Shown one piece after another: positions 1 through 64,000 of a stretch of 64,000 nt of DNA (positions are counted from its first letter, which is position 1; every line of letters begins with the position of its first letter). The DNA lies in contig NZ_LT629755.1 in the NCBI RefSeq assembly GCF_900104685.1, positions 620,001 to 684,000 on the forward strand, read 5' to 3'. Position numbers and translations under genes: made by a program. A model generated the notes under the pieces. It saw only the letters and a list, made by a program, of their open reading frames with translations. It made no database searches and was not told the origin of the DNA. The DNA comes from Agromyces flavus (GTDB taxonomy: Bacteria > Actinomycetota > Actinomycetes > Actinomycetales > Microbacteriaceae).

Positions 1-492
1 CGGCTGGAACGACTGCGCGCCACGTTCGCCGCATCCGAGTGGGCCGACCGCCGGCCCATCGCAGTCGAGCTCGAGCTGCACCTGCCCCTCGACGAGCACG
101 TGTTCGTGTGCAAGCTCGATGCGGTGTACGAGGTCGACCCGGCGTCCGAGGCGGGCGGGCGCGGCATCCGCTACCAGGTCGTGGACTGGAAGACGGGAGC
201 GGCCCCGCGCGATGCGCGCGAGCTCGAGCTGCGCCAGACGCAGCTGGCGCTCTACCGGCTCGCCTACGCCCGCTGGGCCGGGGTGCCCGCGAGCGCGATC
301 GACGCCGTGTTCTACTACGTCGAAGACGATCGGGTGCTCCGCCCCGACGTGCTCTACGACGAGGGGGCGATCCGGCGCGCATGGGCCACCGTCGCGTCAC
401 GGGCCGGTGCGGATGCGGCCGCGTCGACCGGCGGCACTGCCGCTCCCGAGGTGCCCGACGCCGTACGCAGCGCGGTCGCCGGCGGGAGCTGA
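1..492 (+). CDS. C-terminal part of AdnB/UvrD-type helicase-nuclease (partial)
   Basis: This is the 3' end of a gene entering from the left; about 163 codons are visible and the stop is TGA at 490-492. The visible part matches the RecB-family PD-(D/E)XK nuclease fold found at the C-terminus of actinobacterial AdnA/AdnB helicase-nucleases. KLDAVYE supplies the metal-binding Asp, and YQVVDWKTG is the D-x-K active-site motif, followed by a QLALYRLAY helix typical of RecB nucleases. Such proteins resect double-strand breaks. The downstream nudC and uvrD2 genes repeat the mycobacterial adnB neighbourhood, which favours AdnB. The helicase part lies outside the window, so the subunit assignment is inference. 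Confidence 0.8.
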   Translation, partial: RLERLRATFAASEWADRRPIAVELELHLPLDEHVFVCKLDAVYEVDPASEAGGRGIRYQVVDWKTGAAPRDARELELRQTQLALYRLAYARWAGVPASAIDAVFYYVEDDRVLRPDVLYDEGAIRRAWATVASRAGADAAASTGGTAAPEVPDAVRSAVAGGS

Positions 493-553
493 CGATCCCC
501 CGCGCGGGTTCGGGGTAGGCGCGGGCGCCGTCGCGCTGCGCCGACGGCCGAAG

Positions 554-1756
554 TCAGGCCGTGCGGTCGCGAGCGCCGTTCGCCGGGGGCGACGCGTCGC
601 CCCAGTCGCTCAGGTCGAGCGGGATCGGCGCGGTCGCATCCATCGGCGGTGAGCCGGTCGGCGCATCCACGTCATCCGCCCGGTCGGCGTCGAGGTGTCG
701 CCGCAGTTCCTCGACGTCGTAGCTGTCGGTGAGCATGGTCGACCCGGCGTCCCGGGCGACGACGTCGCGCGGGGTCTCGTCGAGCAGGCGCTCGACCTCG
801 GCGACCGCGAGGATCGGCCCCGTATCGCTCGTGAGGGGCTCGGACGACTGCTCGTGCACGCTCGCGACGAGTCCGTCGAGCAGGCCGACGGCGTCGTCGA
901 TCACCGCGTCGTCGCGCGTGTCGATGCCGTGCAGCAGCCAGCGCGCGAGTTCGAGTTCCGCGTGCAGCAGCGCCCGGCGGGCGAGCTCGGCGTCGGCACC
1001 GCCCGATCGCGCGGACACGTAGGCGGCCAGCGCCTCCTCGGCGGCAGCCCCGGTGGAGGTGAGGATCCAGTGCAGGTCGCGTGCGGGATCGTCCTGCGCG
1101 AGCGCGGCCCAGCCCACGATGCCCGTGACGTGGTCGCCCTCGACGAGCAGGGACTCCGCGCCGAGCTGGCCGTTGACGACGGTCGGCGCGAACCGCCACA
1201 GCGTGTCGTCATCGGTCGCCTCCTCCCAGCGGCGCACGAGCGCGGCCGGGAGCCGGTTGGTGTCGGCTGCGCGATCGATCACTGCCACCGCGGACTCGCG
1301 CACCTCGGCGGCGGTGCGTCGCGGCAGACCGGCATCGCCGATGAAGCCCGGGGGCAGGGAGTGGATGGCGGCGATCGCGCGGCCGATGTCGGCGGCCAGC
1401 GCGGGGTTCGCGGTCAACTCGTCGGCCGAGCGCACCGCGCCCGGGATGAACTCGGTCACCACGGCGCGGGTGGGACCGATCGGCGCCTGCCCGAGGAACT
1501 CGGGCACGGCGAACGGCAGCCGGGATCGGATGCCGAGCGTGAGCGCCCGCAGGGCCACGAGGTCGGCCGACTGCTCCGACTCGGCGGTCTGGGTGCGCGG
1601 GGCGCGGATGAGCAGGCGTCGCCCGTCGGTGGAGTGGAGCTCGACGGCGTCGAACGCGCCGCCCGCATCGCGGGTGTGCGCCCGGGCCGCCCGTACCTCG
1701 AGTCCGGCCACCGCGGCCGTGGCCAACGCGGCTAGAGTGAGTAGGGGTCTGGCCAT
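554..1756 (-). CDS. APH-fold phosphotransferase-like protein
   Basis: A 400-residue protein starting MARPLLTLAALATAAVAGLE. It resembles the aminoglycoside/macrolide phosphotransferase (APH) family. RRLLIRAPR is the beta-strand region of the N-lobe, VTEFIPGA looks like the hinge, AIAAIHSLPPG is the usual helix after it, and DDPARDLHWIL occupies the place of the DFG-like metal segment. The canonical catalytic HGD motif reads NGQLGAESLL here, so catalytic activity is doubtful. The start is fixed by a TAGGCT box 7 nt upstream and no Shine-Dalgarno, so it is probably leaderless. The C-terminal ~60 residues are acidic and low complexity. It is convergent with the nuclease gene and divergent from nudC. 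The substrate is unknown. Confidence 0.65.
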   Translation of the reverse strand: MARPLLTLAALATAAVAGLEVRAARAHTRDAGGAFDAVELHSTDGRRLLIRAPRTQTAESEQSADLVALRALTLGIRSRLPFAVPEFLGQAPIGPTRAVVTEFIPGAVRSADELTANPALAADIGRAIAAIHSLPPGFIGDAGLPRRTAAEVRESAVAVIDRAADTNRLPAALVRRWEEATDDDTLWRFAPTVVNGQLGAESLLVEGDHVTGIVGWAALAQDDPARDLHWILTSTGAAAEEALAAYVSARSGGADAELARRALLHAELELARWLLHGIDTRDDAVIDDAVGLLDGLVASVHEQSSEPLTSDTGPILAVAEVERLLDETPRDVVARDAGSTMLTDSYDVEELRRHLDADRADDVDAPTGSPPMDATAPIPLDLSDWGDASPPANGARDRTA

Positions 1757-1763
1757 GGCACAC

Positions 1764-1769
1764 AGCCTA
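1764..1769 (-). promoter_or_regulatory. -10 box of leaderless APH-like gene
   Basis: TAGGCT on the minus strand ends 7 nt before the ATG at 1756, so transcription should begin at or next to the start codon. Confidence 0.5.
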
Positions 1770-1841
1770 AGCAGGTGTCCCCGCCTGCCCGGCGACCGCC
1801 ACGCCTTCCCGACGACTCCGGCCGCAAGCGAGAGGTGCCCC

Positions 1842-2810
1842 GTGCTCGAACCCGACGCGCCGCCCCTCGCGCGCGAGCACCTCGACCGCGATGCGATCAG
1901 CCGTTCGGGGGTCGGTCGCGAAGCCGCCTTCGATGCCGACCCGAACGCGCGCGTCCTCGTCGTGCGCGACGGCAAGGTGCTCCTCGGCGACGCAGCAGGT
2001 TCGCGCGTGCTCGGCCTGCGCCATCCGTCGTCGCTGCCGGCGCCGGCCCTGCGCTGCTACCTCGGCCGCACGCTGGGCGACAGCGTGGACGGCGCGGGCG
2101 ACCCGTTGTCGACCGGAAGCCCGATCGAGGCGTGGGTGCTCGACGATGACCCGGCCGCCGGCCTCGCCGACGACGACGGCTGGGCCGGCCTGCGCACGGT
2201 CGCGACGCAGCTCGACGATCGCGACGCGGGGCTCGCCATCCAGGCGGTCGCCCTCGCGAACTGGCACGGCACGCATGCGTTCTGCGCACGGTGCGGGAGT
2301 CCGACCGAGGTGGTCGCCTCGGGGTGGGCGCGACGGTGCCTCGCCGAGGATGCGCTGCGGTTCCCGCGCACCGATCCGGCGGTCATCGTCCTCGTCACCG
2401 ACGACGACGACCGGGTGCTGCTCGGCTCCAACGCGATGTGGCAGCAGGACCGGTTCTCGGTGCTCGCCGGCTTCGTCGAGCCGGGGGAGTCGCTCGAGGC
2501 GGCCGTCGTCCGCGAGATCGCGGAGGAGACGGGGCTCATCGTGGATCGCGTCGAGTACCTCGGTTCACAGCCGTGGCCGTTCCCGGCCAGCCTCATGTGC
2601 GCGTTCCGCGCCCGCGTGGCCGACGGGGCCTCGGTCACCGCCGTGCCCGACGGCGAGGAGATCCTCGAGCTCCGCTGGTTCGACCGCGACGAGCTGACGG
2701 CAGCGCTCGGGCGCGTGGGGTTGCCCGGCGAGACGTCGATCGCGAGGTGGATGCTCGAGCGCTGGTACGGCGGTCCGCTGTCGTCGTCGCTGCCGTGGTC
2801 GACCTCATGA
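1842..2810 (+). CDS. nudC: NAD(H) pyrophosphatase, NudC family
   Basis: A 322-residue Nudix hydrolase that cleaves NADH/NAD-type dinucleotides and may remove NAD caps from RNA. The Nudix box runs from GFVEPGESLEA to VREIAEETGLI, and the NudC-specific signature SQPWPFPASLM follows it. The preceding zinc ribbon has FCARCGSP, but the second pair is degenerate: RRC is followed by LAEDALRFPRTDP, with one Cys missing. GTG 1842 was chosen because AGAGG lies 6 nt upstream; an ATG at 1755 is in frame but has no ribosome site. The stop overlaps the start of uvrD2 (ATGA), so the two genes are translationally coupled. Confidence 0.9.
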   Translation: MLEPDAPPLAREHLDRDAISRSGVGREAAFDADPNARVLVVRDGKVLLGDAAGSRVLGLRHPSSLPAPALRCYLGRTLGDSVDGAGDPLSTGSPIEAWVLDDDPAAGLADDDGWAGLRTVATQLDDRDAGLAIQAVALANWHGTHAFCARCGSPTEVVASGWARRCLAEDALRFPRTDPAVIVLVTDDDDRVLLGSNAMWQQDRFSVLAGFVEPGESLEAAVVREIAEETGLIVDRVEYLGSQPWPFPASLMCAFRARVADGASVTAVPDGEEILELRWFDRDELTAALGRVGLPGETSIARWMLERWYGGPLSSSLPWSTS

Positions 2811-4615
2811 CCGATGCCGATCCGCTGCTCGCCGCGCTCGACGACGAGCAGCGCATCGTCGCCGAGGCGCTGAACGGCCCGGTGTGCGTGCTGGCCGGCG
2901 CCGGCACCGGCAAGACGCGCGCGATCACGCACCGCATCGCGTACGGCGTGGCCTCGGGATCGTACGACCCGGCGCGCGTGATGGCGCTCACCTTCACGAC
3001 GCGCGCCGCGGCCGAGCTCCGTGCCCGACTCCGCGCACTCGGTGCGGGCGGCGTCCAGGCGCGCACCTTCCACGCGGCCGCGCTCGCCCAGCTCAACCAC
3101 TTCTGGCCGATCGTCGCGGGCGGTCCGGCACCGCGCGTGCTCGAGTTCAAGGGCCGGCTGCTGGGCCTCGCGGCCGAGCGCTGCAGGCTGAAGGTCGACA
3201 CGGCGACGCTGCGGGATGTCGCGGCCGAGATCGAGGTGCGCAAGGTCACCGGCCTCTCGATGGACGAGTACCGTGCGCGCCTCGCGAGTCGCGGCGCCCC
3301 GGGCACGCTCGACGCCGAGCAGCTGCTCTCGCTGGTCGACGCGTACGAGACGCTCAAGGACGAGCGCCGCATGATCGACTTCGAGGACGTCCTGCTCGCC
3401 ACCGCGGGCATGATCGAGTCCGAACCCGCGGTCGCCATGCAGGTGCGCGAGGGGTACCGGCACTTCGTCGTCGACGAGTACCAGGACGTCTCGCCGGCGC
3501 AGCAGCAGCTGCTCGACCTGTGGCTCGGCGACCGCGACGAGGTGTGCGTGGTCGGCGACGCGAGCCAGACCATCTACTCGTTCGCGGGTGCGTCGGCCGA
3601 GTATCTCCTCGGCTTCGAGCGCCGCCACCCCGAGGCCACGCTCGTGCGCCTCGAGCGCAATTACCGGTCGACGCCCGAGATCGTCGAGGTCGCGAATCGC
3701 CTCATGCGCGGGCGACCGGGCGCGCTGCGACTCGTCGCGGCGCCGGCCGACGGCGGCGATCCGGCGGTGGCGGATGGCGCGGCCGCGCCGCCCGCGCGAC
3801 CGGCCGCCGCCGCCGCGGCGCACGGCGTTGCGCCCGTGGTCGTCGCCTTCCCCGACGAGCTGACCGAGGCCCGCGGCGTCGCCACGCGCATCCGCGCCCG
3901 CATCGACGCGGGCGTCCCGGCCGAGGCGATCGCGGTGCTGCTCCGGGTGAACTCGCAGTCCGCGCTCCTCGAGCAGGCGCTCGGCGAGGTGGGCGTTCCC
4001 GCGCGCGTGCGCGGGGCGCAGCGGTTCTTCGATCGCGCAGAGGTGCGCCAGGCCGTGCACGCGATCCGGGCGCAGGCGCTCGCCGCCACCGACGAGCCCG
4101 TGTTCAAGGCCGTGAGCGACGTGCTGCGCTCGCTCGACTGGTCGGTCGAACCGCCGCCGGGCCCGGGTGCGGTCCGCGACCGGTGGGAGTCGCTCAACGC
4201 CATCGCGCGACTGGTCGACGACCTGCCGCCGGGCACGACCCTGCGGGCGTTCGCCGACGACCTCCGAGCGCGCGCGGAGGCGCAGCACGAGCCGGCGATC
4301 GCCGCGGTCACGCTCGCGACCCTGCACTCCGCGAAGGGGCTCGAGTGGGACGAGGTGCATCTCGTCGGTCTCACCGAGGGCATGCTCCCGATCGCCTACG
4401 CGACCGGCCTCGAGGCCATCGACGAGGAGCGGCGTCTGTTGTACGTGGGCCTCACGCGGGCACGGCGGCGGCTGACGCTGAGCTGGGCGGCGCGGGCCGC
4501 CGCGCATCGAGGCGAGCGGGAGCCGTCGCGGTTCCTGCGGGAGCTCGACATCCGCACTCCGGATGCGCGCCGATCGGCCGGAGTGCCGGTGGGTGCGAAC
4601 CGGCCGCGCCGCTGA
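2807..4615 (+). CDS. uvrD2: UvrD/PcrA-family DNA helicase, UvrD2-like
   Basis: A 602-residue superfamily 1A helicase that unwinds DNA 3' to 5' in repair. The motifs are in order: Walker A GAGTGKT near residue 32, TFTTRAAAE (Ia), VVDEYQDVSPAQQ (II), GDASQTIYSF (III), LERNYRSTPEIVE (IV), TLHSAKGLEWDEV (V) and LLYVGLTRARRRL (VI). An Ala/Pro-rich linker lies near residues 310-340. It is shorter than mycobacterial UvrD2 (about 700) because no HRDC or tetracysteine tail is present. The start overlaps the nudC stop. The last 164 bp overlap the 3' end of the convergent gene on the other strand. Confidence 0.9.
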   Translation: MTDADPLLAALDDEQRIVAEALNGPVCVLAGAGTGKTRAITHRIAYGVASGSYDPARVMALTFTTRAAAELRARLRALGAGGVQARTFHAAALAQLNHFWPIVAGGPAPRVLEFKGRLLGLAAERCRLKVDTATLRDVAAEIEVRKVTGLSMDEYRARLASRGAPGTLDAEQLLSLVDAYETLKDERRMIDFEDVLLATAGMIESEPAVAMQVREGYRHFVVDEYQDVSPAQQQLLDLWLGDRDEVCVVGDASQTIYSFAGASAEYLLGFERRHPEATLVRLERNYRSTPEIVEVANRLMRGRPGALRLVAAPADGGDPAVADGAAAPPARPAAAAAAHGVAPVVVAFPDELTEARGVATRIRARIDAGVPAEAIAVLLRVNSQSALLEQALGEVGVPARVRGAQRFFDRAEVRQAVHAIRAQALAATDEPVFKAVSDVLRSLDWSVEPPPGPGAVRDRWESLNAIARLVDDLPPGTTLRAFADDLRARAEAQHEPAIAAVTLATLHSAKGLEWDEVHLVGLTEGMLPIAYATGLEAIDEERRLLYVGLTRARRRLTLSWAARAAAHRGEREPSRFLRELDIRTPDARRSAGVPVGANRPRR

Positions 4616-5324
4616 CTCGCACGACCGCGGCGTCGAGGGCCGTGCGGCGCGTGCGTGCGAGGTCGTCGACGACGGATGCCGCGAGCGCGAGGGCCTCGTG
4701 CTCGGCGCGGGCCGATCGCGGAGGCGGAGGAGCCACCGAGAGCTGCGCCGCGATCGCCGGCCACGAGGCATCCGCGTCGCGCCGCCAGAGATGCAGGCAG
4801 CGGAGGCAGGGGCCGTGGCCGGGCCGGACGAGCGGGCCGATTTCGACCCCGCCCTCGTCGAGGACGACGGCGAGGTGCGGCAGGTCGGCGGAGAGCCACG
4901 GCAGGTGCGCCGCCGGCGCGATGACCCACGCCCCGACGAGCACGGCGACGTCGATCTCGGCGGGGTCCGCGGGCGCCGCGTGGGCCGGGCGGTGCCCGAG
5001 GCGGACGAGGAGCGAGGCGAGCGGATCGACGACGTCCCGGTCGCCTGCGAGCGCGACCCGGGCACTCGTCGACCGGGCCGGTTCGGTCGCGAACGCCGGT
5101 GCGAGGCGGTCGAGCAGGGCATCCACCTCGGTCTCCGAGGCACCGAGCGCGGTGCCGATCGTGCGCAGCGTCGAGACGGAGGCCCCCGAGATGAGCGCGC
5201 GGAGCACACCGAGCTCGGCGGGGCCCGGATCCGGCAGCACCGCGACGGGGCGAGCGCCGCCGAGCTGCAGTTCGCGCGGCGAGCGCCAGACGTGGGGGAG
5301 TGCGGGATCCAGTCGCGGCGTCAT
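4452..5324 (-). CDS. Orphan azole-cyclodehydratase-like / ThiF-like docking protein
   Basis: A 290-residue protein that resembles the family annotated as 'bacteriocin biosynthesis cyclodehydratase domain' in actinobacteria. Its N-terminus (HVWRSPRELQLGG, then an ELGVLRALISG winged-helix segment) is like the leader-binding RRE region of azole peptide cyclodehydratases. The middle has a Rossmann-like part (VALAGDRDVVDPL). GPCLRCLHLWRRDAD plus a later ECGCR give a CxxC...CxC zinc-ribbon arrangement. No YcaO gene or precursor peptide is nearby. Its role is unknown, and conservation next to repair genes argues for a housekeeping job. Its 3' end overlaps uvrD2 tail to tail by 164 bp. Confidence 0.7.
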   Translation of the reverse strand: MTPRLDPALPHVWRSPRELQLGGARPVAVLPDPGPAELGVLRALISGASVSTLRTIGTALGASETEVDALLDRLAPAFATEPARSTSARVALAGDRDVVDPLASLLVRLGHRPAHAAPADPAEIDVAVLVGAWVIAPAAHLPWLSADLPHLAVVLDEGGVEIGPLVRPGHGPCLRCLHLWRRDADASWPAIAAQLSVAPPPPRSARAEHEALALAASVVDDLARTRRTALDAAVVRVSGAAGSHPPALRPIGAHPECGCRAPAGTATAPARLDARRPAPPSSASAAAVPA

Positions 5325-5387
5325 GCCGGAAGCATGCCGCAGGCGGACGGAGCGCGTCGGGCTCCGTCCACAGGCCCGACGATCGGA

Positions 5388-6821
5388 TCAGGAGGGGCGG
5401 TCGCCGGGCGTCTCGGCGTCGGGCGTCGCATCGGGTGCGTCGCCGCCGTCGCCGTCTTCGCCTTCGTCGCCGGCATCGGCGCTCGGCGTGTCGCCGCGAA
5501 GCAGCGCCTCGAGCGCCTCGTCGAACTCGGCGTCGGCCTCGCCGGCCGCCTGCCCGCCGGCGGCGAGCCGTGCCGCGAGCGGCGCGGGGTCGTCGAGGTC
5601 GACCGCGGTCGGAAGCAGGTCGGGATGCGCCCAGAGCGCATCGCGCGCGGCGACGCCCACCGCGTCGGTGACCGCCCGCCACATCGCCGCGGCGTCGCGA
5701 AGGCGGCGGGGACGCAGCTCGAGTCCGACGAGCGTCGCGAGCGCGGACTCGGCGGGACCGCCCGTGGCGCGCCGGCGACGGATGGTCTCGGCGACGGCGT
5801 CGGACGTCGGCAGGCGCGACGTGGCATCCGCGGTGACGACGTCGACCCAGCCCTCGACGAGCGCGAGCATCGTCTCGAGCCGCGCCAGTGCGGCCTCCTG
5901 CTCGGCGCTCTTCGGGCGCAGCAGCGCGCCGTTCGCGACCGCGTCGCGGAGCTCGTCGGTGTTCGACGGGTCGAATCCCTCGGCGAGTTCCTCGAGTCGC
6001 TCGACGTCGACGTCGATGCCGCGCGCGAAGGCCGTGATCGCGGTGATCAGGTGCAGCCGCAACCACCGAGCGTGCCGGAAGAGCCGGGCGTGCGCGAGCT
6101 CGCGCACCGCGAGGTAGAGCTCGACCTGGTCGGCCGGGATGTCGAGCCCGTCGCCGAACTCGGCGACGTTCTGCGGCAGCAGCGCGGCTCGGCCGTCTTC
6201 GAGCAGCGGGATGCCGACATCGCCGCCCGACACGACCTCGGTCGAGAGCTGGCCCACGACCTGCCCGAGCTGCATGGCGAACATCGCGCCGCCGATGCCC
6301 CGCATCATCCGGCTGGCACCCTGCACCATCGAGCGCAGCTCTTCGGGCGCCTGCTCGCTCATGACGCGCGTGAGCGAGTCGGCGATGCTGAGCGCGACGG
6401 GCTCGGCGAGCTGCGACCAGATGGGCATCGTGGCCGCGGCCCACGACCGGCGGGTCAGCAGCTCGGGCGTGCCCGGCAGCGCGGAGACATCCACGACCTC
6501 GTCGAGCCACAGCGCGGCGAGGTCGAATGCCGTGTCGAGCCGGTCGGACTCGGCGGGTGCGAGCTGGCGCTGCCCCGACGAGGCGCGCTGCTCGGCCTGC
6601 CGGAGCGCGAGCGACCAGTCGATGCCCTCGTCGGCGGAGCGCTGCATGGCCTGCTGCAGCTGGCTGAAGATGGCCGCGAGGCTCGCCGGATCGCTGGGCA
6701 GCCCGGCCGCATCGGCGAGCTTCGACGCGTCGATGCCGCCTGATCCGGACAGCAGCTCGCGGAGCATGTCGCGGAACTCGTCCTCGGGGTTCCGGTCGCG
6801 TTCCTCGTCGCCTTCGGCCAC
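5388..6821 (-). CDS. DUF2342 zinc-metallohydrolase-like protein
   Basis: A 477-residue protein of the DUF2342 family ('zinc-dependent metalloprotease' or 'F420 biosynthesis associated' in annotations). Conserved segments are visible. MRGIGGAMFAMQLGQVVGQL is followed by GDVGIPLL, LLPQNVAEFG and the helix VRELAHARLFRHARWLR, which stands where a metal-binding helix would be; it is not a canonical HExxH. The start is GTG 6821, preceded by GGAGGT at 7 nt. The C-terminal 60 residues are acidic (DAGDEGEDGDGG). It lies back to back with the PDZ-Lon protease gene, as in mycobacteria. The biochemical function is not established. Confidence 0.75.
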   Translation of the reverse strand: MAEGDEERDRNPEDEFRDMLRELLSGSGGIDASKLADAAGLPSDPASLAAIFSQLQQAMQRSADEGIDWSLALRQAEQRASSGQRQLAPAESDRLDTAFDLAALWLDEVVDVSALPGTPELLTRRSWAAATMPIWSQLAEPVALSIADSLTRVMSEQAPEELRSMVQGASRMMRGIGGAMFAMQLGQVVGQLSTEVVSGGDVGIPLLEDGRAALLPQNVAEFGDGLDIPADQVELYLAVRELAHARLFRHARWLRLHLITAITAFARGIDVDVERLEELAEGFDPSNTDELRDAVANGALLRPKSAEQEAALARLETMLALVEGWVDVVTADATSRLPTSDAVAETIRRRRATGGPAESALATLVGLELRPRRLRDAAAMWRAVTDAVGVAARDALWAHPDLLPTAVDLDDPAPLAARLAAGGQAAGEADAEFDEALEALLRGDTPSADAGDEGEDGDGGDAPDATPDAETPGDRPS

Positions 6822-6978
6822 TCGGGCCACCTCCCTCGTTCGGCATTCCACGCTACCGCCGCCGCCCCGCTTCCTCGCCGGGAAATGGCCTAGGCTGACC
6901 TTCCGGGTGTCCGCCCGTCGCGAACAGCGCCGGCCCCGGCAGGGGCCGCCATCCGGCACCCGGAGAGGATGTCGCGGC

Positions 6979-8112
6979 ATGTCGCTGTTCGGGCCCGAGA
7001 CCGATGGCGCCTCCGCGAGCTTCAGCACGGCCGACTCCGTCTCCGACCGCCGGCGTTCGCGTCGCGAGCGCCTCGGTTGGATCGCGGTCGCGGTCGCCGT
7101 CGCGACCGCGCTGGTCTTCGCGCTGCTGCCCTCGCCGTACGTGATCCAGCAGCCCGGTCCGATCTACGACACGCTCGGCACGTCCGAGATCGACGGCGAG
7201 GATGTCCCGCTGATCGACATCCCCGACGAGGAGACGTACCCGACCGACGGCTCGCTCGACCTGCTGACCGTGGCGGCGGTCGGACAGCCCGGCCGCACGC
7301 CGGGATGGCTCGACGTCGCCGCGGCCTGGTTCGACCCGCGCCGCGCAGTGGTCCCCGTCGAGACCCTGTTCCCGCCAGGCCTCAGCGAGGAGGACCGCAA
7401 CGCGCAGAACACCGCGCAGATGGTCGACTCGCAGCAGGATGCGATCGCGGCCGCCCTCGTCGAGCTCGGCTACGACTTCCCGCGCGACGTGACGGTGGTC
7501 GGCATCGGCGACGGCACGCCCGCCGAGGGCGTGCTCGAGCCCGACGACGTGATCCTGTCGGTCGACGGCGAGGCTGTGCACTCGGTCGACGAACTGCGCT
7601 CGGCCCTGGGCGAGCACGGCACCGACACGCCCGCGCAGTTCGAGGTGCGCCGGGGTGATGAGACGCTGACGCTCGAGGCGACGCCCGAGGACGTCGACGG
7701 GCAGGCGGTGCTGGGCGTCGGAGTGCGGATGGAGTACGAATTCCCCATCGACGTCGAGATCCGCCTCGACGACGTCGGCGGCCCGAGCGCCGGCATGATG
7801 TTCGCCCTCGGCATCGTCGACAAGCTGACCCCGGGTGCGATGACCGGTGGCGACCAGGTGGCCGGCACCGGGACGATCGACTCGGATGGCGCGGTCGGCG
7901 GCATCGGCGGCATCCGCCAGAAGCTCTGGGCCGCTCACGACGACGGGGCCGACCTGTTCATCGCACCCGAGGCGAACTGCGACGAGGTCGTCGGCCACGT
8001 GCCCGACGGACTCGACGTCTACGCGGTGACCACGCTCGAGGAGGCGCGCACCATCGTGGAGACCGCCGCCGAGGACGGCGACATGGCCTCCTTCGCCCGC
8101 TGCGAGGCGTGA
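6979..8112 (+). CDS. Membrane-anchored PDZ and Lon-like serine protease (YlbL type)
   Basis: A 377-residue protein with one N-terminal membrane segment (about residues 32-50) and the rest outside. YVIQQPGPIYDTLG is the family hallmark after the helix. A PDZ domain follows (VVGIGDGTPAEGVLEPDDVI). The Lon-type proteolytic domain comes last, with the catalytic Ser in GGPSAGMMFALG and the catalytic Lys in GGIRQKLWAA, a Ser-Lys dyad. A TAGGCT box at 6891-6896 suggests a promoter with a leader of about 80 nt; GGAGAGG lies near 6962. The neighbours DUF2342 and UPF0182 match the conserved actinobacterial order. It probably cleaves membrane or secreted proteins; the target is unknown. Confidence 0.85.
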   Translation: MSLFGPETDGASASFSTADSVSDRRRSRRERLGWIAVAVAVATALVFALLPSPYVIQQPGPIYDTLGTSEIDGEDVPLIDIPDEETYPTDGSLDLLTVAAVGQPGRTPGWLDVAAAWFDPRRAVVPVETLFPPGLSEEDRNAQNTAQMVDSQQDAIAAALVELGYDFPRDVTVVGIGDGTPAEGVLEPDDVILSVDGEAVHSVDELRSALGEHGTDTPAQFEVRRGDETLTLEATPEDVDGQAVLGVGVRMEYEFPIDVEIRLDDVGGPSAGMMFALGIVDKLTPGAMTGGDQVAGTGTIDSDGAVGGIGGIRQKLWAAHDDGADLFIAPEANCDEVVGHVPDGLDVYAVTTLEEARTIVETAAEDGDMASFARCEA

Positions 8113-8213
8113 CCGGAGCGTTATCGGCTGCCCAGCCGGCCCGCAGCCGTTTCCAAGTTCGGCGACCCTAGGATGGGAAGTCGATCCCGCCCCGACCCCG
8201 AATGAGGCCGAGA

Positions 8214-11153
8214 GTGTCCACAGCCCAGCCCCAGGAACCGAGGATGCCGCGCCGCCGAGCGCCGATCGCGATCACGATCGGCATCGTGGGTGCGCTCGTC
8301 GTGGCCTTCTTCGTGTTCGCCGGCATCTACGCCGACGTGCTGTGGTACCAGCAGCTCGGGTTCGTCGAGGTGCTCGCGACCGAGTGGATCGCGCGCATCG
8401 TGCTGTTCGTGATCGGCTTCCTCGCGATGGCGCTGCCGGTGTGGATCTCGATCCAGATCGCGTACCGCACGCGTCCCGTGTACGCCAAGCTCAACTCCCA
8501 GCTCGATCGGTACAAGGAGATCTTCGAGCCGCTGCGTCGCCTCGCGATGTACGGCATCCCGATCGTGCTCGGCGTGTTCGCGGGCGTCTCGACGGCCAGC
8601 CGTTGGGATTCGGTGCTCGTGTGGCTGAACCGCACGCCGTTCGGATCGACTGACGAGCAGTTCGGCCTGGACGTGGGCTTCTACGTCTTCGAGCTGCCGT
8701 TCTACCGCTCGATCGTCGGGTTCGCCTCGGCCGTCGTGCTGCTGTCGGGCCTGCTCGTCATCGCGACCAACTACCTCTACGGCGCCATCCGGATCAGCGG
8801 CCGCGAGGTCGTGATCTCGAAGGCCGCGCGGATCCAGATCGCGATCACCGCGGGTCTCTACCTGCTGCTGCAGGCCGTGAGCATCTGGCTCGACCAGTAC
8901 GCCACCGTGACCGAGGCCGGATCGCTCATCACCGGTGCCTCGTACACCGACGTCAACGCGACCATCCCCGGCCGGCAGATCCTGTCGGTCATCGCGGCGG
9001 TCGTCGCGGTGCTGTTCCTCATCACCGCGATCCTCGGCCGCTGGCGGCTGCCGCTCATCGGCGCCGTGCTGCTCATCGTGTCGAGCCTGCTCATCGGCTC
9101 GCTGTACCCGTGGGTCGTCCAGCGCTTCCAGGTCGACCCGAGCGCTCGTGCGCTCGAGGCTCCGTACATCCAACGGAACATCGAGGCGACGCGCGACGCG
9201 TTCGGCGTCTCCGACATCGAAGAGGTGCAGTACGAGGCCGTGACCGACGCTGAGCCGGGGGCGCTCCGTGCCGATGCCGAGACCACCGCGAGCATCCGCC
9301 TCATGGACCCGGCGGTCATCAGCCCCGCCTTCCGGCAGCTCGAGCAGTTCCGGCAGTACTACCAGTTCCCCGAGACGCTCGACGTCGACCGGTACGAGAT
9401 CGACGGCACGACGCAGGACACCGTCGTCGCCATCCGCGACCTGAACCTCGAGGGCCTCGGCGACGCCCAGACCTGGTTCAACAGCCACCTCGTGTACACG
9501 CACGGCTACGGCCTGGTCGCGGCGGCGGGAAACCAGCGCTCGAGCGACGGCCAGCCCGTGTTCATCCAGTCGGGCATCCCCTCGACCGGCAACCTGCCCG
9601 AGTTCGAGCCGCGCGTGTACTTCGGCGAGAACTCGCCCGACTACTCGATCGTGGGCGCGCCCGAGGGCGAGCAGGCGATCGAGCTCGACTTCCCCGCCGG
9701 CGGCGAGGGCGAGCCGCAGCAGACCACGTTCGAGGGCGACGGCGGCCCGAAGCTCGACAACCTCTTCACCAAGCTCGTCTACGCGCTGAAGTTCCAGTCC
9801 GAGCAGATCTTCCTGTCCGACCAGGTCAACGACGAGTCGCAGATCCTCTACGACCGCTCACCCATCGAGCGCGTCCAGAAGGTCGCGCCCTTCCTCACGC
9901 TCGACAGCGACACCTACCCGTCCGTGGTCGACGGTCGCGTCGTCTGGATCGTGGACGGCTACACCCTCTCCGACCAGTACCCCTACTCCAACAAGGTGAG
10001 CTACAGCGAGGCGATCTCCGACAGCGAGGGCGTCCAGCAGCCGCTCGCGTTCGACGAGGTCAACTACGTCCGCAACTCGGTGAAGGCGACGGTCGACGCG
10101 TACGACGGCAGCGTCACCCTCTACGCGTGGGACACCGAGGACCCGATCCTGCAGACGTGGGCGAAGATCTTCCCCGACGCCATCCAGGACATGAGCGAGA
10201 TGTCCGGCGAGCTCATGAGCCACGTGCGCTACCCGGCCGACCTCTTCAAGATGCAGCGCGCGGTGCTGGGGCGCTACCACGTGACCGAGTCCGACGCGTT
10301 CTACTCGCGCGAGGACGCGTGGACGACGCCCAAGGACCCCACCCAGGGCTCGGCGAGCACGCTCCTGCAGCCGCCGTACTACCTGACGATGCAGATGCCG
10401 GGCCAGGAGGCGCCGACCTACTCGATCTACTCGACCTTCATCCCCGAGGCGCGAGGCACGCAGAGCCGCAACGTGCTCCGCGGCTACCTCGCGGTCGACT
10501 CCAACGCGGGAGCGGAGGACGGTGAGCGGGCTGAGGGCTACGGCAAGCTGAGGTTGCTCTCCCTGCCTGAGGACGATAACGTGCCCGGTCCCGGCCAGGT
10601 GCAGAACACCTTCAACTCCGATCCGACGGTGTCGCAGTCGCTGAACCTGCTGAAGCAGGGGCAGTCCGACGTGATCAACGGCAACCTGCTCACGGTGCCC
10701 GTCGGCGGCGGCCTCCTGTACGTCCAGCCCGTGTACGTCCGGTCGACCGGTGAGACGAGCTATCCGGTGCTGCAGAAGGTGCTCGTGGCCTTCGGCGACC
10801 AGATCGCCTTCCAGGACACCCTCGACGAAGCGCTGAACGTGCTGTTCGGCGGCGACTCGGGTGCTGCCGCTGGCGACGAGGAGGTCGAGCCGACCGAACC
10901 CGGCCAGACGCCCGACGAGGGCGGCGAGCAGCCGGCCACCGAGGACACCGAGCTCCAGGCCCTGCTCAATCGGGCCCGCCAGGTGATCGAGGACAAGCAG
11001 CAGGCGCTGCAGGACGGCGACTGGGCAGCCTACGGCCAGGCCGACGCCGAGCTCGCCGAGATCATCTCCGAGCTCATCGTGCTCGCCGACGAGGGCAGTG
11101 CGGAGGCGCCGGCGACCGAGCCGCCCGCCACCGAGGCGCCGTCCGGGAACTGA
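8214..11153 (+). CDS. UPF0182 family large membrane protein
   Basis: About 979 residues. The first ~320 residues hold about seven transmembrane helices (ITIGIVGALVVAFFVFAGIY is the first), followed by a large extracytoplasmic domain. Family-typical stretches include RFQVDPSARALEAPYIQRNI, TWFNSHLVYTHGYG and YFGENSPDYSIV. An acidic Pro-rich linker follows, then a terminal helical region (LLNRARQVIEDKQQALQDGD) typical of this family. The GTG at 8214 has TGAGG 6 nt upstream; an ATG at 8202 is the alternative start. A TAGGAT box at 8169-8174 may be the -10. The function is unknown, although conservation in actinobacteria is wide. Confidence 0.85.
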   Translation: MSTAQPQEPRMPRRRAPIAITIGIVGALVVAFFVFAGIYADVLWYQQLGFVEVLATEWIARIVLFVIGFLAMALPVWISIQIAYRTRPVYAKLNSQLDRYKEIFEPLRRLAMYGIPIVLGVFAGVSTASRWDSVLVWLNRTPFGSTDEQFGLDVGFYVFELPFYRSIVGFASAVVLLSGLLVIATNYLYGAIRISGREVVISKAARIQIAITAGLYLLLQAVSIWLDQYATVTEAGSLITGASYTDVNATIPGRQILSVIAAVVAVLFLITAILGRWRLPLIGAVLLIVSSLLIGSLYPWVVQRFQVDPSARALEAPYIQRNIEATRDAFGVSDIEEVQYEAVTDAEPGALRADAETTASIRLMDPAVISPAFRQLEQFRQYYQFPETLDVDRYEIDGTTQDTVVAIRDLNLEGLGDAQTWFNSHLVYTHGYGLVAAAGNQRSSDGQPVFIQSGIPSTGNLPEFEPRVYFGENSPDYSIVGAPEGEQAIELDFPAGGEGEPQQTTFEGDGGPKLDNLFTKLVYALKFQSEQIFLSDQVNDESQILYDRSPIERVQKVAPFLTLDSDTYPSVVDGRVVWIVDGYTLSDQYPYSNKVSYSEAISDSEGVQQPLAFDEVNYVRNSVKATVDAYDGSVTLYAWDTEDPILQTWAKIFPDAIQDMSEMSGELMSHVRYPADLFKMQRAVLGRYHVTESDAFYSREDAWTTPKDPTQGSASTLLQPPYYLTMQMPGQEAPTYSIYSTFIPEARGTQSRNVLRGYLAVDSNAGAEDGERAEGYGKLRLLSLPEDDNVPGPGQVQNTFNSDPTVSQSLNLLKQGQSDVINGNLLTVPVGGGLLYVQPVYVRSTGETSYPVLQKVLVAFGDQIAFQDTLDEALNVLFGGDSGAAAGDEEVEPTEPGQTPDEGGEQPATEDTELQALLNRARQVIEDKQQALQDGDWAAYGQADAELAEIISELIVLADEGSAEAPATEPPATEAPSGN

Positions 11154-11166
11154 CGGTCGGCCGGCC

Positions 11167-12045
11167 GTGGAACGCGACCGCGACCTCGACCTGACGAGCG
11201 GCGACTGGCTCGACGCGAACCGGGCGAACTGGGACGAGCGCGTGCCCGTGCACGTCGCGTCGCCGTTCTACGACCGTGCCGACCTGCGCGCGGGCGGCAG
11301 CCAGCTCGACCCGATCGCGGCCGCCGGCATCGCACGATTGTTCCCCGACGGCCTCGACGGCGTGCGCGTGCTGCACCTGCAGTGCCATTTCGGCTCCGAC
11401 ACGCTCTCCCTCGTGAACGCCGGCGCCACGGCCGTCGGCCTCGACTTCTCCCGACCTGCGGTCGAGGAGGCCCGGCGGATGGCGGCCGAGCTCGGTGTGG
11501 CCGACCGCGCCCGCTTCATCGAGGCGAACGTGTACGACGCTCGGCACCGGCTGCCCGAGCCCGAGTCGTTCGACCTCGTCTTCACGACGTGGGGCACGAT
11601 CGGCTGGCTTCCGGATGTCGCGGAGTGGGCGCGCATCATCGCCTGGTTCCTCAAGCCCGGCGGTGGCCTGTACTTCGCCGACGGGCACCCCGCGGCGTTC
11701 GTGTTCGACGGCGACGGCGGACCGGGCGGCCTCCCGGTCTTCTCGTACCCGTACACCTCGACCGACGTGATCGAGTTCGACGACCCGAGCGACTACGCCG
11801 ACCCCGAGGCGAGGCTCGCCAGTTCGCGGACGGTGGAGTGGATCCATCCGCTCGGCGAAGTGCTCGGCGCGATGCGCGATGCGGGCCTCGCCATCGAGCG
11901 GTTCGCCGAGCACCATGAGGTGCCCTGGCAGATCTTCCCGATCGCCGTGCCGAAGGGCGACGGCATGTACGGCTGGCCCGCCGAGCCGTGGCTTCCGCTG
12001 TCGTACGAGGTCGTCGCCTCGCGCGCGTCCGCGGTCGTCGAGTAG
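11167..12045 (+). CDS. Class I SAM-dependent methyltransferase
   Basis: A 292-residue protein with a Rossmann methyltransferase core. The SAM-binding loop is RVLHLQCHFGSDTLSL, a variant of the glycine-rich motif I. GLDFSRPAVEEAR follows as the acidic motif II, and FDLVFTTWGTIGWLPD as motif IV. The N-terminal WLDANRANWDERVPVH segment is typical of a small actinobacterial methyltransferase subfamily. GTG 11167 lies 13 nt after the UPF0182 stop, so the two may be cotranscribed. The upstream ribosome site is weak. The substrate is unknown. Confidence 0.8.
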   Translation: MERDRDLDLTSGDWLDANRANWDERVPVHVASPFYDRADLRAGGSQLDPIAAAGIARLFPDGLDGVRVLHLQCHFGSDTLSLVNAGATAVGLDFSRPAVEEARRMAAELGVADRARFIEANVYDARHRLPEPESFDLVFTTWGTIGWLPDVAEWARIIAWFLKPGGGLYFADGHPAAFVFDGDGGPGGLPVFSYPYTSTDVIEFDDPSDYADPEARLASSRTVEWIHPLGEVLGAMRDAGLAIERFAEHHEVPWQIFPIAVPKGDGMYGWPAEPWLPLSYEVVASRASAVVE

Positions 12046-12103
12046 CCGCGAAGCGGCGTACCGAGACCCCGACACCGCCGACGCGCCCGGCCTGCACCCC
12101 CGA

Positions 12104-12133
12104 TTCGACCGCCCTCGGAAGCCGTGCTAGTGT
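12104..12133 (+). promoter_or_regulatory. Probable promoter of the initiator tRNA
   Basis: TTCGAC (12104-12109) and TAGTGT (12128-12133) are separated by 18 bp. The box ends 12 nt before the mature tRNA 5' end, which suits a short 5' trailer. Confidence 0.5.
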
Positions 12134-12145
12134 TATCTCTTGTGC

Positions 12146-12222
12146 CGCGGGGTGGAGCAGTTCGGTAGCTCGCTGGGCTCATAACCCAGAGGTCGTAGGT
12201 TCAAATCCTGCCCCCGCAACCA
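12146..12222 (+). tRNA. Initiator tRNA-fMet (anticodon CAT)
   Basis: A 77-nt tRNA with encoded CCA. Its identity as initiator rests on two hallmarks. The acceptor stem CGCGGGG opposes CCCCGCA, leaving the C1 x A72 mismatch needed for formylation. The anticodon stem TGGG-CTCATAA-CCCA carries the three consecutive G:C pairs read by the ribosomal P site. The sequence is close to Escherichia coli tRNA-fMet in the acceptor, D and T arms. The 3' end abuts an inserted IS481-type element, so its original terminator now lies 1.35 kb downstream. Confidence 0.97.
12208..12222 (+). repeat. Left direct repeat flanking the IS (in tRNA 3' end)
   Basis: CTGCCCCCGCAACCA immediately left of the element. The right copy at 13558-13571 is CTGCCCCGCAACCA, identical except for one C fewer. 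This fits a target-site duplication of about 14-15 bp. The left copy retains the five C residues that the tRNA needs. Confidence 0.8.
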
Positions 12223-12227
12223 TGTGA

Positions 12228-12270
12228 TGTGTCGGGACATCGTTTACAGATGTTCCGGGACATCGTTGAC
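12228..12270. repeat. Left-end iterons of the IS (two copies)
   Basis: Two 20-bp units at 12228-12247 and 12251-12270 share GGGACATCGTT and are spaced 23 bp start to start. They are probable transposase-binding sites. The last codons of the transposase are read from the first unit. Confidence 0.7.
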
Positions 12271-13464
12271 ATGAAGCCCCTCCTTCGGGAGGGGCTTCTG
12301 TCGTTTCCGGGGTTGGTAGTCGCGGCCGGGATCGATGATGTGTTCGGCGAGGAGTTCGCCGGTGTGCCTGGCGGTGACGAGGGTTTGCGGTCCGTTCATG
12401 AGCAGGATGACGGGGGTGCCGGCGTGGGCGCGGCCGATGCCGAGGTGTCGGAGTCGGCCGGCGTAGCGGATGGTGATCGTGCCGACGTTGTCGACGGTGT
12501 CGTAGCGGACCCGCCAGTGCTCGTCGCCGTGGCGGAGTCGGGGTTCGGCTTTCGGGAGCGACCGGTACGCCTCGCCGGGGGTGCTTCGGTTGATCGCGCG
12601 ATGCGGGCGGTGCTCGTTGTACAGCTCCTGGAAGTGCTCGAGCTGCTGGTTCAGGGCTTGGATCGTGTCGGCGGGCGGTTGCCGTCGGAGCCACTGCTTG
12701 AGGGTCTGGTGGAAGCGTTCGATTTTGCCCTGGGTTTGCGGGTGCGCGGGTGAGCCGTTCTTCTGGGTGATCCCGAGCCGGCCGAGCAGGGTCTCGAACC
12801 CGTTCGGTCCGCTGCCGCCGCGGGCGAACCGGGTGGTGTAGACCATGCCGTTGTCGGTCAGGGTGGACGCGGGCAGCCCGTGCGTATCCGCGGCGCTGGT
12901 GAAGGTGGCGACCACGATCGGGCCGGTCACGCGGGCGTGCGCGCTGATGCGCACAAGGTATCGGGAGTGATCGTCCAGCCAGGAGATGATCTCCACGTCG
13001 GTGCCGTCGGCGAGGGGCCAGTGGGTGAAGTCGGACTGCCAGGTCTCGTTCGGCTGGACGGCTTCGAACCGGATGATCGAGGACCGCGGCCGTTTCTGCG
13101 GTTGCGGGATCACGACGCCCTCAGCGCGCAGGATCCGCCAGATCGTGGACACGCTCGGGGCCTTCTCACCGGCGCGGGTCAGCCGATCGCGGATCGACTC
13201 GGCGCCGTCATCGAGCCCGGCGCCGGCCAGTTCGGTTCGAAGCGTCAGGATCCGCTGCCGCATGCCTTCGGTGGTGCGCGTCGGTGATCGCCGTGGCTTG
13301 CGGGAGCGTGGCTCGAGCGCGTCGTCGCCGCCTTCCCGGTACCGGTTCGCCAGCGTGCTCGCCCATTGCCGGCTGATCCCGAACCGTGCGGCGGCGTCCG
13401 CGGCGGTCAAGCCGCCGTCGACGATGGCGTGGGCGATGACACGATTCCGGTTCCCTCTCGACAT
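12244..13464 (-). CDS. IS481-family transposase
   Basis: A 406-residue DDE transposase. The N-terminal helix-turn-helix is GLTAADAAARFGISRQWAS (residues 16-35), followed by a second HTH-like region and the rve integrase core. The catalytic triad is visible as WQSDFTHW (D), STLTDNGMVYTTR (D) and HPQTQGKIERFHQTL (E). The C-terminal domain (PHRAINRSTPGEAYRSLP) is typical of IS481. It starts at ATG 13464 inside the right end and stops inside the left-end repeat. It runs opposite to tRNA-fMet, so tRNA read-through is antisense to it. Confidence 0.95.
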   Translation of the reverse strand: MSRGNRNRVIAHAIVDGGLTAADAAARFGISRQWASTLANRYREGGDDALEPRSRKPRRSPTRTTEGMRQRILTLRTELAGAGLDDGAESIRDRLTRAGEKAPSVSTIWRILRAEGVVIPQPQKRPRSSIIRFEAVQPNETWQSDFTHWPLADGTDVEIISWLDDHSRYLVRISAHARVTGPIVVATFTSAADTHGLPASTLTDNGMVYTTRFARGGSGPNGFETLLGRLGITQKNGSPAHPQTQGKIERFHQTLKQWLRRQPPADTIQALNQQLEHFQELYNEHRPHRAINRSTPGEAYRSLPKAEPRLRHGDEHWRVRYDTVDNVGTITIRYAGRLRHLGIGRAHAGTPVILLMNGPQTLVTARHTGELLAEHIIDPGRDYQPRKRQKPLPKEGLHVNDVPEHL

Positions 13465-13481
13465 GCCCCATCGTCGAGCCC

Positions 13482-13552
13482 GTCAACGATGTCCCGACAC
13501 ATCCACGCTGTCGTCGATGTCCCGACACACCCGTCAACGATGTCCTGAAACC
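13482..13552. repeat. Right-end iterons of the IS (three copies)
   Basis: Three inverted copies of the left-end unit lie at 13482-13501, 13510-13529 and 13533-13552. The outer two keep the 23-bp spacing seen at the left end, and the third is 28 bp further in. Confidence 0.7.
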
Positions 13553-13557
13553 ACACA

Positions 13558-13571
13558 CTGCCCCGCAACCA
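13558..13571 (+). repeat. Right direct repeat flanking the IS
   Basis: CTGCCCCGCAACCA copies the 3' end of the tRNA with one C missing from the run. It is probably the target-site duplication, later changed by a single-base deletion in the C run. Confidence 0.8.
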
Positions 13572-13573
13572 AT

Positions 13574-13611
13574 CAGAGGCCGGTATCGGAGACATCCGAT
13601 ACCGGCCTCTG
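13574..13611 (+). terminator. Displaced terminator of tRNA-fMet
   Basis: A perfect 17-bp stem (CAGAGGCCGGTATCGGA paired with its complement) has a 4-nt loop GACA and is followed by GCTTTCC. In the pre-insertion sequence it would start 3 nt after the tRNA CCA end, the usual place for a tRNA terminator. The IS now separates the two. Confidence 0.75.
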
Positions 13612-13662
13612 GCTTTCCGGCGGATGGCGCGCAGGCGAGAAGCCATCCCCTGTCGCGGGGTC

Positions 13663-13668
13663 TAGCCT
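13663..13668 (+). promoter_or_regulatory. -10 box of leaderless cyclodeaminase-like gene
   Basis: TAGCCT ends 6 nt before the ATG at 13675 and no Shine-Dalgarno is present. Confidence 0.45.
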
Positions 13669-13674
13669 CGTTCC

Positions 13675-14307
13675 ATGGACGGCAGACTGACGGCCGACGA
13701 GCCCATCTCCGAGTGGCTGCGGTCGCTCGCCTCGACCGGACCGGGTCCGGGCGGTGGTGCCGCCGCCGCGCTGATGGCGGGCATGGCGGCCGCGCTCGCG
13801 GAGATGGTCGTCGCGCACCGCACCCGGCGGAACTCGCCCGACGAAGAGGTGCACCGGCGGTCGCTGGAGGCGTTCTCCGCCGCGATCCGCGACGCCGCGC
13901 CCGCGATGGCGGACCAGGACGCCGACGCCTCGGCGGGTTTCGCCGCGGCGAACCAGCCGGACGATCCGCACGACCGGTCGACGGCGCGGCGCGATGCGAG
14001 TCTCGTGGCCGCCGAGTCGGCGGCGTCGCTCGGCCGGTTCGCCTCGAAGCTGGTGCCGGTACTGCAGGAGCTGGGAGACGATTCGAGCACGCTGCTCCTC
14101 GCCGACGTCGGCGTGGCCGCGGCGACCCTGGCGGCGAGCACCCGGGCTGCCGCGCTCAACGTCTGCACCGACCTGCTCCTCGCCGCTGAGGCAGGCACCG
14201 GCAGGTCGGACCTGCTGGACGCGTTCGATGAGCTCGAGGCCACGACCGCCGACCTCCTCGCCATCGTCGACCGGGTGCGAGCGAGACTCCACCCGTCCCG
14301 GGTCTGA
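13675..14307 (+). CDS. Cyclodeaminase/cyclohydrolase (FTCD C-terminal) family protein
   Basis: A 210-residue all-helical protein. The hallmark STGPGPGGGAAAALMAGMAA (residues 21-40) is the folate-binding glycine-rich segment of the formiminotransferase-cyclodeaminase C-terminal domain and of methenyl-THF cyclohydrolase FchA. The helix VAAATLAASTRAAALNV follows in the second half. It may interconvert one-carbon tetrahydrofolates, but no formiminotransferase is nearby, so the reaction is inferred from family. It is convergent with helR. Confidence 0.8.
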   Translation: MDGRLTADEPISEWLRSLASTGPGPGGGAAAALMAGMAAALAEMVVAHRTRRNSPDEEVHRRSLEAFSAAIRDAAPAMADQDADASAGFAAANQPDDPHDRSTARRDASLVAAESAASLGRFASKLVPVLQELGDDSSTLLLADVGVAAATLAASTRAAALNVCTDLLLAAEAGTGRSDLLDAFDELEATTADLLAIVDRVRARLHPSRV

Positions 14308-14350
14308 GCAGGCCCGCTCACCCACCCGACCCGCAGGCGGCGCGTCGCCG

Positions 14351-16495
14351 TCAGTCGCGCGAGAGGACCACCAGCCGGCCGGTGGCCCTCGTCATGGCGA
14401 CGTAGCGGTCTACGGCGCCCTCGACGCCCGAGCCGAACGAGTCGGGATCGACGAGCACGACGAGGTCGAACTCGAGTCCCTTGGCGAGTCGGGGGGTGAG
14501 CGATCGGATCCGGGCCGAGCCGGTGAACGTCAGGTCGCCGATCACGCACGCGATCCCCTCGCCCTGCTCGTGCTCGGCGAGCCAGGCGTCGAGGATCGCG
14601 TCGCGCTCGTCGAGTGAGGCGTACGACACGGGCACCCCCGTTCGGCGGATCGAGGTCGGCACGTTGGCGTCGGGCAGTGCGGCGCGGATGATGGGCTCGG
14701 CGGCGAGCATGACCTCCTCGGGAGTGCGGTAATTGATGCCGAGCGTCGCGATCGTGACGCGATCGATGCCGACACATGCGAGTCGCTCGGACCACGATTC
14801 GGCGAAGCCGCGTCGAGCCTGAGCCCGATCGCCGACGATCGTGAGGCTGCGCGACGGACTCCGCCGGAGCAGCATGAGCCACTCGGCATCCGTCAGCTCC
14901 TGCGCCTCGTCGACGACGACGTGTCCGAACGGGCCCGCGAGGAGGTCGACCTCCGTGCGAACGTCCTCGTCCGCGCTGGTGAGTGCGGCCCGCACGTCCT
15001 GCCCTCGGAGCATGGACATCACCGCCATCTCCGAATCGTCGGCCGCGATGAGGTGCTCGAGCACCATCTCACGCTGCTCGCGCTCGTCGGCCAGGGCCGC
15101 CTCGCGCCGGCGCCGCCGGGCCGCGGCATCGGGATCGCCGATCCGCGCCCGAGCCGCATCGAGCAGCGGCAGGTCGGACACCGTCCACGCGCGCGCATGC
15201 GAGCGCTGAAGGAGGTCGACCTCACCCGGCGCGAGGTGCGGCGCACAACGACGCAGGTACTCGGGGACCGACCACAGATCGGCGACCACACCCGCCGGAT
15301 CGAGCAACGGCCACGCCCGCCGGAAGGCGCCCGTGAGTTCGACGCTCTGTGCGAGCGCCCGTTGGAGCAGGTGTGGTGACACGTCATCGTGCCGGTCGCA
15401 GATCAGTCGCAGCAGTTCCTGCCAGACCTCTGCGCGGGCCTCATCGTGCGGCGTCCCGTGCTCAGGCGCTGCGAAGGCCTCCGCCCAGTCCTCCGGTTCC
15501 ACGTCGACCCCGCCCCATTCGGTCTCGACCGTGATGGGCTCCGTGGGCGGCTGCTCGTGATAGGCGACGGCCGCGTCGATCGTCGCCACCATGGCCACCG
15601 TCGACTTCAGTCGTGCGACCACCGGGTCGGTCTCGTGCACGGCGCCGGCGCCTTCGGGCACGAGGTCGGCCAACGTGCAGCTGCGCACGCCCTCCTCGCC
15701 GAGCCCGGGCAGCACGTCGGCGACGTAGTCGAGGTACGGCACGCTCGGACCGACGACGAGGACGCCTCCGCGCCGGTGCGCGAGCCGTGGGTCCGCGTAG
15801 AGCAGGTACGCGGCGCGGTGCAGGGCCACGACGGTCTTGCCGGTTCCCGGGCCGCCGTCCACCACCAGCGCGCCGCGCGAACCGGCGCGGATGATCGCGT
15901 CCTGGTCGGCCTGGATGGTGCCCAGCACGTCGCGCATCCGTGCCGATCGGCTCTCGCCGAGGCTCGCGATGAACGCCGACTGGTCGTCGAGCGCCGCGGC
16001 GTGCCCGCGCAGCTCGTCCTCGGTGAACGCCTCGTCCCAGTAGTCCGTCACGCGCCCGCGCGTCCAGCGGTAGCGGCGGCGATGGACGAGGCCCCTCGGG
16101 TCGGCGTGCGTGGCCGCGAAGAAGGGCTCGGCGGCAGGGGAACGCCAGTCCACGAGCAGTCGCCGGCCCGAGTCATCCGTCAGCCCGAACCGCCCGATGT
16201 AGATCGGCTCGTGGTGCTGCGCGTCGACGATGTGGCCGAGGCACAGGTCCAGTCCGAACCGGCGCAGGGTGCGCAGGCGGGCGGTCAGCCGGTGCACCTC
16301 GAGATCGCGGTCGAGCGCGGACTGCCCGCCTCCAGTGCGCTGTCGGCGGGCATCGTCGAGGCGACCGGACACGTCGGCGGCGAGTTCGTCGAGCCGCCCG
16401 GCGATGGCGGCGAAGTGCCGCTCGTCGTCGGCGATCAGGGCGGGGTCGGCCTTGTGGGCGAGGCGGTCGGGAAGGGCGAAGGCGGTGACGGTCAG
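14351..16495 (-). CDS. helR: HelR/HelD-type RNA polymerase recycling ATPase
   Basis: About 714 residues, resembling HelD/HelR proteins. These ATPases push into RNA polymerase, release stalled complexes and, in Streptomyces, displace rifamycins from the enzyme. The N-terminal helices (residues 10-100) precede the ATPase. Motifs are Walker A DGGPGTGKTVVAL, Walker B VVVDEAQELTDAEW, GDRAQARRGF, LGINYRTPEEV, LAKGLEFDLVVL and YVAMTRATGRLVVL. The frame has no ATG or GTG where homologues begin. The likely start is CTG 16495, with GAGGAG 5 nt upstream; a TTG further upstream is possible. A rifamycin-associated element lies 55 bp ahead, which supports the HelR assignment and rifamycin-induced expression. 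Confidence 0.85.
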   Translation of the reverse strand: MTVTAFALPDRLAHKADPALIADDERHFAAIAGRLDELAADVSGRLDDARRQRTGGGQSALDRDLEVHRLTARLRTLRRFGLDLCLGHIVDAQHHEPIYIGRFGLTDDSGRRLLVDWRSPAAEPFFAATHADPRGLVHRRRYRWTRGRVTDYWDEAFTEDELRGHAAALDDQSAFIASLGESRSARMRDVLGTIQADQDAIIRAGSRGALVVDGGPGTGKTVVALHRAAYLLYADPRLAHRRGGVLVVGPSVPYLDYVADVLPGLGEEGVRSCTLADLVPEGAGAVHETDPVVARLKSTVAMVATIDAAVAYHEQPPTEPITVETEWGGVDVEPEDWAEAFAAPEHGTPHDEARAEVWQELLRLICDRHDDVSPHLLQRALAQSVELTGAFRRAWPLLDPAGVVADLWSVPEYLRRCAPHLAPGEVDLLQRSHARAWTVSDLPLLDAARARIGDPDAAARRRRREAALADEREQREMVLEHLIAADDSEMAVMSMLRGQDVRAALTSADEDVRTEVDLLAGPFGHVVVDEAQELTDAEWLMLLRRSPSRSLTIVGDRAQARRGFAESWSERLACVGIDRVTIATLGINYRTPEEVMLAAEPIIRAALPDANVPTSIRRTGVPVSYASLDERDAILDAWLAEHEQGEGIACVIGDLTFTGSARIRSLTPRLAKGLEFDLVVLVDPDSFGSGVEGAVDRYVAMTRATGRLVVLSRD

Positions 16496-16550
16496 GAGAA
16501 CTCCTCGAGCAGGGAATCGCAGGTCGGCCGCCCATTCTGCGCCCTCACCG

Positions 16551-16569
16551 GGTGCTTGCGGCAAGCCCC
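16551..16569 (-). promoter_or_regulatory. Rifamycin-associated element (RAE) upstream of helR
   Basis: The plus strand reads GGTGCTTGCGGCAAGCCCC, one base away from a perfect 19-bp inverted repeat of the form GGGGCTTGCGGCAAGCCCC. As I recall it, that is the element found ahead of rifamycin-inducible resistance genes in actinomycetes. On the minus strand it contains TTGCCG, which could serve as a -35, with CAGAAT 19 bp further on as a weak -10. Confidence 0.85.
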
Positions 16570-16599
16570 CGGTCCGCCGGTAGACTGGAAATGCAGACG

Positions 16600-16633
16600 G
16601 GAAGGCCCCGGTCCGATCGGACCGGGGCCTTCC
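16600..16633 (-). terminator. Hairpin terminator after the secreted metalloprotease gene
   Basis: A perfect self-complementary stretch (GGAAGGCCCCGGTCC, centre GATC, and its complement) lies 15 bp after the stop at 16648. It insulates the helR promoter from upstream transcription. Confidence 0.7.
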
Positions 16634-16647
16634 GTCGTGCGGGCGGG

Positions 16648-18792
16648 TCAGCCCTTCTTGCCGTTGCCGGTGTTCGTGTTGGTGACGGTCAGCGTGTATC
16701 CCGCATCGAGCGTGTCCAGGTCGCCCGTGGGCAGGTTGGACACGAGCACCGCGAAGTCGCGCTTCGAGCCGTTCGCGCATCGCGTGTCGAGGGCGAGCGT
16801 GATCTCGTCCTGCTCGAGGCGGTACACGTAGTTCCCGGCCTCGTCGACGATCTCGAAGTCGCTCTCCACGCCCGGCGTGAGGTCGCAGCTCGAGATGATC
16901 TGCACGGTCCAGTTGTTGTCCTGGAGGCCGGTCGTCTCGAACCACTCACCCTCGTCGGACGACAGCGTCGCGGCCGCACCGTCGACCATCACGTCGTCGA
17001 CGAACCATCCGGTGTCGAGGTACGCCGCGTCGGTCGAGTAGCGGAACTGCACGTCGGTCGTGCCCTCAGGCAGCTGCGCGGTGAGGTGGACGTACTCGGG
17101 CTCGTCGACGAAGTACTCGCCGCCCGAGGTGCCGGTCAGGCCGTTCCCCTCCTCGTTGTTCGCGTGGGGGTCGTCGTCGGTCGTGACCGTCGCGCCCGAG
17201 TCGTCGACGAGCGGCACGGTGACCCACTCGCCGTCGACGAGCGCCTCGACGAAGCCGTAGTCCCAGCCCTCCTCGATGAAGTACCAGGTCCAGAAGTCGA
17301 GCGTCTCGACGTCGCCGTCGGTCTCCACGTCGAGGACGTGGTCGGACTGGCTCTCGTACCCGGCGTACCAGTGCGTGTCGCCGCTGTGCGGGGCGACCTG
17401 CGTGGTCGGCTCGCCGGCGAACGACAGCTCGACCGTCGGTCCGGGGTTGCGGAACCGCTCGACCTGGATGCCGTAGGGGACTGCCACGCCGCTCTGCCCG
17501 TTCGTGCGGCGGTCCCACTTGGCGGCGGGCTGCGCGCCTCGGTTGTCGCCGCGGCCGCCCCAGAACTGGTCGTCGGCGATGTCCATCGTCCAGCTCGTGT
17601 CCTTCGGGTCGCCGAAGTTCACGGCCTTGATGTCGAAGACGTCGGAGTCTTCATCGTCGAGGTAGACCGCCACGGCCCAGTCGCGGTAGAGCTCCTCGAC
17701 CGAGCGAAGGTCGGCGCCCGTCTCGGCGTTGAATGCGTCGATCGCCGCCTGCACGCCCTCCATGCCGTTCAGCTCGTTCTCGAAGATGAGCTTGATCAGC
17801 AGGTCGCCGCCGGCGCCGTCGTACTCCTTGTCGGGGGTGTACGTCCCGTCGCCGTTGCCGCCGGCCTGCTCCCAGAGGTACTGGAAGAAGGTGTAGGCCG
17901 CGCCGTAGTTCTGCAAGCCGCCACCCCATCGGGTGAGCGAGGTGTCGGCGTAGAACACCTGATGGTAGGTCAGGTGCGATCCGCCGACGTCGTAGCCGTT
18001 GAGGAACACCGCGAAGTCGGCGAGACCCTCGTCGACCCAGCTGAGCTCGCCCGGGTCGCTGTAGTTGTGCAGCAGGTGCTCGAGCTCGTGCGCGATCACG
18101 CCTTCGTAGAGGGTGGGCGCATCGTTGGACGGGTCGTCGTCGTTCCACTCCGAGTCCGCGGGTCCGACCCGGTTCGCCCAGTCGAACGCGTCGATGACGA
18201 TCACGTTCATGCTCGAGGAGTCGATGAACTCCGGCGCGAAGTAGCCGGCCGTGTAGGTGGTCTCGGCGCAGTCGTAGTAGTTGGCGTCCTGCACGTTGTA
18301 GACGACCATGACGAGCGAGTCGCTCTCGGGGTGCTCAGGATCGGCCGCATCCATGGGGCCGAAGTGCTCCTCGTCGACCGCGACGATCTGGTTCGCGAGC
18401 TGGTCGCCCATGTAGTCGATCTGTTCCTGCGTGATGGTGAAGTCCGCGACATCGCGGTCTTCGCAGGGCACGAACTCATCGTCGGGGTTGTGGTCGAACG
18501 CCGGGTCGAGGCTGTCGACGCCCTCGGGCGCGCTGCCGTCGAGCGGCGTGTCCTCGGGCACGTAGATATAGACCGGCGTACCGTCCGGCGTCTCGCCGGC
18601 GTACACCCGGGTGAAGTCCTGCTCGTACGTGCCGCCGGCCTCGCTGTCGTTGATCGGCAGCGTGATCGTTTCTTCGCCGGGCAGGTCACCTCCGTGACTG
18701 GCCGCGGCCGGTGTGGCGGATGCAACGGCGATCGTGATCGCGGCGGCGCCCACGGCGACGGCGCCCATGACGCCGCGTGGTGTTCGGAGCAC
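16648..18792 (-). CDS. Secreted zinc metalloprotease (gluzincin, immune-inhibitor-A-like)
   Basis: A 714-residue exported protein. The signal peptide is at residues 1-31 (GAVAVGAAAITIAVASATPA, then AAA-SHG). The zinc site is VIAHELEHLLHNYSD, with the third ligand in SWVDEGLADFA about 20 residues later, the HExxH...E arrangement of gluzincins. VIVIDAFDWANRVGP precedes it. The C-terminal half holds beta-sandwich domains of the immune-inhibitor-A type (HWYAGYESQSDHVLD, FDFWTWYFIEEGWDYGF-like). No sortase motif is visible, so it should be released. GTG 18792 has AGGGG about 10 nt upstream. It probably digests extracellular protein for nutrition. Confidence 0.8.
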   Translation of the reverse strand: MLRTPRGVMGAVAVGAAAITIAVASATPAAASHGGDLPGEETITLPINDSEAGGTYEQDFTRVYAGETPDGTPVYIYVPEDTPLDGSAPEGVDSLDPAFDHNPDDEFVPCEDRDVADFTITQEQIDYMGDQLANQIVAVDEEHFGPMDAADPEHPESDSLVMVVYNVQDANYYDCAETTYTAGYFAPEFIDSSSMNVIVIDAFDWANRVGPADSEWNDDDPSNDAPTLYEGVIAHELEHLLHNYSDPGELSWVDEGLADFAVFLNGYDVGGSHLTYHQVFYADTSLTRWGGGLQNYGAAYTFFQYLWEQAGGNGDGTYTPDKEYDGAGGDLLIKLIFENELNGMEGVQAAIDAFNAETGADLRSVEELYRDWAVAVYLDDEDSDVFDIKAVNFGDPKDTSWTMDIADDQFWGGRGDNRGAQPAAKWDRRTNGQSGVAVPYGIQVERFRNPGPTVELSFAGEPTTQVAPHSGDTHWYAGYESQSDHVLDVETDGDVETLDFWTWYFIEEGWDYGFVEALVDGEWVTVPLVDDSGATVTTDDDPHANNEEGNGLTGTSGGEYFVDEPEYVHLTAQLPEGTTDVQFRYSTDAAYLDTGWFVDDVMVDGAAATLSSDEGEWFETTGLQDNNWTVQIISSCDLTPGVESDFEIVDEAGNYVYRLEQDEITLALDTRCANGSKRDFAVLVSNLPTGDLDTLDAGYTLTVTNTNTGNGKKG

Positions 18793-18986
18793 AGCGTGTT
18801 CCCCTCTGTCGAGGCCCCCGCCGCCCCGAGACGGTCCGTCCGTCGGCGTAGGGGCCGATCGAGCGTGCGGTCTCGTGTCGATCGCGCGCGTTGATCGGGC
18901 CAGTACACCATCCGACTATGAGCCGCGACAGGTCTTGCCAACGCCATCCGGATCGTGTTTGATATGCGCCCCGGGCGAACCGATGG

Positions 18987-20198
18987 TCACGCCAGCCCGG
19001 CGAGGGGACCGTCCCGTCCCGCGCGAGGGAGGTCCGGTTCGTCGACCTGGTTGCCCGAGCGTTGCGAGACCGCATCGAGTTCGCCAGTCAGGGCGACGGC
19101 ACTCGCCCGAAGCGACGCGGTCAGGCGTGAGCCGAGGAGCTTCATGACGAGACGCTCCCGGATGGTCCGGGGCGATCCGATGCGATGGCGGATGAGCGTC
19201 CCACCATCCGGCGTCGGCTCGAACTCGGTGGTGGACAGCACCGTGACCGATCCGAGCGGGGTGGTGAACGTGGTCCGATGCGTCACGTCGTCGTACGGCC
19301 GCCAGTCGAGCACCTCCTCGACGATGGTCTCGTCACCGTGGAGGCAGTGATTCGTCGTCCCGACGCCACGTCGATTTCCCACCGCCAGCACCTCGAGCCC
19401 GGTGAGTCCCTCTTCCCACTCCAGTCGACGACCCGGCGCCGTGAGGAACTCCCACGCCACCTGCGGGGGCGCCGAGGTCCTGGTCTCGAGCCCGATCAGC
19501 ACATCCGAGGCGTCGACGACCACGTGCGACCTCGACTCCTCCTCGCGCCACCGACGCTCCAGGTCGAGGACCCAGATCGGAACCGTCCCGATCCGGTCGT
19601 ACGTCTCGTTCGCGGACTTCAGCCCGAGCGCGGCCAGGTCGACATCCATCGCATCGGCGCACGCGCCGCTGAACAACGCGTACGCGTCGATTCCCGTCGC
19701 GGCGATCACGTGGTTCTTGAGCAGGCGGTGGACGAGGATCACGTCGGAACCGAGGACCTCGTCCTGCCCGGCCACGCGCTGCTCGAGGATCGCGCCGTGG
19801 TGGACCACGAACTTGAGGTCGAGATCCGGGATCCGGGCGCACGCGTTGCAGGGGCACGACGTCGCCTGGCGGACGTCGCGCCGCCGCCGTCTGAACCGGA
19901 AGTAGCACCGTTCGACGGTGTCGAGGAGCAGCGAGCCGTCGATGCGCTCGCCGGATGCGATCACGAAGGCGGCGTCACCCTCGAGCTTGACGAGCCGGAA
20001 CGCGGGACGCAGACCGTCGACGATGGTTCCGATGAGGTCCGCCAGGATGTCGCGTGCGTGATCGGGTTCGACGCCGGTCAGGTAGCCCGTGTAGCCGGAG
20101 AGGTCGGCGATGAGCAGACATGCCGGCTCGCTCGACCCGACGTCGGCGGCCCGACGTCCGTGCCGCGATCGCGGATCAGGCGTGGTCCGATGATCCAT
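18987..20198 (-). CDS. DUF2652 cyclase-like domain fused to SRPBCC domain
   Basis: A 403-residue two-domain protein. Residues about 25-215 match DUF2652, whose start CLLIADLSGYTGYL resembles class III nucleotidyl cyclases (metal-binding Asp and dimer contacts). KLEGDAAFVIA follows as the second metal-site segment. CPCNACARIPDLDLKF is a Cys cluster that may bind metal. Residues about 230-370 form a START/SRPBCC lipid or polyketide-binding domain (SAPPQVAWEFLTAPGRRLEW). The start is preceded by GAGGAGG. Whether it makes a cyclic nucleotide or only signals ligand binding is open. Confidence 0.7.
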   Translation of the reverse strand: MDHRTTPDPRSRHGRRAADVGSSEPACLLIADLSGYTGYLTGVEPDHARDILADLIGTIVDGLRPAFRLVKLEGDAAFVIASGERIDGSLLLDTVERCYFRFRRRRRDVRQATSCPCNACARIPDLDLKFVVHHGAILEQRVAGQDEVLGSDVILVHRLLKNHVIAATGIDAYALFSGACADAMDVDLAALGLKSANETYDRIGTVPIWVLDLERRWREEESRSHVVVDASDVLIGLETRTSAPPQVAWEFLTAPGRRLEWEEGLTGLEVLAVGNRRGVGTTNHCLHGDETIVEEVLDWRPYDDVTHRTTFTTPLGSVTVLSTTEFEPTPDGGTLIRHRIGSPRTIRERLVMKLLGSRLTASLRASAVALTGELDAVSQRSGNQVDEPDLPRAGRDGPLAGLA

Positions 20199-20291
20199 AC
20201 GCCTCCTCGACCTCGATGAGGTCTCCGGGCTCCTTCGAACTTACTCCGAACGCATGGTCGGCGCACCAGTGGTCAGCCCTCGCGCCCGCCG

Positions 20292-20297
20292 TAGGCT
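20292..20297 (+). promoter_or_regulatory. -10 box of leaderless nitrilase-family gene
   Basis: TAGGCT ends 7 nt before the ATG at 20305, so the mRNA probably starts with AUG. Confidence 0.55.
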
Positions 20298-20304
20298 GAG
20301 GGCC

Positions 20305-21141
20305 ATGCAGACGGATGGCACGGAGTTCGCGGTCGCTGCGGCGCAGTTCGCACCCGGTGACGACGCCGCTGCGAACCTGGCCTCGATCGAGCGCCTGGCC
20401 GAACGCGCGGCCGCGCGCGGGGCTCGCCTGGTCGTCTTCCCCGAGTACTCGAGCTGGTTCACGCCCACGCCGGGGACGGACTGGCTGGATGCCGCGCAGC
20501 CGGTCGACGGACCGTTCACCCGCGAACTGCGCGCGATCGCCGACCGGCTCGGGCTGCACGTCGTCGCCGGGATGATCGAGCAGCTCGACGGACAGCGGCG
20601 GGTGGCCAACACGGTCGTGGCGATCGCGCCCGGCGACGGGATCGTCGCGCGATACCGCAAGCTGCACCTCTACGACGCGTTCGGCCAGCGCGAGTCCGAG
20701 TGGGTCGCCCCGGGCGACATCGCCGATCCCGAGACCTTCGCGGTCGGCGACATCCGCTTCGGCCTCCAGACCTGCTATGACGTGCGGTTCCCGGAGGTCT
20801 CGCGTCGTATCGTCGACGCCGGCGCCGACGTGATCTGCATGCCCGCCGAGTGGGTGCGCGGGCCGCTGAAGGAGGCGCACTGGCGCACGCTCACGACCGC
20901 GCGGGCGCTCGAGAACACCGCCTTCGTCGTCGCGGCCGACCACGCGCCGCCGGTCGGCGCGGGCAACAGCATGATCGTCGATCCCATGGGCGTCGAGGTC
21001 GCGACGATCGGCGAGCAGGAGGACGTCGCGGTCGCATGGATCTCCACCGAACGGATCGCTGCGGTGCGGCGGCTGAACCCGGCGCTCGCGCTGCGGCGCT
21101 TCGCCGTCACCGAGCGGCCGGCGCCCCTTCGCGAGGAGTGA
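20305..21141 (+). CDS. Carbon-nitrogen hydrolase (nitrilase/omega-amidase superfamily)
   Basis: A 278-residue amidohydrolase. The Glu-Lys-Cys triad is visible: LVVFPEYSSW (Glu), VARYRKLHLYDAFG (Lys) and FGLQTCYDVRFPEVSR (Cys). These contexts match the Nit1/Nit2 and deaminated-glutathione amidase branch, so small omega-amides are the likely substrates. It ends 35 bp inside the 3' end of the convergent aminotransferase gene. The pairing of an omega-amidase-like enzyme with a class I aminotransferase recalls the glutamine transaminase plus omega-amidase route, which is inference. Confidence 0.85.
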   Translation: MQTDGTEFAVAAAQFAPGDDAAANLASIERLAERAAARGARLVVFPEYSSWFTPTPGTDWLDAAQPVDGPFTRELRAIADRLGLHVVAGMIEQLDGQRRVANTVVAIAPGDGIVARYRKLHLYDAFGQRESEWVAPGDIADPETFAVGDIRFGLQTCYDVRFPEVSRRIVDAGADVICMPAEWVRGPLKEAHWRTLTTARALENTAFVVAADHAPPVGAGNSMIVDPMGVEVATIGEQEDVAVAWISTERIAAVRRLNPALALRRFAVTERPAPLREE

Positions 21142-22348
21142 GCGCGGCGAGTCGCGCCGACGCCTCCTCGAGCACCTCGCGGCGCTTGCAGAATGCGAAC
21201 CGGACGAGGCTTCGCACCGAGTCGCGTCGGTCGGGGTGCACGAACGCGGTCACGGGTACGCCCACCACTCCCGCGCGGTGCGGCAGATCGCGGCAGAACT
21301 CCGGCCCGTCGGGCTCGCCGAGGGCCGCGGCATCCGCCACCACGAAGTAGCCGGACGACGGGACCGATGTCGCGAAGCCGGCCGCCTCGAGACCCGCGAG
21401 GAGCACATCGCGCTTCGCGGCGAGCGAGGCGGATGCCTCGGCGAAGAAGCGATCGGGGAGGTCGAGCCCCGCGGCGATCGCCGGCTGGAACGGCGCGCCG
21501 TTGACGAACGTGAGGTACTGCTTCACCGCGAGCACGGCCGTCACGAGGGCGGCGGGACCCGTGACCCAGCCGATCTTCCACCCCGTCGTGTTGAACGTCT
21601 TGCCGCCCGAAGAGATCGACAGCGTGCGCTCCCATCCGCCCGGCAGCGTGGCGACGGGCACGTGCTCGCCGTCGAACACGAGGTGCTCGTACACCTCGTC
21701 GGTGACGATGAGGGCGTCGTGCTCGTGGGCGAGCTCGACGACCAGCTCGAGCGTGGCGCGGTCGAGCACGGCGCCGGTGGGATTGTGCGGCGAGTTGACG
21801 AGGATGATCCGGGTGCGATCGGTCACGGCGGCGCGCAGTTCGTCGTGGTCGGGCCGCCAGTCGGGGAACCGCAATGGAACGGTGCGATGGATGCCGCCGG
21901 CACGCGCGATGAGGGCGCCGTACGCGTCGTACGACGGCTCGAACGTGAGCACCTCGTCGCCGTCATCGACGAACGCGAGGAGCGTCGCCGCGAGCGCCTC
22001 GGTGGCGCCGGCCGTCACGAGCACCTCGCGCATCGGATCCACCGAGAGGCCGTACCAGTGGTGCTGGTGGCGGGAGATCGCCTCGCGCAGCGCGGGCATG
22101 CCCGGACCGGGCGGGTACTGGTTGACGCCGTGCGCGATCGCCTCGCGCGCGGCCTCCAGCACCTCGCGCGGGCCGTCCTCGTCGGGGAAGCCCTGGCCCA
22201 GGTTGATCGCGCCGGTCGACACGGCCAGTGCGCTCATCTCGGCGAAGACGGTCGCGGCGACGGTGCCGTCGGCGGCGAGCAGGCCGGCGCCCTCCGCGGT
22301 GCGCTGCCACGGGGCGAGACGAGGGGAGCGGGCGGGTTCCACGCTCAC
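21107..22348 (-). CDS. Class I/II PLP-dependent aminotransferase
   Basis: A 413-residue fold-type I aminotransferase. GAINLGQGFPDEDGP and VNQYPPGPGMPALREAI are typical of the kynurenine/methionine aminotransferase (YbdL, KAT) branch. ILVNSPHNPTGAV carries the cofactor-contact Asn, VTDEVYEHLVFDG the Asp that binds the pyridine nitrogen, and SSGGKTFNTTGWKIGW the Schiff-base Lys. GTG 22348 was chosen; a second GTG lies two codons later. Its substrate range probably includes glutamine or methionine with a keto acid. It runs divergently from htrA and its tail overlaps the nitrilase-family gene. Confidence 0.85.
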   Translation of the reverse strand: MSVEPARSPRLAPWQRTAEGAGLLAADGTVAATVFAEMSALAVSTGAINLGQGFPDEDGPREVLEAAREAIAHGVNQYPPGPGMPALREAISRHQHHWYGLSVDPMREVLVTAGATEALAATLLAFVDDGDEVLTFEPSYDAYGALIARAGGIHRTVPLRFPDWRPDHDELRAAVTDRTRIILVNSPHNPTGAVLDRATLELVVELAHEHDALIVTDEVYEHLVFDGEHVPVATLPGGWERTLSISSGGKTFNTTGWKIGWVTGPAALVTAVLAVKQYLTFVNGAPFQPAIAAGLDLPDRFFAEASASLAAKRDVLLAGLEAAGFATSVPSSGYFVVADAAALGEPDGPEFCRDLPHRAGVVGVPVTAFVHPDRRDSVRSLVRFAFCKRREVLEEASARLAALTPREGAPAAR

Positions 22349-22486
22349 ACCGTACGTCACGGTGGGTTCGTTACGCTTGCGTGGGCGCCCGGTCGGTTCC
22401 CGGCACCGGCATAGGTCCGTCATAGAAACCGCCGACGCGCCGCACAGCTTGCAGGGCGATGCTGGCTTCGCTGGAAGGGAGCGACC

Positions 22487-24085
22487 ATGACCGACACCAC
22501 CACCGGCGGGCACGACCAGGAGTCCGAAGCCCGCCCTGAGACCACCATCCCCGAGCCCGCGGAGACGCGCACCGAAGCGCCGCAGCCCGCCGCTTCGGAG
22601 CCCGCCGCGGCCGAGAGCGCGCCGCGTGCGACCGGCACCGTCTACACGCCGGGCCAGGCGCCGCAGCCGTACGTGGCACCGGAGTACCGCCACGAGCCCG
22701 CAGCCGCCCCGGCCCCGGGTCAGGCGGCTCAGACCGCGCCGACCGCTCCGGTCCCCGGCGCCACCTCGCCTGCGGAGTCCGCCGCGCCGGCCGCGTCGGG
22801 CGGCTCGGGCATCGTCCCGCCGGCGTTCGGCGGTCCCGCCGCGCCATCCGCCGCCCCCGCACCGGCAAAGCCGCGTCGCGTCGGCCTCGGCGTCGCTGCG
22901 GCGATCGTCGCGGCGGCCCTCATCGGCGGCGCCTCGGGCGCCGGCGTCACGGCCCTGGTCGTCGGCGGCGACGACGCGACCACCACGCAGACCTCGTCGG
23001 GCGCCGAGCGCATCGTCGTGAACGACACCGACTCGGTGAACCAGGTCAGCGCGGTCGCCGCGTCGGCGAGCCCGAGCGTCGTGACCATCGAGGTCGCGGG
23101 CGCCCAGGGCGAGGGCCAGGGCACCGGCTCGGGCATCATCCTGTCCGACGACGGCTACGTGCTCACGAACACGCACGTGGTCACGCTCGACGGCGCGACG
23201 GGCACGCCCACGATCCAGGTGAAGACCGACGACGGCCGGCTCTACCAGGCCGAGCTGATCGGCACCGACCCGCTCAGCGACCTCGCCGTGATCAAGCTCG
23301 TCGACGCGTCGGGCCTCACGCCCATCGAGTTCGCCGACTCCGACGAGCTCAACGTGGGCGACACGGCGATCGCCATCGGCGCACCGCTCGGCCTGTCGGG
23401 CACCGTCACCGACGGCATCATCAGCGCGCTGAACCGCAGCATCGACGTCGAGTCGTCGGCCGCGCCCACGACCCCCGACGACGGCCAGGACGGCGGCGAC
23501 GAGTCGCAGCAGAGCCCGTTCGACTTCTGGAACTTCGACGGACAGGAGGGCGGTGGCCAGCAGCAGCAGTCCCAGAGCGGCGGCCTCATCTCCATCCCGG
23601 TCATCCAGACGGATGCCGCGATCAACCCGGGCAACTCCGGTGGTGCGCTGCTCGACTCCGACGGCAAGCTCATCGGGGTGAACGTCGCGATCCTCTCGAC
23701 CGGCGACTCGGGCCAGGCCGGCAACATCGGCGTCGGCTTCGCGGTGCCCGCGAACCTCGCGGAGCGCGTGGCCAACGAGATCATCGAGAACGGTGCGGCG
23801 ACGCACGGCCTCCTCGGCGCGACCGTCACGTCGGCGCAGGCCAGTGGCGAGAGCGACACGGTCGGCGCGCTGATCTCCGAGGTGTCGGCCGGTGGCGCGG
23901 CCGAGGCGGCGGGACTGCAGTCCGGCGACGTCGTGACGGCGCTGAACGGCGTGCCGATCAGCGACCAGACCGACCTGACGGCGCAGGTGCGTGCGCTGGC
24001 CGGTGGGGCCGACGCAGAGGTCACGTTCACGCGCGACGGCGACTCGCAGACGGTCACCGTCACGCTCGGCACCTTCGAGGGCTGA
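22487..24085 (+). CDS. Membrane-anchored HtrA/DegP-type serine protease
   Basis: A 532-residue protein. Residues 1-130 are a Pro/Ala-rich cytoplasmic tail. A single membrane helix follows (about 131-156, VGLGVAAAIVAAALIGGASG), then a trypsin-like domain. The triad is YVLTNTHVV (His), DPLSDLAVIKL (Asp) and NPGNSGGALLD (Ser). A Gln/Gly-rich loop of about 45 residues interrupts the protease domain before the Ser. A PDZ domain (GLLGATVTSAQ to VTVTLGTFEG) ends the protein. It should handle misfolded envelope proteins. GGAAGGGA precedes the ATG. Confidence 0.9.
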   Translation: MTDTTTGGHDQESEARPETTIPEPAETRTEAPQPAASEPAAAESAPRATGTVYTPGQAPQPYVAPEYRHEPAAAPAPGQAAQTAPTAPVPGATSPAESAAPAASGGSGIVPPAFGGPAAPSAAPAPAKPRRVGLGVAAAIVAAALIGGASGAGVTALVVGGDDATTTQTSSGAERIVVNDTDSVNQVSAVAASASPSVVTIEVAGAQGEGQGTGSGIILSDDGYVLTNTHVVTLDGATGTPTIQVKTDDGRLYQAELIGTDPLSDLAVIKLVDASGLTPIEFADSDELNVGDTAIAIGAPLGLSGTVTDGIISALNRSIDVESSAAPTTPDDGQDGGDESQQSPFDFWNFDGQEGGGQQQQSQSGGLISIPVIQTDAAINPGNSGGALLDSDGKLIGVNVAILSTGDSGQAGNIGVGFAVPANLAERVANEIIENGAATHGLLGATVTSAQASGESDTVGALISEVSAGGAAEAAGLQSGDVVTALNGVPISDQTDLTAQVRALAGGADAEVTFTRDGDSQTVTVTLGTFEG

Positions 24086-24110
24086 GCCCCGGGTCGCCTC
24101 CGCTTCCACC

Positions 24111-24146
24111 GGACGGGACCGGGCCCTGCGGGGTCCGGTCCCGTCC
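24111..24146 (+). terminator. Hairpin terminator after the HtrA gene
   Basis: GGACGGGACCGG pairs with CCGGTCCCGTCC around a GC-rich loop, followed by GTCTG. It lies 25 bp after the htrA-type stop. Confidence 0.65.
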
Positions 24147-24246
24147 GTCTGCCCGGCCGCGACGCCCGTTCCCTGCGGCGGGGTGGACGGCGGCGCGGGG
24201 GAGCCCGGCTGCTAGGCTCGATCGACCCCGTGCACGAGTGAGGACC

Positions 24247-25302
24247 ATGCCCGAGCAGCACCATCCGGCGGACCTGTCGCCGCCGATCGGCGTCTCCTAT
24301 GTCATGCCCGTGCTGAACGATGCGTCGCACGTGCGTGCGGCGGTCGCGTCCATCCTCGAGCAGCACTACGACGGTCCCGTCGAGGTGCTCATCGCACTCG
24401 GACCCTCGATCGACGGGACGGCGGAACTCGTGGCCGACCTGGCGGCGCGCGACGCCCGCGTCCGCGTGCTCGACAACGAGGTCGGATCGACGCCCGCGGG
24501 CCTGAACCTCGGCATCCGCGCGGCCACGCATCCGGTCGTCGTCCGCGTCGATTCGCACTCGATGCTCCCGCCCGACTACACCCGGATCGCGGTCGAGGCC
24601 CTCGTCCGCACCGGTGCCGACAACGTGGGCGGCATCATGGACGCGCGCGGCGAGACGCCGTTCGAGCGGGCGGTCGCGCTGGCCTACACGACGCCGGTCG
24701 GCCTCGGCGGCTCGGCCTTCCACGTCGGCGGCGACGAGGGTCCGGCCGACACGGTGTACCTCGGCGTGTTCCGGCGCAGCGCGCTCGAGCGCGTGGGTCT
24801 GTTCGACGAGCGCATCAAGCGCGGCCAGGACTGGGAGCTCAACCGCCGCCTGCGCGACACCGGCGGCCTCGTGTGGTTCACGCCGAGGCTCGCGGTGACC
24901 TACCGTCCACGCTCGAGCGTCGAGCGGCTCGCACGCCAGATGTTCTCCACGGGCCTGTGGCGCGGCGAGCTCGCGCGGCGCTTCCCCGCCGACAACGGCA
25001 TCCGGTACTTCATCCCCCCGGCCATGGTCGTGGGCGTCGTGCTCGGCCTCCTGCTCGGCATCGGCGGGCTCGTGCAGCTCGCGGTCGGCGCGCTGCCGTG
25101 GATGCTCGCGGGATTCATCGTCCCGCTCGTGTACCTGCTCTTCGTCGTCCTCGCCACGCTCGTGTACGCTCGCGGGCGTGGTGCGGCCACGGCGGCGTGG
25201 TTCCTCGTGGTGCTGCCCTGCATCCACGTGGCATGGGGCACGGGCTTCGTGCTCGGCTACCTCTCGCTCACGAGCAACATCGCGAGCCACACGGGAAGGT
25301 GA
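24247..25302 (+). CDS. GT2 glycosyltransferase with C-terminal membrane helices (ExoA-like)
   Basis: A 351-residue protein. The GT-A fold starts with VSYVMPVLNDASHVRAAV. VVVRVDSHSMLPPDY holds the metal-binding Asp region, and KRGQDWELNRRLRDTGG is the acceptor-side ED-like motif. After residue ~255 there are three to four membrane helices (MVVGVVLGLLLGIGGLVQLA onward), as in succinoglycan ExoA-type enzymes. ATG 24247 follows GTGAGG; a GTG at 24238 is the alternative. It is the first gene of the glycopolymer operon, and its stop is 2 bp before the next start. Confidence 0.85.
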   Translation: MPEQHHPADLSPPIGVSYVMPVLNDASHVRAAVASILEQHYDGPVEVLIALGPSIDGTAELVADLAARDARVRVLDNEVGSTPAGLNLGIRAATHPVVVRVDSHSMLPPDYTRIAVEALVRTGADNVGGIMDARGETPFERAVALAYTTPVGLGGSAFHVGGDEGPADTVYLGVFRRSALERVGLFDERIKRGQDWELNRRLRDTGGLVWFTPRLAVTYRPRSSVERLARQMFSTGLWRGELARRFPADNGIRYFIPPAMVVGVVLGLLLGIGGLVQLAVGALPWMLAGFIVPLVYLLFVVLATLVYARGRGAATAAWFLVVLPCIHVAWGTGFVLGYLSLTSNIASHTGR

Positions 25303-25304
25303 GC

Positions 25305-26117
25305 ATGACCTGGACCGAGCCCGAACGCGGCAGGCCGTCGTCGATCGCCGAGCTGCGGGCGGTCACGCAGCCGCCCGAGGTGCGCGGCCGACGCAACGCC
25401 GAGCACTGGACCGCGTCGCTGTACCTGCGGAACCTGTCGCCGTATCTCACATGGCTGCTGCTGCGCACCCGCATCTCGGCGAACGGCGTCACCGGCCTCA
25501 TGATCCTCGTCGGCTGGTCGACCGCCGCGGCGCTGCTCATCCCGGGCATCTGGGGCGCGCTGCTCGCGGTCGTGCTCGGCCAGCTGCAGATGCTCGTCGA
25601 CTGCTGCGACGGCGAGGTCGCACGGTGGCGGCGCACGTCGAGCCCGGCGGGCGTCTTCCTCGACAAGGTGGGGCACTACTCGACCGAGGCCCTCATTCCG
25701 CTCGCGCTCGGCATCCGCGCCGCGGCCTACCCGCTGGAGTTCCCCGAGGACTTCCTGTGGACCACGATCGGTGCGATGCTCGCGCTCGTCATCGTGCTGA
25801 ACAAGGCGCTGAACGACATGGTGCACGTCGCCCGCGCGAACGCCGGCCTGCCGAAGCTCGCCGATACGCACGGTGAGACGGCGCCGCGCGGCGGCCTCAT
25901 CGCGAAGCTGCGCCGAGCGGCCCGCTTCGTGCCGTTCCACCGGCTCTACCACTCGGTCGAGCTGACCCTGATCGCGTTCGCGGCGGCCGTCATCGGCCTG
26001 TTCGCGGGTCAGCCCCTCGTCGACCGCGTCGTCGTCGCGGTGCTGCTGCCGCTCGCGGTGCTCGCGCTCCTGGGCCACTTCGTCGCGATCATGGCGTCTC
26101 GCCGTGTCCGGGCCTGA
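25305..26117 (+). CDS. CDP-alcohol phosphatidyltransferase-family membrane enzyme
   Basis: A 270-residue protein with about six membrane helices. It normally would join a CDP-activated alcohol to a phospho-acceptor with loss of CMP. The family motif is DG-x2-AR-x8-G-x3-D-x3-D. Here it reads DGEVARWRRTSSPAG, then VFLDKVGH, so the last Asp, the general base in studied enzymes, is His. The N-terminal NAEHWTASLYLRNLSPYLTW is shared with sugar-phosphate-type members. With glycosyltransferases on both sides it may attach a polyol or inositol phosphate to a surface glycan or lipid. Confidence 0.75.
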   Translation: MTWTEPERGRPSSIAELRAVTQPPEVRGRRNAEHWTASLYLRNLSPYLTWLLLRTRISANGVTGLMILVGWSTAAALLIPGIWGALLAVVLGQLQMLVDCCDGEVARWRRTSSPAGVFLDKVGHYSTEALIPLALGIRAAAYPLEFPEDFLWTTIGAMLALVIVLNKALNDMVHVARANAGLPKLADTHGETAPRGGLIAKLRRAARFVPFHRLYHSVELTLIAFAAAVIGLFAGQPLVDRVVVAVLLPLAVLALLGHFVAIMASRRVRA

Positions 26118-27015
26118 CACGTCGACCGATGCGGTGACGCCGACGCGGGTCGGCGTGGTCGTCCTGACCATGGGGCGACGTCCCGAGGACCTGGCCCGCG
26201 GCATCCGGAGTGTGCTCGACCAGGTCGACGTGGAGGTCGACGTCGTCTGCGTCGGAAACGGCTGGGATCCCACCACCGCCGACCCGCCCCTGCCGCCCGA
26301 CGTGCGCACGGTGCACCTGCCCGAGAACCTCGGCATCCCGGCCGGCCGCAACCGCGGCGTGCCGCACGTGGTCGGCGACGTGCTCTTCTTCCTCGACGAC
26401 GACGCGTTCCTCCCCAGCGCGACCTTCCTGGCCGACGGATGCCGGCTGCTCGCCGAGCATCCCGATCTCGGGCTCGTCCAGCCCCGCGTGGTCGACCCGA
26501 CGGGGCTCACCGCTCCGCGCCGGTGGATCCCGCGCATCCGCAAGGGCGACCCCGCCCACTCGAGCGACGTCTTCTCATGCTGGGAGGGTGCCGTGCTCAT
26601 GCCGCGGCCGGCGTTCGACGCGACGGGCGGCTGGGCCGACCCGTTCTTCTACGCGCACGAGGGCATCGAGCTCGCGTGGCGCGTGTGGGACGTCGGTCAT
26701 CGAGCGTGGTACGCGGGCGACCTCGAGGCCGCGCATCCCGTCATCGACCCCGCCCGCCACGAGTATTACTACCGCCTCAACGCACGCAACCGCGTCTGGC
26801 TCGCGCGGCGCAACCTCCCTGCCGTGTTCGTGCCGATCTACGTCGGCTCCTGGACGGCGATCCAGGTGCTGCGGTGGTACCGCGACCCGGCCGCCCTGCG
26901 GGCCTGGTTCGGGGGATGGCGGGCAGGATGGCGTGAGGACCCGGGGCCGCGTCGCCCGCTGCACTGGCGCACGGTCTGGAGGATGACGCGCGCCGGCCGG
27001 CCGCCCGTGATCTGA
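26104..27015 (+). CDS. GT2 glycosyltransferase
   Basis: A 303-residue soluble GT-A glycosyltransferase. VGVVVLTMGRRPEDLARGI opens the nucleotide fold. ENLGIPAGRNRGV and VLFFLDDDAFLPS give the DDD metal motif, and HEGIELAWRVWDVG the catalytic-base region. It starts with GTG 26104, overlapping the previous gene by 14 bp, so it is translationally coupled. The N-terminal charge and the DDD arrangement resemble rhamnosyl- or galactofuranosyl-type enzymes, but the sugar cannot be read from sequence. Confidence 0.85.
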   Translation: MSGPDTSTDAVTPTRVGVVVLTMGRRPEDLARGIRSVLDQVDVEVDVVCVGNGWDPTTADPPLPPDVRTVHLPENLGIPAGRNRGVPHVVGDVLFFLDDDAFLPSATFLADGCRLLAEHPDLGLVQPRVVDPTGLTAPRRWIPRIRKGDPAHSSDVFSCWEGAVLMPRPAFDATGGWADPFFYAHEGIELAWRVWDVGHRAWYAGDLEAAHPVIDPARHEYYYRLNARNRVWLARRNLPAVFVPIYVGSWTAIQVLRWYRDPAALRAWFGGWRAGWREDPGPRRPLHWRTVWRMTRAGRPPVI

Positions 27016-27041
27016 CCCCCGCGCCGCGCCCCGGCGACGGC

Positions 27042-27047
27042 TACCCT
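27042..27047 (+). promoter_or_regulatory. -10 box of leaderless glycerophosphotransferase-like gene
   Basis: TACCCT ends 6 nt before the GTG at 27054, with no Shine-Dalgarno. This makes an internal promoter in the glycopolymer cluster. Confidence 0.45.
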
Positions 27048-27053
27048 TGGACG

Positions 27054-28346
27054 GTGGGTTTGAGGACAGACGCGCGCCGCGCCGTGAAGCTGGTCAGGAA
27101 CGTCGTCAGGTCGCGCACCGATCAGCGCCGGTTGGCCGGGGTCCGGCCGCCCGAGCCGCACCGATACCGGATCGGGGTCTACTTCGCCGACGGCAAGGTC
27201 AACCTCTACCAGCTGCGCCAGTGGTACAAGCCGCTCGCCACCCTCGCCGAGCGGCACCCCGTGCTGATCCTCAGTCGGGCGTCGGGCGCCGCGCTCGCGC
27301 TGCGCGACGAGTCGCCGATCCCGGTCGCGTACGTCCGCCGCGTCGCCGACCTCGAGCAGGTGATCCACGAGCAGGACCTGCACCTCATCTTCTACGTGAA
27401 CCAGAACGCGAAGAACTTCCAGATGATGAGGTACGGCCGCCGTTGGCACGTGTTCATCAACCACGGCGAGTCCGACAAGATGTACATGACCACCAACCAG
27501 TTCAAGGCGTACGACTACGCGCTCATCGCCGGCGATGCCGCGCGCGCCCGGCTCGAGAAGGTGCTCTGGGACTACGACTTCGACAAGCGCGCCATCCCGA
27601 TCGGTCGTCCCCAGGCCGACCACTACCTCGACGGGCGACCACTGCCGTACCCCCAGGACGATCGCGAGGTCGTTCTGTACGCGCCGACGTGGGAGGGCGA
27701 TCGCGGCGCCGCGGCGTACGGCTCGATCGCCTCGCACGGCGTCGAGCTGGTTCGTTCGCTCATCGCGTCCGGACGCCACCGGGTGATCTACCGGCCGCAC
27801 CCGCGTTCCGGTGTGGTCGACCACGAGTACGGCGCCGCCAACCGTGAAATCATGCGCATGCTCGAACAGGCCAACGCGGCTGACGCGGCTGCGCACCATG
27901 TCGTCGACACCGGGCCCGACCTGGGCTGGCAGCTCGCGGCCGCCGACGTCGCCGTCGTCGACATCTCCGCGATGGTCTACGACCGGCTCGCCGCGGGCAG
28001 ACCGCTCCTCGTCACCCGCCCCGCACATCGCGAGGCGCAGATCGATACGGGCGGCTACCTGTCGGCGTGCGAATGGCTCGACGCCGCCGACGGCGAGGCG
28101 ATGGCGGCGCGCGTCAGCGAGGTCGCACACGACGCCGACGCCCTCGAACGGCTGGGCTACTGGGTCGAGCGCTACTTCGGCGACACCACTTCCGGCGTGA
28201 CGACCGCGCGCTTCCACGCGGCGGTCGACGGCCTCATGGCCGAGTGGGAGCGCTTCGCGGCGCTGCACGCGACGGATCCCGAGATCGACGAGCACGACGC
28301 CGAGGGCGAGGCGGCCGAGCAGTCCGACGACGTCGACGTCGACTGA
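27054..28346 (+). CDS. CDP-glycerol:glycerophosphate glycerophosphotransferase-like (TagB/TagF) protein
   Basis: A 430-residue protein of the Glyphos_transf family, which builds or primes poly-glycerol-phosphate chains of teichoic acids. Diagnostic segments are HVFINHGESDKMYM (the catalytic His region, usually WHG), VVLYAPTWEGD, RHRVIYRPHPRSG (phosphate-binding HP) and VAVVDISAMVYDRLAAGRPLL. The first ~35 residues are basic and may contact the membrane. The C-terminal ~25 residues are acidic. It ends 1 bp before the convergent gene. It implies a phosphate-containing wall polymer. Confidence 0.85.
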   Translation: MGLRTDARRAVKLVRNVVRSRTDQRRLAGVRPPEPHRYRIGVYFADGKVNLYQLRQWYKPLATLAERHPVLILSRASGAALALRDESPIPVAYVRRVADLEQVIHEQDLHLIFYVNQNAKNFQMMRYGRRWHVFINHGESDKMYMTTNQFKAYDYALIAGDAARARLEKVLWDYDFDKRAIPIGRPQADHYLDGRPLPYPQDDREVVLYAPTWEGDRGAAAYGSIASHGVELVRSLIASGRHRVIYRPHPRSGVVDHEYGAANREIMRMLEQANAADAAAHHVVDTGPDLGWQLAAADVAVVDISAMVYDRLAAGRPLLVTRPAHREAQIDTGGYLSACEWLDAADGEAMAARVSEVAHDADALERLGYWVERYFGDTTSGVTTARFHAAVDGLMAEWERFAALHATDPEIDEHDAEGEAAEQSDDVDVD

Positions 28347-28347
28347 G

Positions 28348-29313
28348 TCAGCCGGCGCGCTCGTCGGTCGTGCGCGCGGATCCGTCGTCGACCGCCGCGG
28401 TGCGGTCGTGCTCGGCCGCGCCGCGGCGACGCCCGAGCGCGCGCCCGGCGGTGCGGATGCTGCGCCCCGGCAGCGAGAGCAGTGCCTCGCCGAAGGCGCC
28501 GCCACGTCGGATCGCCCGGGACGCGGCCGGCTCGCCCGGCCCGCGCGGTTCGAGCTCGGCCGGCAGGAACCTGGGCGCGCCGCCGAAGGCCAGCCGCGAC
28601 TGCTGCAGCACCCGGCGACCGAGCACGTGGTTGCCGATGCCGCCGATCGCGGCGCCGATGCCGAACGGGATGGCGCGCCCGATGATGCCCGCGCCGCCGC
28701 GCACCGCGAACTGGCGCACGAACAGGTGCCGGAGCCGATCGACGACCGTCCCCATGACGGCCTTGGGCAGCCCGCTCGTGATGACCTCGCCCCAGTAGGC
28801 GTTCCGTGCCACGCCGACGCCGGTCGCCTGCGCGGCGAATTGGCGCACGAGGTCGACGCCCTCCCGGCCCATCATGAGCGTCATCACCAGGGCCCGGGCG
28901 CGTTCGGGATTGTCGATGTGGAGCCCGTGCACCTCGGCGACGGACTGGGCGAACAGCGCCGTGGCCTCGAGGAAGCCCGCGGTCTCGACGCCCGAGAGGG
29001 CGAGCGTCACGCCCGTGCCGATGCCGGGCACCACGGCGGTCGCGCCGACGGCGGCGCCGCCGGTGGTGACTGCGGTCAGGTACCGGCGCTCGAGGATCCG
29101 GATGAGCTCGTCGGGCGTGGCCGTCGGGTGATGGCGCCGGATGCTCCGCAGGTGCGCGACGACGATCGGGCGCTGGATCGACAGGAGGCGGTCGAACGTG
29201 CGCTCCAGGCCGACGGCCCGCTCCGTGGCATCCGTGGCATCGGTGGCGGCCTCGTCGCCCTCCTGCGGCGTGCTCGGCCCCATCGACGTGATGCGGTGGA
29301 CGCGATCGGACAT
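28348..29313 (-). CDS. Uncharacterised membrane-associated protein, EcsC-like
   Basis: A 321-residue protein I do not firmly recognise. It has helical hydrophobic stretches (VTTGGAAVGATAVVPGIG and GRAIPFGIGAAIGGIGNHV) that resemble the membrane-inserting parts of EcsC-family proteins. A conserved-looking core is RPIVVAHLRSIRRHHPTATP, and the C-terminus is basic. The start is fixed by TAGGAT 7 nt upstream, so it is probably leaderless. It sits within the glycopolymer cluster, between the glycerophosphotransferase-like gene and the exporter genes, which may be coincidence. Confidence 0.6.
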   Translation of the reverse strand: MSDRVHRITSMGPSTPQEGDEAATDATDATERAVGLERTFDRLLSIQRPIVVAHLRSIRRHHPTATPDELIRILERRYLTAVTTGGAAVGATAVVPGIGTGVTLALSGVETAGFLEATALFAQSVAEVHGLHIDNPERARALVMTLMMGREGVDLVRQFAAQATGVGVARNAYWGEVITSGLPKAVMGTVVDRLRHLFVRQFAVRGGAGIIGRAIPFGIGAAIGGIGNHVLGRRVLQQSRLAFGGAPRFLPAELEPRGPGEPAASRAIRRGGAFGEALLSLPGRSIRTAGRALGRRRGAAEHDRTAAVDDGSARTTDERAG

Positions 29314-29320
29314 GCCGTCG

Positions 29321-29326
29321 ATCCTA
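29321..29326 (-). promoter_or_regulatory. -10 box of leaderless EcsC-like gene
   Basis: TAGGAT on the minus strand ends 7 nt before the ATG at 29313. Confidence 0.5.
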
Positions 29327-29393
29327 GGCGGACCGGGTGGCAAGGACCGCCGGACGCCGCATCCGGCCAGGGGGCTTGACGCGCGGGACGGAC

Positions 29394-30134
29394 CTACCCC
29401 GTGCCGTACTCGGCGTTGTAGCGCTCGAGGACCTCGTCGATCGGGCCGTCGAGCAGGAGCCGACCCTTGTCGAGGTAGAGGCCGCGCGTGCAGAACCGGC
29501 GGAGGTCGCGTTCGTTGTGCGACACGAAGAACAGGGTGCGACCGCCCGCGAGCATCTCCTCGATGCGCCGGTAGCACTTCTCGCGGAACGCCTTGTCGCC
29601 GACGGCGAGCACCTCGTCGACGAGGAGGATCGACTCCTCGAGCTGCGAGATGACGGCGAATGCGATGCGCACCTTCATGCCGCTCGAGAGGTGCTTGTAC
29701 GGGGTGTCGAGGAAGTCGCCGATCTCGGCGAACTCGATGATCTCGTCGAACTTGGCGTCGATCTGCGGCCGCGTCATGCCGTGCAGGCCCGCCGTCAGGT
29801 ACACGTTGTCGCGCACGGTCAGGTCGTCGACGAAACCGCCGGTGATCTCGATCAGCGGCGCCACGCCGCCGTTGACGACCACCCTGCCCTCGTCGGGCAG
29901 CATCACCCCGGCGACGAGCTTCAGCAGCGTCGACTTGCCCTGGCCGTTGCGGCCGACGACGCCGATCGCCTCGCCCGGGCTCACGTCGATCGAGACGTCG
30001 CGGAGCGCCCAGAACTCGTCGGGGCGGATGCGACGCCGGCGGCGCGACAGCAGGTCCTTGAACGAGCGTCGGCCCCGGCGATTGCGCCGGAACCGGATGC
30101 CGAGCCCGTCGGTTCGGATGGCGGCCTCTGGCAT
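29394..30134 (-). CDS. ABC transporter ATPase for polysaccharide/teichoic acid export (TagH/Wzt-like)
   Basis: A 246-residue nucleotide-binding subunit. Walker A is GRNGQGKST, the signature LSSGMKVRIAF, Walker B ESILLVDEVLAVGD, and the switch His is FFVSHN. EFWALRDVSIDVSPGEAIG and the ITGGFVDDLTVRDNVYL segment (instead of a normal Q-loop neighbourhood) are typical of TagH/Wzt exporters. It lacks the C-terminal carbohydrate-binding extension of Wzt, so export is likely through a carrier-lipid-recognising permease. The start overlaps the permease stop (ATGA). Confidence 0.9.
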   Translation of the reverse strand: MPEAAIRTDGLGIRFRRNRRGRRSFKDLLSRRRRRIRPDEFWALRDVSIDVSPGEAIGVVGRNGQGKSTLLKLVAGVMLPDEGRVVVNGGVAPLIEITGGFVDDLTVRDNVYLTAGLHGMTRPQIDAKFDEIIEFAEIGDFLDTPYKHLSSGMKVRIAFAVISQLEESILLVDEVLAVGDKAFREKCYRRIEEMLAGGRTLFFVSHNERDLRRFCTRGLYLDKGRLLLDGPIDEVLERYNAEYGTG

Positions 30135-30943
30135 CAGATCTCCTTCAGCACCTGGCGTTCGGCGCTGCGGAACACCCAGAGCCCGACAGCGAGGAATGCG
30201 AGCGACATCGCGGCCGCGACGCCCACCGCGAACCAGTCGAGCTCGTCGGGGAAGAAGGCCGAGCGGTAGAGGCCGAAGATGCCCGTGAGCGGGTTGAATG
30301 CCGCCCAGAAGTGCAGCCCCTCGGGCAGGTTGCTGGTGCCGTACACGATCGGCGATGCGTAGAACAGGAACCGGAGGACCAGCTTGGTGGCGCGCTCGAG
30401 GTCGCGGAAGAACACCACGAGCGGCGCGATGATCAGGCCGACGCCCGCCGTGAGCGTCGCCTGCAGCGCGATCGCCAAAGGGAAGAGCACGAGCTCCCAT
30501 CCGACGCCGGCGCCGAAGAGCGCGGCGAACAGGGCGAGCACGGGCAGCGAGAGGAGGAACTCGATGCCCTTCGACAGCACGATCCGGTTGACCCAGATCG
30601 TGCGCGGGAGCTTGGTCGAGCGGACGAGCTTGGCATCCTTCAGGAACGCGCGCGTCGAGTCGGAGACCGAGCCGTTGAACCACATCCAGGGCATCAGCGC
30701 CGAGAGCAGGAACACGATGTACGGCTCGGTCCCGACAGGCCGCTGGAACACCTGCGTGAACACGAACCAGTAGATGCCCGCCATGACGAGCGGATCGAGG
30801 ATCGACCAGAGGTAGCCGAGCGCCGACGTCGAGTACCGGACCTTGAGGTCGCGCGTCGTGAGGAGCCACAGCGAATGCCGGTACCCGGCCCACGGCGTCC
30901 GCGAGAACGGATGCGAGTCCGCGTAGCTCATCACGTTCATCAT
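30134..30943 (-). CDS. ABC-2 type polysaccharide export permease (TagG/Wzm-like)
   Basis: A 269-residue membrane protein with about six helices. LTTRDLKVRYSTSALGYLWS is the cytoplasmic elbow helix before the first membrane helix, and RSTKLPRTIWVNRIVLSK and PLTGIFGLYRSAFF are family landmarks. It pairs with the ATPase immediately downstream to export an undecaprenyl-linked glycopolymer. Three ATGs lie within the first five codons. 30943 is used, but 30940 or 30931 is possible because no clear Shine-Dalgarno is seen. Confidence 0.88.
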   Translation of the reverse strand: MMNVMSYADSHPFSRTPWAGYRHSLWLLTTRDLKVRYSTSALGYLWSILDPLVMAGIYWFVFTQVFQRPVGTEPYIVFLLSALMPWMWFNGSVSDSTRAFLKDAKLVRSTKLPRTIWVNRIVLSKGIEFLLSLPVLALFAALFGAGVGWELVLFPLAIALQATLTAGVGLIIAPLVVFFRDLERATKLVLRFLFYASPIVYGTSNLPEGLHFWAAFNPLTGIFGLYRSAFFPDELDWFAVGVAAAMSLAFLAVGLWVFRSAERQVLKEI

Positions 30944-30975
30944 CGTAGAGGCCCGCCGTGCAGGGCCCGGACATG

Positions 30976-31009
30976 CGAGGAGCGGATGCCTCGCGGCATC
31001 CGCTCCTCG
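30976..31009 (-). terminator. Hairpin after the LicC-like gene
   Basis: CGAGGAGCGGATGCC and its perfect complement form a 15-bp stem with loop TCGC, 20 bp after the nucleotidyltransferase stop. There is no T run, so termination is inferred from the stem only. Confidence 0.6.
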
Positions 31010-31028
31010 TGCTGTGGTACTCCGCAGA

Positions 31029-31721
31029 TCAGACGAAGTGGTTCGCGCGCTCCAGGTCTTCGGCGAAGTCGATCTCGACCGCGTAGAGGTCGGAGACGTC
31101 CATCGGCTCGACGAGGAGGCCGTTCTGCTCGATCGCCAGCTCGAGGCCGCGCTCGAAGTAGTCCTGCGCGCCGACCCGCTGCAGGTGCGCGAGGAAGACG
31201 GCCTTGTCGCGGCTCGAGATGTAGTTGATGCCCACGGCCTCGCCGAGGCCGCCCTTGACGGTCTTGGAGAGCTCCTTGATGTAGCCCTCGGCGCTCGTGG
31301 TGTACTTCACCTCTTCGTCGGACACCTTGGCGGTGTTGACCGTCACGAACGACTGGTCGCGCGCGATGAAGGGCAGGGCGCGGTCGAGGATGCGCGGGTC
31401 GAACACGACGTCGCCGTTCATCCAGAGCACGCCGCCCGGCTGCGACGCCTGCAGGGCGCGCATGAGCGACTTCGACGTGTTGGTCTGGTCGTACTCCTCG
31501 TTGTAGACGAAGGACGCCTGCGGGAACGCCTCGATGATGTGCTCGAGCTTGTAGCCCACGACGATCGTCACGCCCGCGTTGCGGCCGAAGGCGTGCTCGA
31601 TGTTGTCGAACTGCTGGCGCATGATGGTGCGGCCATCGCTGAGTTCGGTCAACGGCTTGGGGAGGGAACGCCCGAGCCGGCTCCCCATGCCGGCTGCGAG
31701 GATCACGATCTGCGTGGTCAC
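31029..31721 (-). CDS. LicC-like nucleotidyltransferase (phosphocholine cytidylyltransferase family)
   Basis: A 230-residue NTP-transferase. The nucleotide-binding start is QIVILAAGMGSRLG, followed by the Lys in SLPKPLTELSDG. GGVLWMNGDVVFD holds the metal-binding Asp, and ISSRDKAVF and YAVEIDFAEDLERA complete the fold. These match LicC and related CTP:phospho-alcohol cytidylyltransferases, which would supply the CDP-activated alcohol for the cluster's phosphatidyltransferase or TagB-like enzyme (inference). GTG 31721 follows AAGGAG with 5 nt spacing. Confidence 0.8.
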   Translation of the reverse strand: MTTQIVILAAGMGSRLGRSLPKPLTELSDGRTIMRQQFDNIEHAFGRNAGVTIVVGYKLEHIIEAFPQASFVYNEEYDQTNTSKSLMRALQASQPGGVLWMNGDVVFDPRILDRALPFIARDQSFVTVNTAKVSDEEVKYTTSAEGYIKELSKTVKGGLGEAVGINYISSRDKAVFLAHLQRVGAQDYFERGLELAIEQNGLLVEPMDVSDLYAVEIDFAEDLERANHFV

Positions 31722-31995
31722 TGCATCTCCTTCGTCGATCGGATGCCGCGACGCACTCGTTTCACACGAGTTCGCCGGGGATTCATCCGCAAGTTCTCTT
31801 CTGGACACGCCGTTATGCCGGTTCTCAGGATACCCGAGGGGCTTCGCCGACACCGAACCCGTTGACAAGCCGTAGCCCGATCGTGATGCGATGCCCAGTA
31901 CTTGCTCAGGCCTCGAACGGGTACCACGAGCCCGGCGGCGCGCGGATCACGGCGTTCTCCAGCGTCCGGCACGGGCTGGTTGGTAGGTTGTCCGG
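31722..31995. promoter_or_regulatory. Divergent intergenic region, 274 bp
   Basis: The longest non-coding stretch of the window, between the LicC-like and ABC genes. TTGACA at 31862-31867 is the best -35-like hexamer on the plus strand but lacks a good -10 at 17 bp. No repeat or tRNA was seen. Confidence 0.3.
31984..31989 (+). promoter_or_regulatory. -10 box of leaderless ABC ATPase gene
   Basis: TAGGTT ends 6 nt before the GTG at 31996. Confidence 0.45.
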
Positions 31996-34037
<2,042 letters not shown>

Positions 34038-34062
<25 letters not shown>

Positions 34063-35612
34063 AGCTGCGGCTGCTCGGGAACATCTTCCGGCGCAGCACG
34101 TGGCAGGTCGTGGGGATCGTCGTGGGCCTGATCTACGGGCTCGGCTTCGCAATCCTCGTGTTCGCCCTCCTCGTCGGCCTCCGCGGGGCGGAGGACGTCG
34201 AGCTGATCCGCGACGGCATCGTCGTGGCCGGTGCCGCCACGGTGCTCGGGTTCCTCCTCGTCCCGCTGGTCTTCGGCGTCGACGACACCATGGACCCGAG
34301 GCGGTTCGCGCTGTTCGGCATGCCGAACCGCACGCTCGCGCTGGGCCTCGCGCTCGCCGCGGCGATCGGCGTGCCGGCGCTCGCGCTCGTGATCGCGCTC
34401 AGCGGCACGGTGGTCACGTGGTCGCGGGGCGCGGGGGAGACCCTGCTCGCACTCCTGGCCGCACCCCTCGCGTTCGCGACCTGCCTGCTCGGTGCACGGC
34501 TCACCGCCGGGCTCGCCGGCATGCTCCTCGAAACCCGGCGCTCGCGCGATGTCGCGGGCGTCATCGGCGTGCTGCTCGTGGTCATGGCCGCGCCCGTGAT
34601 CGTCGCGCTGACGACCGTCGACTGGGCAAACTCGGGTCGGCGGGCCATCGGTGCGATCGCGGGCGCCCTGTCGTGGACCCCGCTCGGCGCGGCCTTCGCC
34701 GTCCCGGGCGACGCCGCCTCCGGCGCGTGGGGCGCCGCCATCCTGAAGCTGATCATCGCCGCCGCGACGGTGTGGTTCGCGTGGGTGGCATGGCGGGCGC
34801 TCGTCTCCCGGATGCTCGTGACGCCCGGACGTGAGGCGGCCGCGCGCAGCTACCACGGCCTCGGATGGTTCGGGCGGATGCCGCACGGCGCGACCGGCGC
34901 CATCGCCGCGCGCAGCATCACCTACTGGTTCCGCGACGCGCGCTACTGGGTGGCGCTGCTGATGGTGCCGATCACGCCGATCCTCGTGGCGGTGCCGCTG
35001 GGCATCGCGGGCGTCCCGCCGTTGTACCTCGGGCTCATCCCCGTGCCGCTCGTGTGCCTCCTGCTCGGCTGGAGCCTGCACAACGACACGGCATACGACA
35101 GCACCGCCGTGTGGCTGCATGTCGCGTCCGGCGTGCGCGGCGCCGCCGATCGCATCGGGCGCCTCGTTCCCGTGCTCATCTCGGGCATCCTCGTCATCGG
35201 ACTCGGCAGCGCGATCACGGTGTTCGTGCTCGACGACTGGCGCCTGCTGCCCTCGCTGCTCGGGGTGAGCACGGCCCTCCTGCTCGGCGGCCTCGGGCTC
35301 GGCTCGATCACCTCGGCGGCCATGCCGTACCCGGTGGTCAAGCCGGGCGACAGCCCGTTCCAGGCACCGCAGTCGACGGGCGCGGTGACGGCGCTCGTGC
35401 AGTCCTTCACGATGTTCGGCTCGATCCTGGTCGCAGGGCCTGCGATCGCGTTCGCGGCGCTCGGGATCTTCCGCGATCCGGCGTGGCACGCGGCATCGCT
35501 CGCCGCCGGCGTCGGGTTCGGCCTGGTGGTGCTCGCACTCGGAATCTGGGGCGGCGGGCGCGTGTTCGAGCGCCGCGGACCCGAGATCCTCGCGGCGGCC
35601 GTGCGCGCCTGA
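34038..35612 (+). CDS. ABC transporter permease, about 12 membrane helices
   Basis: A 524-residue membrane protein, the partner of the preceding ATPase by a 25-bp overlap. It starts LLRLKLRLLGNIFRRSTWQV, a cytoplasmic helix, and then alternates hydrophobic helices (VVGIVVGLIYGLGFAILVFA, LLVPLVFGVDDTMDPRRFAL and others). The halves look similar in layout, as in large single-chain ABC-2 exporters of actinobacteria. GGAGGG lies 5 nt before the ATG. The substrate is unknown. Confidence 0.8.
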
Positions 35613-35620
35613 TCGCGGCG

Positions 35621-35626
35621 TAGACT
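35621..35626 (+). promoter_or_regulatory. -10 box of leaderless DUF3039 gene
   Basis: TAGACT ends 7 nt before the ATG at 35634. Confidence 0.55.
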
Positions 35627-35633
35627 CGTCCGC

Positions 35634-35921
35634 ATGATCCGACCCGTGCAGGCGAGCATCGCCGACCCCGATGCGCCCGGCGGCGGCACGTCCGTGCTCG
35701 ACCGCGAACTCGAGAAGCTCCTCGAAGAGGAGAACATCGAGCCCGGAGACCACGAGCGGTTCTCGCACTACGTCAAGAAGGAGCAGATCCTCGAGTCGGC
35801 CATCACCGGCAAGCCGGTGCGGGCGTTGTGCGGAAAGAAGTGGACCCCTGGGCGCGACCCGGAGAAGTTCCCGGTGTGCCCGACGTGCAAGGAGATCTAC
35901 GAGCGGCTGAAGCAGGGCTGA
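35634..35921 (+). CDS. DUF3039 small zinc-binding protein
   Basis: A 95-residue conserved actinobacterial protein. The C-terminal half has VRALCGKKW followed 17 residues later by VCPTCKEIYERL, a C...CxxC arrangement that probably binds zinc. The N-terminal part (LDRELEKLLEEENIEPGDHE) is a charged helix. Genes of this family often lie next to pncB, as here. The function is not known. Confidence 0.85.
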   Translation: MIRPVQASIADPDAPGGGTSVLDRELEKLLEEENIEPGDHERFSHYVKKEQILESAITGKPVRALCGKKWTPGRDPEKFPVCPTCKEIYERLKQG

Positions 35922-35936
35922 CGCGCACGCGATCGC

Positions 35937-37256
35937 TCAACGGTAGGTCGTCGGGATCACCGGCTCCCCGCGTCCGAGCCGGAACGCCTCGACCGGGAGC
36001 TCCTGCATGACCTCGGCCCGGTGGGTGCGTGCGGCCTCGACACCCGCCTGGCCCGTGTACGCGGCATCCGCCCGGCCCTCGCGCACGAGTCGCACCATGA
36101 GCGGTCGCAGCTCGTCGCCCGGCTCGAACTCGGCCTCACCCTCGGGCCCGTCGCCGACGAACACGATCTCCTCGCGCGCGGTCCGCGTCGAGTCGAGCCG
36201 CCTGGCCGCGTTCTTGCGCCCGCCGACGCTCAGCTTGTTCGACGACGCCTTGGCGACGTTCACCCATTCGCCGTCCTCGCCGCGTCGCGCGACGAGCTTG
36301 AAGACCATGCCGGCGGCGGGCGAACCCGACCCCGTGACCACCGACGTTCCCACGCCGTACGCGTCGACCGGCGCGCCGGACAGCGCGGCGATGGTGTACT
36401 CGTCGAGGTCGCTCGTGACGGTGATGCGCGTGTTCACGGCACCGAGGTCGTCGAGCTGGGCGCGCACGTCGGCCACGACGGTCGGCAGGTCGCCGGAGTC
36501 GATGCGCACGGCTCCGAGCTCGGTGCCGGCCACGCGCACCGCCGTCTCGACGCCCTGCGCGATGTCGTAGGTGTCGACGAGCAGCGTCGTGCCGGGGCCC
36601 ATGGCCTTCACCTGGGCGCGGAAGGCGGCCTCCTCGCTGTCGTGCAGGAGCGTGTACGCGTGGGCCGCGGTGCCCATCGTCGGGATGCCCCAGGTGCGCC
36701 CGGCCTCGAGGTTGCTGGTCGCGTCGAACCCGGCGATGTACGCCGCGCGTGCGGCGGCGATCGCCGAGCGCTCGTTGGTGCGCCGCGACCCCATCTCGGC
36801 GATGGGTCGGCCGAGTGCGACCGAGACCATTCGCGCCGCCGCACTGGCGACCGACGAGTCGGCGTTGAGCACCGAGAGCACGACCGTCTCGAGCATGACG
36901 GCCTCGGCGAAGGACGCCTGGATGGTGAGCAGCGGCGAGCCCGGGAAGTACGCCTCGCCCTCGCGGTAGCCCCACACGTCGCCGTGGAAGCGGTAGTCGG
37001 CGAGCCAGTCGAGGGTCGCGTCACGCACCACGTGCTGCTCGCGCAGGAACTCGAGCTCGGCGTCCTCGAACCGGAACTGCTCGATGAGCTCGAGCAGCCG
37101 GCCGGTGCCCGCGACGACCCCGTAGCGCCGGCCCGCGGGCAGGCGGCGGGCGAACGCCTCGAACAGGCTCTCGCGGTGGGCGGTGCCGTCCAGCAGGGCG
37201 GCGTCCACCATCGTGAGCTCGTATCGGTCGGTGAGGAGCGCAGCTGAGCCGGTCAC
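35937..37256 (-). CDS. pncB: Nicotinate phosphoribosyltransferase
   Basis: A 439-residue enzyme of NAD salvage. It converts nicotinate, PRPP and ATP to nicotinate mononucleotide. Conserved blocks are LLTDRYELTMVDAAL at the N-terminus, FEAFARRLPAGRRYGVVAG, GSRRTNERSAIAAARAAYIAG, the catalytic-site region GTAAHAYTLLHDSEEAAF, LLVDTYDI, VRIDSGDL (phosphoribosyl binding) and TSDLDEYTI. The start is GTG 37256, with TAGGCT 7 nt upstream. It is therefore probably leaderless. Confidence 0.93.
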   Translation of the reverse strand: MTGSAALLTDRYELTMVDAALLDGTAHRESLFEAFARRLPAGRRYGVVAGTGRLLELIEQFRFEDAELEFLREQHVVRDATLDWLADYRFHGDVWGYREGEAYFPGSPLLTIQASFAEAVMLETVVLSVLNADSSVASAAARMVSVALGRPIAEMGSRRTNERSAIAAARAAYIAGFDATSNLEAGRTWGIPTMGTAAHAYTLLHDSEEAAFRAQVKAMGPGTTLLVDTYDIAQGVETAVRVAGTELGAVRIDSGDLPTVVADVRAQLDDLGAVNTRITVTSDLDEYTIAALSGAPVDAYGVGTSVVTGSGSPAAGMVFKLVARRGEDGEWVNVAKASSNKLSVGGRKNAARRLDSTRTAREEIVFVGDGPEGEAEFEPGDELRPLMVRLVREGRADAAYTGQAGVEAARTHRAEVMQELPVEAFRLGRGEPVIPTTYR

Positions 37257-37263
37257 GCCGCTC

Positions 37264-37269
37264 AGCCTA
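37264..37269 (-). promoter_or_regulatory. -10 box of leaderless pncB
   Basis: TAGGCT on the minus strand ends 7 nt before the GTG at 37256. It overlaps the stop of the next upstream gene at 37267, so pncB may also receive read-through. Confidence 0.5.
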
Positions 37270-38181
37270 GTGCGCGGGCTCCGGATGGCGCGGGGCCTGC
37301 GTGACCTCGGGGCGGGCGGCCTGCGGTGCCGGCGGCCGGCCGGGCGCCACACCGACGGCGACCGCGTTCGCGAGCGTGACGAGCACGAGCCCGGCGACTT
37401 GCCAGAGAGACAGGGTCTCGCCGAGCACGACCAGCCCGGCGATCGCCGCGGCGGCCGGATGCACGCTCTGCAGGACCCCGAACCGCTGTCGCGGCATCCG
37501 GCGCAGCACCACCAGGTCGATCGAGTAGGGGAGTGCGGACGACAGCACGGCCGCCGCGGCGCCGATCGCGAGGACCAGGGCGACCTCGTGCGGCGCGAGT
37601 GAGACCAGCGTCAGCACGAGGATCGGCGAGGTGAGCACGGCCGCGACGAGGCTCGCGATCGCGGTGCCCTGGAGGCCGGGCAGCGTGCGCCCGGCCCGCT
37701 GGCTCAGCAGGATGTAGCCCGCCCACGCGGCCGCCGCGGTCAGGCCGAGCAGGATGCCGAGCGGATCGATGCCCGGCACGCTGCCCGTCAGCAGCACGAC
37801 GCCCGCCCCGGCCACCACCGCGCAGGCGAGGTCGAGCCGGCGACGCGAGGCGAGGAGCGCGAGCGCGAGCGGGCCGAGGAACTCGAGGGTGACCGCCGGG
37901 CCGAGGCCGATGCGCTCGACGGCCGCGTACACGGAGAGGTTCATCACGACGAGCACGCCGCCGAGGGCGATCGCCGGGCGCACCGACGCCCAGCCGAGAC
38001 GCCGCAGTCGCGGTCGGGTGACGCCGAGCAGGATGAGCGCGGTGAAGGCCTGGCGCAGGGCCACGACGCCCGCCGGTCCGACGAACGGGAAGATCGTGGC
38101 GCCGAGCGCCGCGCCGACGGGCACCGACGCGGCACCGACCACGACGGCGGCGGCGTCGAGCCCGTTTCGCTGGCGGATCAT
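37267..38181 (-). CDS. EamA/RhtA-type amino acid or metabolite exporter
   Basis: A 304-residue membrane protein with ten predicted helices in two EamA repeats. GPAGVVALRQAFTALILLGV, RIGLGPAVTLEFLGPLALAL and LRRMPRQRFGVLQSVHPAAA are RhtA/YddG-like landmarks. It probably exports amino acids such as threonine or homoserine. It is divergent from a LysR gene with a shared 67-bp promoter region, which suggests control by that regulator. The ATG is preceded by TAGCTT at 6 nt, so it is probably leaderless. Confidence 0.85.
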   Translation of the reverse strand: MIRQRNGLDAAAVVVGAASVPVGAALGATIFPFVGPAGVVALRQAFTALILLGVTRPRLRRLGWASVRPAIALGGVLVVMNLSVYAAVERIGLGPAVTLEFLGPLALALLASRRRLDLACAVVAGAGVVLLTGSVPGIDPLGILLGLTAAAAWAGYILLSQRAGRTLPGLQGTAIASLVAAVLTSPILVLTLVSLAPHEVALVLAIGAAAAVLSSALPYSIDLVVLRRMPRQRFGVLQSVHPAAAAIAGLVVLGETLSLWQVAGLVLVTLANAVAVGVAPGRPPAPQAARPEVTQAPRHPEPAH

Positions 38182-38187
38182 GCATCC

Positions 38188-38193
38188 AAGCTA
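38188..38193 (-). promoter_or_regulatory. -10 box of leaderless EamA exporter gene
   Basis: TAGCTT on the minus strand ends 6 nt before the ATG at 38181. Confidence 0.45.
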
Positions 38194-38204
38194 GATCGAG
38201 ACCG

Positions 38205-38222
38205 TTGCGATGAGAAATGCAA
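38205..38222. promoter_or_regulatory. Candidate LysR-type operator
   Basis: TTGC-N10-GCAA (TTGCGATGAGAAATGCAA), with the T-N11-A character of LysR boxes, centred between the divergent starts. It covers the expected -35 positions of both the exporter and the regulator promoters. Confidence 0.6.
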
Positions 38223-38236
38223 TCCGGGCAGATCGA

Positions 38237-38242
38237 TACGCT
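38237..38242 (+). promoter_or_regulatory. -10 box of leaderless lysR gene
   Basis: TACGCT ends 6 nt before the ATG at 38249. Confidence 0.45.
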
Positions 38243-38248
38243 GGACGC

Positions 38249-39124
38249 ATGGATGTCGAACTCCGCCATCTCCGCGTCCTCGTCGCCGTCGACGAGGAAC
38301 GCTCGTTCACGGCGGCGGCCGACCGACTGCGCATGTCGCAGGCCGCCGTGTCACGCTCGCTCGCGGCACTCGAGCACGAGGTCGGCACCGCGCTCATGCA
38401 CCGCACGACGCGGCGCGTCGAACCGACGGAGGCGGGGGCCGCGCTCACCGGGACGGCGCGCCGGGTGCTCGCGGAGCTCGACCGCGCGCTCGCCGACCTG
38501 CGCGGCGAGCCGAGCGTCATCCGCGTCGGGTACGCGTGGGCGGCCCTCGGCGCGCACACCACGCCGGTGCTGCGTGCGTGGAACCGTGCACACCCCGACA
38601 GCCCGATGCGGCTCGTGCGGATCAACTCGCGCGACGCCGGGCTCGTCGAGGGACGCGTCGACCTCGCGGTGCTGCGCCATCCGCTCGATCGCACCGACCT
38701 CGAGGGCGAGGTGGTCGGCCGGGAGCGTCGGGTCGTCGCGATGCCCGTCGATCATCCGCTCGCCGAGCGCGAAGCGGTCGACCTCGCCGAGCTCGTGCCG
38801 TTCGTCGTCGCCGTCGACCCGCGCGCGGGCACCACGACGCCGACGCTGTGGCAGGCGGTCGGCGCCGACGTGCCGCCGATGACGGACACCGCCGATGTCG
38901 AGGAATGGCTCGACCTCATCGCCGCGGGCGATGCGATCGGCGTCACCTCCGAGGCGACGGCGCATCACTATCCGCGGCCGGGCGTCGTCTTCGTGCCGCT
39001 CGCCGATGCGCCGCCGATGGAGGTGCGGCTCGCGTGGCACCGGACGCACCGCCATCCCGCGGCGGGGCGCGTCGCGCGCGCCATCCGGGAGGCCCTTGCC
39101 GAGCCATCCGCCCCGGCGCGCTGA
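38249..39124 (+). CDS. LysR-family transcriptional regulator
   Basis: A 291-residue regulator. The winged HTH is at residues 1-60 ([20 protein letters not shown], then [20 protein letters not shown]). The substrate-binding domain starts near residue 88. It probably controls the divergent EamA exporter, sensing the exported compound, and itself through the palindrome between them. The ATG at 38249 was preferred to 38210 because it fits the TACGCT box and aligns with the usual LysR N-terminus. Confidence 0.88.
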
Positions 39125-39126
39125 TC

Positions 39127-39132
39127 TAGGCT
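39127..39132 (+). promoter_or_regulatory. -10 box of the murI-rph-rdgB operon
   Basis: TAGGCT ends 8 nt before GTG 39141. GTG 39135 would be too close to the box, so the box helps choose the start. Confidence 0.5.
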
Positions 39133-39140
39133 GGGTGACC

Positions 39141-39995
39141 GTGACGGATGCACCGATCGGGATCTTCGACTCCGGCGTCGGCGGACTCACCGTCGCCCGC
39201 GCGGTGCGCGACCAGCTCCCGAACGAGGCCATCCTCTACGTCGGGGACCTCGAGCACTCGCCCTACGGGCCGAAGCCCATCGCCGACGTGCGGCGCTACG
39301 CCCTCGCCGTGCTCGACGACCTCGTCGCGCAGGGCGTGAAGATGCTCGTCATCGCGTGCAACACGGCGTCGTCGGCCATGCTGCGCGATGCGCGCGAGCG
39401 CTACGACGTACCCGTGGTCGAGGTCATCCAGCCGGCGGTGCGCCGCGCCGTCGCCACCACGCGCAGCGGAAGGGTCGGCGTGATCGGCACGGCCGGCACC
39501 ATCCAGTCGCGCGCCTACGACGACGCCTTCGCCGCCGCGCCGCACCTGGCGCTGTTCTCGGCGGCGTGCCCGCGGTTCGTCGAGTTCGTCGAGTCCGGCG
39601 TCACGATCGGACCCGAGGTGCTCGCCGTCGCCGAGGAGTACCTCGCGCCGCTGCGCTCGGCGGGCGTCGACACGCTCGTGCTGGGCTGCACGCACTACCC
39701 GTTCCTCAAGGGCGCGATCTCGTACGTCATGGGCGAGGGCGTCGGGCTCGTGTCGAGCGACGTCGAGACGGCGAACGACGTCTATCGGGTGCTCGTCTCG
39801 CAGGGACTCGAGCGCCGGAGCACCCGGCCCCCGACCCACCGCTTCGAGGCGACGGGCGACTCGACCGACGCGTTCCTCGACCTCGCGAACCGCCTCATCG
39901 GTCCCGACATCGACCGCGTCGAGCTCGTGCAGACCGGCGCCCTCACCCTGCCCCACCGCCTCGCGGACCGATCGCATCGACAGGAGACCGCATGA
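39141..39995 (+). CDS. murI: Glutamate racemase
   Basis: A 284-residue cofactor-independent racemase that makes D-glutamate for peptidoglycan. The start [19 protein letters not shown] is the family signature. The two catalytic Cys lie in [13 protein letters not shown] and [26 protein letters not shown] is also conserved, although the usual Asp-x-Ala-His is Leu-Glu-His here. It overlaps rph by ATGA and starts a three-gene operon also seen in other actinobacteria. Confidence 0.94.
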
Positions 39996-40756
39996 CCGAC
40001 CACCCCGCCCCCGACCTCGTGCGCGCCGACGGCCGCACGCCCCGCGACCTGCGCGACGTCGTGATCGAACGCGGGTGGAGCGCGCACGCCGAGGGCAGCG
40101 CGCTCATCTCCTTCGGCCGGACGAAGGTGCTCTGCACCGCGAGCTTCACGAACGGCGTGCCGCGGTGGATGACCGGGAAGGGCACGGGCTGGATCACCGC
40201 CGAGTACGCGATGCTGCCGCGCTCGACGAACACGCGCAACGACCGCGAGTCGGTCAAGGGACGCATCGGCGGTCGCACGCACGAGATCAGCCGCCTGATC
40301 GGTCGAAGCCTGCGCGCCGTCGTCGACATGAAGTCCCTCGGCGAGAACACGATCCAGATCGACTGCGACGTGCTGCAGGCCGACGGCGGCACCCGCACCG
40401 CCGCGATCACGGGCGCCTACGTCGCGCTCGCCGACGCGATCGAATGGGCGCGCGGCAAGAAGTTCATCGGCCAGAAGTCGACCCCGCTCATCGACACCGT
40501 CGCCGCGGTCTCGGTCGGCATCATCGACGGCACGCCGATGCTCGACCTCGCCTACGTCGAGGACGTACGCGCCGAGACCGACATGAACGTCGTCGCCACC
40601 GGCCGCGGACTCTTCGTCGAGGTGCAGGGCACCGCCGAGGGCGCGCCGTTCGACCGTCGCGAGCTCGACCAGCTGCTCGACCTCGCGCTCGCCGGCACGA
40701 ACGAGCTCGCCGGCGTGCAGCGGGCGGCGCTCGAGGCCTCGCTCGCGGGCGAGTGA
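39992..40756 (+). CDS. rph: Ribonuclease PH
   Basis: A 254-residue phosphorolytic 3' exoribonuclease that trims tRNA precursors. [37 protein letters not shown], the phosphate-binding [20 protein letters not shown] and [19 protein letters not shown] are all present at family length. The start overlaps murI by 4 bp. It may matter for the local tRNA-fMet, whose natural terminator is displaced, but that is speculation. Confidence 0.95.
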
Positions 40757-40767
40757 GGGCCGAGCCG

Positions 40768-41400
40768 GTGTCGCGCCCCGCGCTCGAGGTCGTCCTCGCC
40801 ACGCACAACGCGCACAAGGTCGCCGAGTTCCAGCACATCCTCGGCGAGCACGTGCCGGGCATCACGGTGCTGCCGTACGACGGACCCGAGCCGATCGAGG
40901 ACGGCACGTCATTCGACGAGAACGCCTTCATCAAGGCGCGCGCCGCGGCATCCCACACCGGGTGCATCGCGCTCGCCGACGACTCGGGGATCGCCGTCGA
41001 CGTGATGGGCGGCGCGCCGGGCATCTTCTCGGCACGCTGGGCCGGACCCGGCCGCGGCGCCGAGGCGAACCTCGAGCTGCTGCTCGCGCAGCTGGCCGAC
41101 ATCGCCGACCCGCACCGCACGGCCCACTTCCACTGCACGATCGCGCTCGTCGTGCCGGATGCCGCGGGCGCGGCGCCGTACGAGTTCGCCGCCGTCGGCA
41201 CATGGCCGGGGCGTATCGCGACGCGTCGGGCGGGCGTGAACGGCTTCGGGTACGACCCGATCTTCCTTCCCGACGACTTCGACGTCTCGGCGGCCGAGCT
41301 GGCGCCCGAGGTGAAGAACGCGCACAGCCACCGAGCGCGGGCGTTCGGAGCGCTCCTGCCCGAGCTCGAGCGGATCGCGGCGGAGCGCGCCCGGGGCTAG
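40768..41400 (+). CDS. rdgB: Non-canonical purine NTP pyrophosphatase (RdgB/HAM1)
   Basis: A 210-residue house-cleaning enzyme that hydrolyses dITP, ITP and XTP to monophosphates. VVLATHNAHKVAEFQHIL (substrate Thr/Asn/Lys), ALADDSGIAVDVMGGAPGIF (catalytic Asp) and GFGYDPIFLPDDF are diagnostic. GTG 40768 is used, with AGGG upstream; GTG 40753, overlapping the rph stop, is an alternative that would add five residues. Confidence 0.92.
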   Translation: MSRPALEVVLATHNAHKVAEFQHILGEHVPGITVLPYDGPEPIEDGTSFDENAFIKARAAASHTGCIALADDSGIAVDVMGGAPGIFSARWAGPGRGAEANLELLLAQLADIADPHRTAHFHCTIALVVPDAAGAAPYEFAAVGTWPGRIATRRAGVNGFGYDPIFLPDDFDVSAAELAPEVKNAHSHRARAFGALLPELERIAAERARG

Positions 41401-41441
41401 CGCGGCGGCGCCCCCGTCCAGTCCCGACTGGTGATGCTCGG

Positions 41442-42425
41442 CTACGAGACCGGCGTGGTGGTGCCCGGCGGCTGAGCCCCGTCGGACCCGCCCGCCTCCG
41501 AACCTCGATCCGGCGGACGGGCACCCTGTGCCATCAGCGCCTCCAGGTCGCCGACCGGGCCGAGATGGCGGAGCTTGTCGGGATTGAGCTGGTTGCCGAC
41601 CGCGGCGATCCGACCACCTGCCGCGTGGACCATGAGCACGCTGAGCGTCGCACCGCCGGTGGAGATCCGCAGTGCTGCCTCCCCGTTGGCCTGCACCCGC
41701 TCCATCGTGATCGGCAGGGGCTCGCCGCGTCGCACGAGGCCAGCGAGGAATCGCGCGACGGCGACCCGCCCCTCGATCGGCCGGCGGATGGCCGGGGCCT
41801 TTCCACCGCCGTCGCCGTAGAACACGACGTCGTCTGCGAGCGTGCGCGCGAGCGCGTCGACGTCACCGGCCGAGAGGGCGTCGAAGAAGCGCTCGATGAG
41901 CACCGCGTCGCGGCGGACGTCGGGGTCGAACCGCGGACGACCGTCGGCGATGCGCGACCGCGCGCGATGCAGCACCTGACGGCAGCTCGCCTCGGACCGC
42001 TCGACGATGCCGGCGATCGTCGAGTAGTCGACGTCGAACACCTCGCGCAGGAGGAAGACCGCCCGCTCGACGGGGCCGAGCCGTTCGAGGACGGCGAGGA
42101 AGGCGAACGAGAGCGTCTCGTCGTGCTCGACGCGGTGCGCCGGGTCGGCGTTCGCATCGGGGAGCGGTTCGGGCAGCCACGAACCCACGTACAGCTCGCG
42201 GTTCCGCCGCGCGGATCGGAGCGCGTCGATCGCGAGACGTGTCGTGACGGTGGTCGCGAACGCCTCGGGACGGCGGATCTCCTCGCCCGCACGCGTGCGT
42301 TCATGCAGTCGCAGGTACGCGTCCTGCACGACGTCCTCCGCCTCGGTCACGCTGCCGAGCATCCGGTAGGCGATGGAGAACATCAGCGGGCGGAGGTCCG
42401 CCAGGGCGTCGCCGGGCTCCGTCAT
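41442..42425 (-). CDS. sigJ: ECF sigma factor with SnoaL-like domain (SigJ type)
   Basis: A 327-residue protein. Sigma region 2 is at residues 8-75 (LMFSIAYRMLGSVTEAEDVV, LRLHE) and region 4 at 110-165 (GPVERAVFLLREVFDVDYST, SCRQVLHRARSRI). A C-terminal SnoaL/NTF2-like domain follows (FFDALSAGDVDALARTLADD, VGNQLNPDKL), as in SigJ/ECF41, where it tunes sigma activity without an anti-sigma factor. ATG 42425 directly abuts GGAGG with no spacer, which is odd. ECF41 factors often regulate an adjacent oxidoreductase, and the divergent epimerase-like gene could be that target. Confidence 0.85.
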   Translation of the reverse strand: MTEPGDALADLRPLMFSIAYRMLGSVTEAEDVVQDAYLRLHERTRAGEEIRRPEAFATTVTTRLAIDALRSARRNRELYVGSWLPEPLPDANADPAHRVEHDETLSFAFLAVLERLGPVERAVFLLREVFDVDYSTIAGIVERSEASCRQVLHRARSRIADGRPRFDPDVRRDAVLIERFFDALSAGDVDALARTLADDVVFYGDGGGKAPAIRRPIEGRVAVARFLAGLVRRGEPLPITMERVQANGEAALRISTGGATLSVLMVHAAGGRIAAVGNQLNPDKLRHLGPVGDLEALMAQGARPPDRGSEAGGSDGAQPPGTTTPVS

Positions 42426-42502
42426 CCTCCAACGATGGCACAGCGTGTCACACGGCGCCGCGCTCATCCGTCGGAGGAGGTGAGACGAGAGGAAGGACGG
42501 AC

Positions 42503-43438
42503 ATGCGAGTCTTCGTCGCCGGCGCCACCGGAGCGGTCGGATCACGGTTGGTACCACTCCTGGTCGCGGCCGGCCATCGGGTGGCGGGAACCTCGCGAAG
42601 CGAGACGCGACTCGGTGCGATCGAACGGGCCGGCGCCACGGGAGTGGTGATGGATCCGGGCGACGCGGATTCGGTCCGCAGGGCCGTCCTCGAATCCGCA
42701 CCGGAGGTCGTCGTGCACGAACTGACCGCGCTCGGCGGCCCCATGCCGGACTTCCGGCGCTTCGACGAGGGTTTCGCCGCCACGAACGAACTCCGGACCC
42801 GCGGCACGGACCACCTGCTCGCCGCCGCGGCCGAGGTCGGCGGGGTGCGGTTCATCGCGCAGAGCTTCACCGGTTGGCCGAACGAGCGCACGGGCGGCCC
42901 CGTCAAGACGGAGGAGGACCCGCTCGATCCGACGCCGACCGGTCCGTCGCGGCAGACGCTGGCGGCCATCCGGTACCTCGAGTCCGTCACCACCGAGGTC
43001 GGCGGCCTCGCCGTGCGCTACGGGGGCCTGTACGGCCCCGGCCAGCTGCTCGGTCGCGGCGGCCAGATCGTCGAGATGGTCCGCGCCCGTCGCCTCCCGG
43101 TCGTCGGAGGCGGCGCCGGTGTGTGGTCGTTCTGCCACATCGAGGATGCGGCATCGGCCACGGCGGCCGCGGTCACGCGAGGCGCGCCCGGTGCCTACAA
43201 CATCGTCGACGACGAACCGGCACCCGTCTCGGAGTGGCTTCCCGATCTGACCGGGGTGCTGGGCGCGAAGCCGCCGCTGCGGATCCCGGCCTGGGTTGCG
43301 CGGCCGCTGCTCGGAGAACACGGCATCGCGATGATGACCACCGTCCGCGGGTCCTCGAACGCGAAGGCGAAGCGGGAGCTCGGCTGGCAGCCGCGATACG
43401 AGACATGGCGGCGCGGATTCCGCGAGGGTCTCGGCTGA
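42503..43438 (+). CDS. NAD(P)-dependent epimerase/dehydratase-like SDR
   Basis: A 311-residue extended SDR. The N-terminal dinucleotide motif is VFVAGATGAVGSRLVPLL. Catalytic-type segments are IAQSFTGWPNE and the GLAVRYGGLYGPG region, and WSFCHIEDAASATAAAV is typical of nucleoside-sugar epimerase-like proteins. GAGGAAGG precedes the ATG. It is divergent from sigJ, so control by that sigma factor is plausible. The substrate is not known. Confidence 0.8.
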   Translation: MRVFVAGATGAVGSRLVPLLVAAGHRVAGTSRSETRLGAIERAGATGVVMDPGDADSVRRAVLESAPEVVVHELTALGGPMPDFRRFDEGFAATNELRTRGTDHLLAAAAEVGGVRFIAQSFTGWPNERTGGPVKTEEDPLDPTPTGPSRQTLAAIRYLESVTTEVGGLAVRYGGLYGPGQLLGRGGQIVEMVRARRLPVVGGGAGVWSFCHIEDAASATAAAVTRGAPGAYNIVDDEPAPVSEWLPDLTGVLGAKPPLRIPAWVARPLLGEHGIAMMTTVRGSSNAKAKRELGWQPRYETWRRGFREGLG

Positions 43439-43498
43439 GAACGGGACTCATTCCCGTCAGGAGCCTCGCCGCGACATCCGGCCTACGCTGGAATGGAC

Positions 43499-44422
43499 AT
43501 GGCACACGCACACGACCACGGCTCCGCGTCGACCGATCGCAGGCGGCTCGTGATCGCGATCGCGATCATCGGCGCATTCCTCGTCGTGCAGGTGGTCGGC
43601 GGGGTGCTGAGCGGGTCGCTCGCACTGCTCGCCGATGCCGGCCACATGACGAGCGACCTCCTCGGCCTGGTCATCGCACTCGGTGCGGCGGTCGTGGCCG
43701 CTCGCCCCGCGAACGACCGGCAGACCTACGGCTTCCGGCGCTTCGAGGTGTTCGGTGCGCTCGCCAACGGCGTGATCCTCATCGTCGTGGCCGTGACGGT
43801 GTCGGCGGGCGCGATCGATCGACTCGTCTCGGGCACCGAGGGCGAGGCGCACGAGGTCGCGGGCGGTCTCATGCTTGCGGTCGCGCTCGCCGGGCTCGCC
43901 GCGAACGTCGCCGCGATGCTCGTGCTGCGAAGCGGCGCGAAAGGGTCCATGAATGTTCGCGGCGTCTACCTCGAGGTGCTCGGCGACACGATCGGCTCGG
44001 TGCTCGTCATCGGGGCGGCACTCGTGATCGTCGCCACCGGATGGAACGCCGCCGACGCCATCGCGTCGCTCGCGATCGCGGTGCTCATCGTGCCGCGCGC
44101 GCTGCTGCTGCTGCGCGACGTGATGCGCGTGCTCAGCCAGTCGACGCCCGCCGAGACGGATGTCGCGGAGATCCGCGACCACATCCTGCGCACGCGCGGC
44201 GTGGTCGCCGTGCACGACGTGCACGTGTGGGCGATCACGACCGGGGCGCACGTGTTCAGCGCCCACGTCGAGGTCGAGCCCGCGGTCTTCGCCGACGATC
44301 GGGTCGGCGCGCTGCTCGACGAGCTCGGCGGATGCCTCAGCGAGCACTTCGACGTCGATCACTCCACGTTCCAGCTCGAGCCCTCGGGTCGCGGGCAGCA
44401 CGAGCACGCGACGCACGCGTAG
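43499..44422 (+). CDS. Cation diffusion facilitator (CzcD-like) metal exporter
   Basis: A 307-residue metal/proton antiporter with six membrane helices. The N-terminal AHAHDHGS is a His-rich metal loop. Helix 2 has ADAGHMTSD (HxxxD). Helix 5 has LEVLGDTIGS, so the usual HxxxD is ExxxD. The cytoplasmic domain (VVAVHDVHVWAITTGAHVFS) is CzcD-like, and the C-terminus ends HEHATHA. Start 43499 is preferred to 43493 because TACGCT at 43484-43489 predicts initiation there. It probably exports zinc or a related ion. Confidence 0.85.
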   Translation: MAHAHDHGSASTDRRRLVIAIAIIGAFLVVQVVGGVLSGSLALLADAGHMTSDLLGLVIALGAAVVAARPANDRQTYGFRRFEVFGALANGVILIVVAVTVSAGAIDRLVSGTEGEAHEVAGGLMLAVALAGLAANVAAMLVLRSGAKGSMNVRGVYLEVLGDTIGSVLVIGAALVIVATGWNAADAIASLAIAVLIVPRALLLLRDVMRVLSQSTPAETDVAEIRDHILRTRGVVAVHDVHVWAITTGAHVFSAHVEVEPAVFADDRVGALLDELGGCLSEHFDVDHSTFQLEPSGRGQHEHATHA

Positions 44423-44434
44423 CGCGCGGTCGAG

Positions 44435-45598
44435 TCAGGCGGCGAGCAGCCCCGCGAAGTACCTGCGGAGGTCGCCGACGAGTTGCTCCGGTGCCTCCAT
44501 CGCCGGGAAGTGACCGCCGCGCGGATGCTCGCTCCAGAACGCGAGGCGCCCGTCGGGATCGAGGATGCGCCGCATGAGCGGCTCCTCGCCGAACGCCGCC
44601 ATCCCCTGCGGTCGATCGTGGTGGCGTCCCCACGCTGCCTGGGCGTGCGCCGCCTCGTAGAGCAGGTTGACCTCGCCGTCTCCGTTCCGGCCGAACCACG
44701 CCACGGTGACGAGCGTGAGCAGCGCGTCGAGATCGACCGCGTCCTCGGGCAGCTCGCGCTCGGGGTCGGTCCACTCCCGGAACTTCTCCACGATCCACAT
44801 CGCCTGGGCGATCGGCGAGTCCGTGAGGCCGTAGGCGACGCTGAGCGGCCTCGTCGTCTGCAGCGCGAGGTAGCCGAAGTCCTCGGTCCGCGCATCCTTC
44901 AGCCGTTCGTGCCGCTCGTGCTCGTCGGCGGTGAGGTGGTCGGTGGGCGGCGTGTACTGGGTCGCGATCGCACCCGGGTCGGTCGCCGAGATCGAACCCA
45001 GCACACGGTCGCCGGCGTCGAGGCAGAGCTGCTCGATGACGCCGGCGCCGACGTCTTCGCCGAACACCGCGTAGCGGTCGTAGCCCAGCGCCTGCATGAG
45101 CTCGTCGAACGCGTGCGCGGTACGGACGATGTCCCACCCGTGGCTCATGAGCGGGATCGAGAATCCGCAGCCCGGGATGGAGGGCGCGACGACGTGGAAC
45201 TCCGGAGCCGCGCCATCCGCCCGCATGCCGTCGATCGTGCCCCGACCAGCGTCGGCGAGCATCGGCAGCACGGCGGCGAACTCGACCGCCGACGACGGGT
45301 AGCCGTGCACGAGCAGAAGTGGCACAGCGGCATCATCCGCGGCGCGGACGTGGAAGCAGTGGATCGGTTGGCCCTCGATGATCGCCGTCACCTGCGGCAG
45401 CCGGTTGAGCTTCGCCTCCTCCTCGCGCCAGTCGTACTGCGTGCGCCAGTACCGGGCGAGTCGCTTCGCGTAGGACACCGGTGTCCCACGCTCCCATGAC
45501 CCGGTGAGGTCGCTCGGCCACCGTGTCCGTTCGAGCCGATCGTTCAAGTCGGCGAGGTCGGCGTCGGGGATGGCGATCGTGGTCGGTCGGATGTCCAT
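44435..45598 (-). CDS. Epoxide hydrolase (EHN-type alpha/beta hydrolase)
   Basis: A 387-residue protein with the N-terminal EHN domain of microsomal-type epoxide hydrolases (PDADLADLNDRLERTRWP, DWREEEAKLNRLPQVTAIIE). The alpha/beta hydrolase follows: LLLVHGYPSSAVEF (oxyanion HGYP), YAVFGEDVGAGVIE at the nucleophile elbow (Asp) and RGGHFPAMEAPEQL (catalytic His). The nucleophile context GEDVG differs from the common GGDWG. It may detoxify epoxides or hydrolyse unknown esters. Confidence 0.82.
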   Translation of the reverse strand: MDIRPTTIAIPDADLADLNDRLERTRWPSDLTGSWERGTPVSYAKRLARYWRTQYDWREEEAKLNRLPQVTAIIEGQPIHCFHVRAADDAAVPLLLVHGYPSSAVEFAAVLPMLADAGRGTIDGMRADGAAPEFHVVAPSIPGCGFSIPLMSHGWDIVRTAHAFDELMQALGYDRYAVFGEDVGAGVIEQLCLDAGDRVLGSISATDPGAIATQYTPPTDHLTADEHERHERLKDARTEDFGYLALQTTRPLSVAYGLTDSPIAQAMWIVEKFREWTDPERELPEDAVDLDALLTLVTVAWFGRNGDGEVNLLYEAAHAQAAWGRHHDRPQGMAAFGEEPLMRRILDPDGRLAFWSEHPRGGHFPAMEAPEQLVGDLRRYFAGLLAA

Positions 45599-45721
45599 GT
45601 CTCTCAGTCCTCTCGGAGCGCATCCGCGGTTCGGCGCTCCGTTCGGTCACCGGAGTGCCCGACCCAGAAGTGAAGCCGATCGACCGCCGTGCGTCTTGAA
45701 CGCGAGCGACATCCGACCGCG

Positions 45722-46402
45722 TCAGACCGGCTCGCCGCGGTGCTGCGACTGGCCCGGCGTGCATCCGGTGAGCCGTTTGACCTCACGCGTGAGGTGCGAC
45801 TGGTCGGCGTAACCGAGGTCGTAGGCGACGTCGGCGATCGCCTCGCCCGTCTGGAGTCGGTTCACCGCCGCCCGCGCGCGTGAGATCTGCCGGACGTGGT
45901 GAGGACTGAGTCCGGTGACCTTGGCGAAATGCCGCTGCACCGATCGGACGGAGACCCCCGGGGGTCGCCCGACGAGGATCGACTCGACGATCTGATCGTG
46001 TGCGAGGAGCCCGTGGGCGGCGAACGCCTCCACGAGGTCGTCGACCGTCTCGTAGTCCGGGAACGGCCACCGGACGTCCGCCAGGTCGAAGGCCGTCGCC
46101 TGCGGCATCCTGAGCGCGATCGTGCGATCGCACATGTCGGCGGCCGCGCAGTGCGTGAAGTAGCAGCCCTGGACGAATCGGACTCCGATGTTCCGGTTCC
46201 CGGCGGTGTACGGCACCGGCGTCGGCTGCGACGACGGCCCGCTCAGGAGCACGCGGCGGCCGCCTGCGGCCAGATCGGAGAAGATCATGTCCCAGCAGGC
46301 ATCGGCGGCGGCGAGATAGGTGCCGTCGCTCGTATCGACGGTCCTCCAGACGACGTCGACGAGTGCGGAGCGTGAGGCTTTCTCTTCGTAGAGGAAGCTC
46401 AT
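45722..46402 (-). CDS. AraC-family regulator
   Basis: A 226-residue regulator. The N-terminal domain (WDMIFSDLAAGGRRVLLSGP, VRFVQGCYFTH) resembles the DUF6597-type sensory domain. The C-terminal AraC double HTH includes SVQRHFAKVTGLSPHHVRQI and IADVAYDLGYADQSHLTREV. The start at 46402 fits a TACACT box 7 nt upstream. It may act on the neighbouring epoxide hydrolase gene, in the same orientation 123 bp downstream. Confidence 0.83.
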   Translation of the reverse strand: MSFLYEEKASRSALVDVVWRTVDTSDGTYLAAADACWDMIFSDLAAGGRRVLLSGPSSQPTPVPYTAGNRNIGVRFVQGCYFTHCAAADMCDRTIALRMPQATAFDLADVRWPFPDYETVDDLVEAFAAHGLLAHDQIVESILVGRPPGVSVRSVQRHFAKVTGLSPHHVRQISRARAAVNRLQTGEAIADVAYDLGYADQSHLTREVKRLTGCTPGQSQHRGEPV

Positions 46403-46409
46403 GCGGCCG

Positions 46410-46415
46410 AGTGTA
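46410..46415 (-). promoter_or_regulatory. -10 box of leaderless AraC-type gene
   Basis: TACACT on the minus strand ends 7 nt before the ATG at 46402. Confidence 0.5.
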
Positions 46416-46451
46416 GGCCCGGGGCGCGGGCGCCGCACCCCGCGTGCGGGA

Positions 46452-47279
46452 TCAGCGATCGGCGGGCGGACCCTCGTCGCCGTGACCCCGGCTGCGGCCG
46501 TGACCGTCGTGCCCGTGGTCTCCTTCGAGGTGCGGAGGGCGGTCGAAGACGTCGGGGTCGAGCACGAGCTCCTCGGCCTCGTGCTCGTCGGTGATGACGT
46601 CGGCTCCGGCCTCCTCGGCCTTCCGGGCCTTGCGGCGCTCGCTGAAGTAGTGCCATGCGGTGATGAGCGCAGTCCCGCCGACGGCGATCAGGAGGATGAT
46701 GTCGATGTAGTCGCGGACCAGGTCGGCGACCGGCGGGATGAAGCTGACGAGATAGCCGAACATGGTGAGGCCGAAGCCCCAGATGACGGCGCCGATGAAG
46801 TTGTAGAGCGAGTACCGCGCGCGGTGCATGTGGCCGACGCCGGCCGCGACGGGTGCGAAGGTGCGCACGACCGGCACGAACCGCGCGAGGATGATCGTCA
46901 GGCCGCCGAAGCGCTCGAAGAAGGCATTGGTGCGTTCGACGTTCTTGACGCTGAAGAGGCCGCTCTCCTTGCGTTCGAACACCTTCGGGCCGCCGCGGTG
47001 CCCGATCTCGTAGCCCACCTCGCCTCCGACGAACGCCGACAACCCGATGAGCAGCGCGACGAGCCAGACCGAGACGCCGAACACGCCGTTGGGCGGCACG
47101 ACGTCGGGGTTCGACAGCAGGCCCGAGATGATCAGCAGGGTGTCTCCGGGCAGCAGGAAGCCCACGAGCAGGCCCGTCTCGGCGAACACGATGAAGCACA
47201 CGACGAGCAGCGCCCATGGACCGGCCGCCTGGATGATCGACTCGGGGTCGAGCCAGGGGATGAGCGCGGTATGGATCAC
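46452..47279 (-). CDS. DedA-family membrane protein with His-rich tail
   Basis: A 275-residue protein. The DedA core is FAETGLLVGFLLPGDTLL, GGEVGYEIGHRGG, the amphipathic F-ERFGGLTIILARFVPVVR segment and GVGHMHRARYSLYNFIGAVI. Such proteins flip phospholipids or undecaprenyl phosphate across the membrane, and the Arg in ARFVPVVRT is essential in studied members. The cytoplasmic tail ends with GDHGHDGHGRSRGHGDEG, a possible metal-binding region. GTG 47279 has AGGAG about 10 nt upstream. Confidence 0.88.
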   Translation of the reverse strand: MIHTALIPWLDPESIIQAAGPWALLVVCFIVFAETGLLVGFLLPGDTLLIISGLLSNPDVVPPNGVFGVSVWLVALLIGLSAFVGGEVGYEIGHRGGPKVFERKESGLFSVKNVERTNAFFERFGGLTIILARFVPVVRTFAPVAAGVGHMHRARYSLYNFIGAVIWGFGLTMFGYLVSFIPPVADLVRDYIDIILLIAVGGTALITAWHYFSERRKARKAEEAGADVITDEHEAEELVLDPDVFDRPPHLEGDHGHDGHGRSRGHGDEGPPADR

Positions 47280-47428
47280 GTCGTGGTGCTCCTGTCGTCG
47301 GGCACGGCCGTGGCCGGGTCGCGGGCGGCGTGGTGTCCGTGCAGTCTACCGAGCGGAGTCCGCACGGGGGTGGGGCCCGCCCCCGAATCCGCCGAGCGGA
47401 TGACTCGGGGCCGCGTCGCCCGGGCGGC

Positions 47429-48133
47429 TCAGCGCCTCCGGTACTCCACCTCGGGGCGGCCGGGCGTGCCGTAGCGGTTGGCGCGTTCCACCGCACCGGT
47501 GTCGGCGAGGTGCTCGAGGTACCGGCGCGCAGTGACGCGCGAGAGGTCGAGACGGCCCGCGAGCTCGGCCGCCGAGACGCCGCCCGCGGGGGCATCGCGG
47601 ACTGCGGTGCGCACCCGGTCGAGCGTCTCGCGCGTGAGTCCCTTCGGCAGGTCGGCGCCCGACGTCGTTCGCAGCGCCGCGAACGACGCGTCGACCTCCT
47701 GCTGGTCGGTGACCTCCGCTCGCCCCACACGCGAGCGGTAGTCCCGGTAGGCGTTGAGCTTCTCGGCGAACGCGGCGAAGGCGAAGGGCTTGATGAGGTA
47801 CTGCACGATGCCGAGGGCGACCGCCGAGCGCACGACGGCCGCGTCGCGCACGGCCGTGACCGCGATGACGTCGATCTCGATGCCGGCCGCGCGAAGTGAG
47901 CGGCACAGCTCGATGCCGGTCGTGTCGGGCAGGTTGACGTCGAGGAGGATCAGGTCGATGCCGGCGATGGACCCGTCGGGTCGACGGGCGTCCCGCAGCC
48001 GGCGCACGGCCTCGGCCCCGGTGTGCGCGACGCCGGCGACCTCGAATCCCGAGACGCGGCCCACGTATGCGGCGTGCGCCTCGGCGGTGAGGCGCTCATC
48101 CTCGACGACGAGGACGCGGATGTCGTCAGGCAT
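47429..48133 (-). CDS. CitB/DctR-type response regulator
   Basis: A 234-residue regulator. The receiver domain has VLVVEDERLTAEAH (acidic pair), LILLDVNLPDTTGIEL (phospho-acceptor Asp), IAVTAVRD and YLIKPFAFAAF. The C-terminal HTH (GVSAAELAGRLDLSRVTARR) is of the type paired with citrate/C4-dicarboxylate kinases. It overlaps the kinase gene by 8 bp. With that kinase it probably activates the divergent DctA transporter gene. Confidence 0.9.
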   Translation of the reverse strand: MPDDIRVLVVEDERLTAEAHAAYVGRVSGFEVAGVAHTGAEAVRRLRDARRPDGSIAGIDLILLDVNLPDTTGIELCRSLRAAGIEIDVIAVTAVRDAAVVRSAVALGIVQYLIKPFAFAAFAEKLNAYRDYRSRVGRAEVTDQQEVDASFAALRTTSGADLPKGLTRETLDRVRTAVRDAPAGGVSAAELAGRLDLSRVTARRYLEHLADTGAVERANRYGTPGRPEVEYRRR

Positions 48134-49781
48134 CGCGAGCCCCCGGCACCGGAGCGGTCGACGCCGTCGGCAGCGGCAGGGCGACCTCGAAGCGCGAGCC
48201 CTCCACCCGGATGTCGCCGCCCAGGCGCGCGACGGACTGGCGCACGAGCGCGAGCCCGATGCCATGGCCGTGCGAGGAGGCCCCCGCGCCATCCGACGCC
48301 TCGCGAGGCTTCGTGGAGACGCCGAGGTCGAAGACCCGCGCCCCGGTACGCGGCCCCGGCCCGCTGTCGGCGATGGCGACGACCAGCCGTCCGTCGCGCG
48401 TGGCGATCGAGACCTCGACGGCCGGCGAAGGCGTCGAGGCGGCCGCGTCGAGCGCGTTGTCGATGAGGTTGCCGACGATCGTGATGGTCTCGCGGGGGTC
48501 GATCCCGGTGGTCGCGAGCCGCTCGGGCAGGTCGACCTCGAAGCGGATGCCGCGCTCGCCGGCCTGCGCGGCCTTGCCGAGCAGCAGGGCCAGCAGCACC
48601 GGTTCCTCCACGGCCGAGAGCAGCCGGTCGGCGAGCGCCTGGCTGAGCGCGAGCTCGCTCGAGGCGAGCTCGACGGCTTCGTCGGATCGTCCGAGCTCGA
48701 TGAGCGCGATGATGGTGTGCAGGCGGTTCGCGAACTCGTGCGCCTGCGAGCGCAGCGCGTCGGAGAGCGTGGTCATGTTCGCGAGCTCGCCCGTGAGCTC
48801 CTGCAGTCGGGTGTGGTCGCGCAGCGTCGTGACCGTTCCCACCCGGCGCGCGTGCGGGTCGCCGGGTCGGAGCCGCGAGACGATCACGTCGCGGTCGACC
48901 ACGAGCACGTGCGTCGGTGTGACGACGATCTCGTCGATGACGGCGTCGGTGCGCGCCAGCACCTCGGCGACAGACGGCGCGAGCCCGAGCGCGTCGAGGG
49001 GCGCCGGTGCGGCATGCCGACCCGTGGGCTTCGGCAGTCCGAGCAGCTCGGCGGCACGGTCGTTGGCGAGCACGACCCGGTTGCGGTCGTCCTGCAGCAC
49101 CAGCCCTTCGCCGATGGAGTGCAGCACGCCCTCGTAGTACGCGAACATGCGGCTCATCTCCTCGGCGCCGCGACCCCACGTGACGCGCCGCAGGTAGCGA
49201 CTGAGCAACCATGATCCGAGCGCACCGAGCGCGATCATCACGGCGGCCGCGACGATCACCGTCGCGATCCGCCCGCCGAGCGCGACCTGGGTGTTCGACA
49301 CCGTGATACCCGCCGCGACCAGCGCGACGACCTCGCCCGAGGCATCCTCGATCGGCACCACCGACCGCACCGACGGCCCGAGCGTGCCCGTGTAGGTCTC
49401 GCTGAACGGCTCGCCCGCGAGCGCCCGGTCGATGTTGCCGAGGAACTGCTGCCCGATCTGCGTCGGATCGGGGTGCGTGAAGCGCGTGCGGTCGGGCGCC
49501 ATGATCGTGATGAAGTCGACCTCGGCCTCGCGCATGACGTCGACGGCGTAGGGCTGCAGCTCGGCGGTCGGGTCGTCGGACTGCACACCGTCGACCACGA
49601 AGGGATCGTTCGCGATGGTCTGCGCGACCGCCATCGACTTCGCGGCCGCATCCCGTTCGACGTCGGCGCGCGCGTCGGCCCAGATGAGCGCCACGGCGAT
49701 CACGGCGAGCACGACGATCACGGCGAGCTGCAGCGCGAACAGCTTGGCGGCGATGCTCCAGCCGCGCACCCATCGCACCAT
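48126..49781 (-). CDS. CitA/DcuS-type sensor histidine kinase
   Basis: A 551-residue membrane kinase. There are two membrane helices (about 12-33 and 180-202) around an extracellular Cache-type sensor (DFITIMAPDRTRFTHPDPTQ, IGQQFLGN), as in CitA and DcuS. A PAS domain follows (EGLVLQDDRNRVVLANDRAA). The phosphorylated His lies in SQAHEFANRLHTIIALIELG and the ATPase in NLIDNALDAA, ADSGPG and GHGIGLALVRQ. The likely ligands are citrate or C4-dicarboxylates. GAGGTG precedes the start. Confidence 0.9.
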   Translation of the reverse strand: MVRWVRGWSIAAKLFALQLAVIVVLAVIAVALIWADARADVERDAAAKSMAVAQTIANDPFVVDGVQSDDPTAELQPYAVDVMREAEVDFITIMAPDRTRFTHPDPTQIGQQFLGNIDRALAGEPFSETYTGTLGPSVRSVVPIEDASGEVVALVAAGITVSNTQVALGGRIATVIVAAAVMIALGALGSWLLSRYLRRVTWGRGAEEMSRMFAYYEGVLHSIGEGLVLQDDRNRVVLANDRAAELLGLPKPTGRHAAPAPLDALGLAPSVAEVLARTDAVIDEIVVTPTHVLVVDRDVIVSRLRPGDPHARRVGTVTTLRDHTRLQELTGELANMTTLSDALRSQAHEFANRLHTIIALIELGRSDEAVELASSELALSQALADRLLSAVEEPVLLALLLGKAAQAGERGIRFEVDLPERLATTGIDPRETITIVGNLIDNALDAAASTPSPAVEVSIATRDGRLVVAIADSGPGPRTGARVFDLGVSTKPREASDGAGASSHGHGIGLALVRQSVARLGGDIRVEGSRFEVALPLPTASTAPVPGARDA

Positions 49782-49960
49782 GTCCACCTCGCAACGTCGC
49801 TGTCCGCTCTCACGATACGTCCCGGGTCGGTCACCGCAGCCGGTCCTGCCGCGAACAGTATGAACACAAGCGGATGGCGCGCCATCCGCCCGCGCATGCT
49901 GGCCCGACACCCCGAATCGTCGCCACCGGCGATGACCGACCAAGGAAGACAGGGACGGCA

Positions 49961-51382
49961 ATGGCGCTCCAGTCTCGCGTCGACGGCTCGAAGGCCCGAC
50001 GGAGGATCGACTCCTCGCACTACCTCTACATCGCGGTGATCGCGGCGGTCGTCGCCGGCATCGCCGTGGGCCTCTCGGCCCCCGAGTTCGCGGTCGGCCT
50101 CAAGCCGATCGGCGACGCATTCGTCCTGCTCATCAAGATGATGATCGCCCCGATCATCTTCTGCACGATCGTGCTCGGCGTCGGCTCGATCGCCAAGGCC
50201 GCGACGGTCGGCAAGGTCGGCGGACTGGCGCTGCTGTACTTCATGGTCATGTCGACGTTCGCGCTCGGCATCGGCCTCGTGGTCGGCAACCTCATCCACC
50301 CCGGCGAGGGCCTGAACATCGCGGGCGCCTCCTACGACGCCGGATCCGGCGAGGCGAAGACGACCGAGGAGTTCATCCTCGGCATCATCCCGACGTCGCT
50401 GCTCGCGGCGCTCACCGACGGCAACATCCTCCAGGTGCTGTTCGTCGCGCTGCTCGTCGGCTTCGCGCTGCAGAAGATGGGCGCGAAGGGCGCACCGATC
50501 CTCGGGGCCATCCGGCAGATCCAGGCGCTCGTGTTCCGGATCCTCGCGATGATCATGTGGGTCGCCCCGATCGGCGCGTTCGGCGCGATCGCCGCGGTCG
50601 TCGGCAACACCGGCGTCGCCGCCATCATCTCGCTCGGCACGCTCATGGTCGCGTTCTACATCACGTGCGTGCTGTTCATCGTGGTCGTGCTCGGGTCGCT
50701 GCTCTGGGCCGTCGCGCGGGTCAACATCTTCTCGATGATGCGCTACCTCGGCCGCGAGTACCTGCTCATCGTCTCGACCTCATCGAGCGAGGTCGCGCTG
50801 CCGCGCCTCATCGCGAAGATGGAGCACGCCGGCGTGTCCAAGCCGGTCGCCGGCGTCACGATTCCGACGGGGTACTCGTTCAACCTCGACGGCACCGCGA
50901 TCTACCTCACGATGGCGTCGCTGTTCATCGCCTCGGCCATGGGGACGCCGCTCGCGATCGGCGAGCAGATCGGCCTGCTGCTGTTCATGATGGTCGCCTC
51001 GAAGGGCGCGGCGGGCGTGACCGGTGCCGGCCTCGCGACGCTCGCCGGCGGCCTGCAGGCGCACCGCCCCGACCTCGTCGACGGCGTCGGCGTGATCGTC
51101 GGCATCGACCGGTTCATGTCGGAGGCTCGCGCGCTCACCAACTTCACCGGCAACGCCGTCGCGACCCTGCTGGTGGGCACCTGGACCAAGGAGCTCGACC
51201 GCGACCAGCTGCGGTCGGTGCTCTCGGGTGAGCGGCCGTTCGACGAGACCACGATGAGCGTCGACGACCACCTGTCGACCGATGAGCGCGCCGAGGTCGA
51301 ACGCGAGCAGCGGCCGTCGACCGAGGCGATCGCCGCGATCGTCGGCGAGTTGGACCACGAGAAGGAGGGCGCGCGCCGGTGA
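49961..51382 (+). CDS. dctA: Cation:dicarboxylate symporter (DctA family)
   Basis: A 473-residue DAACS transporter. LLIKMMIAPIIFCTIVLGV, the Ser-rich loop VSTSSSEVALPRLIAKME, VTIPTGYSFNLDGTAIYLTM and GIDRFMSEARALTNFTGNAV are substrate- and sodium-site motifs. It should import succinate, fumarate and malate with cations or protons. The AAGGAAG upstream is a ribosome site. It is divergent from the kinase-regulator pair, the standard inducible arrangement. Confidence 0.92.
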   Translation: MALQSRVDGSKARRRIDSSHYLYIAVIAAVVAGIAVGLSAPEFAVGLKPIGDAFVLLIKMMIAPIIFCTIVLGVGSIAKAATVGKVGGLALLYFMVMSTFALGIGLVVGNLIHPGEGLNIAGASYDAGSGEAKTTEEFILGIIPTSLLAALTDGNILQVLFVALLVGFALQKMGAKGAPILGAIRQIQALVFRILAMIMWVAPIGAFGAIAAVVGNTGVAAIISLGTLMVAFYITCVLFIVVVLGSLLWAVARVNIFSMMRYLGREYLLIVSTSSSEVALPRLIAKMEHAGVSKPVAGVTIPTGYSFNLDGTAIYLTMASLFIASAMGTPLAIGEQIGLLLFMMVASKGAAGVTGAGLATLAGGLQAHRPDLVDGVGVIVGIDRFMSEARALTNFTGNAVATLLVGTWTKELDRDQLRSVLSGERPFDETTMSVDDHLSTDERAEVEREQRPSTEAIAAIVGELDHEKEGARR

Positions 51383-51579
51383 CCCGGGTCGCCTCCACGC
51401 CGTCGACGCGGGTCGCTCCGCGTCGGCGGCGCGGTCCGTGGCGGCCGCGGTGTCGGACGACCCACGACCCGGCGGACTACGCCTCCGTCACGGCCGCGTC
51501 AACGGGTCGCGGCCGCGCCGTCCGCCGCATAGCGTGACCCGGGCTGCACCCGCAGCTCGAGTTCGTGGAGGCGAGACGG

Positions 51580-52776
51580 ATGATCCATCACCGCGTCGTG
51601 GTCGTCGGAGGCGGGAACGCGGGACTGTCGGTGGCGGGCCGGCTGCATCGCAAAGGGGTCGACGACGTCGTCGTGATCGAACCCCGCGAGGAGCACCGCT
51701 TCCAGCCGCTGTTCTCCCACGTCGCGGGCGGGAGGGCGCGTCTCAGCATGACCGTGCGGCCCCAGGCCGAGGCGATGCCGAGCGGCGTGGGGTGGATCCG
51801 CGACGCGGTCGACGACATCGATCCGGAGCGGGCCACGGTCACGCTCGCCTCGGGTCGGTCCGTCGCCTACGACCACCTGGTCGTGTGTCCCGGCATCCAG
51901 CTGGACTGGGACCGGATCCCGGGCCTCGCCGCCGCCATCCGCACCCCCGAAGTGGCCTCGCACTACGAGTACGAGCTGGTCTCGAAGGCCTCCAGACTCC
52001 TCCGGGAGCTGCGCCGCGGCACGGTCGTGTTCACCCAGCCGCCCGGTCCGGCCAAGTGCGCGGGTGCGGCGCAGAAGCCCATGTACCTGGCGTGCGACTA
52101 CTGGCGCGCGACCGGGGTGCTCGGCGACATCCGCGTCGTGATGATCGTGCCGGACCCGACGGTGTTCGGCATCCCCGAGATCGATCGCGAGCTCGAGCGG
52201 AAGATCGCCGAGTACGGCATCGAGCTGCGATGCGAGACCGAGGTGCGATCGGTCGACGGTGAACACCGCACCGTCGAGATCGGATCGACGCGCGGCGGTC
52301 CGGCCGAAACGCTGCGGTACGACGTGCTCAACGTCGTGCCGCCGCAGTCGGCTCCCGACTGGCTGAAGTCGACGAGCCTTCCGGCGCCCGGAGATGCCGG
52401 CGGATTCGTCGAGGTGGACCCGGAGACCCTCCGTCACGTGCGGTTCCCGAACGTCTGGTCGCTCGGCGACGCGGCGGCGACCCGGAACTCGAAGTCGGGC
52501 GGAGCGCTGCGGAAGCAGACGAAGGTGCTCGCCGAGAACCTCCTCGCCGTGCTCCACGGCCGCGAGCCCGCCACGCGCTACAACGGGTACTCCGTGTGCC
52601 CGTTCACGGTGTCGCGATCCACCGTCGTGTTCGCCGAGTTCGACGACCGGTACCGGCTGAAGCCCACGATCCCGTTCTGGAAGACGCTGTCGCGGGAGCG
52701 GCGCCTCTCCTGGGTGTTCGACCGGCACATCCTGCCGTGGGTGTACTGGCACATGATCCTCAAGGGCCGCGCCTGA
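51580..52776 (+). CDS. Sulfide:quinone oxidoreductase-like FAD flavoprotein
   Basis: A 398-residue two-dinucleotide-binding-domain flavoprotein. VVVVGGGNAGLSVAGRL binds FAD. PPGPAKCAGAAQKPMYLACD holds the Cys and context typical of type II (mitochondrial SQRDL-like) sulfide:quinone oxidoreductases. VWSLGDAAATRNSKSGGALR is the second FAD contact, and the C-terminal WVFDRHILPWVYWHMILKG may touch the membrane. GGAGG lies 9 nt before ATG 51580. It probably oxidises sulfide to protect respiration; the reaction is inferred. Confidence 0.83.
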   Translation: MIHHRVVVVGGGNAGLSVAGRLHRKGVDDVVVIEPREEHRFQPLFSHVAGGRARLSMTVRPQAEAMPSGVGWIRDAVDDIDPERATVTLASGRSVAYDHLVVCPGIQLDWDRIPGLAAAIRTPEVASHYEYELVSKASRLLRELRRGTVVFTQPPGPAKCAGAAQKPMYLACDYWRATGVLGDIRVVMIVPDPTVFGIPEIDRELERKIAEYGIELRCETEVRSVDGEHRTVEIGSTRGGPAETLRYDVLNVVPPQSAPDWLKSTSLPAPGDAGGFVEVDPETLRHVRFPNVWSLGDAAATRNSKSGGALRKQTKVLAENLLAVLHGREPATRYNGYSVCPFTVSRSTVVFAEFDDRYRLKPTIPFWKTLSRERRLSWVFDRHILPWVYWHMILKGRA

Positions 52777-52860
52777 CATCGCCTGACCTCCACCGGACGG
52801 TCCGCACCGCCCGCCCGTCAACCCCTCGCGGGCAGGTGGCGTTCCACGGACACTGAAGCC

Positions 52861-53652
52861 ATGTGGGCGGCCCTGCTGTTCGGGATCGTGGCTTCCGGTT
52901 CGCTGGTCATCGGCGCGGTGATCGGCGTGCGGTGGCAGTTGCCGAAGCGCCTGCTCGCGATCATGCTCTCGTTCGCGGCGGGCGCGCTCATCACGGCCCT
53001 CACGTTCGAGCTGTTCGAGGACGCGTACGAACGCGGCGGCATCGTGCGTGCGGCAGGCGGGCTGCTCCTGGGCGCGCTGGTCTTCACCGTGCTCAGCGCG
53101 CTGCTCGATCGCTGGGCGCAGGCGGGCTCGCGTCCGCAGCCGAGCGCCGAGGTTCCCGGCAGCGTCAAGCTCGACACGGATGCCGCGGCCGCCGACCGCG
53201 CACCGACCTCGGCCTCGACGCGTGGCACCGCGGGGCTCGCACTGCTGGCCGCGGTCACGCTCGACGGGGCGCCCGAGAACCTCGCGCTCGGCGTCTCGCT
53301 CGGCGAGGCGGCCGGCGGCCTCGCGCTGCTCGCCGCGATCTTCGTCTCGAACCTGCCCGAAGCGCTGGTGGGCGCCTCGTCGATGAAGGCGCAGGGGCGC
53401 TCGTCGGCGTCCATCGTCGGCATGTGGGCGATCGCGGCCGCGCTCACGGCCGTCGCCGTGCCCCTCGGCGCGGGGCCGCTCGCGAACACCGATGCCGAGA
53501 CCATCTCGCTGCCCCTGGCGTTCGCCGCGGGCGCGGTGATCGCCTCGCTCGCCGACACGCTCATGCCCGAGGCCTTCGAGCACGGTGGTCCGGCCGTCGC
53601 GCTGAGCACGGCGGCCGGCTTCGTGCTGTCGTTCGTGCTGTCGCTCGCGTGA
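52861..53652 (+). CDS. ZIP-family divalent metal transporter
   Basis: A 263-residue protein with about eight helices and a Ser/Ala-rich cytoplasmic loop near residues 80-120. LLAAVTLDGAPENLALGVSL and FVSNLPEALVGASSMKA correspond to the ZIP metal-site helices 4 and 5, with D/E in place of the usual His. This suggests a metal preference other than zinc, or an altered mechanism. AFAAGAVIASLADTLMPEAF follows. GACACT 6 nt before the ATG may be the -10. Confidence 0.78.
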   Translation: MWAALLFGIVASGSLVIGAVIGVRWQLPKRLLAIMLSFAAGALITALTFELFEDAYERGGIVRAAGGLLLGALVFTVLSALLDRWAQAGSRPQPSAEVPGSVKLDTDAAAADRAPTSASTRGTAGLALLAAVTLDGAPENLALGVSLGEAAGGLALLAAIFVSNLPEALVGASSMKAQGRSSASIVGMWAIAAALTAVAVPLGAGPLANTDAETISLPLAFAAGAVIASLADTLMPEAFEHGGPAVALSTAAGFVLSFVLSLA

Positions 53653-53658
53653 GCGGCT

Positions 53659-53698
53659 CCCCGTCCGGGGGCTGGTCGCCCCGTCCGGGGGCTGGTCG
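53659..53698. repeat. Perfect 20-bp tandem duplication
   Basis: Two adjacent identical copies of CCCCGTCCGGGGGCTGGTCG lie between the ZIP and MerB-like genes. Each contains the small palindrome CCCC-GT-CCGGGG-like arm, so each could fold into a short hairpin. Confidence 0.75.
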
Positions 53699-53728
53699 GC
53701 GCGGCCGGGCGCGCGCAAGACTCGACGG

Positions 53729-54394
53729 GTGAACGATCGCGATGAGGCGGTCCGCCTCGCCGTCTACCGAGCGCTCGCTGCAACCGGACGCCTGCCCGGG
53801 ATCGACGAGCTCGCCGTCACGACCTCGCTCGAGCCATCCGAGGTCGAGGAATCGCTCGAGGCGCTCGCCACCGCCCGGCACGTCGTGTTCGACGGCGACC
53901 ACCGCATCGTGCTCGCGCATCCGTTCGCGACGCGCAACTTCGCGTTCTCGGTCATGGGCGAGCGGACGCTGTGGTGGGGCGGGTGCGCGTGGGACGCCTT
54001 CGCGATCCCGCACCTCGTGCCCGACGAACCGTCCGCACTCATCGCGACGACGTGCCCGGCCTGCGGCGCGGCGCACTCGTGGACGGTCACGCGCGAGGCA
54101 GCGCCGGACGGCCCGCAGGTGGCGCACTTCCTCACCCCGGTGGCGCACATCTGGGACGACGTGGTGCACGCGTGCGAGCACCAGCGCGTCTTCTGCTCGT
54201 CAGAGCACGTCGACGACTGGCTCGAACGCACCGGCAACGACCACGGGTACGTCATGGACCTCGCGACGCTGTGGCGCCTCGCGGCGCACTGGTACGAGGG
54301 ACGGCTCGACTCGCCGTATCGCCGGCGCGAGCCCGTCGAGGCGCGCGAGTACTTCGCGAGCGTGGGACTGACCGGGGCCTTCTGGGGGAACTGA
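53729..54394 (+). CDS. Alkylmercury lyase (MerB)-family protein
   Basis: A 221-residue protein. The N-terminal winged helix (LAATGRLPGIDELAVTTSLE) precedes a MerB-type domain. In MerB two Cys and one Asp cleave carbon-mercury bonds. Here TLWWGGCAWDAFAIPHL supplies C-x-x-D, and QRVFCSSEHVDDWLE supplies the second Cys, so all three positions are kept. An extra CPACG lies between them. No merA, merR or merT gene is in the window. The role may be organomercurial lysis or an unrelated function of the wider family. GTG 53729 has AAGACT 6 nt upstream. Confidence 0.75.
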   Translation: MNDRDEAVRLAVYRALAATGRLPGIDELAVTTSLEPSEVEESLEALATARHVVFDGDHRIVLAHPFATRNFAFSVMGERTLWWGGCAWDAFAIPHLVPDEPSALIATTCPACGAAHSWTVTREAAPDGPQVAHFLTPVAHIWDDVVHACEHQRVFCSSEHVDDWLERTGNDHGYVMDLATLWRLAAHWYEGRLDSPYRRREPVEAREYFASVGLTGAFWGN

Positions 54395-54411
54395 GCACTC
54401 GGCGGCATGAC

Positions 54412-54452
54412 ACGACGGATGCCGCGGGCTCCACCCCCGCGGCATCCGTCGT
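54412..54452. terminator. Hairpin between convergent genes
   Basis: ACGACGGATGCCGCGGG and its perfect 17-bp complement have a 7-nt loop. It lies 17 bp after the MerB-like stop and may serve both converging genes. Confidence 0.65.
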
Positions 54453-54465
54453 CTCGCGCTGCGCC

Positions 54466-54497
54466 CGGCCCGACCGGAGAGGAGGCCGGTCGGGCCG
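54466..54497. terminator. Second hairpin between convergent genes
   Basis: CGGCCCGACCGG pairs with CCGGTCGGGCCG around an 8-nt loop, 8 bp beyond the dioxygenase stop on the minus strand. Confidence 0.6.
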
Positions 54498-54505
54498 CGC
54501 ACGTC

Positions 54506-55528
54506 CTAGCCGCGACCCTGCACGGCGTACGGGTTGAGGATCGCCTCCTCGGTTCCCGGAACGATGCCCTCCTCGGTCGCGGTGGGCTTGCCGGGGTCCG
54601 GCGGGAAGGACTCGGTCATCGACATCGGCATGGCGCCGTTGCGGTAGAGGTTGTTCGAGCCGGTGGACGGCTTCCACTCGCCGGGCTCCCAGTCGGGCAC
54701 GTAGTTGCGATAGCCGCCCGTGTTCCACTCGATGCGCATGCCGCTCGGGTCGCGGAAGTAGAGGAAGCTCTGCTCGCCGACGCCGTGGATCGACGGGCCG
54801 TACTCGATGTGGGTGCCGCGCTCCATGAGGACGTCGGCGGCCTGGAGCAGCTCCTCGCGCGAGTCGACCCAGAACGCGAAGTGGTTCACGCGGCCGGGGC
54901 GGTCGGAGCTGTCGAGCACGACGCCGAGGTCGTGCGACTTCTCGTTCGTGGTGATCACGCCGAACACGGTGACGGGGTAGTCGTCGAGCGTCGTGTAGGC
55001 CATGATGCGGAAGCCGAGCACGTCGCGGTACCACTGCGTGAACGCGCGCACGTCGGATGCCGCGACCGTGACGTGGTCGAGTTGACGCGGACCCACGGCG
55101 TGCTGCGTGCGCTTCTCCGGGCGGTCCGGGAAGACCGACTTGAACTCCTCGGGCGCGACGTACTTCTCGACCTCCCAGAAGAGCTCCATCGTGTGGCCCC
55201 AGGGGCCGGTGAAGCGGTACGAGCGGCCGTGGCCGTGTCCTGCGTCGATCCATTCGCCGGTCACGCCCGCGTCCTCGACGCGCTTCGCGGCCTCGTCGAG
55301 CGCCTCGGGGCTCGACGTGCGCCACGCCATGACGTTGAGGGCCGGCTCGGGACCCTGGGCGATCACGAGCGAGTAGTTGTAGTAGTCGCCCCAGGAGCGC
55401 AGGTAGACCTTGCCGTTCGCGCGCGACTGGACCCGAAGACCGACCTGCTCCTCGTAGAAGCGGACGGAGGCCTCGACGTCGGGCGCCGCGATCTCGAGGT
55501 AGGAGAGGTGGGAGAGGAGTTTGATCAT
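54506..55528 (-). CDS. Type I extradiol ring-cleavage dioxygenase (VOC family)
   Basis: A 340-residue two-module vicinal oxygen chelate protein. The metal ligands are in QLDHVTVAASD (His), GRVNHFAFWVDS (His) and GMRIEWNTGGYR (Glu), all in the C-terminal module. A tail of about 50 residues follows. The layout resembles catechol 2,3-dioxygenase and homoprotocatechuate 2,3-dioxygenase of Arthrobacter/Brevibacterium. AAGGAT precedes the ATG. It is divergent from the IclR gene, and no meta-pathway dehydrogenase or hydrolase is adjacent, so its aromatic substrate is open. Confidence 0.85.
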   Translation of the reverse strand: MIKLLSHLSYLEIAAPDVEASVRFYEEQVGLRVQSRANGKVYLRSWGDYYNYSLVIAQGPEPALNVMAWRTSSPEALDEAAKRVEDAGVTGEWIDAGHGHGRSYRFTGPWGHTMELFWEVEKYVAPEEFKSVFPDRPEKRTQHAVGPRQLDHVTVAASDVRAFTQWYRDVLGFRIMAYTTLDDYPVTVFGVITTNEKSHDLGVVLDSSDRPGRVNHFAFWVDSREELLQAADVLMERGTHIEYGPSIHGVGEQSFLYFRDPSGMRIEWNTGGYRNYVPDWEPGEWKPSTGSNNLYRNGAMPMSMTESFPPDPGKPTATEEGIVPGTEEAILNPYAVQGRG

Positions 55529-55575
55529 CGTCGATCCTTCAGTCGGGGTGCGGTGATGACGACCGCGTGGTTCGG

Positions 55576-55592
55576 GTGCCGACGAGCGGCAC
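55576..55592. promoter_or_regulatory. Inverted repeat upstream of the extradiol dioxygenase gene
   Basis: GTGCCG-ACGAG-CGGCAC lies 48 bp upstream of the dioxygenase start. Next to it, TTCCACTG at 55595-55602 is the exact complement of a half of the pobA-side palindrome. It is a possible IclR-type site. Confidence 0.4.
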
Positions 55593-55674
55593 GTTTCCAC
55601 TGTCGGCCGTCGCGGGGTATCAGGGAAGCCGAATCTCTTGATGGCGGTCATCGGTCGGATGGATGAGGTTGCCG

Positions 55675-55680
55675 TACGAT
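55675..55680 (+). promoter_or_regulatory. -10 box of leaderless iclR-type gene
   Basis: TACGAT ends 6 nt before ATG 55687, which supports that start over the ATG at 55663. Confidence 0.5.
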
Positions 55681-55686
55681 GTGCGC

Positions 55687-56451
55687 ATGTCGGGCGGTGG
55701 CGCAGATTCGCGGTCGGTCGCGGAGAAGCTCTTCGCCATCGCCGACGCCTTCGCCGGACGCGAATCGCTCGGCTTGACCGAGATCGCGTCGCGCGCACGC
55801 CTGCCCCTCTCGACGGCGCACCGGCTCGTGCGGGAGTGGGTCGCATGGGGCGGCCTCGTGCGCGGTGACGACGGACGGTATCGCGTCGGCATGCGGCTCT
55901 GGCGGCTCGGCGTCCGGCAGCCGACGGCGCTGCGCCTGCGTCGGATCGCGATGCCCTACCTCGAGGACCTGCTCGAGGCGACGGGCGAGCACGTGCACCT
56001 CGCCGTGCGCGACGGCCTCGGTGCGATCTACCTCGAGCGCCTGTCGGGGCCGGGGGCCGTCCCGGTCATCTCGGACGTCGGCTCGCGATTGCCGCTGCAC
56101 GCGACCGGTGTCGGCCTGGTCCTGCTCGCGCACGCACCCATCGAGGTGTTCGACGAGGTGCTCGCATCAGGCCCGCGGAAGTACCTGCCGAACACGCTCA
56201 CCGAGGAGCGCGACCTGCGACGCCGGCTCGCCGAGATCCGGTCGTTCGGGATCTCGACGTCGGTCGAGGAGCTCACCAGCGGCGCATTCTCGGTCGCGGC
56301 GCCCGTGCGGGATGCCACGGGGGAGGTCGTCGCGGCGGTGTCGATCATCGCGCACGTCGAACGCGTGGCCGAACCGCAGTTCGCCTTGGGCGTGCGGATG
56401 GCAGCGCGCGGCATCTCCTCGGCGCTGGGGTACCGCCCGCAGGGGGAGTGA
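55687..56451 (+). CDS. IclR-family regulator of aromatic catabolism
   Basis: A 254-residue regulator. The N-terminal winged HTH (LGLTEIASRARLPLSTAHRL) is followed by the IclR effector domain (VHLAVRDGLGAIYLERLSGP, LPLHATGVGLVLLA, FSVAAPVRDATGEVVAAVSI). It lies between the extradiol dioxygenase and the pob-pca operon, the place of PcaR/PobR regulators. Its ligand is probably 4-hydroxybenzoate, protocatechuate or 3-oxoadipate. Confidence 0.88.
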   Translation: MSGGGADSRSVAEKLFAIADAFAGRESLGLTEIASRARLPLSTAHRLVREWVAWGGLVRGDDGRYRVGMRLWRLGVRQPTALRLRRIAMPYLEDLLEATGEHVHLAVRDGLGAIYLERLSGPGAVPVISDVGSRLPLHATGVGLVLLAHAPIEVFDEVLASGPRKYLPNTLTEERDLRRRLAEIRSFGISTSVEELTSGAFSVAAPVRDATGEVVAAVSIIAHVERVAEPQFALGVRMAARGISSALGYRPQGE

Positions 56452-56467
56452 GCTCGCCGAAACCGCT

Positions 56468-56486
56468 CCTTCCGCTCAGTGGAAGG
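56468..56486. promoter_or_regulatory. Candidate IclR-type operator of the pob-pca operon
   Basis: CCTTCC-GCTCAGT-GGAAGG is a perfect 6-bp-arm palindrome of the TTCCG(N)5GGAA type that IclR regulators bind. It lies 17 bp after the iclR stop and 70 bp before the pobA start. Confidence 0.6.
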
Positions 56487-56496
56487 GTGGTTCCGG

Positions 56497-56516
56497 ATGC
56501 CGCCCAGCGGCGGCAT
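56497..56516 (+). repeat. Small hairpin in the iclR-pobA interval
   Basis: ATGCCGCC-CAGC-GGCGGCAT forms an 8-bp stem. It may be a weak terminator of iclR or a leader structure of pobA. No T run follows. Confidence 0.45.
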
Positions 56517-56555
56517 GCTCGTCGGGTCCTTCCCAGTGACGTGAGAGGCGTACAC

Positions 56556-57749
56556 GTGCGACAGTCCACCTCCGTGGCCATCATCGGGGCCGGCCCCGCC
56601 GGCCTGATGCTCGGCCACCTCCTCGCGCAGGCCGACGTGCCGTTCGTGATCCTCGAGGCCCAGACCCGCGAGCACGTGCTCGGCCGCATCCGCGCCGGCG
56701 TGCTCGAGCAGGGCTCGGTCGACCTGCTCGCCGAGCACGGCCTCGACGCCGACCTGCGCGAGCGCGGCCTCACCCACCACGGCATCTACCTGCAGTACGA
56801 GGGGCAGCGCCACCACGTCGACTTCGTCGACCTCGTGGGCCGCACGGTCACGGTCTACGGGCAGCAGGCGCTCGTGAAGCACCTGCTCGCCGAGCACGAC
56901 CGCCTCGGCTCGCACGTGGTCTTCGAGGCCGAGGATGTCGAGCCGGTGGGAGTCGCCGGCTCGCGGCCCACCGTGATCTACACGAAGGACGGTGCGACCG
57001 AGGAGCTCGAGTGCGACTTCGTCGTCGGCGCCGACGGCTACCACGGCGTGTGCCGTCGCACGATCCCCGACGGCGGCATCGAGGTCTTCGAGCGCACCTA
57101 CCCGTTCGGGTGGCTCGGCATCCTCGCCGACGTGCCGCCCTCGACCGACGACCTCATCTACGCGCTGCACCGCGACGGGTTCGGCATGCACTCGATGCGC
57201 TCGCTCGAGGTCTCGCGCCTCTACGTGCAGGTCGACCCCGACGAGTCGATCGACGACTGGAGCGACGCGCGCATCTGGGACGCGCTGCAGACCCGCCTCG
57301 GCGTCGACGGGTGGGAGCTGACCGAGGGCCCCATCACCGAGAAGTCGATCACGCCCATGCGAAGCTTCGTCGTCTCGACGATGCAGCACGGCCGCATGTT
57401 CCTCGCGGGCGACGCAGGGCACATCGTGCCGCCGACGGGCGCGAAAGGCCTGAACTCCGCGATCGCCGACGTGGCGCTGCTGGCTCGCGCCATCCTCGAC
57501 CACCGCGCCGGCGACGACAGCGGACTCGCGCGCTACAGCGACCGTGCGCTCGCCCGGCAGTGGAAGGTGCAGCAGTTCTCGCAGTGGATGACCGACATGC
57601 TGCACGTGCACCACGAGGTGCCGGATGCCTCGGCGCGCGCGTTCCGCTACCGCAGCCAGGTCGGCCAGCTCGAGTACGTCACCGGCTCGCACGCCGCCAT
57701 GCAGAGCCTCGCCGAGCAGTACGCCGGCCTTCCCTTCACGACGGAGTGA
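56556..57749 (+). CDS. pobA: 4-hydroxybenzoate 3-monooxygenase
   Basis: A 397-residue FAD monooxygenase that converts 4-hydroxybenzoate to protocatechuate with NAD(P)H and oxygen. The FAD motifs are VAIIGAGPAGLMLGHLLA (GxGxxG), FVVGADGYHGVCRR (DG) and FLAGDAGHIVPPTGAKGLN (GD). LGRIRAGVLEQGSVDLL is typical of PobA. The length matches the family (about 394). GTG 56556 has AGAGG 8 nt upstream. It is the first gene of the operon and feeds PcaGH. Confidence 0.93.
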   Translation: MRQSTSVAIIGAGPAGLMLGHLLAQADVPFVILEAQTREHVLGRIRAGVLEQGSVDLLAEHGLDADLRERGLTHHGIYLQYEGQRHHVDFVDLVGRTVTVYGQQALVKHLLAEHDRLGSHVVFEAEDVEPVGVAGSRPTVIYTKDGATEELECDFVVGADGYHGVCRRTIPDGGIEVFERTYPFGWLGILADVPPSTDDLIYALHRDGFGMHSMRSLEVSRLYVQVDPDESIDDWSDARIWDALQTRLGVDGWELTEGPITEKSITPMRSFVVSTMQHGRMFLAGDAGHIVPPTGAKGLNSAIADVALLARAILDHRAGDDSGLARYSDRALARQWKVQQFSQWMTDMLHVHHEVPDASARAFRYRSQVGQLEYVTGSHAAMQSLAEQYAGLPFTTE

Positions 57750-57751
57750 CC

Positions 57752-58549
57752 ATGCACCCGCCCGCATCCCAGCCCGAGACCACGCAGCGGCAGATCAGCG
57801 ACGAGATCGCCGAGCGCCACCGGCACGAGACGGAGGCCGCGACATCCGCCGGCCGGCCCCTCGCCGCGCACCCCCGACGCGACTTCGCACCGTACCGCTC
57901 TGCGACGCTTCGTCACCCCACGCACGAGCTCGTGCGCGCCGACCCCGAGGAGATCGAGCTCGTCTCGCCGGCGTTCGGCCACACCGACGTCGCCGCCGAG
58001 GAAGCCGACCTGACGATCCAGCACGCCGGGGAGCCTCTGGGCGAGCGCATCATCCTGACGGGCCGGATCCTCGACGGCGACGGCCGGCCGGTGCGCAACC
58101 AGCTCGTCGAGATCTGGCAGGCGAACGCATCGGGACGGTACGTGCACAAGCGCGACCAGCATCCGGCGCCGCTGGACCCGAACTTCACGGGCGTCGGCCG
58201 CCTCATCACGGGCGACGACGGCTCGTACCGGCTCACGACGATCAAGCCCGGCGCCTACCCGTGGAAGAACCACCGCAACGCCTGGCGGCCCGCGCACATC
58301 CACTTCTCGTTCTTCGGCACGGCCTTCACGCAGCGTCTCGTGACGCAGATGTACTTCCCGGGCGACCCGCTCTTCGCGCTCGACCCGATCTACCAGTCGA
58401 TCGTCGACCCCGCCGCCCGCGAACGGCTCGTCGCGCAGTACGACCACGACGTGAGCGAACCCGAGTGGGCGATCGGCTACCGATGGGACGTCGTGCTCAC
58501 CGGCCCGAAGTCGACTTGGATGGAACCGGAGGACGCCGACCATGCCTGA
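57752..58549 (+). CDS. pcaH: Protocatechuate 3,4-dioxygenase beta subunit
   Basis: A 265-residue intradiol dioxygenase subunit carrying the catalytic Fe(III). Ligands are visible as ASGRYVHKRDQ (Tyr), GAYPWKNHRN (Tyr) and WRPAHIHFSFFG (two His). RDFAPYRSATLRHPTHEL is the usual beta-chain N-terminal part, preceded by about 30 extra residues. It opens protocatechuate to 3-carboxy-cis,cis-muconate with PcaG. The start is 2 bp after the pobA stop, and its end overlaps pcaG by 8 bp. Confidence 0.94.
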   Translation: MHPPASQPETTQRQISDEIAERHRHETEAATSAGRPLAAHPRRDFAPYRSATLRHPTHELVRADPEEIELVSPAFGHTDVAAEEADLTIQHAGEPLGERIILTGRILDGDGRPVRNQLVEIWQANASGRYVHKRDQHPAPLDPNFTGVGRLITGDDGSYRLTTIKPGAYPWKNHRNAWRPAHIHFSFFGTAFTQRLVTQMYFPGDPLFALDPIYQSIVDPAARERLVAQYDHDVSEPEWAIGYRWDVVLTGPKSTWMEPEDADHA

Positions 58550-59207
58550 GCAGACCTCCGCGGGCCGCGCCGACGAGACGGGCGCCGGCGAGGCGTTCGA
58601 CGCCACCGACCTCCCCGGCGCCGACGCGCACGCCGACGAGCACCGCGGCGCGCTCGGCCAGACACCGTCGCAGACCGTCGGTCCGTTCTTCGGCTACGCG
58701 CTGCCGTACGCCGGCGGTCCCGACGTGCGTGCGCCGTGGCAGCCCGATGCGATCCGCCTGCACGGGACGGTGCTCGACGGCGCCGGCGACCCGATCCCCG
58801 ACGCGTTCGTCGAGATCTGGGGGGCGGATGCCGCGGGGCGGGCCTCCACCGAGCGCGGCTCCTTCGCACGCGATCCGCACGGCTTCGCGGGCTTCGGCCG
58901 CGCGGCCGTCGACCGCGACGGGCGCTACTCCTTCACGACCCTGAAGCCCGGAGCCATGCGGGACGGATCGGCACCGTACCTGCTCGTCACGGTGTTCGCG
59001 CGCGGCGTGCTGCAGCACCTCTTCACGCGTGCGTACTTCGGCGACGAGGCGGAGGCGAACGCGTCGGATCCGCTGCTCGGCCGTGTCGACGAGGCCCGCC
59101 GAGGCACCCTCATCGCCGAGCCCGACGCACCGCGCTCCTATCGCTTCGACATCCGCCTGCAGGGCGAGGGCGAAACCGTGTTCCTCGACTACGGCACCGA
59201 GGTCTGA
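58542..59207 (+). CDS. pcaG: Protocatechuate 3,4-dioxygenase alpha subunit
   Basis: A 221-residue non-catalytic partner that completes the active-site pocket. TPSQTVGPFFGYALPYAGG at residues 41-59 and FVEIWGADAAGR are alpha-chain signatures, and FTTLKPGAMRDG lacks the Fe ligands of the beta chain. The first ~38 residues are a variable acidic extension. The start overlaps pcaH. Confidence 0.93.
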   Translation: MPEQTSAGRADETGAGEAFDATDLPGADAHADEHRGALGQTPSQTVGPFFGYALPYAGGPDVRAPWQPDAIRLHGTVLDGAGDPIPDAFVEIWGADAAGRASTERGSFARDPHGFAGFGRAAVDRDGRYSFTTLKPGAMRDGSAPYLLVTVFARGVLQHLFTRAYFGDEAEANASDPLLGRVDEARRGTLIAEPDAPRSYRFDIRLQGEGETVFLDYGTEV

Positions 59208-59220
59208 CGAGGATGGTGGC

Positions 59221-60402
59221 ATGACGGATTGGGGACTCGTGGATCCCGGCGCTGCCGATGCGTCCGGCACCGACGACGACGCGGTGCTCGCCGCGATGGT
59301 CGAGGTCGAGCGGGCGTTGCTGCTCGGCTGGGCGAGCGAGCTCGATGAGTTCCTCGAGGCGCAGGCCGACGCGCTCGACCCTGGCGCGCTCGATCGCCAC
59401 GCGCTGCTCGCCGGGGTGCAGCACGACGGCGTGCCGGTGGTCGCGCTCGTCCCGCTGCTGCGAGCGCAGTTGGAGGCTGCGGGCCTCGCGTCCGAGCGGC
59501 TGCACCTCGGCGCGACCAGCCAGGACGTCGTCGACACGGCGCTGATGCTGGTCGCACGCGATGCGCTCGTCGCGTCGCGCGCATCCCTCGTCGAGGCCGG
59601 CCGGCGGCTGGCCATGCTCGCGCACGCCGCACGGCAGAGTCCGCGCATCGCGCGGTCGCTCGCGCGGCACGGCGAGGCATCGACGCTGGGCGTGCTCGCC
59701 GCGGGCTGGCTCGACGGCGTGAGCTCGGCCATCACGACCATCCACGCGACTGCGTTCCCGGTGCAGTTCGGCGGCGCCGTGGGCACGGGTGCGGCGGCGG
59801 ATGCCGCGGCCGGCCGCCCCGGCGCGGCCGACGACGTCCGCTCGGCGCTCGCCGCTCGCCTCGGCCTGGCCGATCCCGGACGTGCCTGGCACACCGAGCG
59901 CACCCCGGTGATCGCCGTCGCGTCGTCCGCGGCGACCGCCGTCGCCGCCCTCGGCCGCATGGCCGGCGACGCGACCTTCCTCTCACGCGAGGAGATCGGC
60001 GAGGTCCGCCTGGCGAGCGCCGGGGGCTCGTCGGCGATGCCGCACAAGCGCAACCCCGTCGACGCCGTCGCGATCACCGCCGCCGCGGTCGAGGCGCCCG
60101 TTCTGCTGGAGGTCATCGCGAGTGCCGCGGTGGCCGGCGACGAGCGTTCGGCCGGGCGCTGGCACGCGGAGTGGGCGGCCCTGCGCCGGCTCGTGCGCCT
60201 CGCTCGGTCCGCGTCCGGCGCGGCCGCTCGTCTGCTGGACGGACTCGACTTCGACGCGGACCGCGCGGCCGCGATCCTCGACGCTGCCGGGTCCGCGGGT
60301 GCGCGGCCCGACGTCGAGGTCCTCGCCGCGGCATCCGACCGCATCGTCGACCGTGCGATCGCGCGCTTCACCCGCCTCACCGATTCGGAGGTCACCCGAT
60401 GA
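59221..60402 (+). CDS. pcaB: 3-carboxy-cis,cis-muconate cycloisomerase
   Basis: A 393-residue member of the fumarase/aspartase superfamily, which lactonises carboxymuconate. LHLGATSQDVVDTALML and the signature GGSSAMPHKRNPVDAVAI (flexible catalytic loop) are clear. It is somewhat short compared with the 450-residue Pseudomonas enzyme, because the C-terminal part is trimmed. It overlaps pcaL by ATGA. Confidence 0.93.
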   Translation: MTDWGLVDPGAADASGTDDDAVLAAMVEVERALLLGWASELDEFLEAQADALDPGALDRHALLAGVQHDGVPVVALVPLLRAQLEAAGLASERLHLGATSQDVVDTALMLVARDALVASRASLVEAGRRLAMLAHAARQSPRIARSLARHGEASTLGVLAAGWLDGVSSAITTIHATAFPVQFGGAVGTGAAADAAAGRPGAADDVRSALAARLGLADPGRAWHTERTPVIAVASSAATAVAALGRMAGDATFLSREEIGEVRLASAGGSSAMPHKRNPVDAVAITAAAVEAPVLLEVIASAAVAGDERSAGRWHAEWAALRRLVRLARSASGAAARLLDGLDFDADRAAAILDAAGSAGARPDVEVLAAASDRIVDRAIARFTRLTDSEVTR

Positions 60403-61640
60403 CCGTTCCCCGACTCCTCGGCTCGTTCGCGCCCGGTGCCGCGCCCGCGGCCGTCAACCCGCTGCTCGTGCTGCTGCCCTCGCTCGGCACGACGTCCGTA
60501 CTGTGGGACGGCGTCGTCACCCGCCTTCGTGCCGACCATCGGACGGCGGGCCTGCGCATCCTCCGCATCGACCTGCCCGGTCACGGTGCCAGCCCGTCGA
60601 TCGTCGACGCCGTCACCATCGGCGAGCTCGCCGACGCGGTGCTCGCCGTCGTCGACGAGGCCGGCGGCGGCGCGTTCCACCTCGCCGGCGTGTCGCTCGG
60701 CGGGGCCATCGCCCTCGAGCTGGCCGCGACGCATCCCGATCGGGTGCGCAGCCTCGTGATGAGCTGCAGCGGCGCGCGCATCGGCACCGCGCAGGGTTGG
60801 GCCGAGCGGGCCGCGTCGGTCCGCGCGAGCGGCACCGCCTCGCTCGTGACAGGCAGCGCCTCGCGCTGGTTCGCGCCCGGCTTCCTCGAGCGCGAGGGCA
60901 GCGGCGCCGGTGCTCGCTCGCTCGCGACACTCGTCGACGTGGACGACGAGTCGTACGCGCGCTGCGCCGAGACGCTCGCCGACTTCGACCGCACGGCCGA
61001 CCTCGGCACCCTGCCGATGCCGACGCTCGCGATCAGCGGACAGCACGACGCCGTCACGACCCCGGCCTCGATGGAGGACCTCGCCGATGCCATTCCCGGC
61101 GGGCGGCACGTCGCTCTCGACGGGGCGTCGCACCTGGCCGTGCTCGAGGAACCCGCGGCGGCCGCCGAGCTGATCGCGCAGCACATCGAGCGCGCCGAGC
61201 GGGACGGCGCGGCATCCGTCGCCCGCGATCGTGGCATGACGGTGCGCCGCAGCGTGCTCGGCGACGCGCACGTCGACCGCGCGATCGCCGCGACGACGCG
61301 CGAGACCGCCGCGTTCCAGGACTTCGTCACCCGGTACGCCTGGGGCGACATCTGGGCGCGCCCGGGCCTGACCCGGCGCGAACGGTCCATCGCGACGCTC
61401 GCGAGCCTGACGACCGGGGGCCACGAGAACGAGATCGCGATGCACGTGCGCGCCGCCCAGCGGAACGGACTCACTCGCGACGAGATCGCCGAGGTGCTCC
61501 TGCATACCGCGCTCTACGCGGGCCTGCCCGCCTCGAACTCGGCGCTCGCGATCATGCGCGCAGTGTTCGCCGAACAGGACGGCGCAACTTCCGCTTCGGA
61601 CGCCCCGGCCGCCTCGGACACCCCCGGCCAGACCCCCTGA
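60399..61640 (+). CDS. pcaL: Fused 3-oxoadipate enol-lactonase and 4-carboxymuconolactone decarboxylase
   Basis: A 413-residue fusion of PcaD and PcaC, as known in Rhodococcus and Streptomyces. Residues 1-265 are an alpha/beta hydrolase with HLAGVSLGGAIALE (nucleophile Ser), LAISGQHDAVT (Asp) and DGASHLAVLEE (His). Residues about 285-395 are the decarboxylase: DFVTRYAWGDIWARPGLTRR, then ERSIATLASLTTGGHENEI and EVLLHTALYAGLPAS. The protein turns carboxymuconolactone into 3-oxoadipate. A Ser/Ala/Pro tail ends it. Confidence 0.94.
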   Translation: MTVPRLLGSFAPGAAPAAVNPLLVLLPSLGTTSVLWDGVVTRLRADHRTAGLRILRIDLPGHGASPSIVDAVTIGELADAVLAVVDEAGGGAFHLAGVSLGGAIALELAATHPDRVRSLVMSCSGARIGTAQGWAERAASVRASGTASLVTGSASRWFAPGFLEREGSGAGARSLATLVDVDDESYARCAETLADFDRTADLGTLPMPTLAISGQHDAVTTPASMEDLADAIPGGRHVALDGASHLAVLEEPAAAAELIAQHIERAERDGAASVARDRGMTVRRSVLGDAHVDRAIAATTRETAAFQDFVTRYAWGDIWARPGLTRRERSIATLASLTTGGHENEIAMHVRAAQRNGLTRDEIAEVLLHTALYAGLPASNSALAIMRAVFAEQDGATSASDAPAASDTPGQTP

Positions 61641-61653
61641 CCCTCGGAGAACC

Positions 61654-62433
61654 ATGGACAAGACCTACGTGACGGCCGCCGAGGCCGTCGCCGACATCCC
61701 GTCGGGCGCCTCGCTCGCCGTCGGCGGCTTCGGCCTGTCGGGCGTGCCGATCACGCTCATCCGCGCGCTGCTGGAACGCGACGTCGACGATCTCGAGGTC
61801 GTCTCGAACAACTGCGGCGTCGACGGATGGGGGCTCGGCCTGCTGCTCGCCGAGGGCCGCATCCGCCGCATCATCGCGTCGTACATCGGCGAGAACCGGG
61901 AGTTCGCCCGCCAGTACCTGTCGGGCGAGGTCGAGGTCGAGCTGACCCCGCAGGGCACGCTCGCCGAGCGGCTTCGTGCCGGCGGGGTCGGCATCCCCGC
62001 GTTCTACACCGCCACGGGCGCCGGCACGGCGGTCTCCGACGGGGGGATGCCGCTGCGCTACGCGCCCGACGGGTCGGTCGCGCTCACGAGCGAGCCGAAG
62101 GAGATGCGGCCGTTCGACTCGTTCGGCAAGAACCGCGAGTACGTGCTCGAGCGTGCCATCCGCACCGACTACGGCCTCGTGCGCGCCGCGGTCGGCGACC
62201 GGCACGGCAACCTGCGGTTCGAGAAGTCGACCCGCAACTTCAACCCGCTCGCCGGCATGGCCGGGCGGGTCACGATCGCCGAGGTCGACGAGCTCGTCGA
62301 ACCGGGGGAGCTCGGGCCCGACGACATCCACCTGCCCGGCATCTACGTCGATCGCGTCGTGCAGCTCACGCCCGAGCAGGCCGCCGACCTGCCCATCGAG
62401 AAGGTCACCACCCGCCCCAGGAAGGACACCTGA
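61654..62433 (+). CDS. pcaI: 3-oxoadipate CoA-transferase subunit A
   Basis: A 259-residue family I CoA-transferase alpha subunit. [19 protein letters not shown] is the CoA-binding start, with [20 protein letters not shown] and the [20 protein letters not shown] block. It moves CoA from succinyl-CoA to 3-oxoadipate together with the next gene. Sequence alone cannot exclude succinyl-CoA:acetoacetate transferase (ScoA); the pca context decides. The stop overlaps the pcaJ start (TGATG). Confidence 0.9.
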
Positions 62434-63083
62434 TGCCGCTGACCCGCGACGAGATGGCCGCGCGCGCGGCCCGCGAGCTCGAGGACGGCACGTACGTCAA
62501 CCTCGGCATCGGCCTGCCGACGCTCATCCCGAACCACCTGCCCGAGGGCGTCGAGGTCGTGCTGCACTCCGAGAACGGGATCCTCGGCGTCGGCCCCTAC
62601 CCGTGGGAGGGCGAGGAGGACCCCAAGCTCATCAACGCCGGCAAGGAGACCGTCACCGTCCTGCCCGGTGCGGCGTACTTCGACTCGTCGGCGAGCTTCG
62701 GGATGATCCGGGGCGGCCGCATCACGACCGCGGTGCTGGGGGCGATGCAGGTCTCGGCGCACGGCGACATCGCCAACTGGGCGGTGCCCGGAAAGATGGT
62801 CAAGGGCATGGGCGGCGCCATGGACCTCGTCAACGGCGCCGAGCGCGTGATCGTCGTCATGGAGCACGTCGCGAAGGACGGCTCGGCGAAGCTCGTCCAG
62901 GAGTGCACGCTGCCGCTCACCGGGCGCCGGTGCGTCGACCGGATCATCACCGACCTCGCCGTGTTCGACGTGACCGACGACGGCTTCGTGCTCGTCGAGC
63001 TCTCGCCCGGCGTCACGGTCGAGCACGTGACGGATGCCACGGGCGCGCCGTTCACGGTCGCCGACTCCATCCCCTCGCCCTGA
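62433..63083 (+). CDS. pcaJ: 3-oxoadipate CoA-transferase subunit B
   Basis: A 216-residue beta subunit. The catalytic Glu lies in [37 protein letters not shown] and [20 protein letters not shown] are family blocks. It is the last gene of the operon. No pcaF thiolase follows, so the final step must be encoded elsewhere. Confidence 0.9.
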
Positions 63084-63107
63084 CGTCGGCGAACCCGGCA
63101 CAGCGGG

Positions 63108-63455
63108 TCAGCGTGCGCGCTCGGGCCCCCGGGTGGGCTCGATGCTGGTCACGGTCGTGAGCAGGAACACCGAGTCCTCGAGCGCGAGCACCGAGTGCCG
63201 GTCGTGGGTCAGCACGTCGAGCCGGCCCTGGTCGATCTCGGCCATGTCCTGCCCGGTCACGCGGACACGCCCCTCCAGGACCTGGATGCTCGCGGCAGCG
63301 GGCGCATTGTGCTCGCCGAGCTCCACGCCGTCGCGCAGCGCGATGATGGTCTGGCGCATGGGCCCGTCGCGGAGGATCAGCTCAGCGCTGCGCCCGTGCT
63401 CGTCGGCGAGCGCGACATCCAGGTGCTTCCGAGCGAGGGCGACGAGGTCGGCCAT
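63108..63455 (-). CDS. Small cupin-domain protein
   Basis: A 115-residue single-cupin protein. AELILRDGPMRQTIIALRDG leads to the cupin motif ELGEHNAPAAASIQVLEGRV with one His. The second motif (DVLTHDRHSVLALED) also has a His. GGAGG lies 5 nt before the ATG. It is convergent with pcaJ, 24 bp away. Its role is unknown; a link to redox or aromatic metabolism is only positional. Confidence 0.75.
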   Translation of the reverse strand: MADLVALARKHLDVALADEHGRSAELILRDGPMRQTIIALRDGVELGEHNAPAAASIQVLEGRVRVTGQDMAEIDQGRLDVLTHDRHSVLALEDSVFLLTTVTSIEPTRGPERAR

Positions 63456-63513
63456 GGGAGTCCTCCGTCCGAACGGCGTGCGTCCAGTATGCCAACGCGG
63501 CGTCGGTGCCGCC

Positions 63514-64000
63514 TCAGTCCGCCACGAGCGTGCCGCCGTCGATGACGATGTTCTGGCCGGTGACGAATGCGCCGGCGGATGACGCGAGCCAGACGACCGC
63601 GCCGGCGACCTCGTCGACGCGACCGAACCGTCCCAGCGGGGTGCGTTCTCGACGCTCCGTGGCGACACCGGGATCCTCCGTGATCGGCCGGGCGAAGTCG
63701 GTCGCGATCACGCCGGGCGAGATGGCGTTGGCGCGGACGCCTGCGTGTCCCCACTGGACTGCGAGGTTCCGGACGAGCTGCGCGTTGGCGGCCTTCGTGA
63801 TGCCGTACCCCGAGAGGACCCGGTTGCCGCGCAGGCCCGCGAGGCTCGACATGACGAGGAACGCGCCGCCGCCGCCGTCGGCGATGACCGGCACGGCCGC
63901 GTTCGCGAGCTCGGCGATCGACCGCACGTGCAGCGCGTACATGCGGTCCAGCGCATCGAGGTCGATCGGGCCGTGCGCGTCGAGGGCGGCCCCCGCGTTC
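63514..64000 (-). CDS. Short-chain dehydrogenase/reductase (partial, 5' end outside window)
   Basis: About 162 codons of the C-terminal two thirds are visible, and the frame stays open to the right edge. The visible part begins at NAGAALDAHGPIDLD, the SDR NAG motif. FLVMSSLAGLRGNRVLSGYG, then ITKAANAQL, contain the catalytic Ser and Tyr-x-x-x-Lys (YGITK). VRANAISPGVIATDFARP and FVTGQNIVIDGGTLVAD close a classical SDR. The substrate is unknown. An internal ATG at 63942 is not the true start. Confidence 0.88.
   Translation of the reverse strand, partial: NAGAALDAHGPIDLDALDRMYALHVRSIAELANAAVPVIADGGGGAFLVMSSLAGLRGNRVLSGYGITKAANAQLVRNLAVQWGHAGVRANAISPGVIATDFARPITEDPGVATERRERTPLGRFGRVDEVAGAVVWLASSAGAFVTGQNIVIDGGTLVAD

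What the first reader, a model, noticed from the sequence alone, without database searches (positions are those of the whole stretch)
16495..16569. Rifamycin-associated element in front of a HelR-type RNA polymerase guard, outside Streptomyces
GGTGCTTGCGGCAAGCCCC at 16551-16569 differs by one base from a perfect 19-bp inverted repeat of the rifamycin-associated element type as I remember it. It sits 55 bp upstream of a gene with full HelR/HelD ATPase motifs, and a terminator hairpin (16600-16633) insulates it on the far side. HelR is known to remove rifamycins from RNA polymerase in Streptomyces. The arrangement predicts an inducible intrinsic rifamycin tolerance in this organism.
Basis: partly seen in the sequence, partly recalled or inferred. 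Interest (0 to 1): 0.72.

Follow-up and report, generated by a model that had tools for sequence, protein, structure and literature searches.

The report
Two-way rifamycin alarm promoter before helR
A soil actinomycete carries the known 19-base rifamycin-response element in front of helR, a gene whose protein is expected to free RNA polymerase from the antibiotic, and comparison with relatives suggests the element is the middle of a two-way promoter, which gives a new handle on how bacteria sense this drug.

Summary
GGTGCTTGCGGCAAGCCCC (16551-16569) is one base from a perfect 19-bp dyad, the only close copy in the 3.69-Mb genome, 55 bp before a true HelR gene. The genus is inferred to be Agromyces. 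RAE-helR outside Streptomyces was already in print (PMC8655204), so that part is ordinary.

Unexpected: the RAE looks like the centre of a divergent promoter module of about 140 bp. Exactly 11 bp from the RAE on both sides lies a -10-like element, in 44 of 45 Agromyces helR regions and on 213 of 220 sides of 110 RAE sites. The resistance-gene side (H) is cAnaaT; the other side (D) is TAnnnT. H leads to helR, rox, rph, arr, rgt-like or one MFS gene at 105 of 106 sites; D to no consistent gene. A strict hairpin starts at D's predicted +1 in 33 of 105 phylum sites (0.95 expected) and 22 of 45 Agromyces loci (0.35). The window's 'insulating' hairpin lies just after D's predicted start.

Both promoters place the RAE at their -35 region, so they should exclude each other. 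D transcription and the sensing step are not shown.

The parts
16551..16569 (.). RAE, 19-bp dyad; read towards helR it is GGGGCTTGCCGCAAGCACC
   Evidence: an RAE is present before 45 of 45 Agromyces HelR-type loci examined
16534..16539 (-). -10-like element CAGAAT of promoter H (towards helR), 11 bp from the RAE
   Evidence: NANNNT at this offset on the helR side of 45 of 45 Agromyces loci
16527..16529 (-). predicted start of the helR transcript
   Evidence: inference from spacing; no RNA data
16501..16506 (-). Shine-Dalgarno GAGGAG of helR
   Evidence: the SD plus CTG pattern recurs in other Agromyces loci
14351..16495 (-). helR, 714 aa, probable CTG start codon; class II HelD / HelR motor ATPase
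   Evidence: NF041254 1173 bits; aligned over residues 26-714 with M. smegmatis HelD 6yxu_H
16581..16586 (+). -10-like element TAGACT of divergent promoter D, 11 bp from the RAE
   Evidence: NANNNT at offset 11 on this side in 44 of 45 Agromyces loci (L048 one base off)
16593..16593 (+). predicted start of the D transcript
   Evidence: inference: position 23 from the RAE is G in 45 of 45 Agromyces loci and 96% of oriented phylum sites, and 35 of 55 strict hairpins begin there
16600..16633 (+). 15-bp hairpin near the 5' end of the predicted D RNA (may also end the upstream gene)

Best explanation
The 19-mer is a genuine RAE and the core of a bidirectional promoter module that controls helR. Promoter H (weaker-looking -10, cAnaaT) reads into helR; HelR is expected to eject rifamycin from RNA polymerase. 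Promoter D (-10 TAnnnT, nearer to consensus) fires the other way and makes a short RNA that, in about a third to a half of the members, begins with a strict hairpin. Both promoters place the same 19 bp at their -35 region (TTGCSG 19 bp from each -10), so only one can be used at a time. I propose that D is the default and keeps H low, and that rifamycin shifts the balance to H. SHOWN here by sequence: the anatomy, its exact spacing, its conservation, its polarity towards rifamycin-resistance genes, and the excess of hairpins on the D side. INFERRED: that D is transcribed, that D and H exclude each other, that D is dominant, and that the shift is read through the D/H balance (about 0.45). Whether an unknown RAE-binding protein or the polymerase itself is the sensor is open.
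For: HelR. No second close RAE in the genome. RAE before 45 of 45 Agromyces HelR-type loci examined and not before 8 of 8 HelD paralogs examined (of 11). -10-like elements exactly 11 bp away on both sides: 44 of 45 Agromyces loci; 213 of 220 sides of 110 sites selected on the RAE alone; after thinning 105 full-length modules to 82 that are under 70% identical to each other, H 81 and D 82 of 82; 18 of 22 one-mismatch sites in the family, the 4 failures having their mismatch in the CTTGC/GCAAG core. Two-sided pattern with free outer RAE bases: 183 of 394 class genomes, reversed control 0 in every row shown. Polarity: in Agromyces, oriented by the gene, the first -10 base is T on D in 42 of 45 and on H in 0 of 45; phylum H side carries helR 36, rox 40, rph 11, arr 10, rgt-like 7, MFS 1 of 106 sites, 1 slice too short. 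D-side hairpins far above shuffles. Information content is raised to about 60 bp on each side, then falls to background. Published: RAE overlaps the -35 region of M. smegmatis helD promoter 2 (PMC10719064 section 9).
Against: No RNA data: D is predicted, not observed. The review describes a second SENSE promoter in M. smegmatis whose start lies about 20 bp upstream of the RAE, in the DNA where I place D, and mentions no opposite start. It also notes that the half-RAE deletion that abolished induction removed the -35 region too. In B. subtilis, moving two opposed promoters so close that they overlap abolished induction (PMC12802891 section 48), which argues against plain occlusion: a drug-arrested polymerase on D should block H. 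TTGCSG at 19 bp is a poor -35, and a dyad with this many near-fixed bases looks like a protein site. In 72 of 105 phylum sites and 23 of 45 Agromyces loci no perfect stem of 7 or more starts at the D start site; by a looser rule without control 71 of 105 have a stem of 8 or more, but only 22 of these 71 have 4 or more T in the next 8 bases. Hairpins are commoner where the neighbour points towards the RAE in the phylum set (18 of 49 against 9 of 43). The window's hairpin starts about 7 nt after the predicted +1 and lacks a T-run.
Confidence: 0.6

Rival explanations
1. Classical operator: an unknown, widely held regulator binds the RAE dyad and switches H; D is a second promoter of the same operator, of no importance for sensing.
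For: A 19-bp dyad with near-fixed bases; rigid spacing fits a protein touching the polymerase; PMC10719064 (section 9) and PMC12802891 (passages) consider an unknown factor. TTGCSG at 19 bp is a weak -35.
Against: D leads to no consistent gene (neighbour orientation 49 towards, 43 away, 6 unclear, 8 too short), yet its -10 is kept as strictly as that of H, which a bystander need not be. Four of 45 Agromyces RAEs have CGG or GGG instead of the outer CCC on the helR side without loss of the rest. A complete module with arr lies in an 8-kb slice of a MAG labelled Xanthomonadaceae, with a gene whose closest named relatives are Luteimonas (L185), where an actinobacterial regulator is not expected; one case only.
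Confidence: 0.35
2. The D RNA itself is the signal: a short-lived hairpin RNA, made only by drug-free polymerase, represses H in cis or trans; rifamycin stops its synthesis and H is released.
For: Strict hairpins are enriched over shuffles and 35 of 55 of them start at the predicted +1 (left arms were sought in a 12-base range); stem letters vary between sites.
Against: Half or more of the sites have no perfect stem of 7 at that place; stem sequences differ between genera and I saw no shared target; Rfam has no match in 7 loci tried.
Confidence: 0.1
3. The hairpin is only the terminator of the upstream gene (16648-18792, -) and the TAGACT is chance.
For: The upstream reading frame in the window does point towards the RAE, 15 perfect pairs make a good terminator, and phylum-wide such hairpins are somewhat commoner with neighbours pointing towards the RAE.
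Against: The opposite -10 sits at the same offset in 44 of 45 Agromyces loci and in nearly all RAE sites of the phylum set; hairpins occur also where the neighbour points away.
Confidence: 0.04
4. helR here is not rifamycin-inducible; the RAE is a relic.
For: One arm base differs from the dyad; CTG start codon.
Against: Both flanking -10 elements, the spacing and the gene are intact, and the other Agromyces copies are kept.
Confidence: 0.06

Closest known systems
Rifamycin-associated element (RAE) of actinobacteria (primary papers Spanogiannopoulos 2014, Surette 2022, Hurst-Hess 2022 not seen; described in PMC10719064, PMC8655204, PMC12802891)
   Same: 19-bp dyad, upstream of rifamycin-resistance genes, overlapping the -35 region of the sense promoter.
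   Different: The passages I could read describe a 19-bp element with sense promoters only. Here it is the middle of a module of about 140 bp with a conserved, predicted divergent promoter and often a hairpin at its start.
B. subtilis helD/pps convergent dual-promoter rifampicin alarm (PMC12802891)
   Same: A sense promoter of a HelD gene paired with an opposing promoter that looks better.
   Different: There the promoters face each other with 39 bp between the start sites; here they stand back to back, about 65 bp between predicted starts, and share one upstream element.
HelR / class II HelD (NF041254; M. smegmatis HelD 6yxu)
   Same: Full-length motor, DWR motif, GGPGTGKT Walker A, primary-channel loop with acidic tip.
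   Different: Start codon is probably CTG in this species.

Membership tests
RAE | 19-bp dyad GGGNCTTGCSGCAAGNCCC (consensus recalled; supported here by the genes it precedes) | tested here: met
   1 base from a perfect dyad; 45 of 45 Agromyces HelR-type loci examined have one, all with the CTTGCSGCAAG core
RAE | lies before rifamycin-resistance genes | tested here: met
   helR in the window; 105 of 106 oriented sites have helR, rox, rph, arr, rgt-like or an MFS gene on the H side
RAE | overlaps the -35 region of the sense promoter | tested here: met
   TTGCCG 19 bp from CAGAAT; spacing conserved
RAE | needed for induction by rifamycins | not testable with these tools
   needs RNA or reporter data
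HelR | above the curated family cut-off | tested here: met
   NF041254, 1173 bits, cut-off 750
HelR | primary-channel loop (M. smegmatis HelD 448-503) present | tested here: met
   alignment to 6yxu_H runs through this stretch and keeps an acidic DD at the tip
HelR | displaces rifamycin from RNA polymerase | not testable with these tools
   biochemical assay needed
B. subtilis-type dual-promoter alarm | two convergent promoters about 39 bp apart | tested here: not met
   the two predicted promoters diverge
B. subtilis-type dual-promoter alarm | opposing promoter is the stronger one | tested here: inconclusive
   first -10 base is T on D in 42 of 45 and on H in 0 of 45 Agromyces loci; strength not measured

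The most novel reading that the evidence does not exclude
The RAE is not an operator for a drug-binding regulator but a portable, regulator-free sensor of RNA polymerase itself: two mutually exclusive back-to-back promoters, in which a constantly firing promoter that makes a short self-terminating RNA reports healthy polymerase and holds the resistance promoter shut until rifamycin slows it. It would be the actinobacterial counterpart of the B. subtilis convergent alarm, reached by another geometry, and it would explain how one cis-element serves six unrelated resistance genes and may travel between phyla.
Probability: 0.28. Interest if true: 0.9.

Novelty: new variant of a known kind. Interest (0 to 1): 0.68.

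Why it matters
How the RAE senses rifamycins is open: PMC10719064 (section 9) and PMC12802891 (passages) both leave the regulator unknown. A conserved divergent promoter gives concrete objects to test (a start site, a -10, a hairpin), a sharper search pattern than the 19-mer alone (183 of 394 class genomes, reversed control 0 in every row shown), and a way to find new rifamycin-resistance genes, such as the MFS transporter under a complete module in Actinoplanes aureus.

Tried and rejected
Phage-borne modules: the two-sided pattern gives 14 stretches in viral contigs, GC 36-56%, none with the GGG arms and none with a match to the seven representative resistance proteins, so chance; none in the phage records. 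Plasmids: 36 records, all of actinobacterial genera. RAE as an RNA hairpin: the only variable arm pair in the phylum set, positions 4 and 16, is complementary in 27 of 106 sites against 19.6 expected if independent, and in 20 of 45 Agromyces loci against 17.7; pair 3/17 in Agromyces 26 against 26.0. That is at most a slight excess, so I treat the RAE as DNA. Small hairpin at the start of the helR-side RNA: 4-bp stems 25 of 106 against 16.7, and 24 of 45 in Agromyces against 9.7 (mononucleotide shuffles); a moderate excess in Agromyces, not pursued. Strict stems of 6 or more on the H side: 9 of 106 against 4.0. Rfam: nothing at the D RNA. sigma-70 consensus scan: no promoter found around the RAE, as expected for non-consensus -35 elements. 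Chloroflexi MAG L172 with rph: not checked for mis-binning, no claim made. Papers: searches listed no report of a divergent promoter at the RAE, and I read passages or sections of nine papers; the three primary RAE/HelR papers were not seen, so it may be in print there.

Full report
OBSERVATION. The 19-mer stands at 16551-16569 as reported. It is one base from a perfect dyad, gives 1 match in the window against 0.02 expected (up to 3 mismatches), and is the only site with fewer than 3 mismatches in the 3,692,308-base genome (4 further places with 3 mismatches, reversed-pattern control 15). The gene 55 bp away is HelR by curated model (NF041254, 1173 bits, cut-off 750) and aligns over residues 26-714 with the solved M. 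smegmatis HelD, through the stretch of the primary-channel loop described in PMC7749160 (passages). The hairpin 16600-16633 has 15 perfect pairs.

KNOWN PART. RAE-helR outside Streptomyces is not new. PMC8655204 (passages and Appendix 1) lists a potential helR group with two Microbacterium strains, Nocardia, Rhodococcus, Nonomuraea and mycobacteria, and says that helD genes with an upstream RAE cluster to two sub-branches. PMC10719064 (passages and section 9) states that the RAE overlaps the -35 region of promoter 2 of M. smegmatis helD, that a further sense promoter starts about 20 bp upstream of the RAE, and that removing half of the RAE (and with it that -35 region) abolishes induction. PMC6529629 (passages) lists rox, MSMEG_2174 and two arr genes among the most rifampicin-induced genes. 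PMC12802891 (abstract, passages, sections 48 and 49) says that the RAE mechanism and regulator remain to be elucidated. Passages of PMC10194278, PMC13001253, PMC12114206 and PMC13246000 added nothing on a second promoter.

CONSERVATION IN THE GENUS. Of 60 same-genus genomes searched (own one included), 50 have a match to the protein and 10 none. I took the upstream DNA of 45 HelR-type loci in 44 genomes (L006-L050; a C-terminal fragment in G003 was not examined) and of 8 of the 11 HelD paralogs at 37-40% identity (G005, G040, G046 not examined). All 45 HelR loci have an RAE as best match in the 360-base stretch searched (0-4 mismatches to GGGGCTTGCNGCAAGNCCC, all with the core CTTGCSGCAAG); the 8 paralogs have at best 7 mismatches and no core in their 1.7-kb slices.

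THE NEW PART: A DIVERGENT PROMOTER. On the helR side, 11 bp from the RAE, 45 of 45 loci have NANNNT, mostly CAGAAT, CATACT or CACAAT. On the other side, on the other strand, at the same 11 bp, 44 of 45 have NANNNT, mostly TATCCT, TAAACT or TAGACT, commonly followed by GRAANTG. L048 is one base off. The first base is T in 42 of 45 on this side and in 0 of 45 on the helR side. In the window these are CAGAAT 16534-16539 (-) and TAGACT 16581-16586 (+).

PHYLUM-WIDE TEST. I selected on the RAE alone (exact GGGNCTTGCSGCAAGNCCC). In 396 phylum genomes 29 have a match (39 places, of which 29 were given as loci). Together: 110 sites; one (L083) is the same site as L017 of the genus set. NANNNT sits at offset 11 on 213 of 220 sides; offsets 10 and 12 have 2 and 1, and the next highest offset has 68 (offset 17, the conserved GAGAGT right after the D element). 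Both sides have it within one base at 107 of 110 sites; the 3 others are in a euryarchaeal, a Nitrospirae and a Paraburkholderia record. No two of 106 oriented modules are identical; thinned to 82 under 70% identical, H has it in 81 and D in 82. A separate family sample with one mismatch allowed (23 of 120 genomes; 22 of the 24 places outside this genome were given as loci) gave both -10s at 18 of 22; the 4 failures have their mismatch inside the core. 17 of the 18 have helR or rox on the H side; L072 has neither, and L067 has in addition a weak rox-like match (31% identity) on the D side. The two-sided pattern, with the outer RAE bases free, matches 183 of 394 class genomes; the reversed control is 0 in every row shown.

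POLARITY. In the phylum set T at the first -10 position was taken to define D, which orients 106 of 107 sites (L169 has its D element one base nearer). H then has C there in 92%. By best tblastn match (E up to 1e-5) to seven representatives (the window's HelR and six proteins taken from these sites), the H side carries, on the right strand, helR 36, rox 36 plus 4 nearer to a distant rox, rph 11, arr 10, rgt-like 7, an MFS transporter 1 (its own representative); one slice (L146) ends too soon. NCBIfam puts the rox, rph and arr representatives above their curated cut-offs; the rgt-like ones (408-548 bits, cut-off 800), the distant rox (340 of 800) and the MFS gene stay below. Four of the 36 helR are at 37-39% identity; one of these, L130, scores above both the HelR_2 and the mycobacterial HelD cut-offs. 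On the D side 103 of 106 have none of these; 3 have one (L150 helR-like, L173 and L177 MFS-like). The neighbouring gene on the D side points, by a coding-bias estimate, towards the RAE in 49 and away in 43 (6 unclear, 8 short). So D is not the promoter of a particular gene.

THE HAIRPIN. The D side reads TAnnTT-GAGAGTGGCAAGGAG in the consensus, and from the predicted +1 (position 23) a hairpin such as GGCAAGGAG-N4..8-CTCCTTGCC often follows. Perfect stems of 7 or more starting near there: 33 of 105 phylum sites against 0.95 in dinucleotide shuffles, and 22 of 45 Agromyces loci against 0.35; H side 2 of 106 against 1.25 and 1 of 45 against 0.35. It occurs with neighbours pointing away (9 of 43 phylum, 14 of 25 Agromyces) and towards the RAE (18 of 49, 8 of 20). 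Most phylum sites lack a stem that strict; by H-side gene it is found at rph 7 of 11, rgt 3 of 7, rox 12 of 35, helR 9 of 36, arr 1 of 10, distant rox 0 of 4, MFS 1 of 1. The window's own hairpin begins 7 bases after the predicted +1.

EXTENT AND TRAVEL. Information content is raised to about 60 bp on each side of the RAE and then drops to background (not corrected for relatedness), so the element is about 140 bp, not 19. A complete module with arr, with a 9-pair hairpin and a T-run on the D side, lies in an 8-kb slice of a MAG contig labelled Xanthomonadaceae (L185); the closest named relatives of a gene in that slice are Luteimonas proteins (75% identity), so the label is believable. One case only.

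MECHANISM. Both promoters put the RAE at -35 (TTGCSG, 19 bp from each -10), with predicted starts about 65 bp apart, back to back. Two holoenzymes should not fit at once (inference). I think the D/H balance is the switch (about 0.45). Against plain occlusion: in B. subtilis, overlap of the opposed promoters destroyed induction. An RAE-binding regulator with D as accessory (0.35) and the D RNA as labile repressor (0.1) remain open.

VERDICT. The finding as given is a correct and ordinary new member. The module around it is, as far as the readable literature shows, undescribed and makes the sensing question testable.

Noticed in passing
window 16493-16495 (-): helR probably starts with CTG behind GAGGAG. 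19 of 45 Agromyces helR loci have no ATG, GTG or TTG in frame between the predicted transcript start and five codons past the aligned start, so CTG starts seem common here.
   Followed up: partly
L127 154-1794 (+), Actinoplanes aureus: A complete RAE module stands before an MFS drug-efflux-like gene (nearest models OtrB, Tcr3 and EmrB types, all below cut-off): a candidate rifamycin exporter.
   Followed up: no
L185 7541-7706, MAG labelled Xanthomonadaceae: arr with a complete RAE module, including a hairpin with a T-run, in what appears to be a gammaproteobacterium.
   Followed up: partly
L023 and L036 (genome G010): One Agromyces genome has two HelR-type genes, each with its own RAE.
   Followed up: no
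G025, G029, G035, G037, G057: HelR matches are split or carry a stop in some Agromyces; damage, insertions or sequencing error not distinguished.
   Followed up: no
window 12146-12222 and 12244-13464: A tRNA-Met gene next to an integrase-core (rve) transposase-like gene: possible insertion site.
   Followed up: no
L150, Pseudonocardia xinjiangensis: rgt-like gene on the H side and a HelR-like gene (44% identity) on the D side, read away from the RAE: a case where D might serve a resistance gene.
   Followed up: no
L062, L071, L078 and others: In several same-family loci the helR-side -10 (GAGAAT) is followed within about 15 nt by GTGAC, so these helR mRNAs may be nearly leaderless.
   Followed up: no
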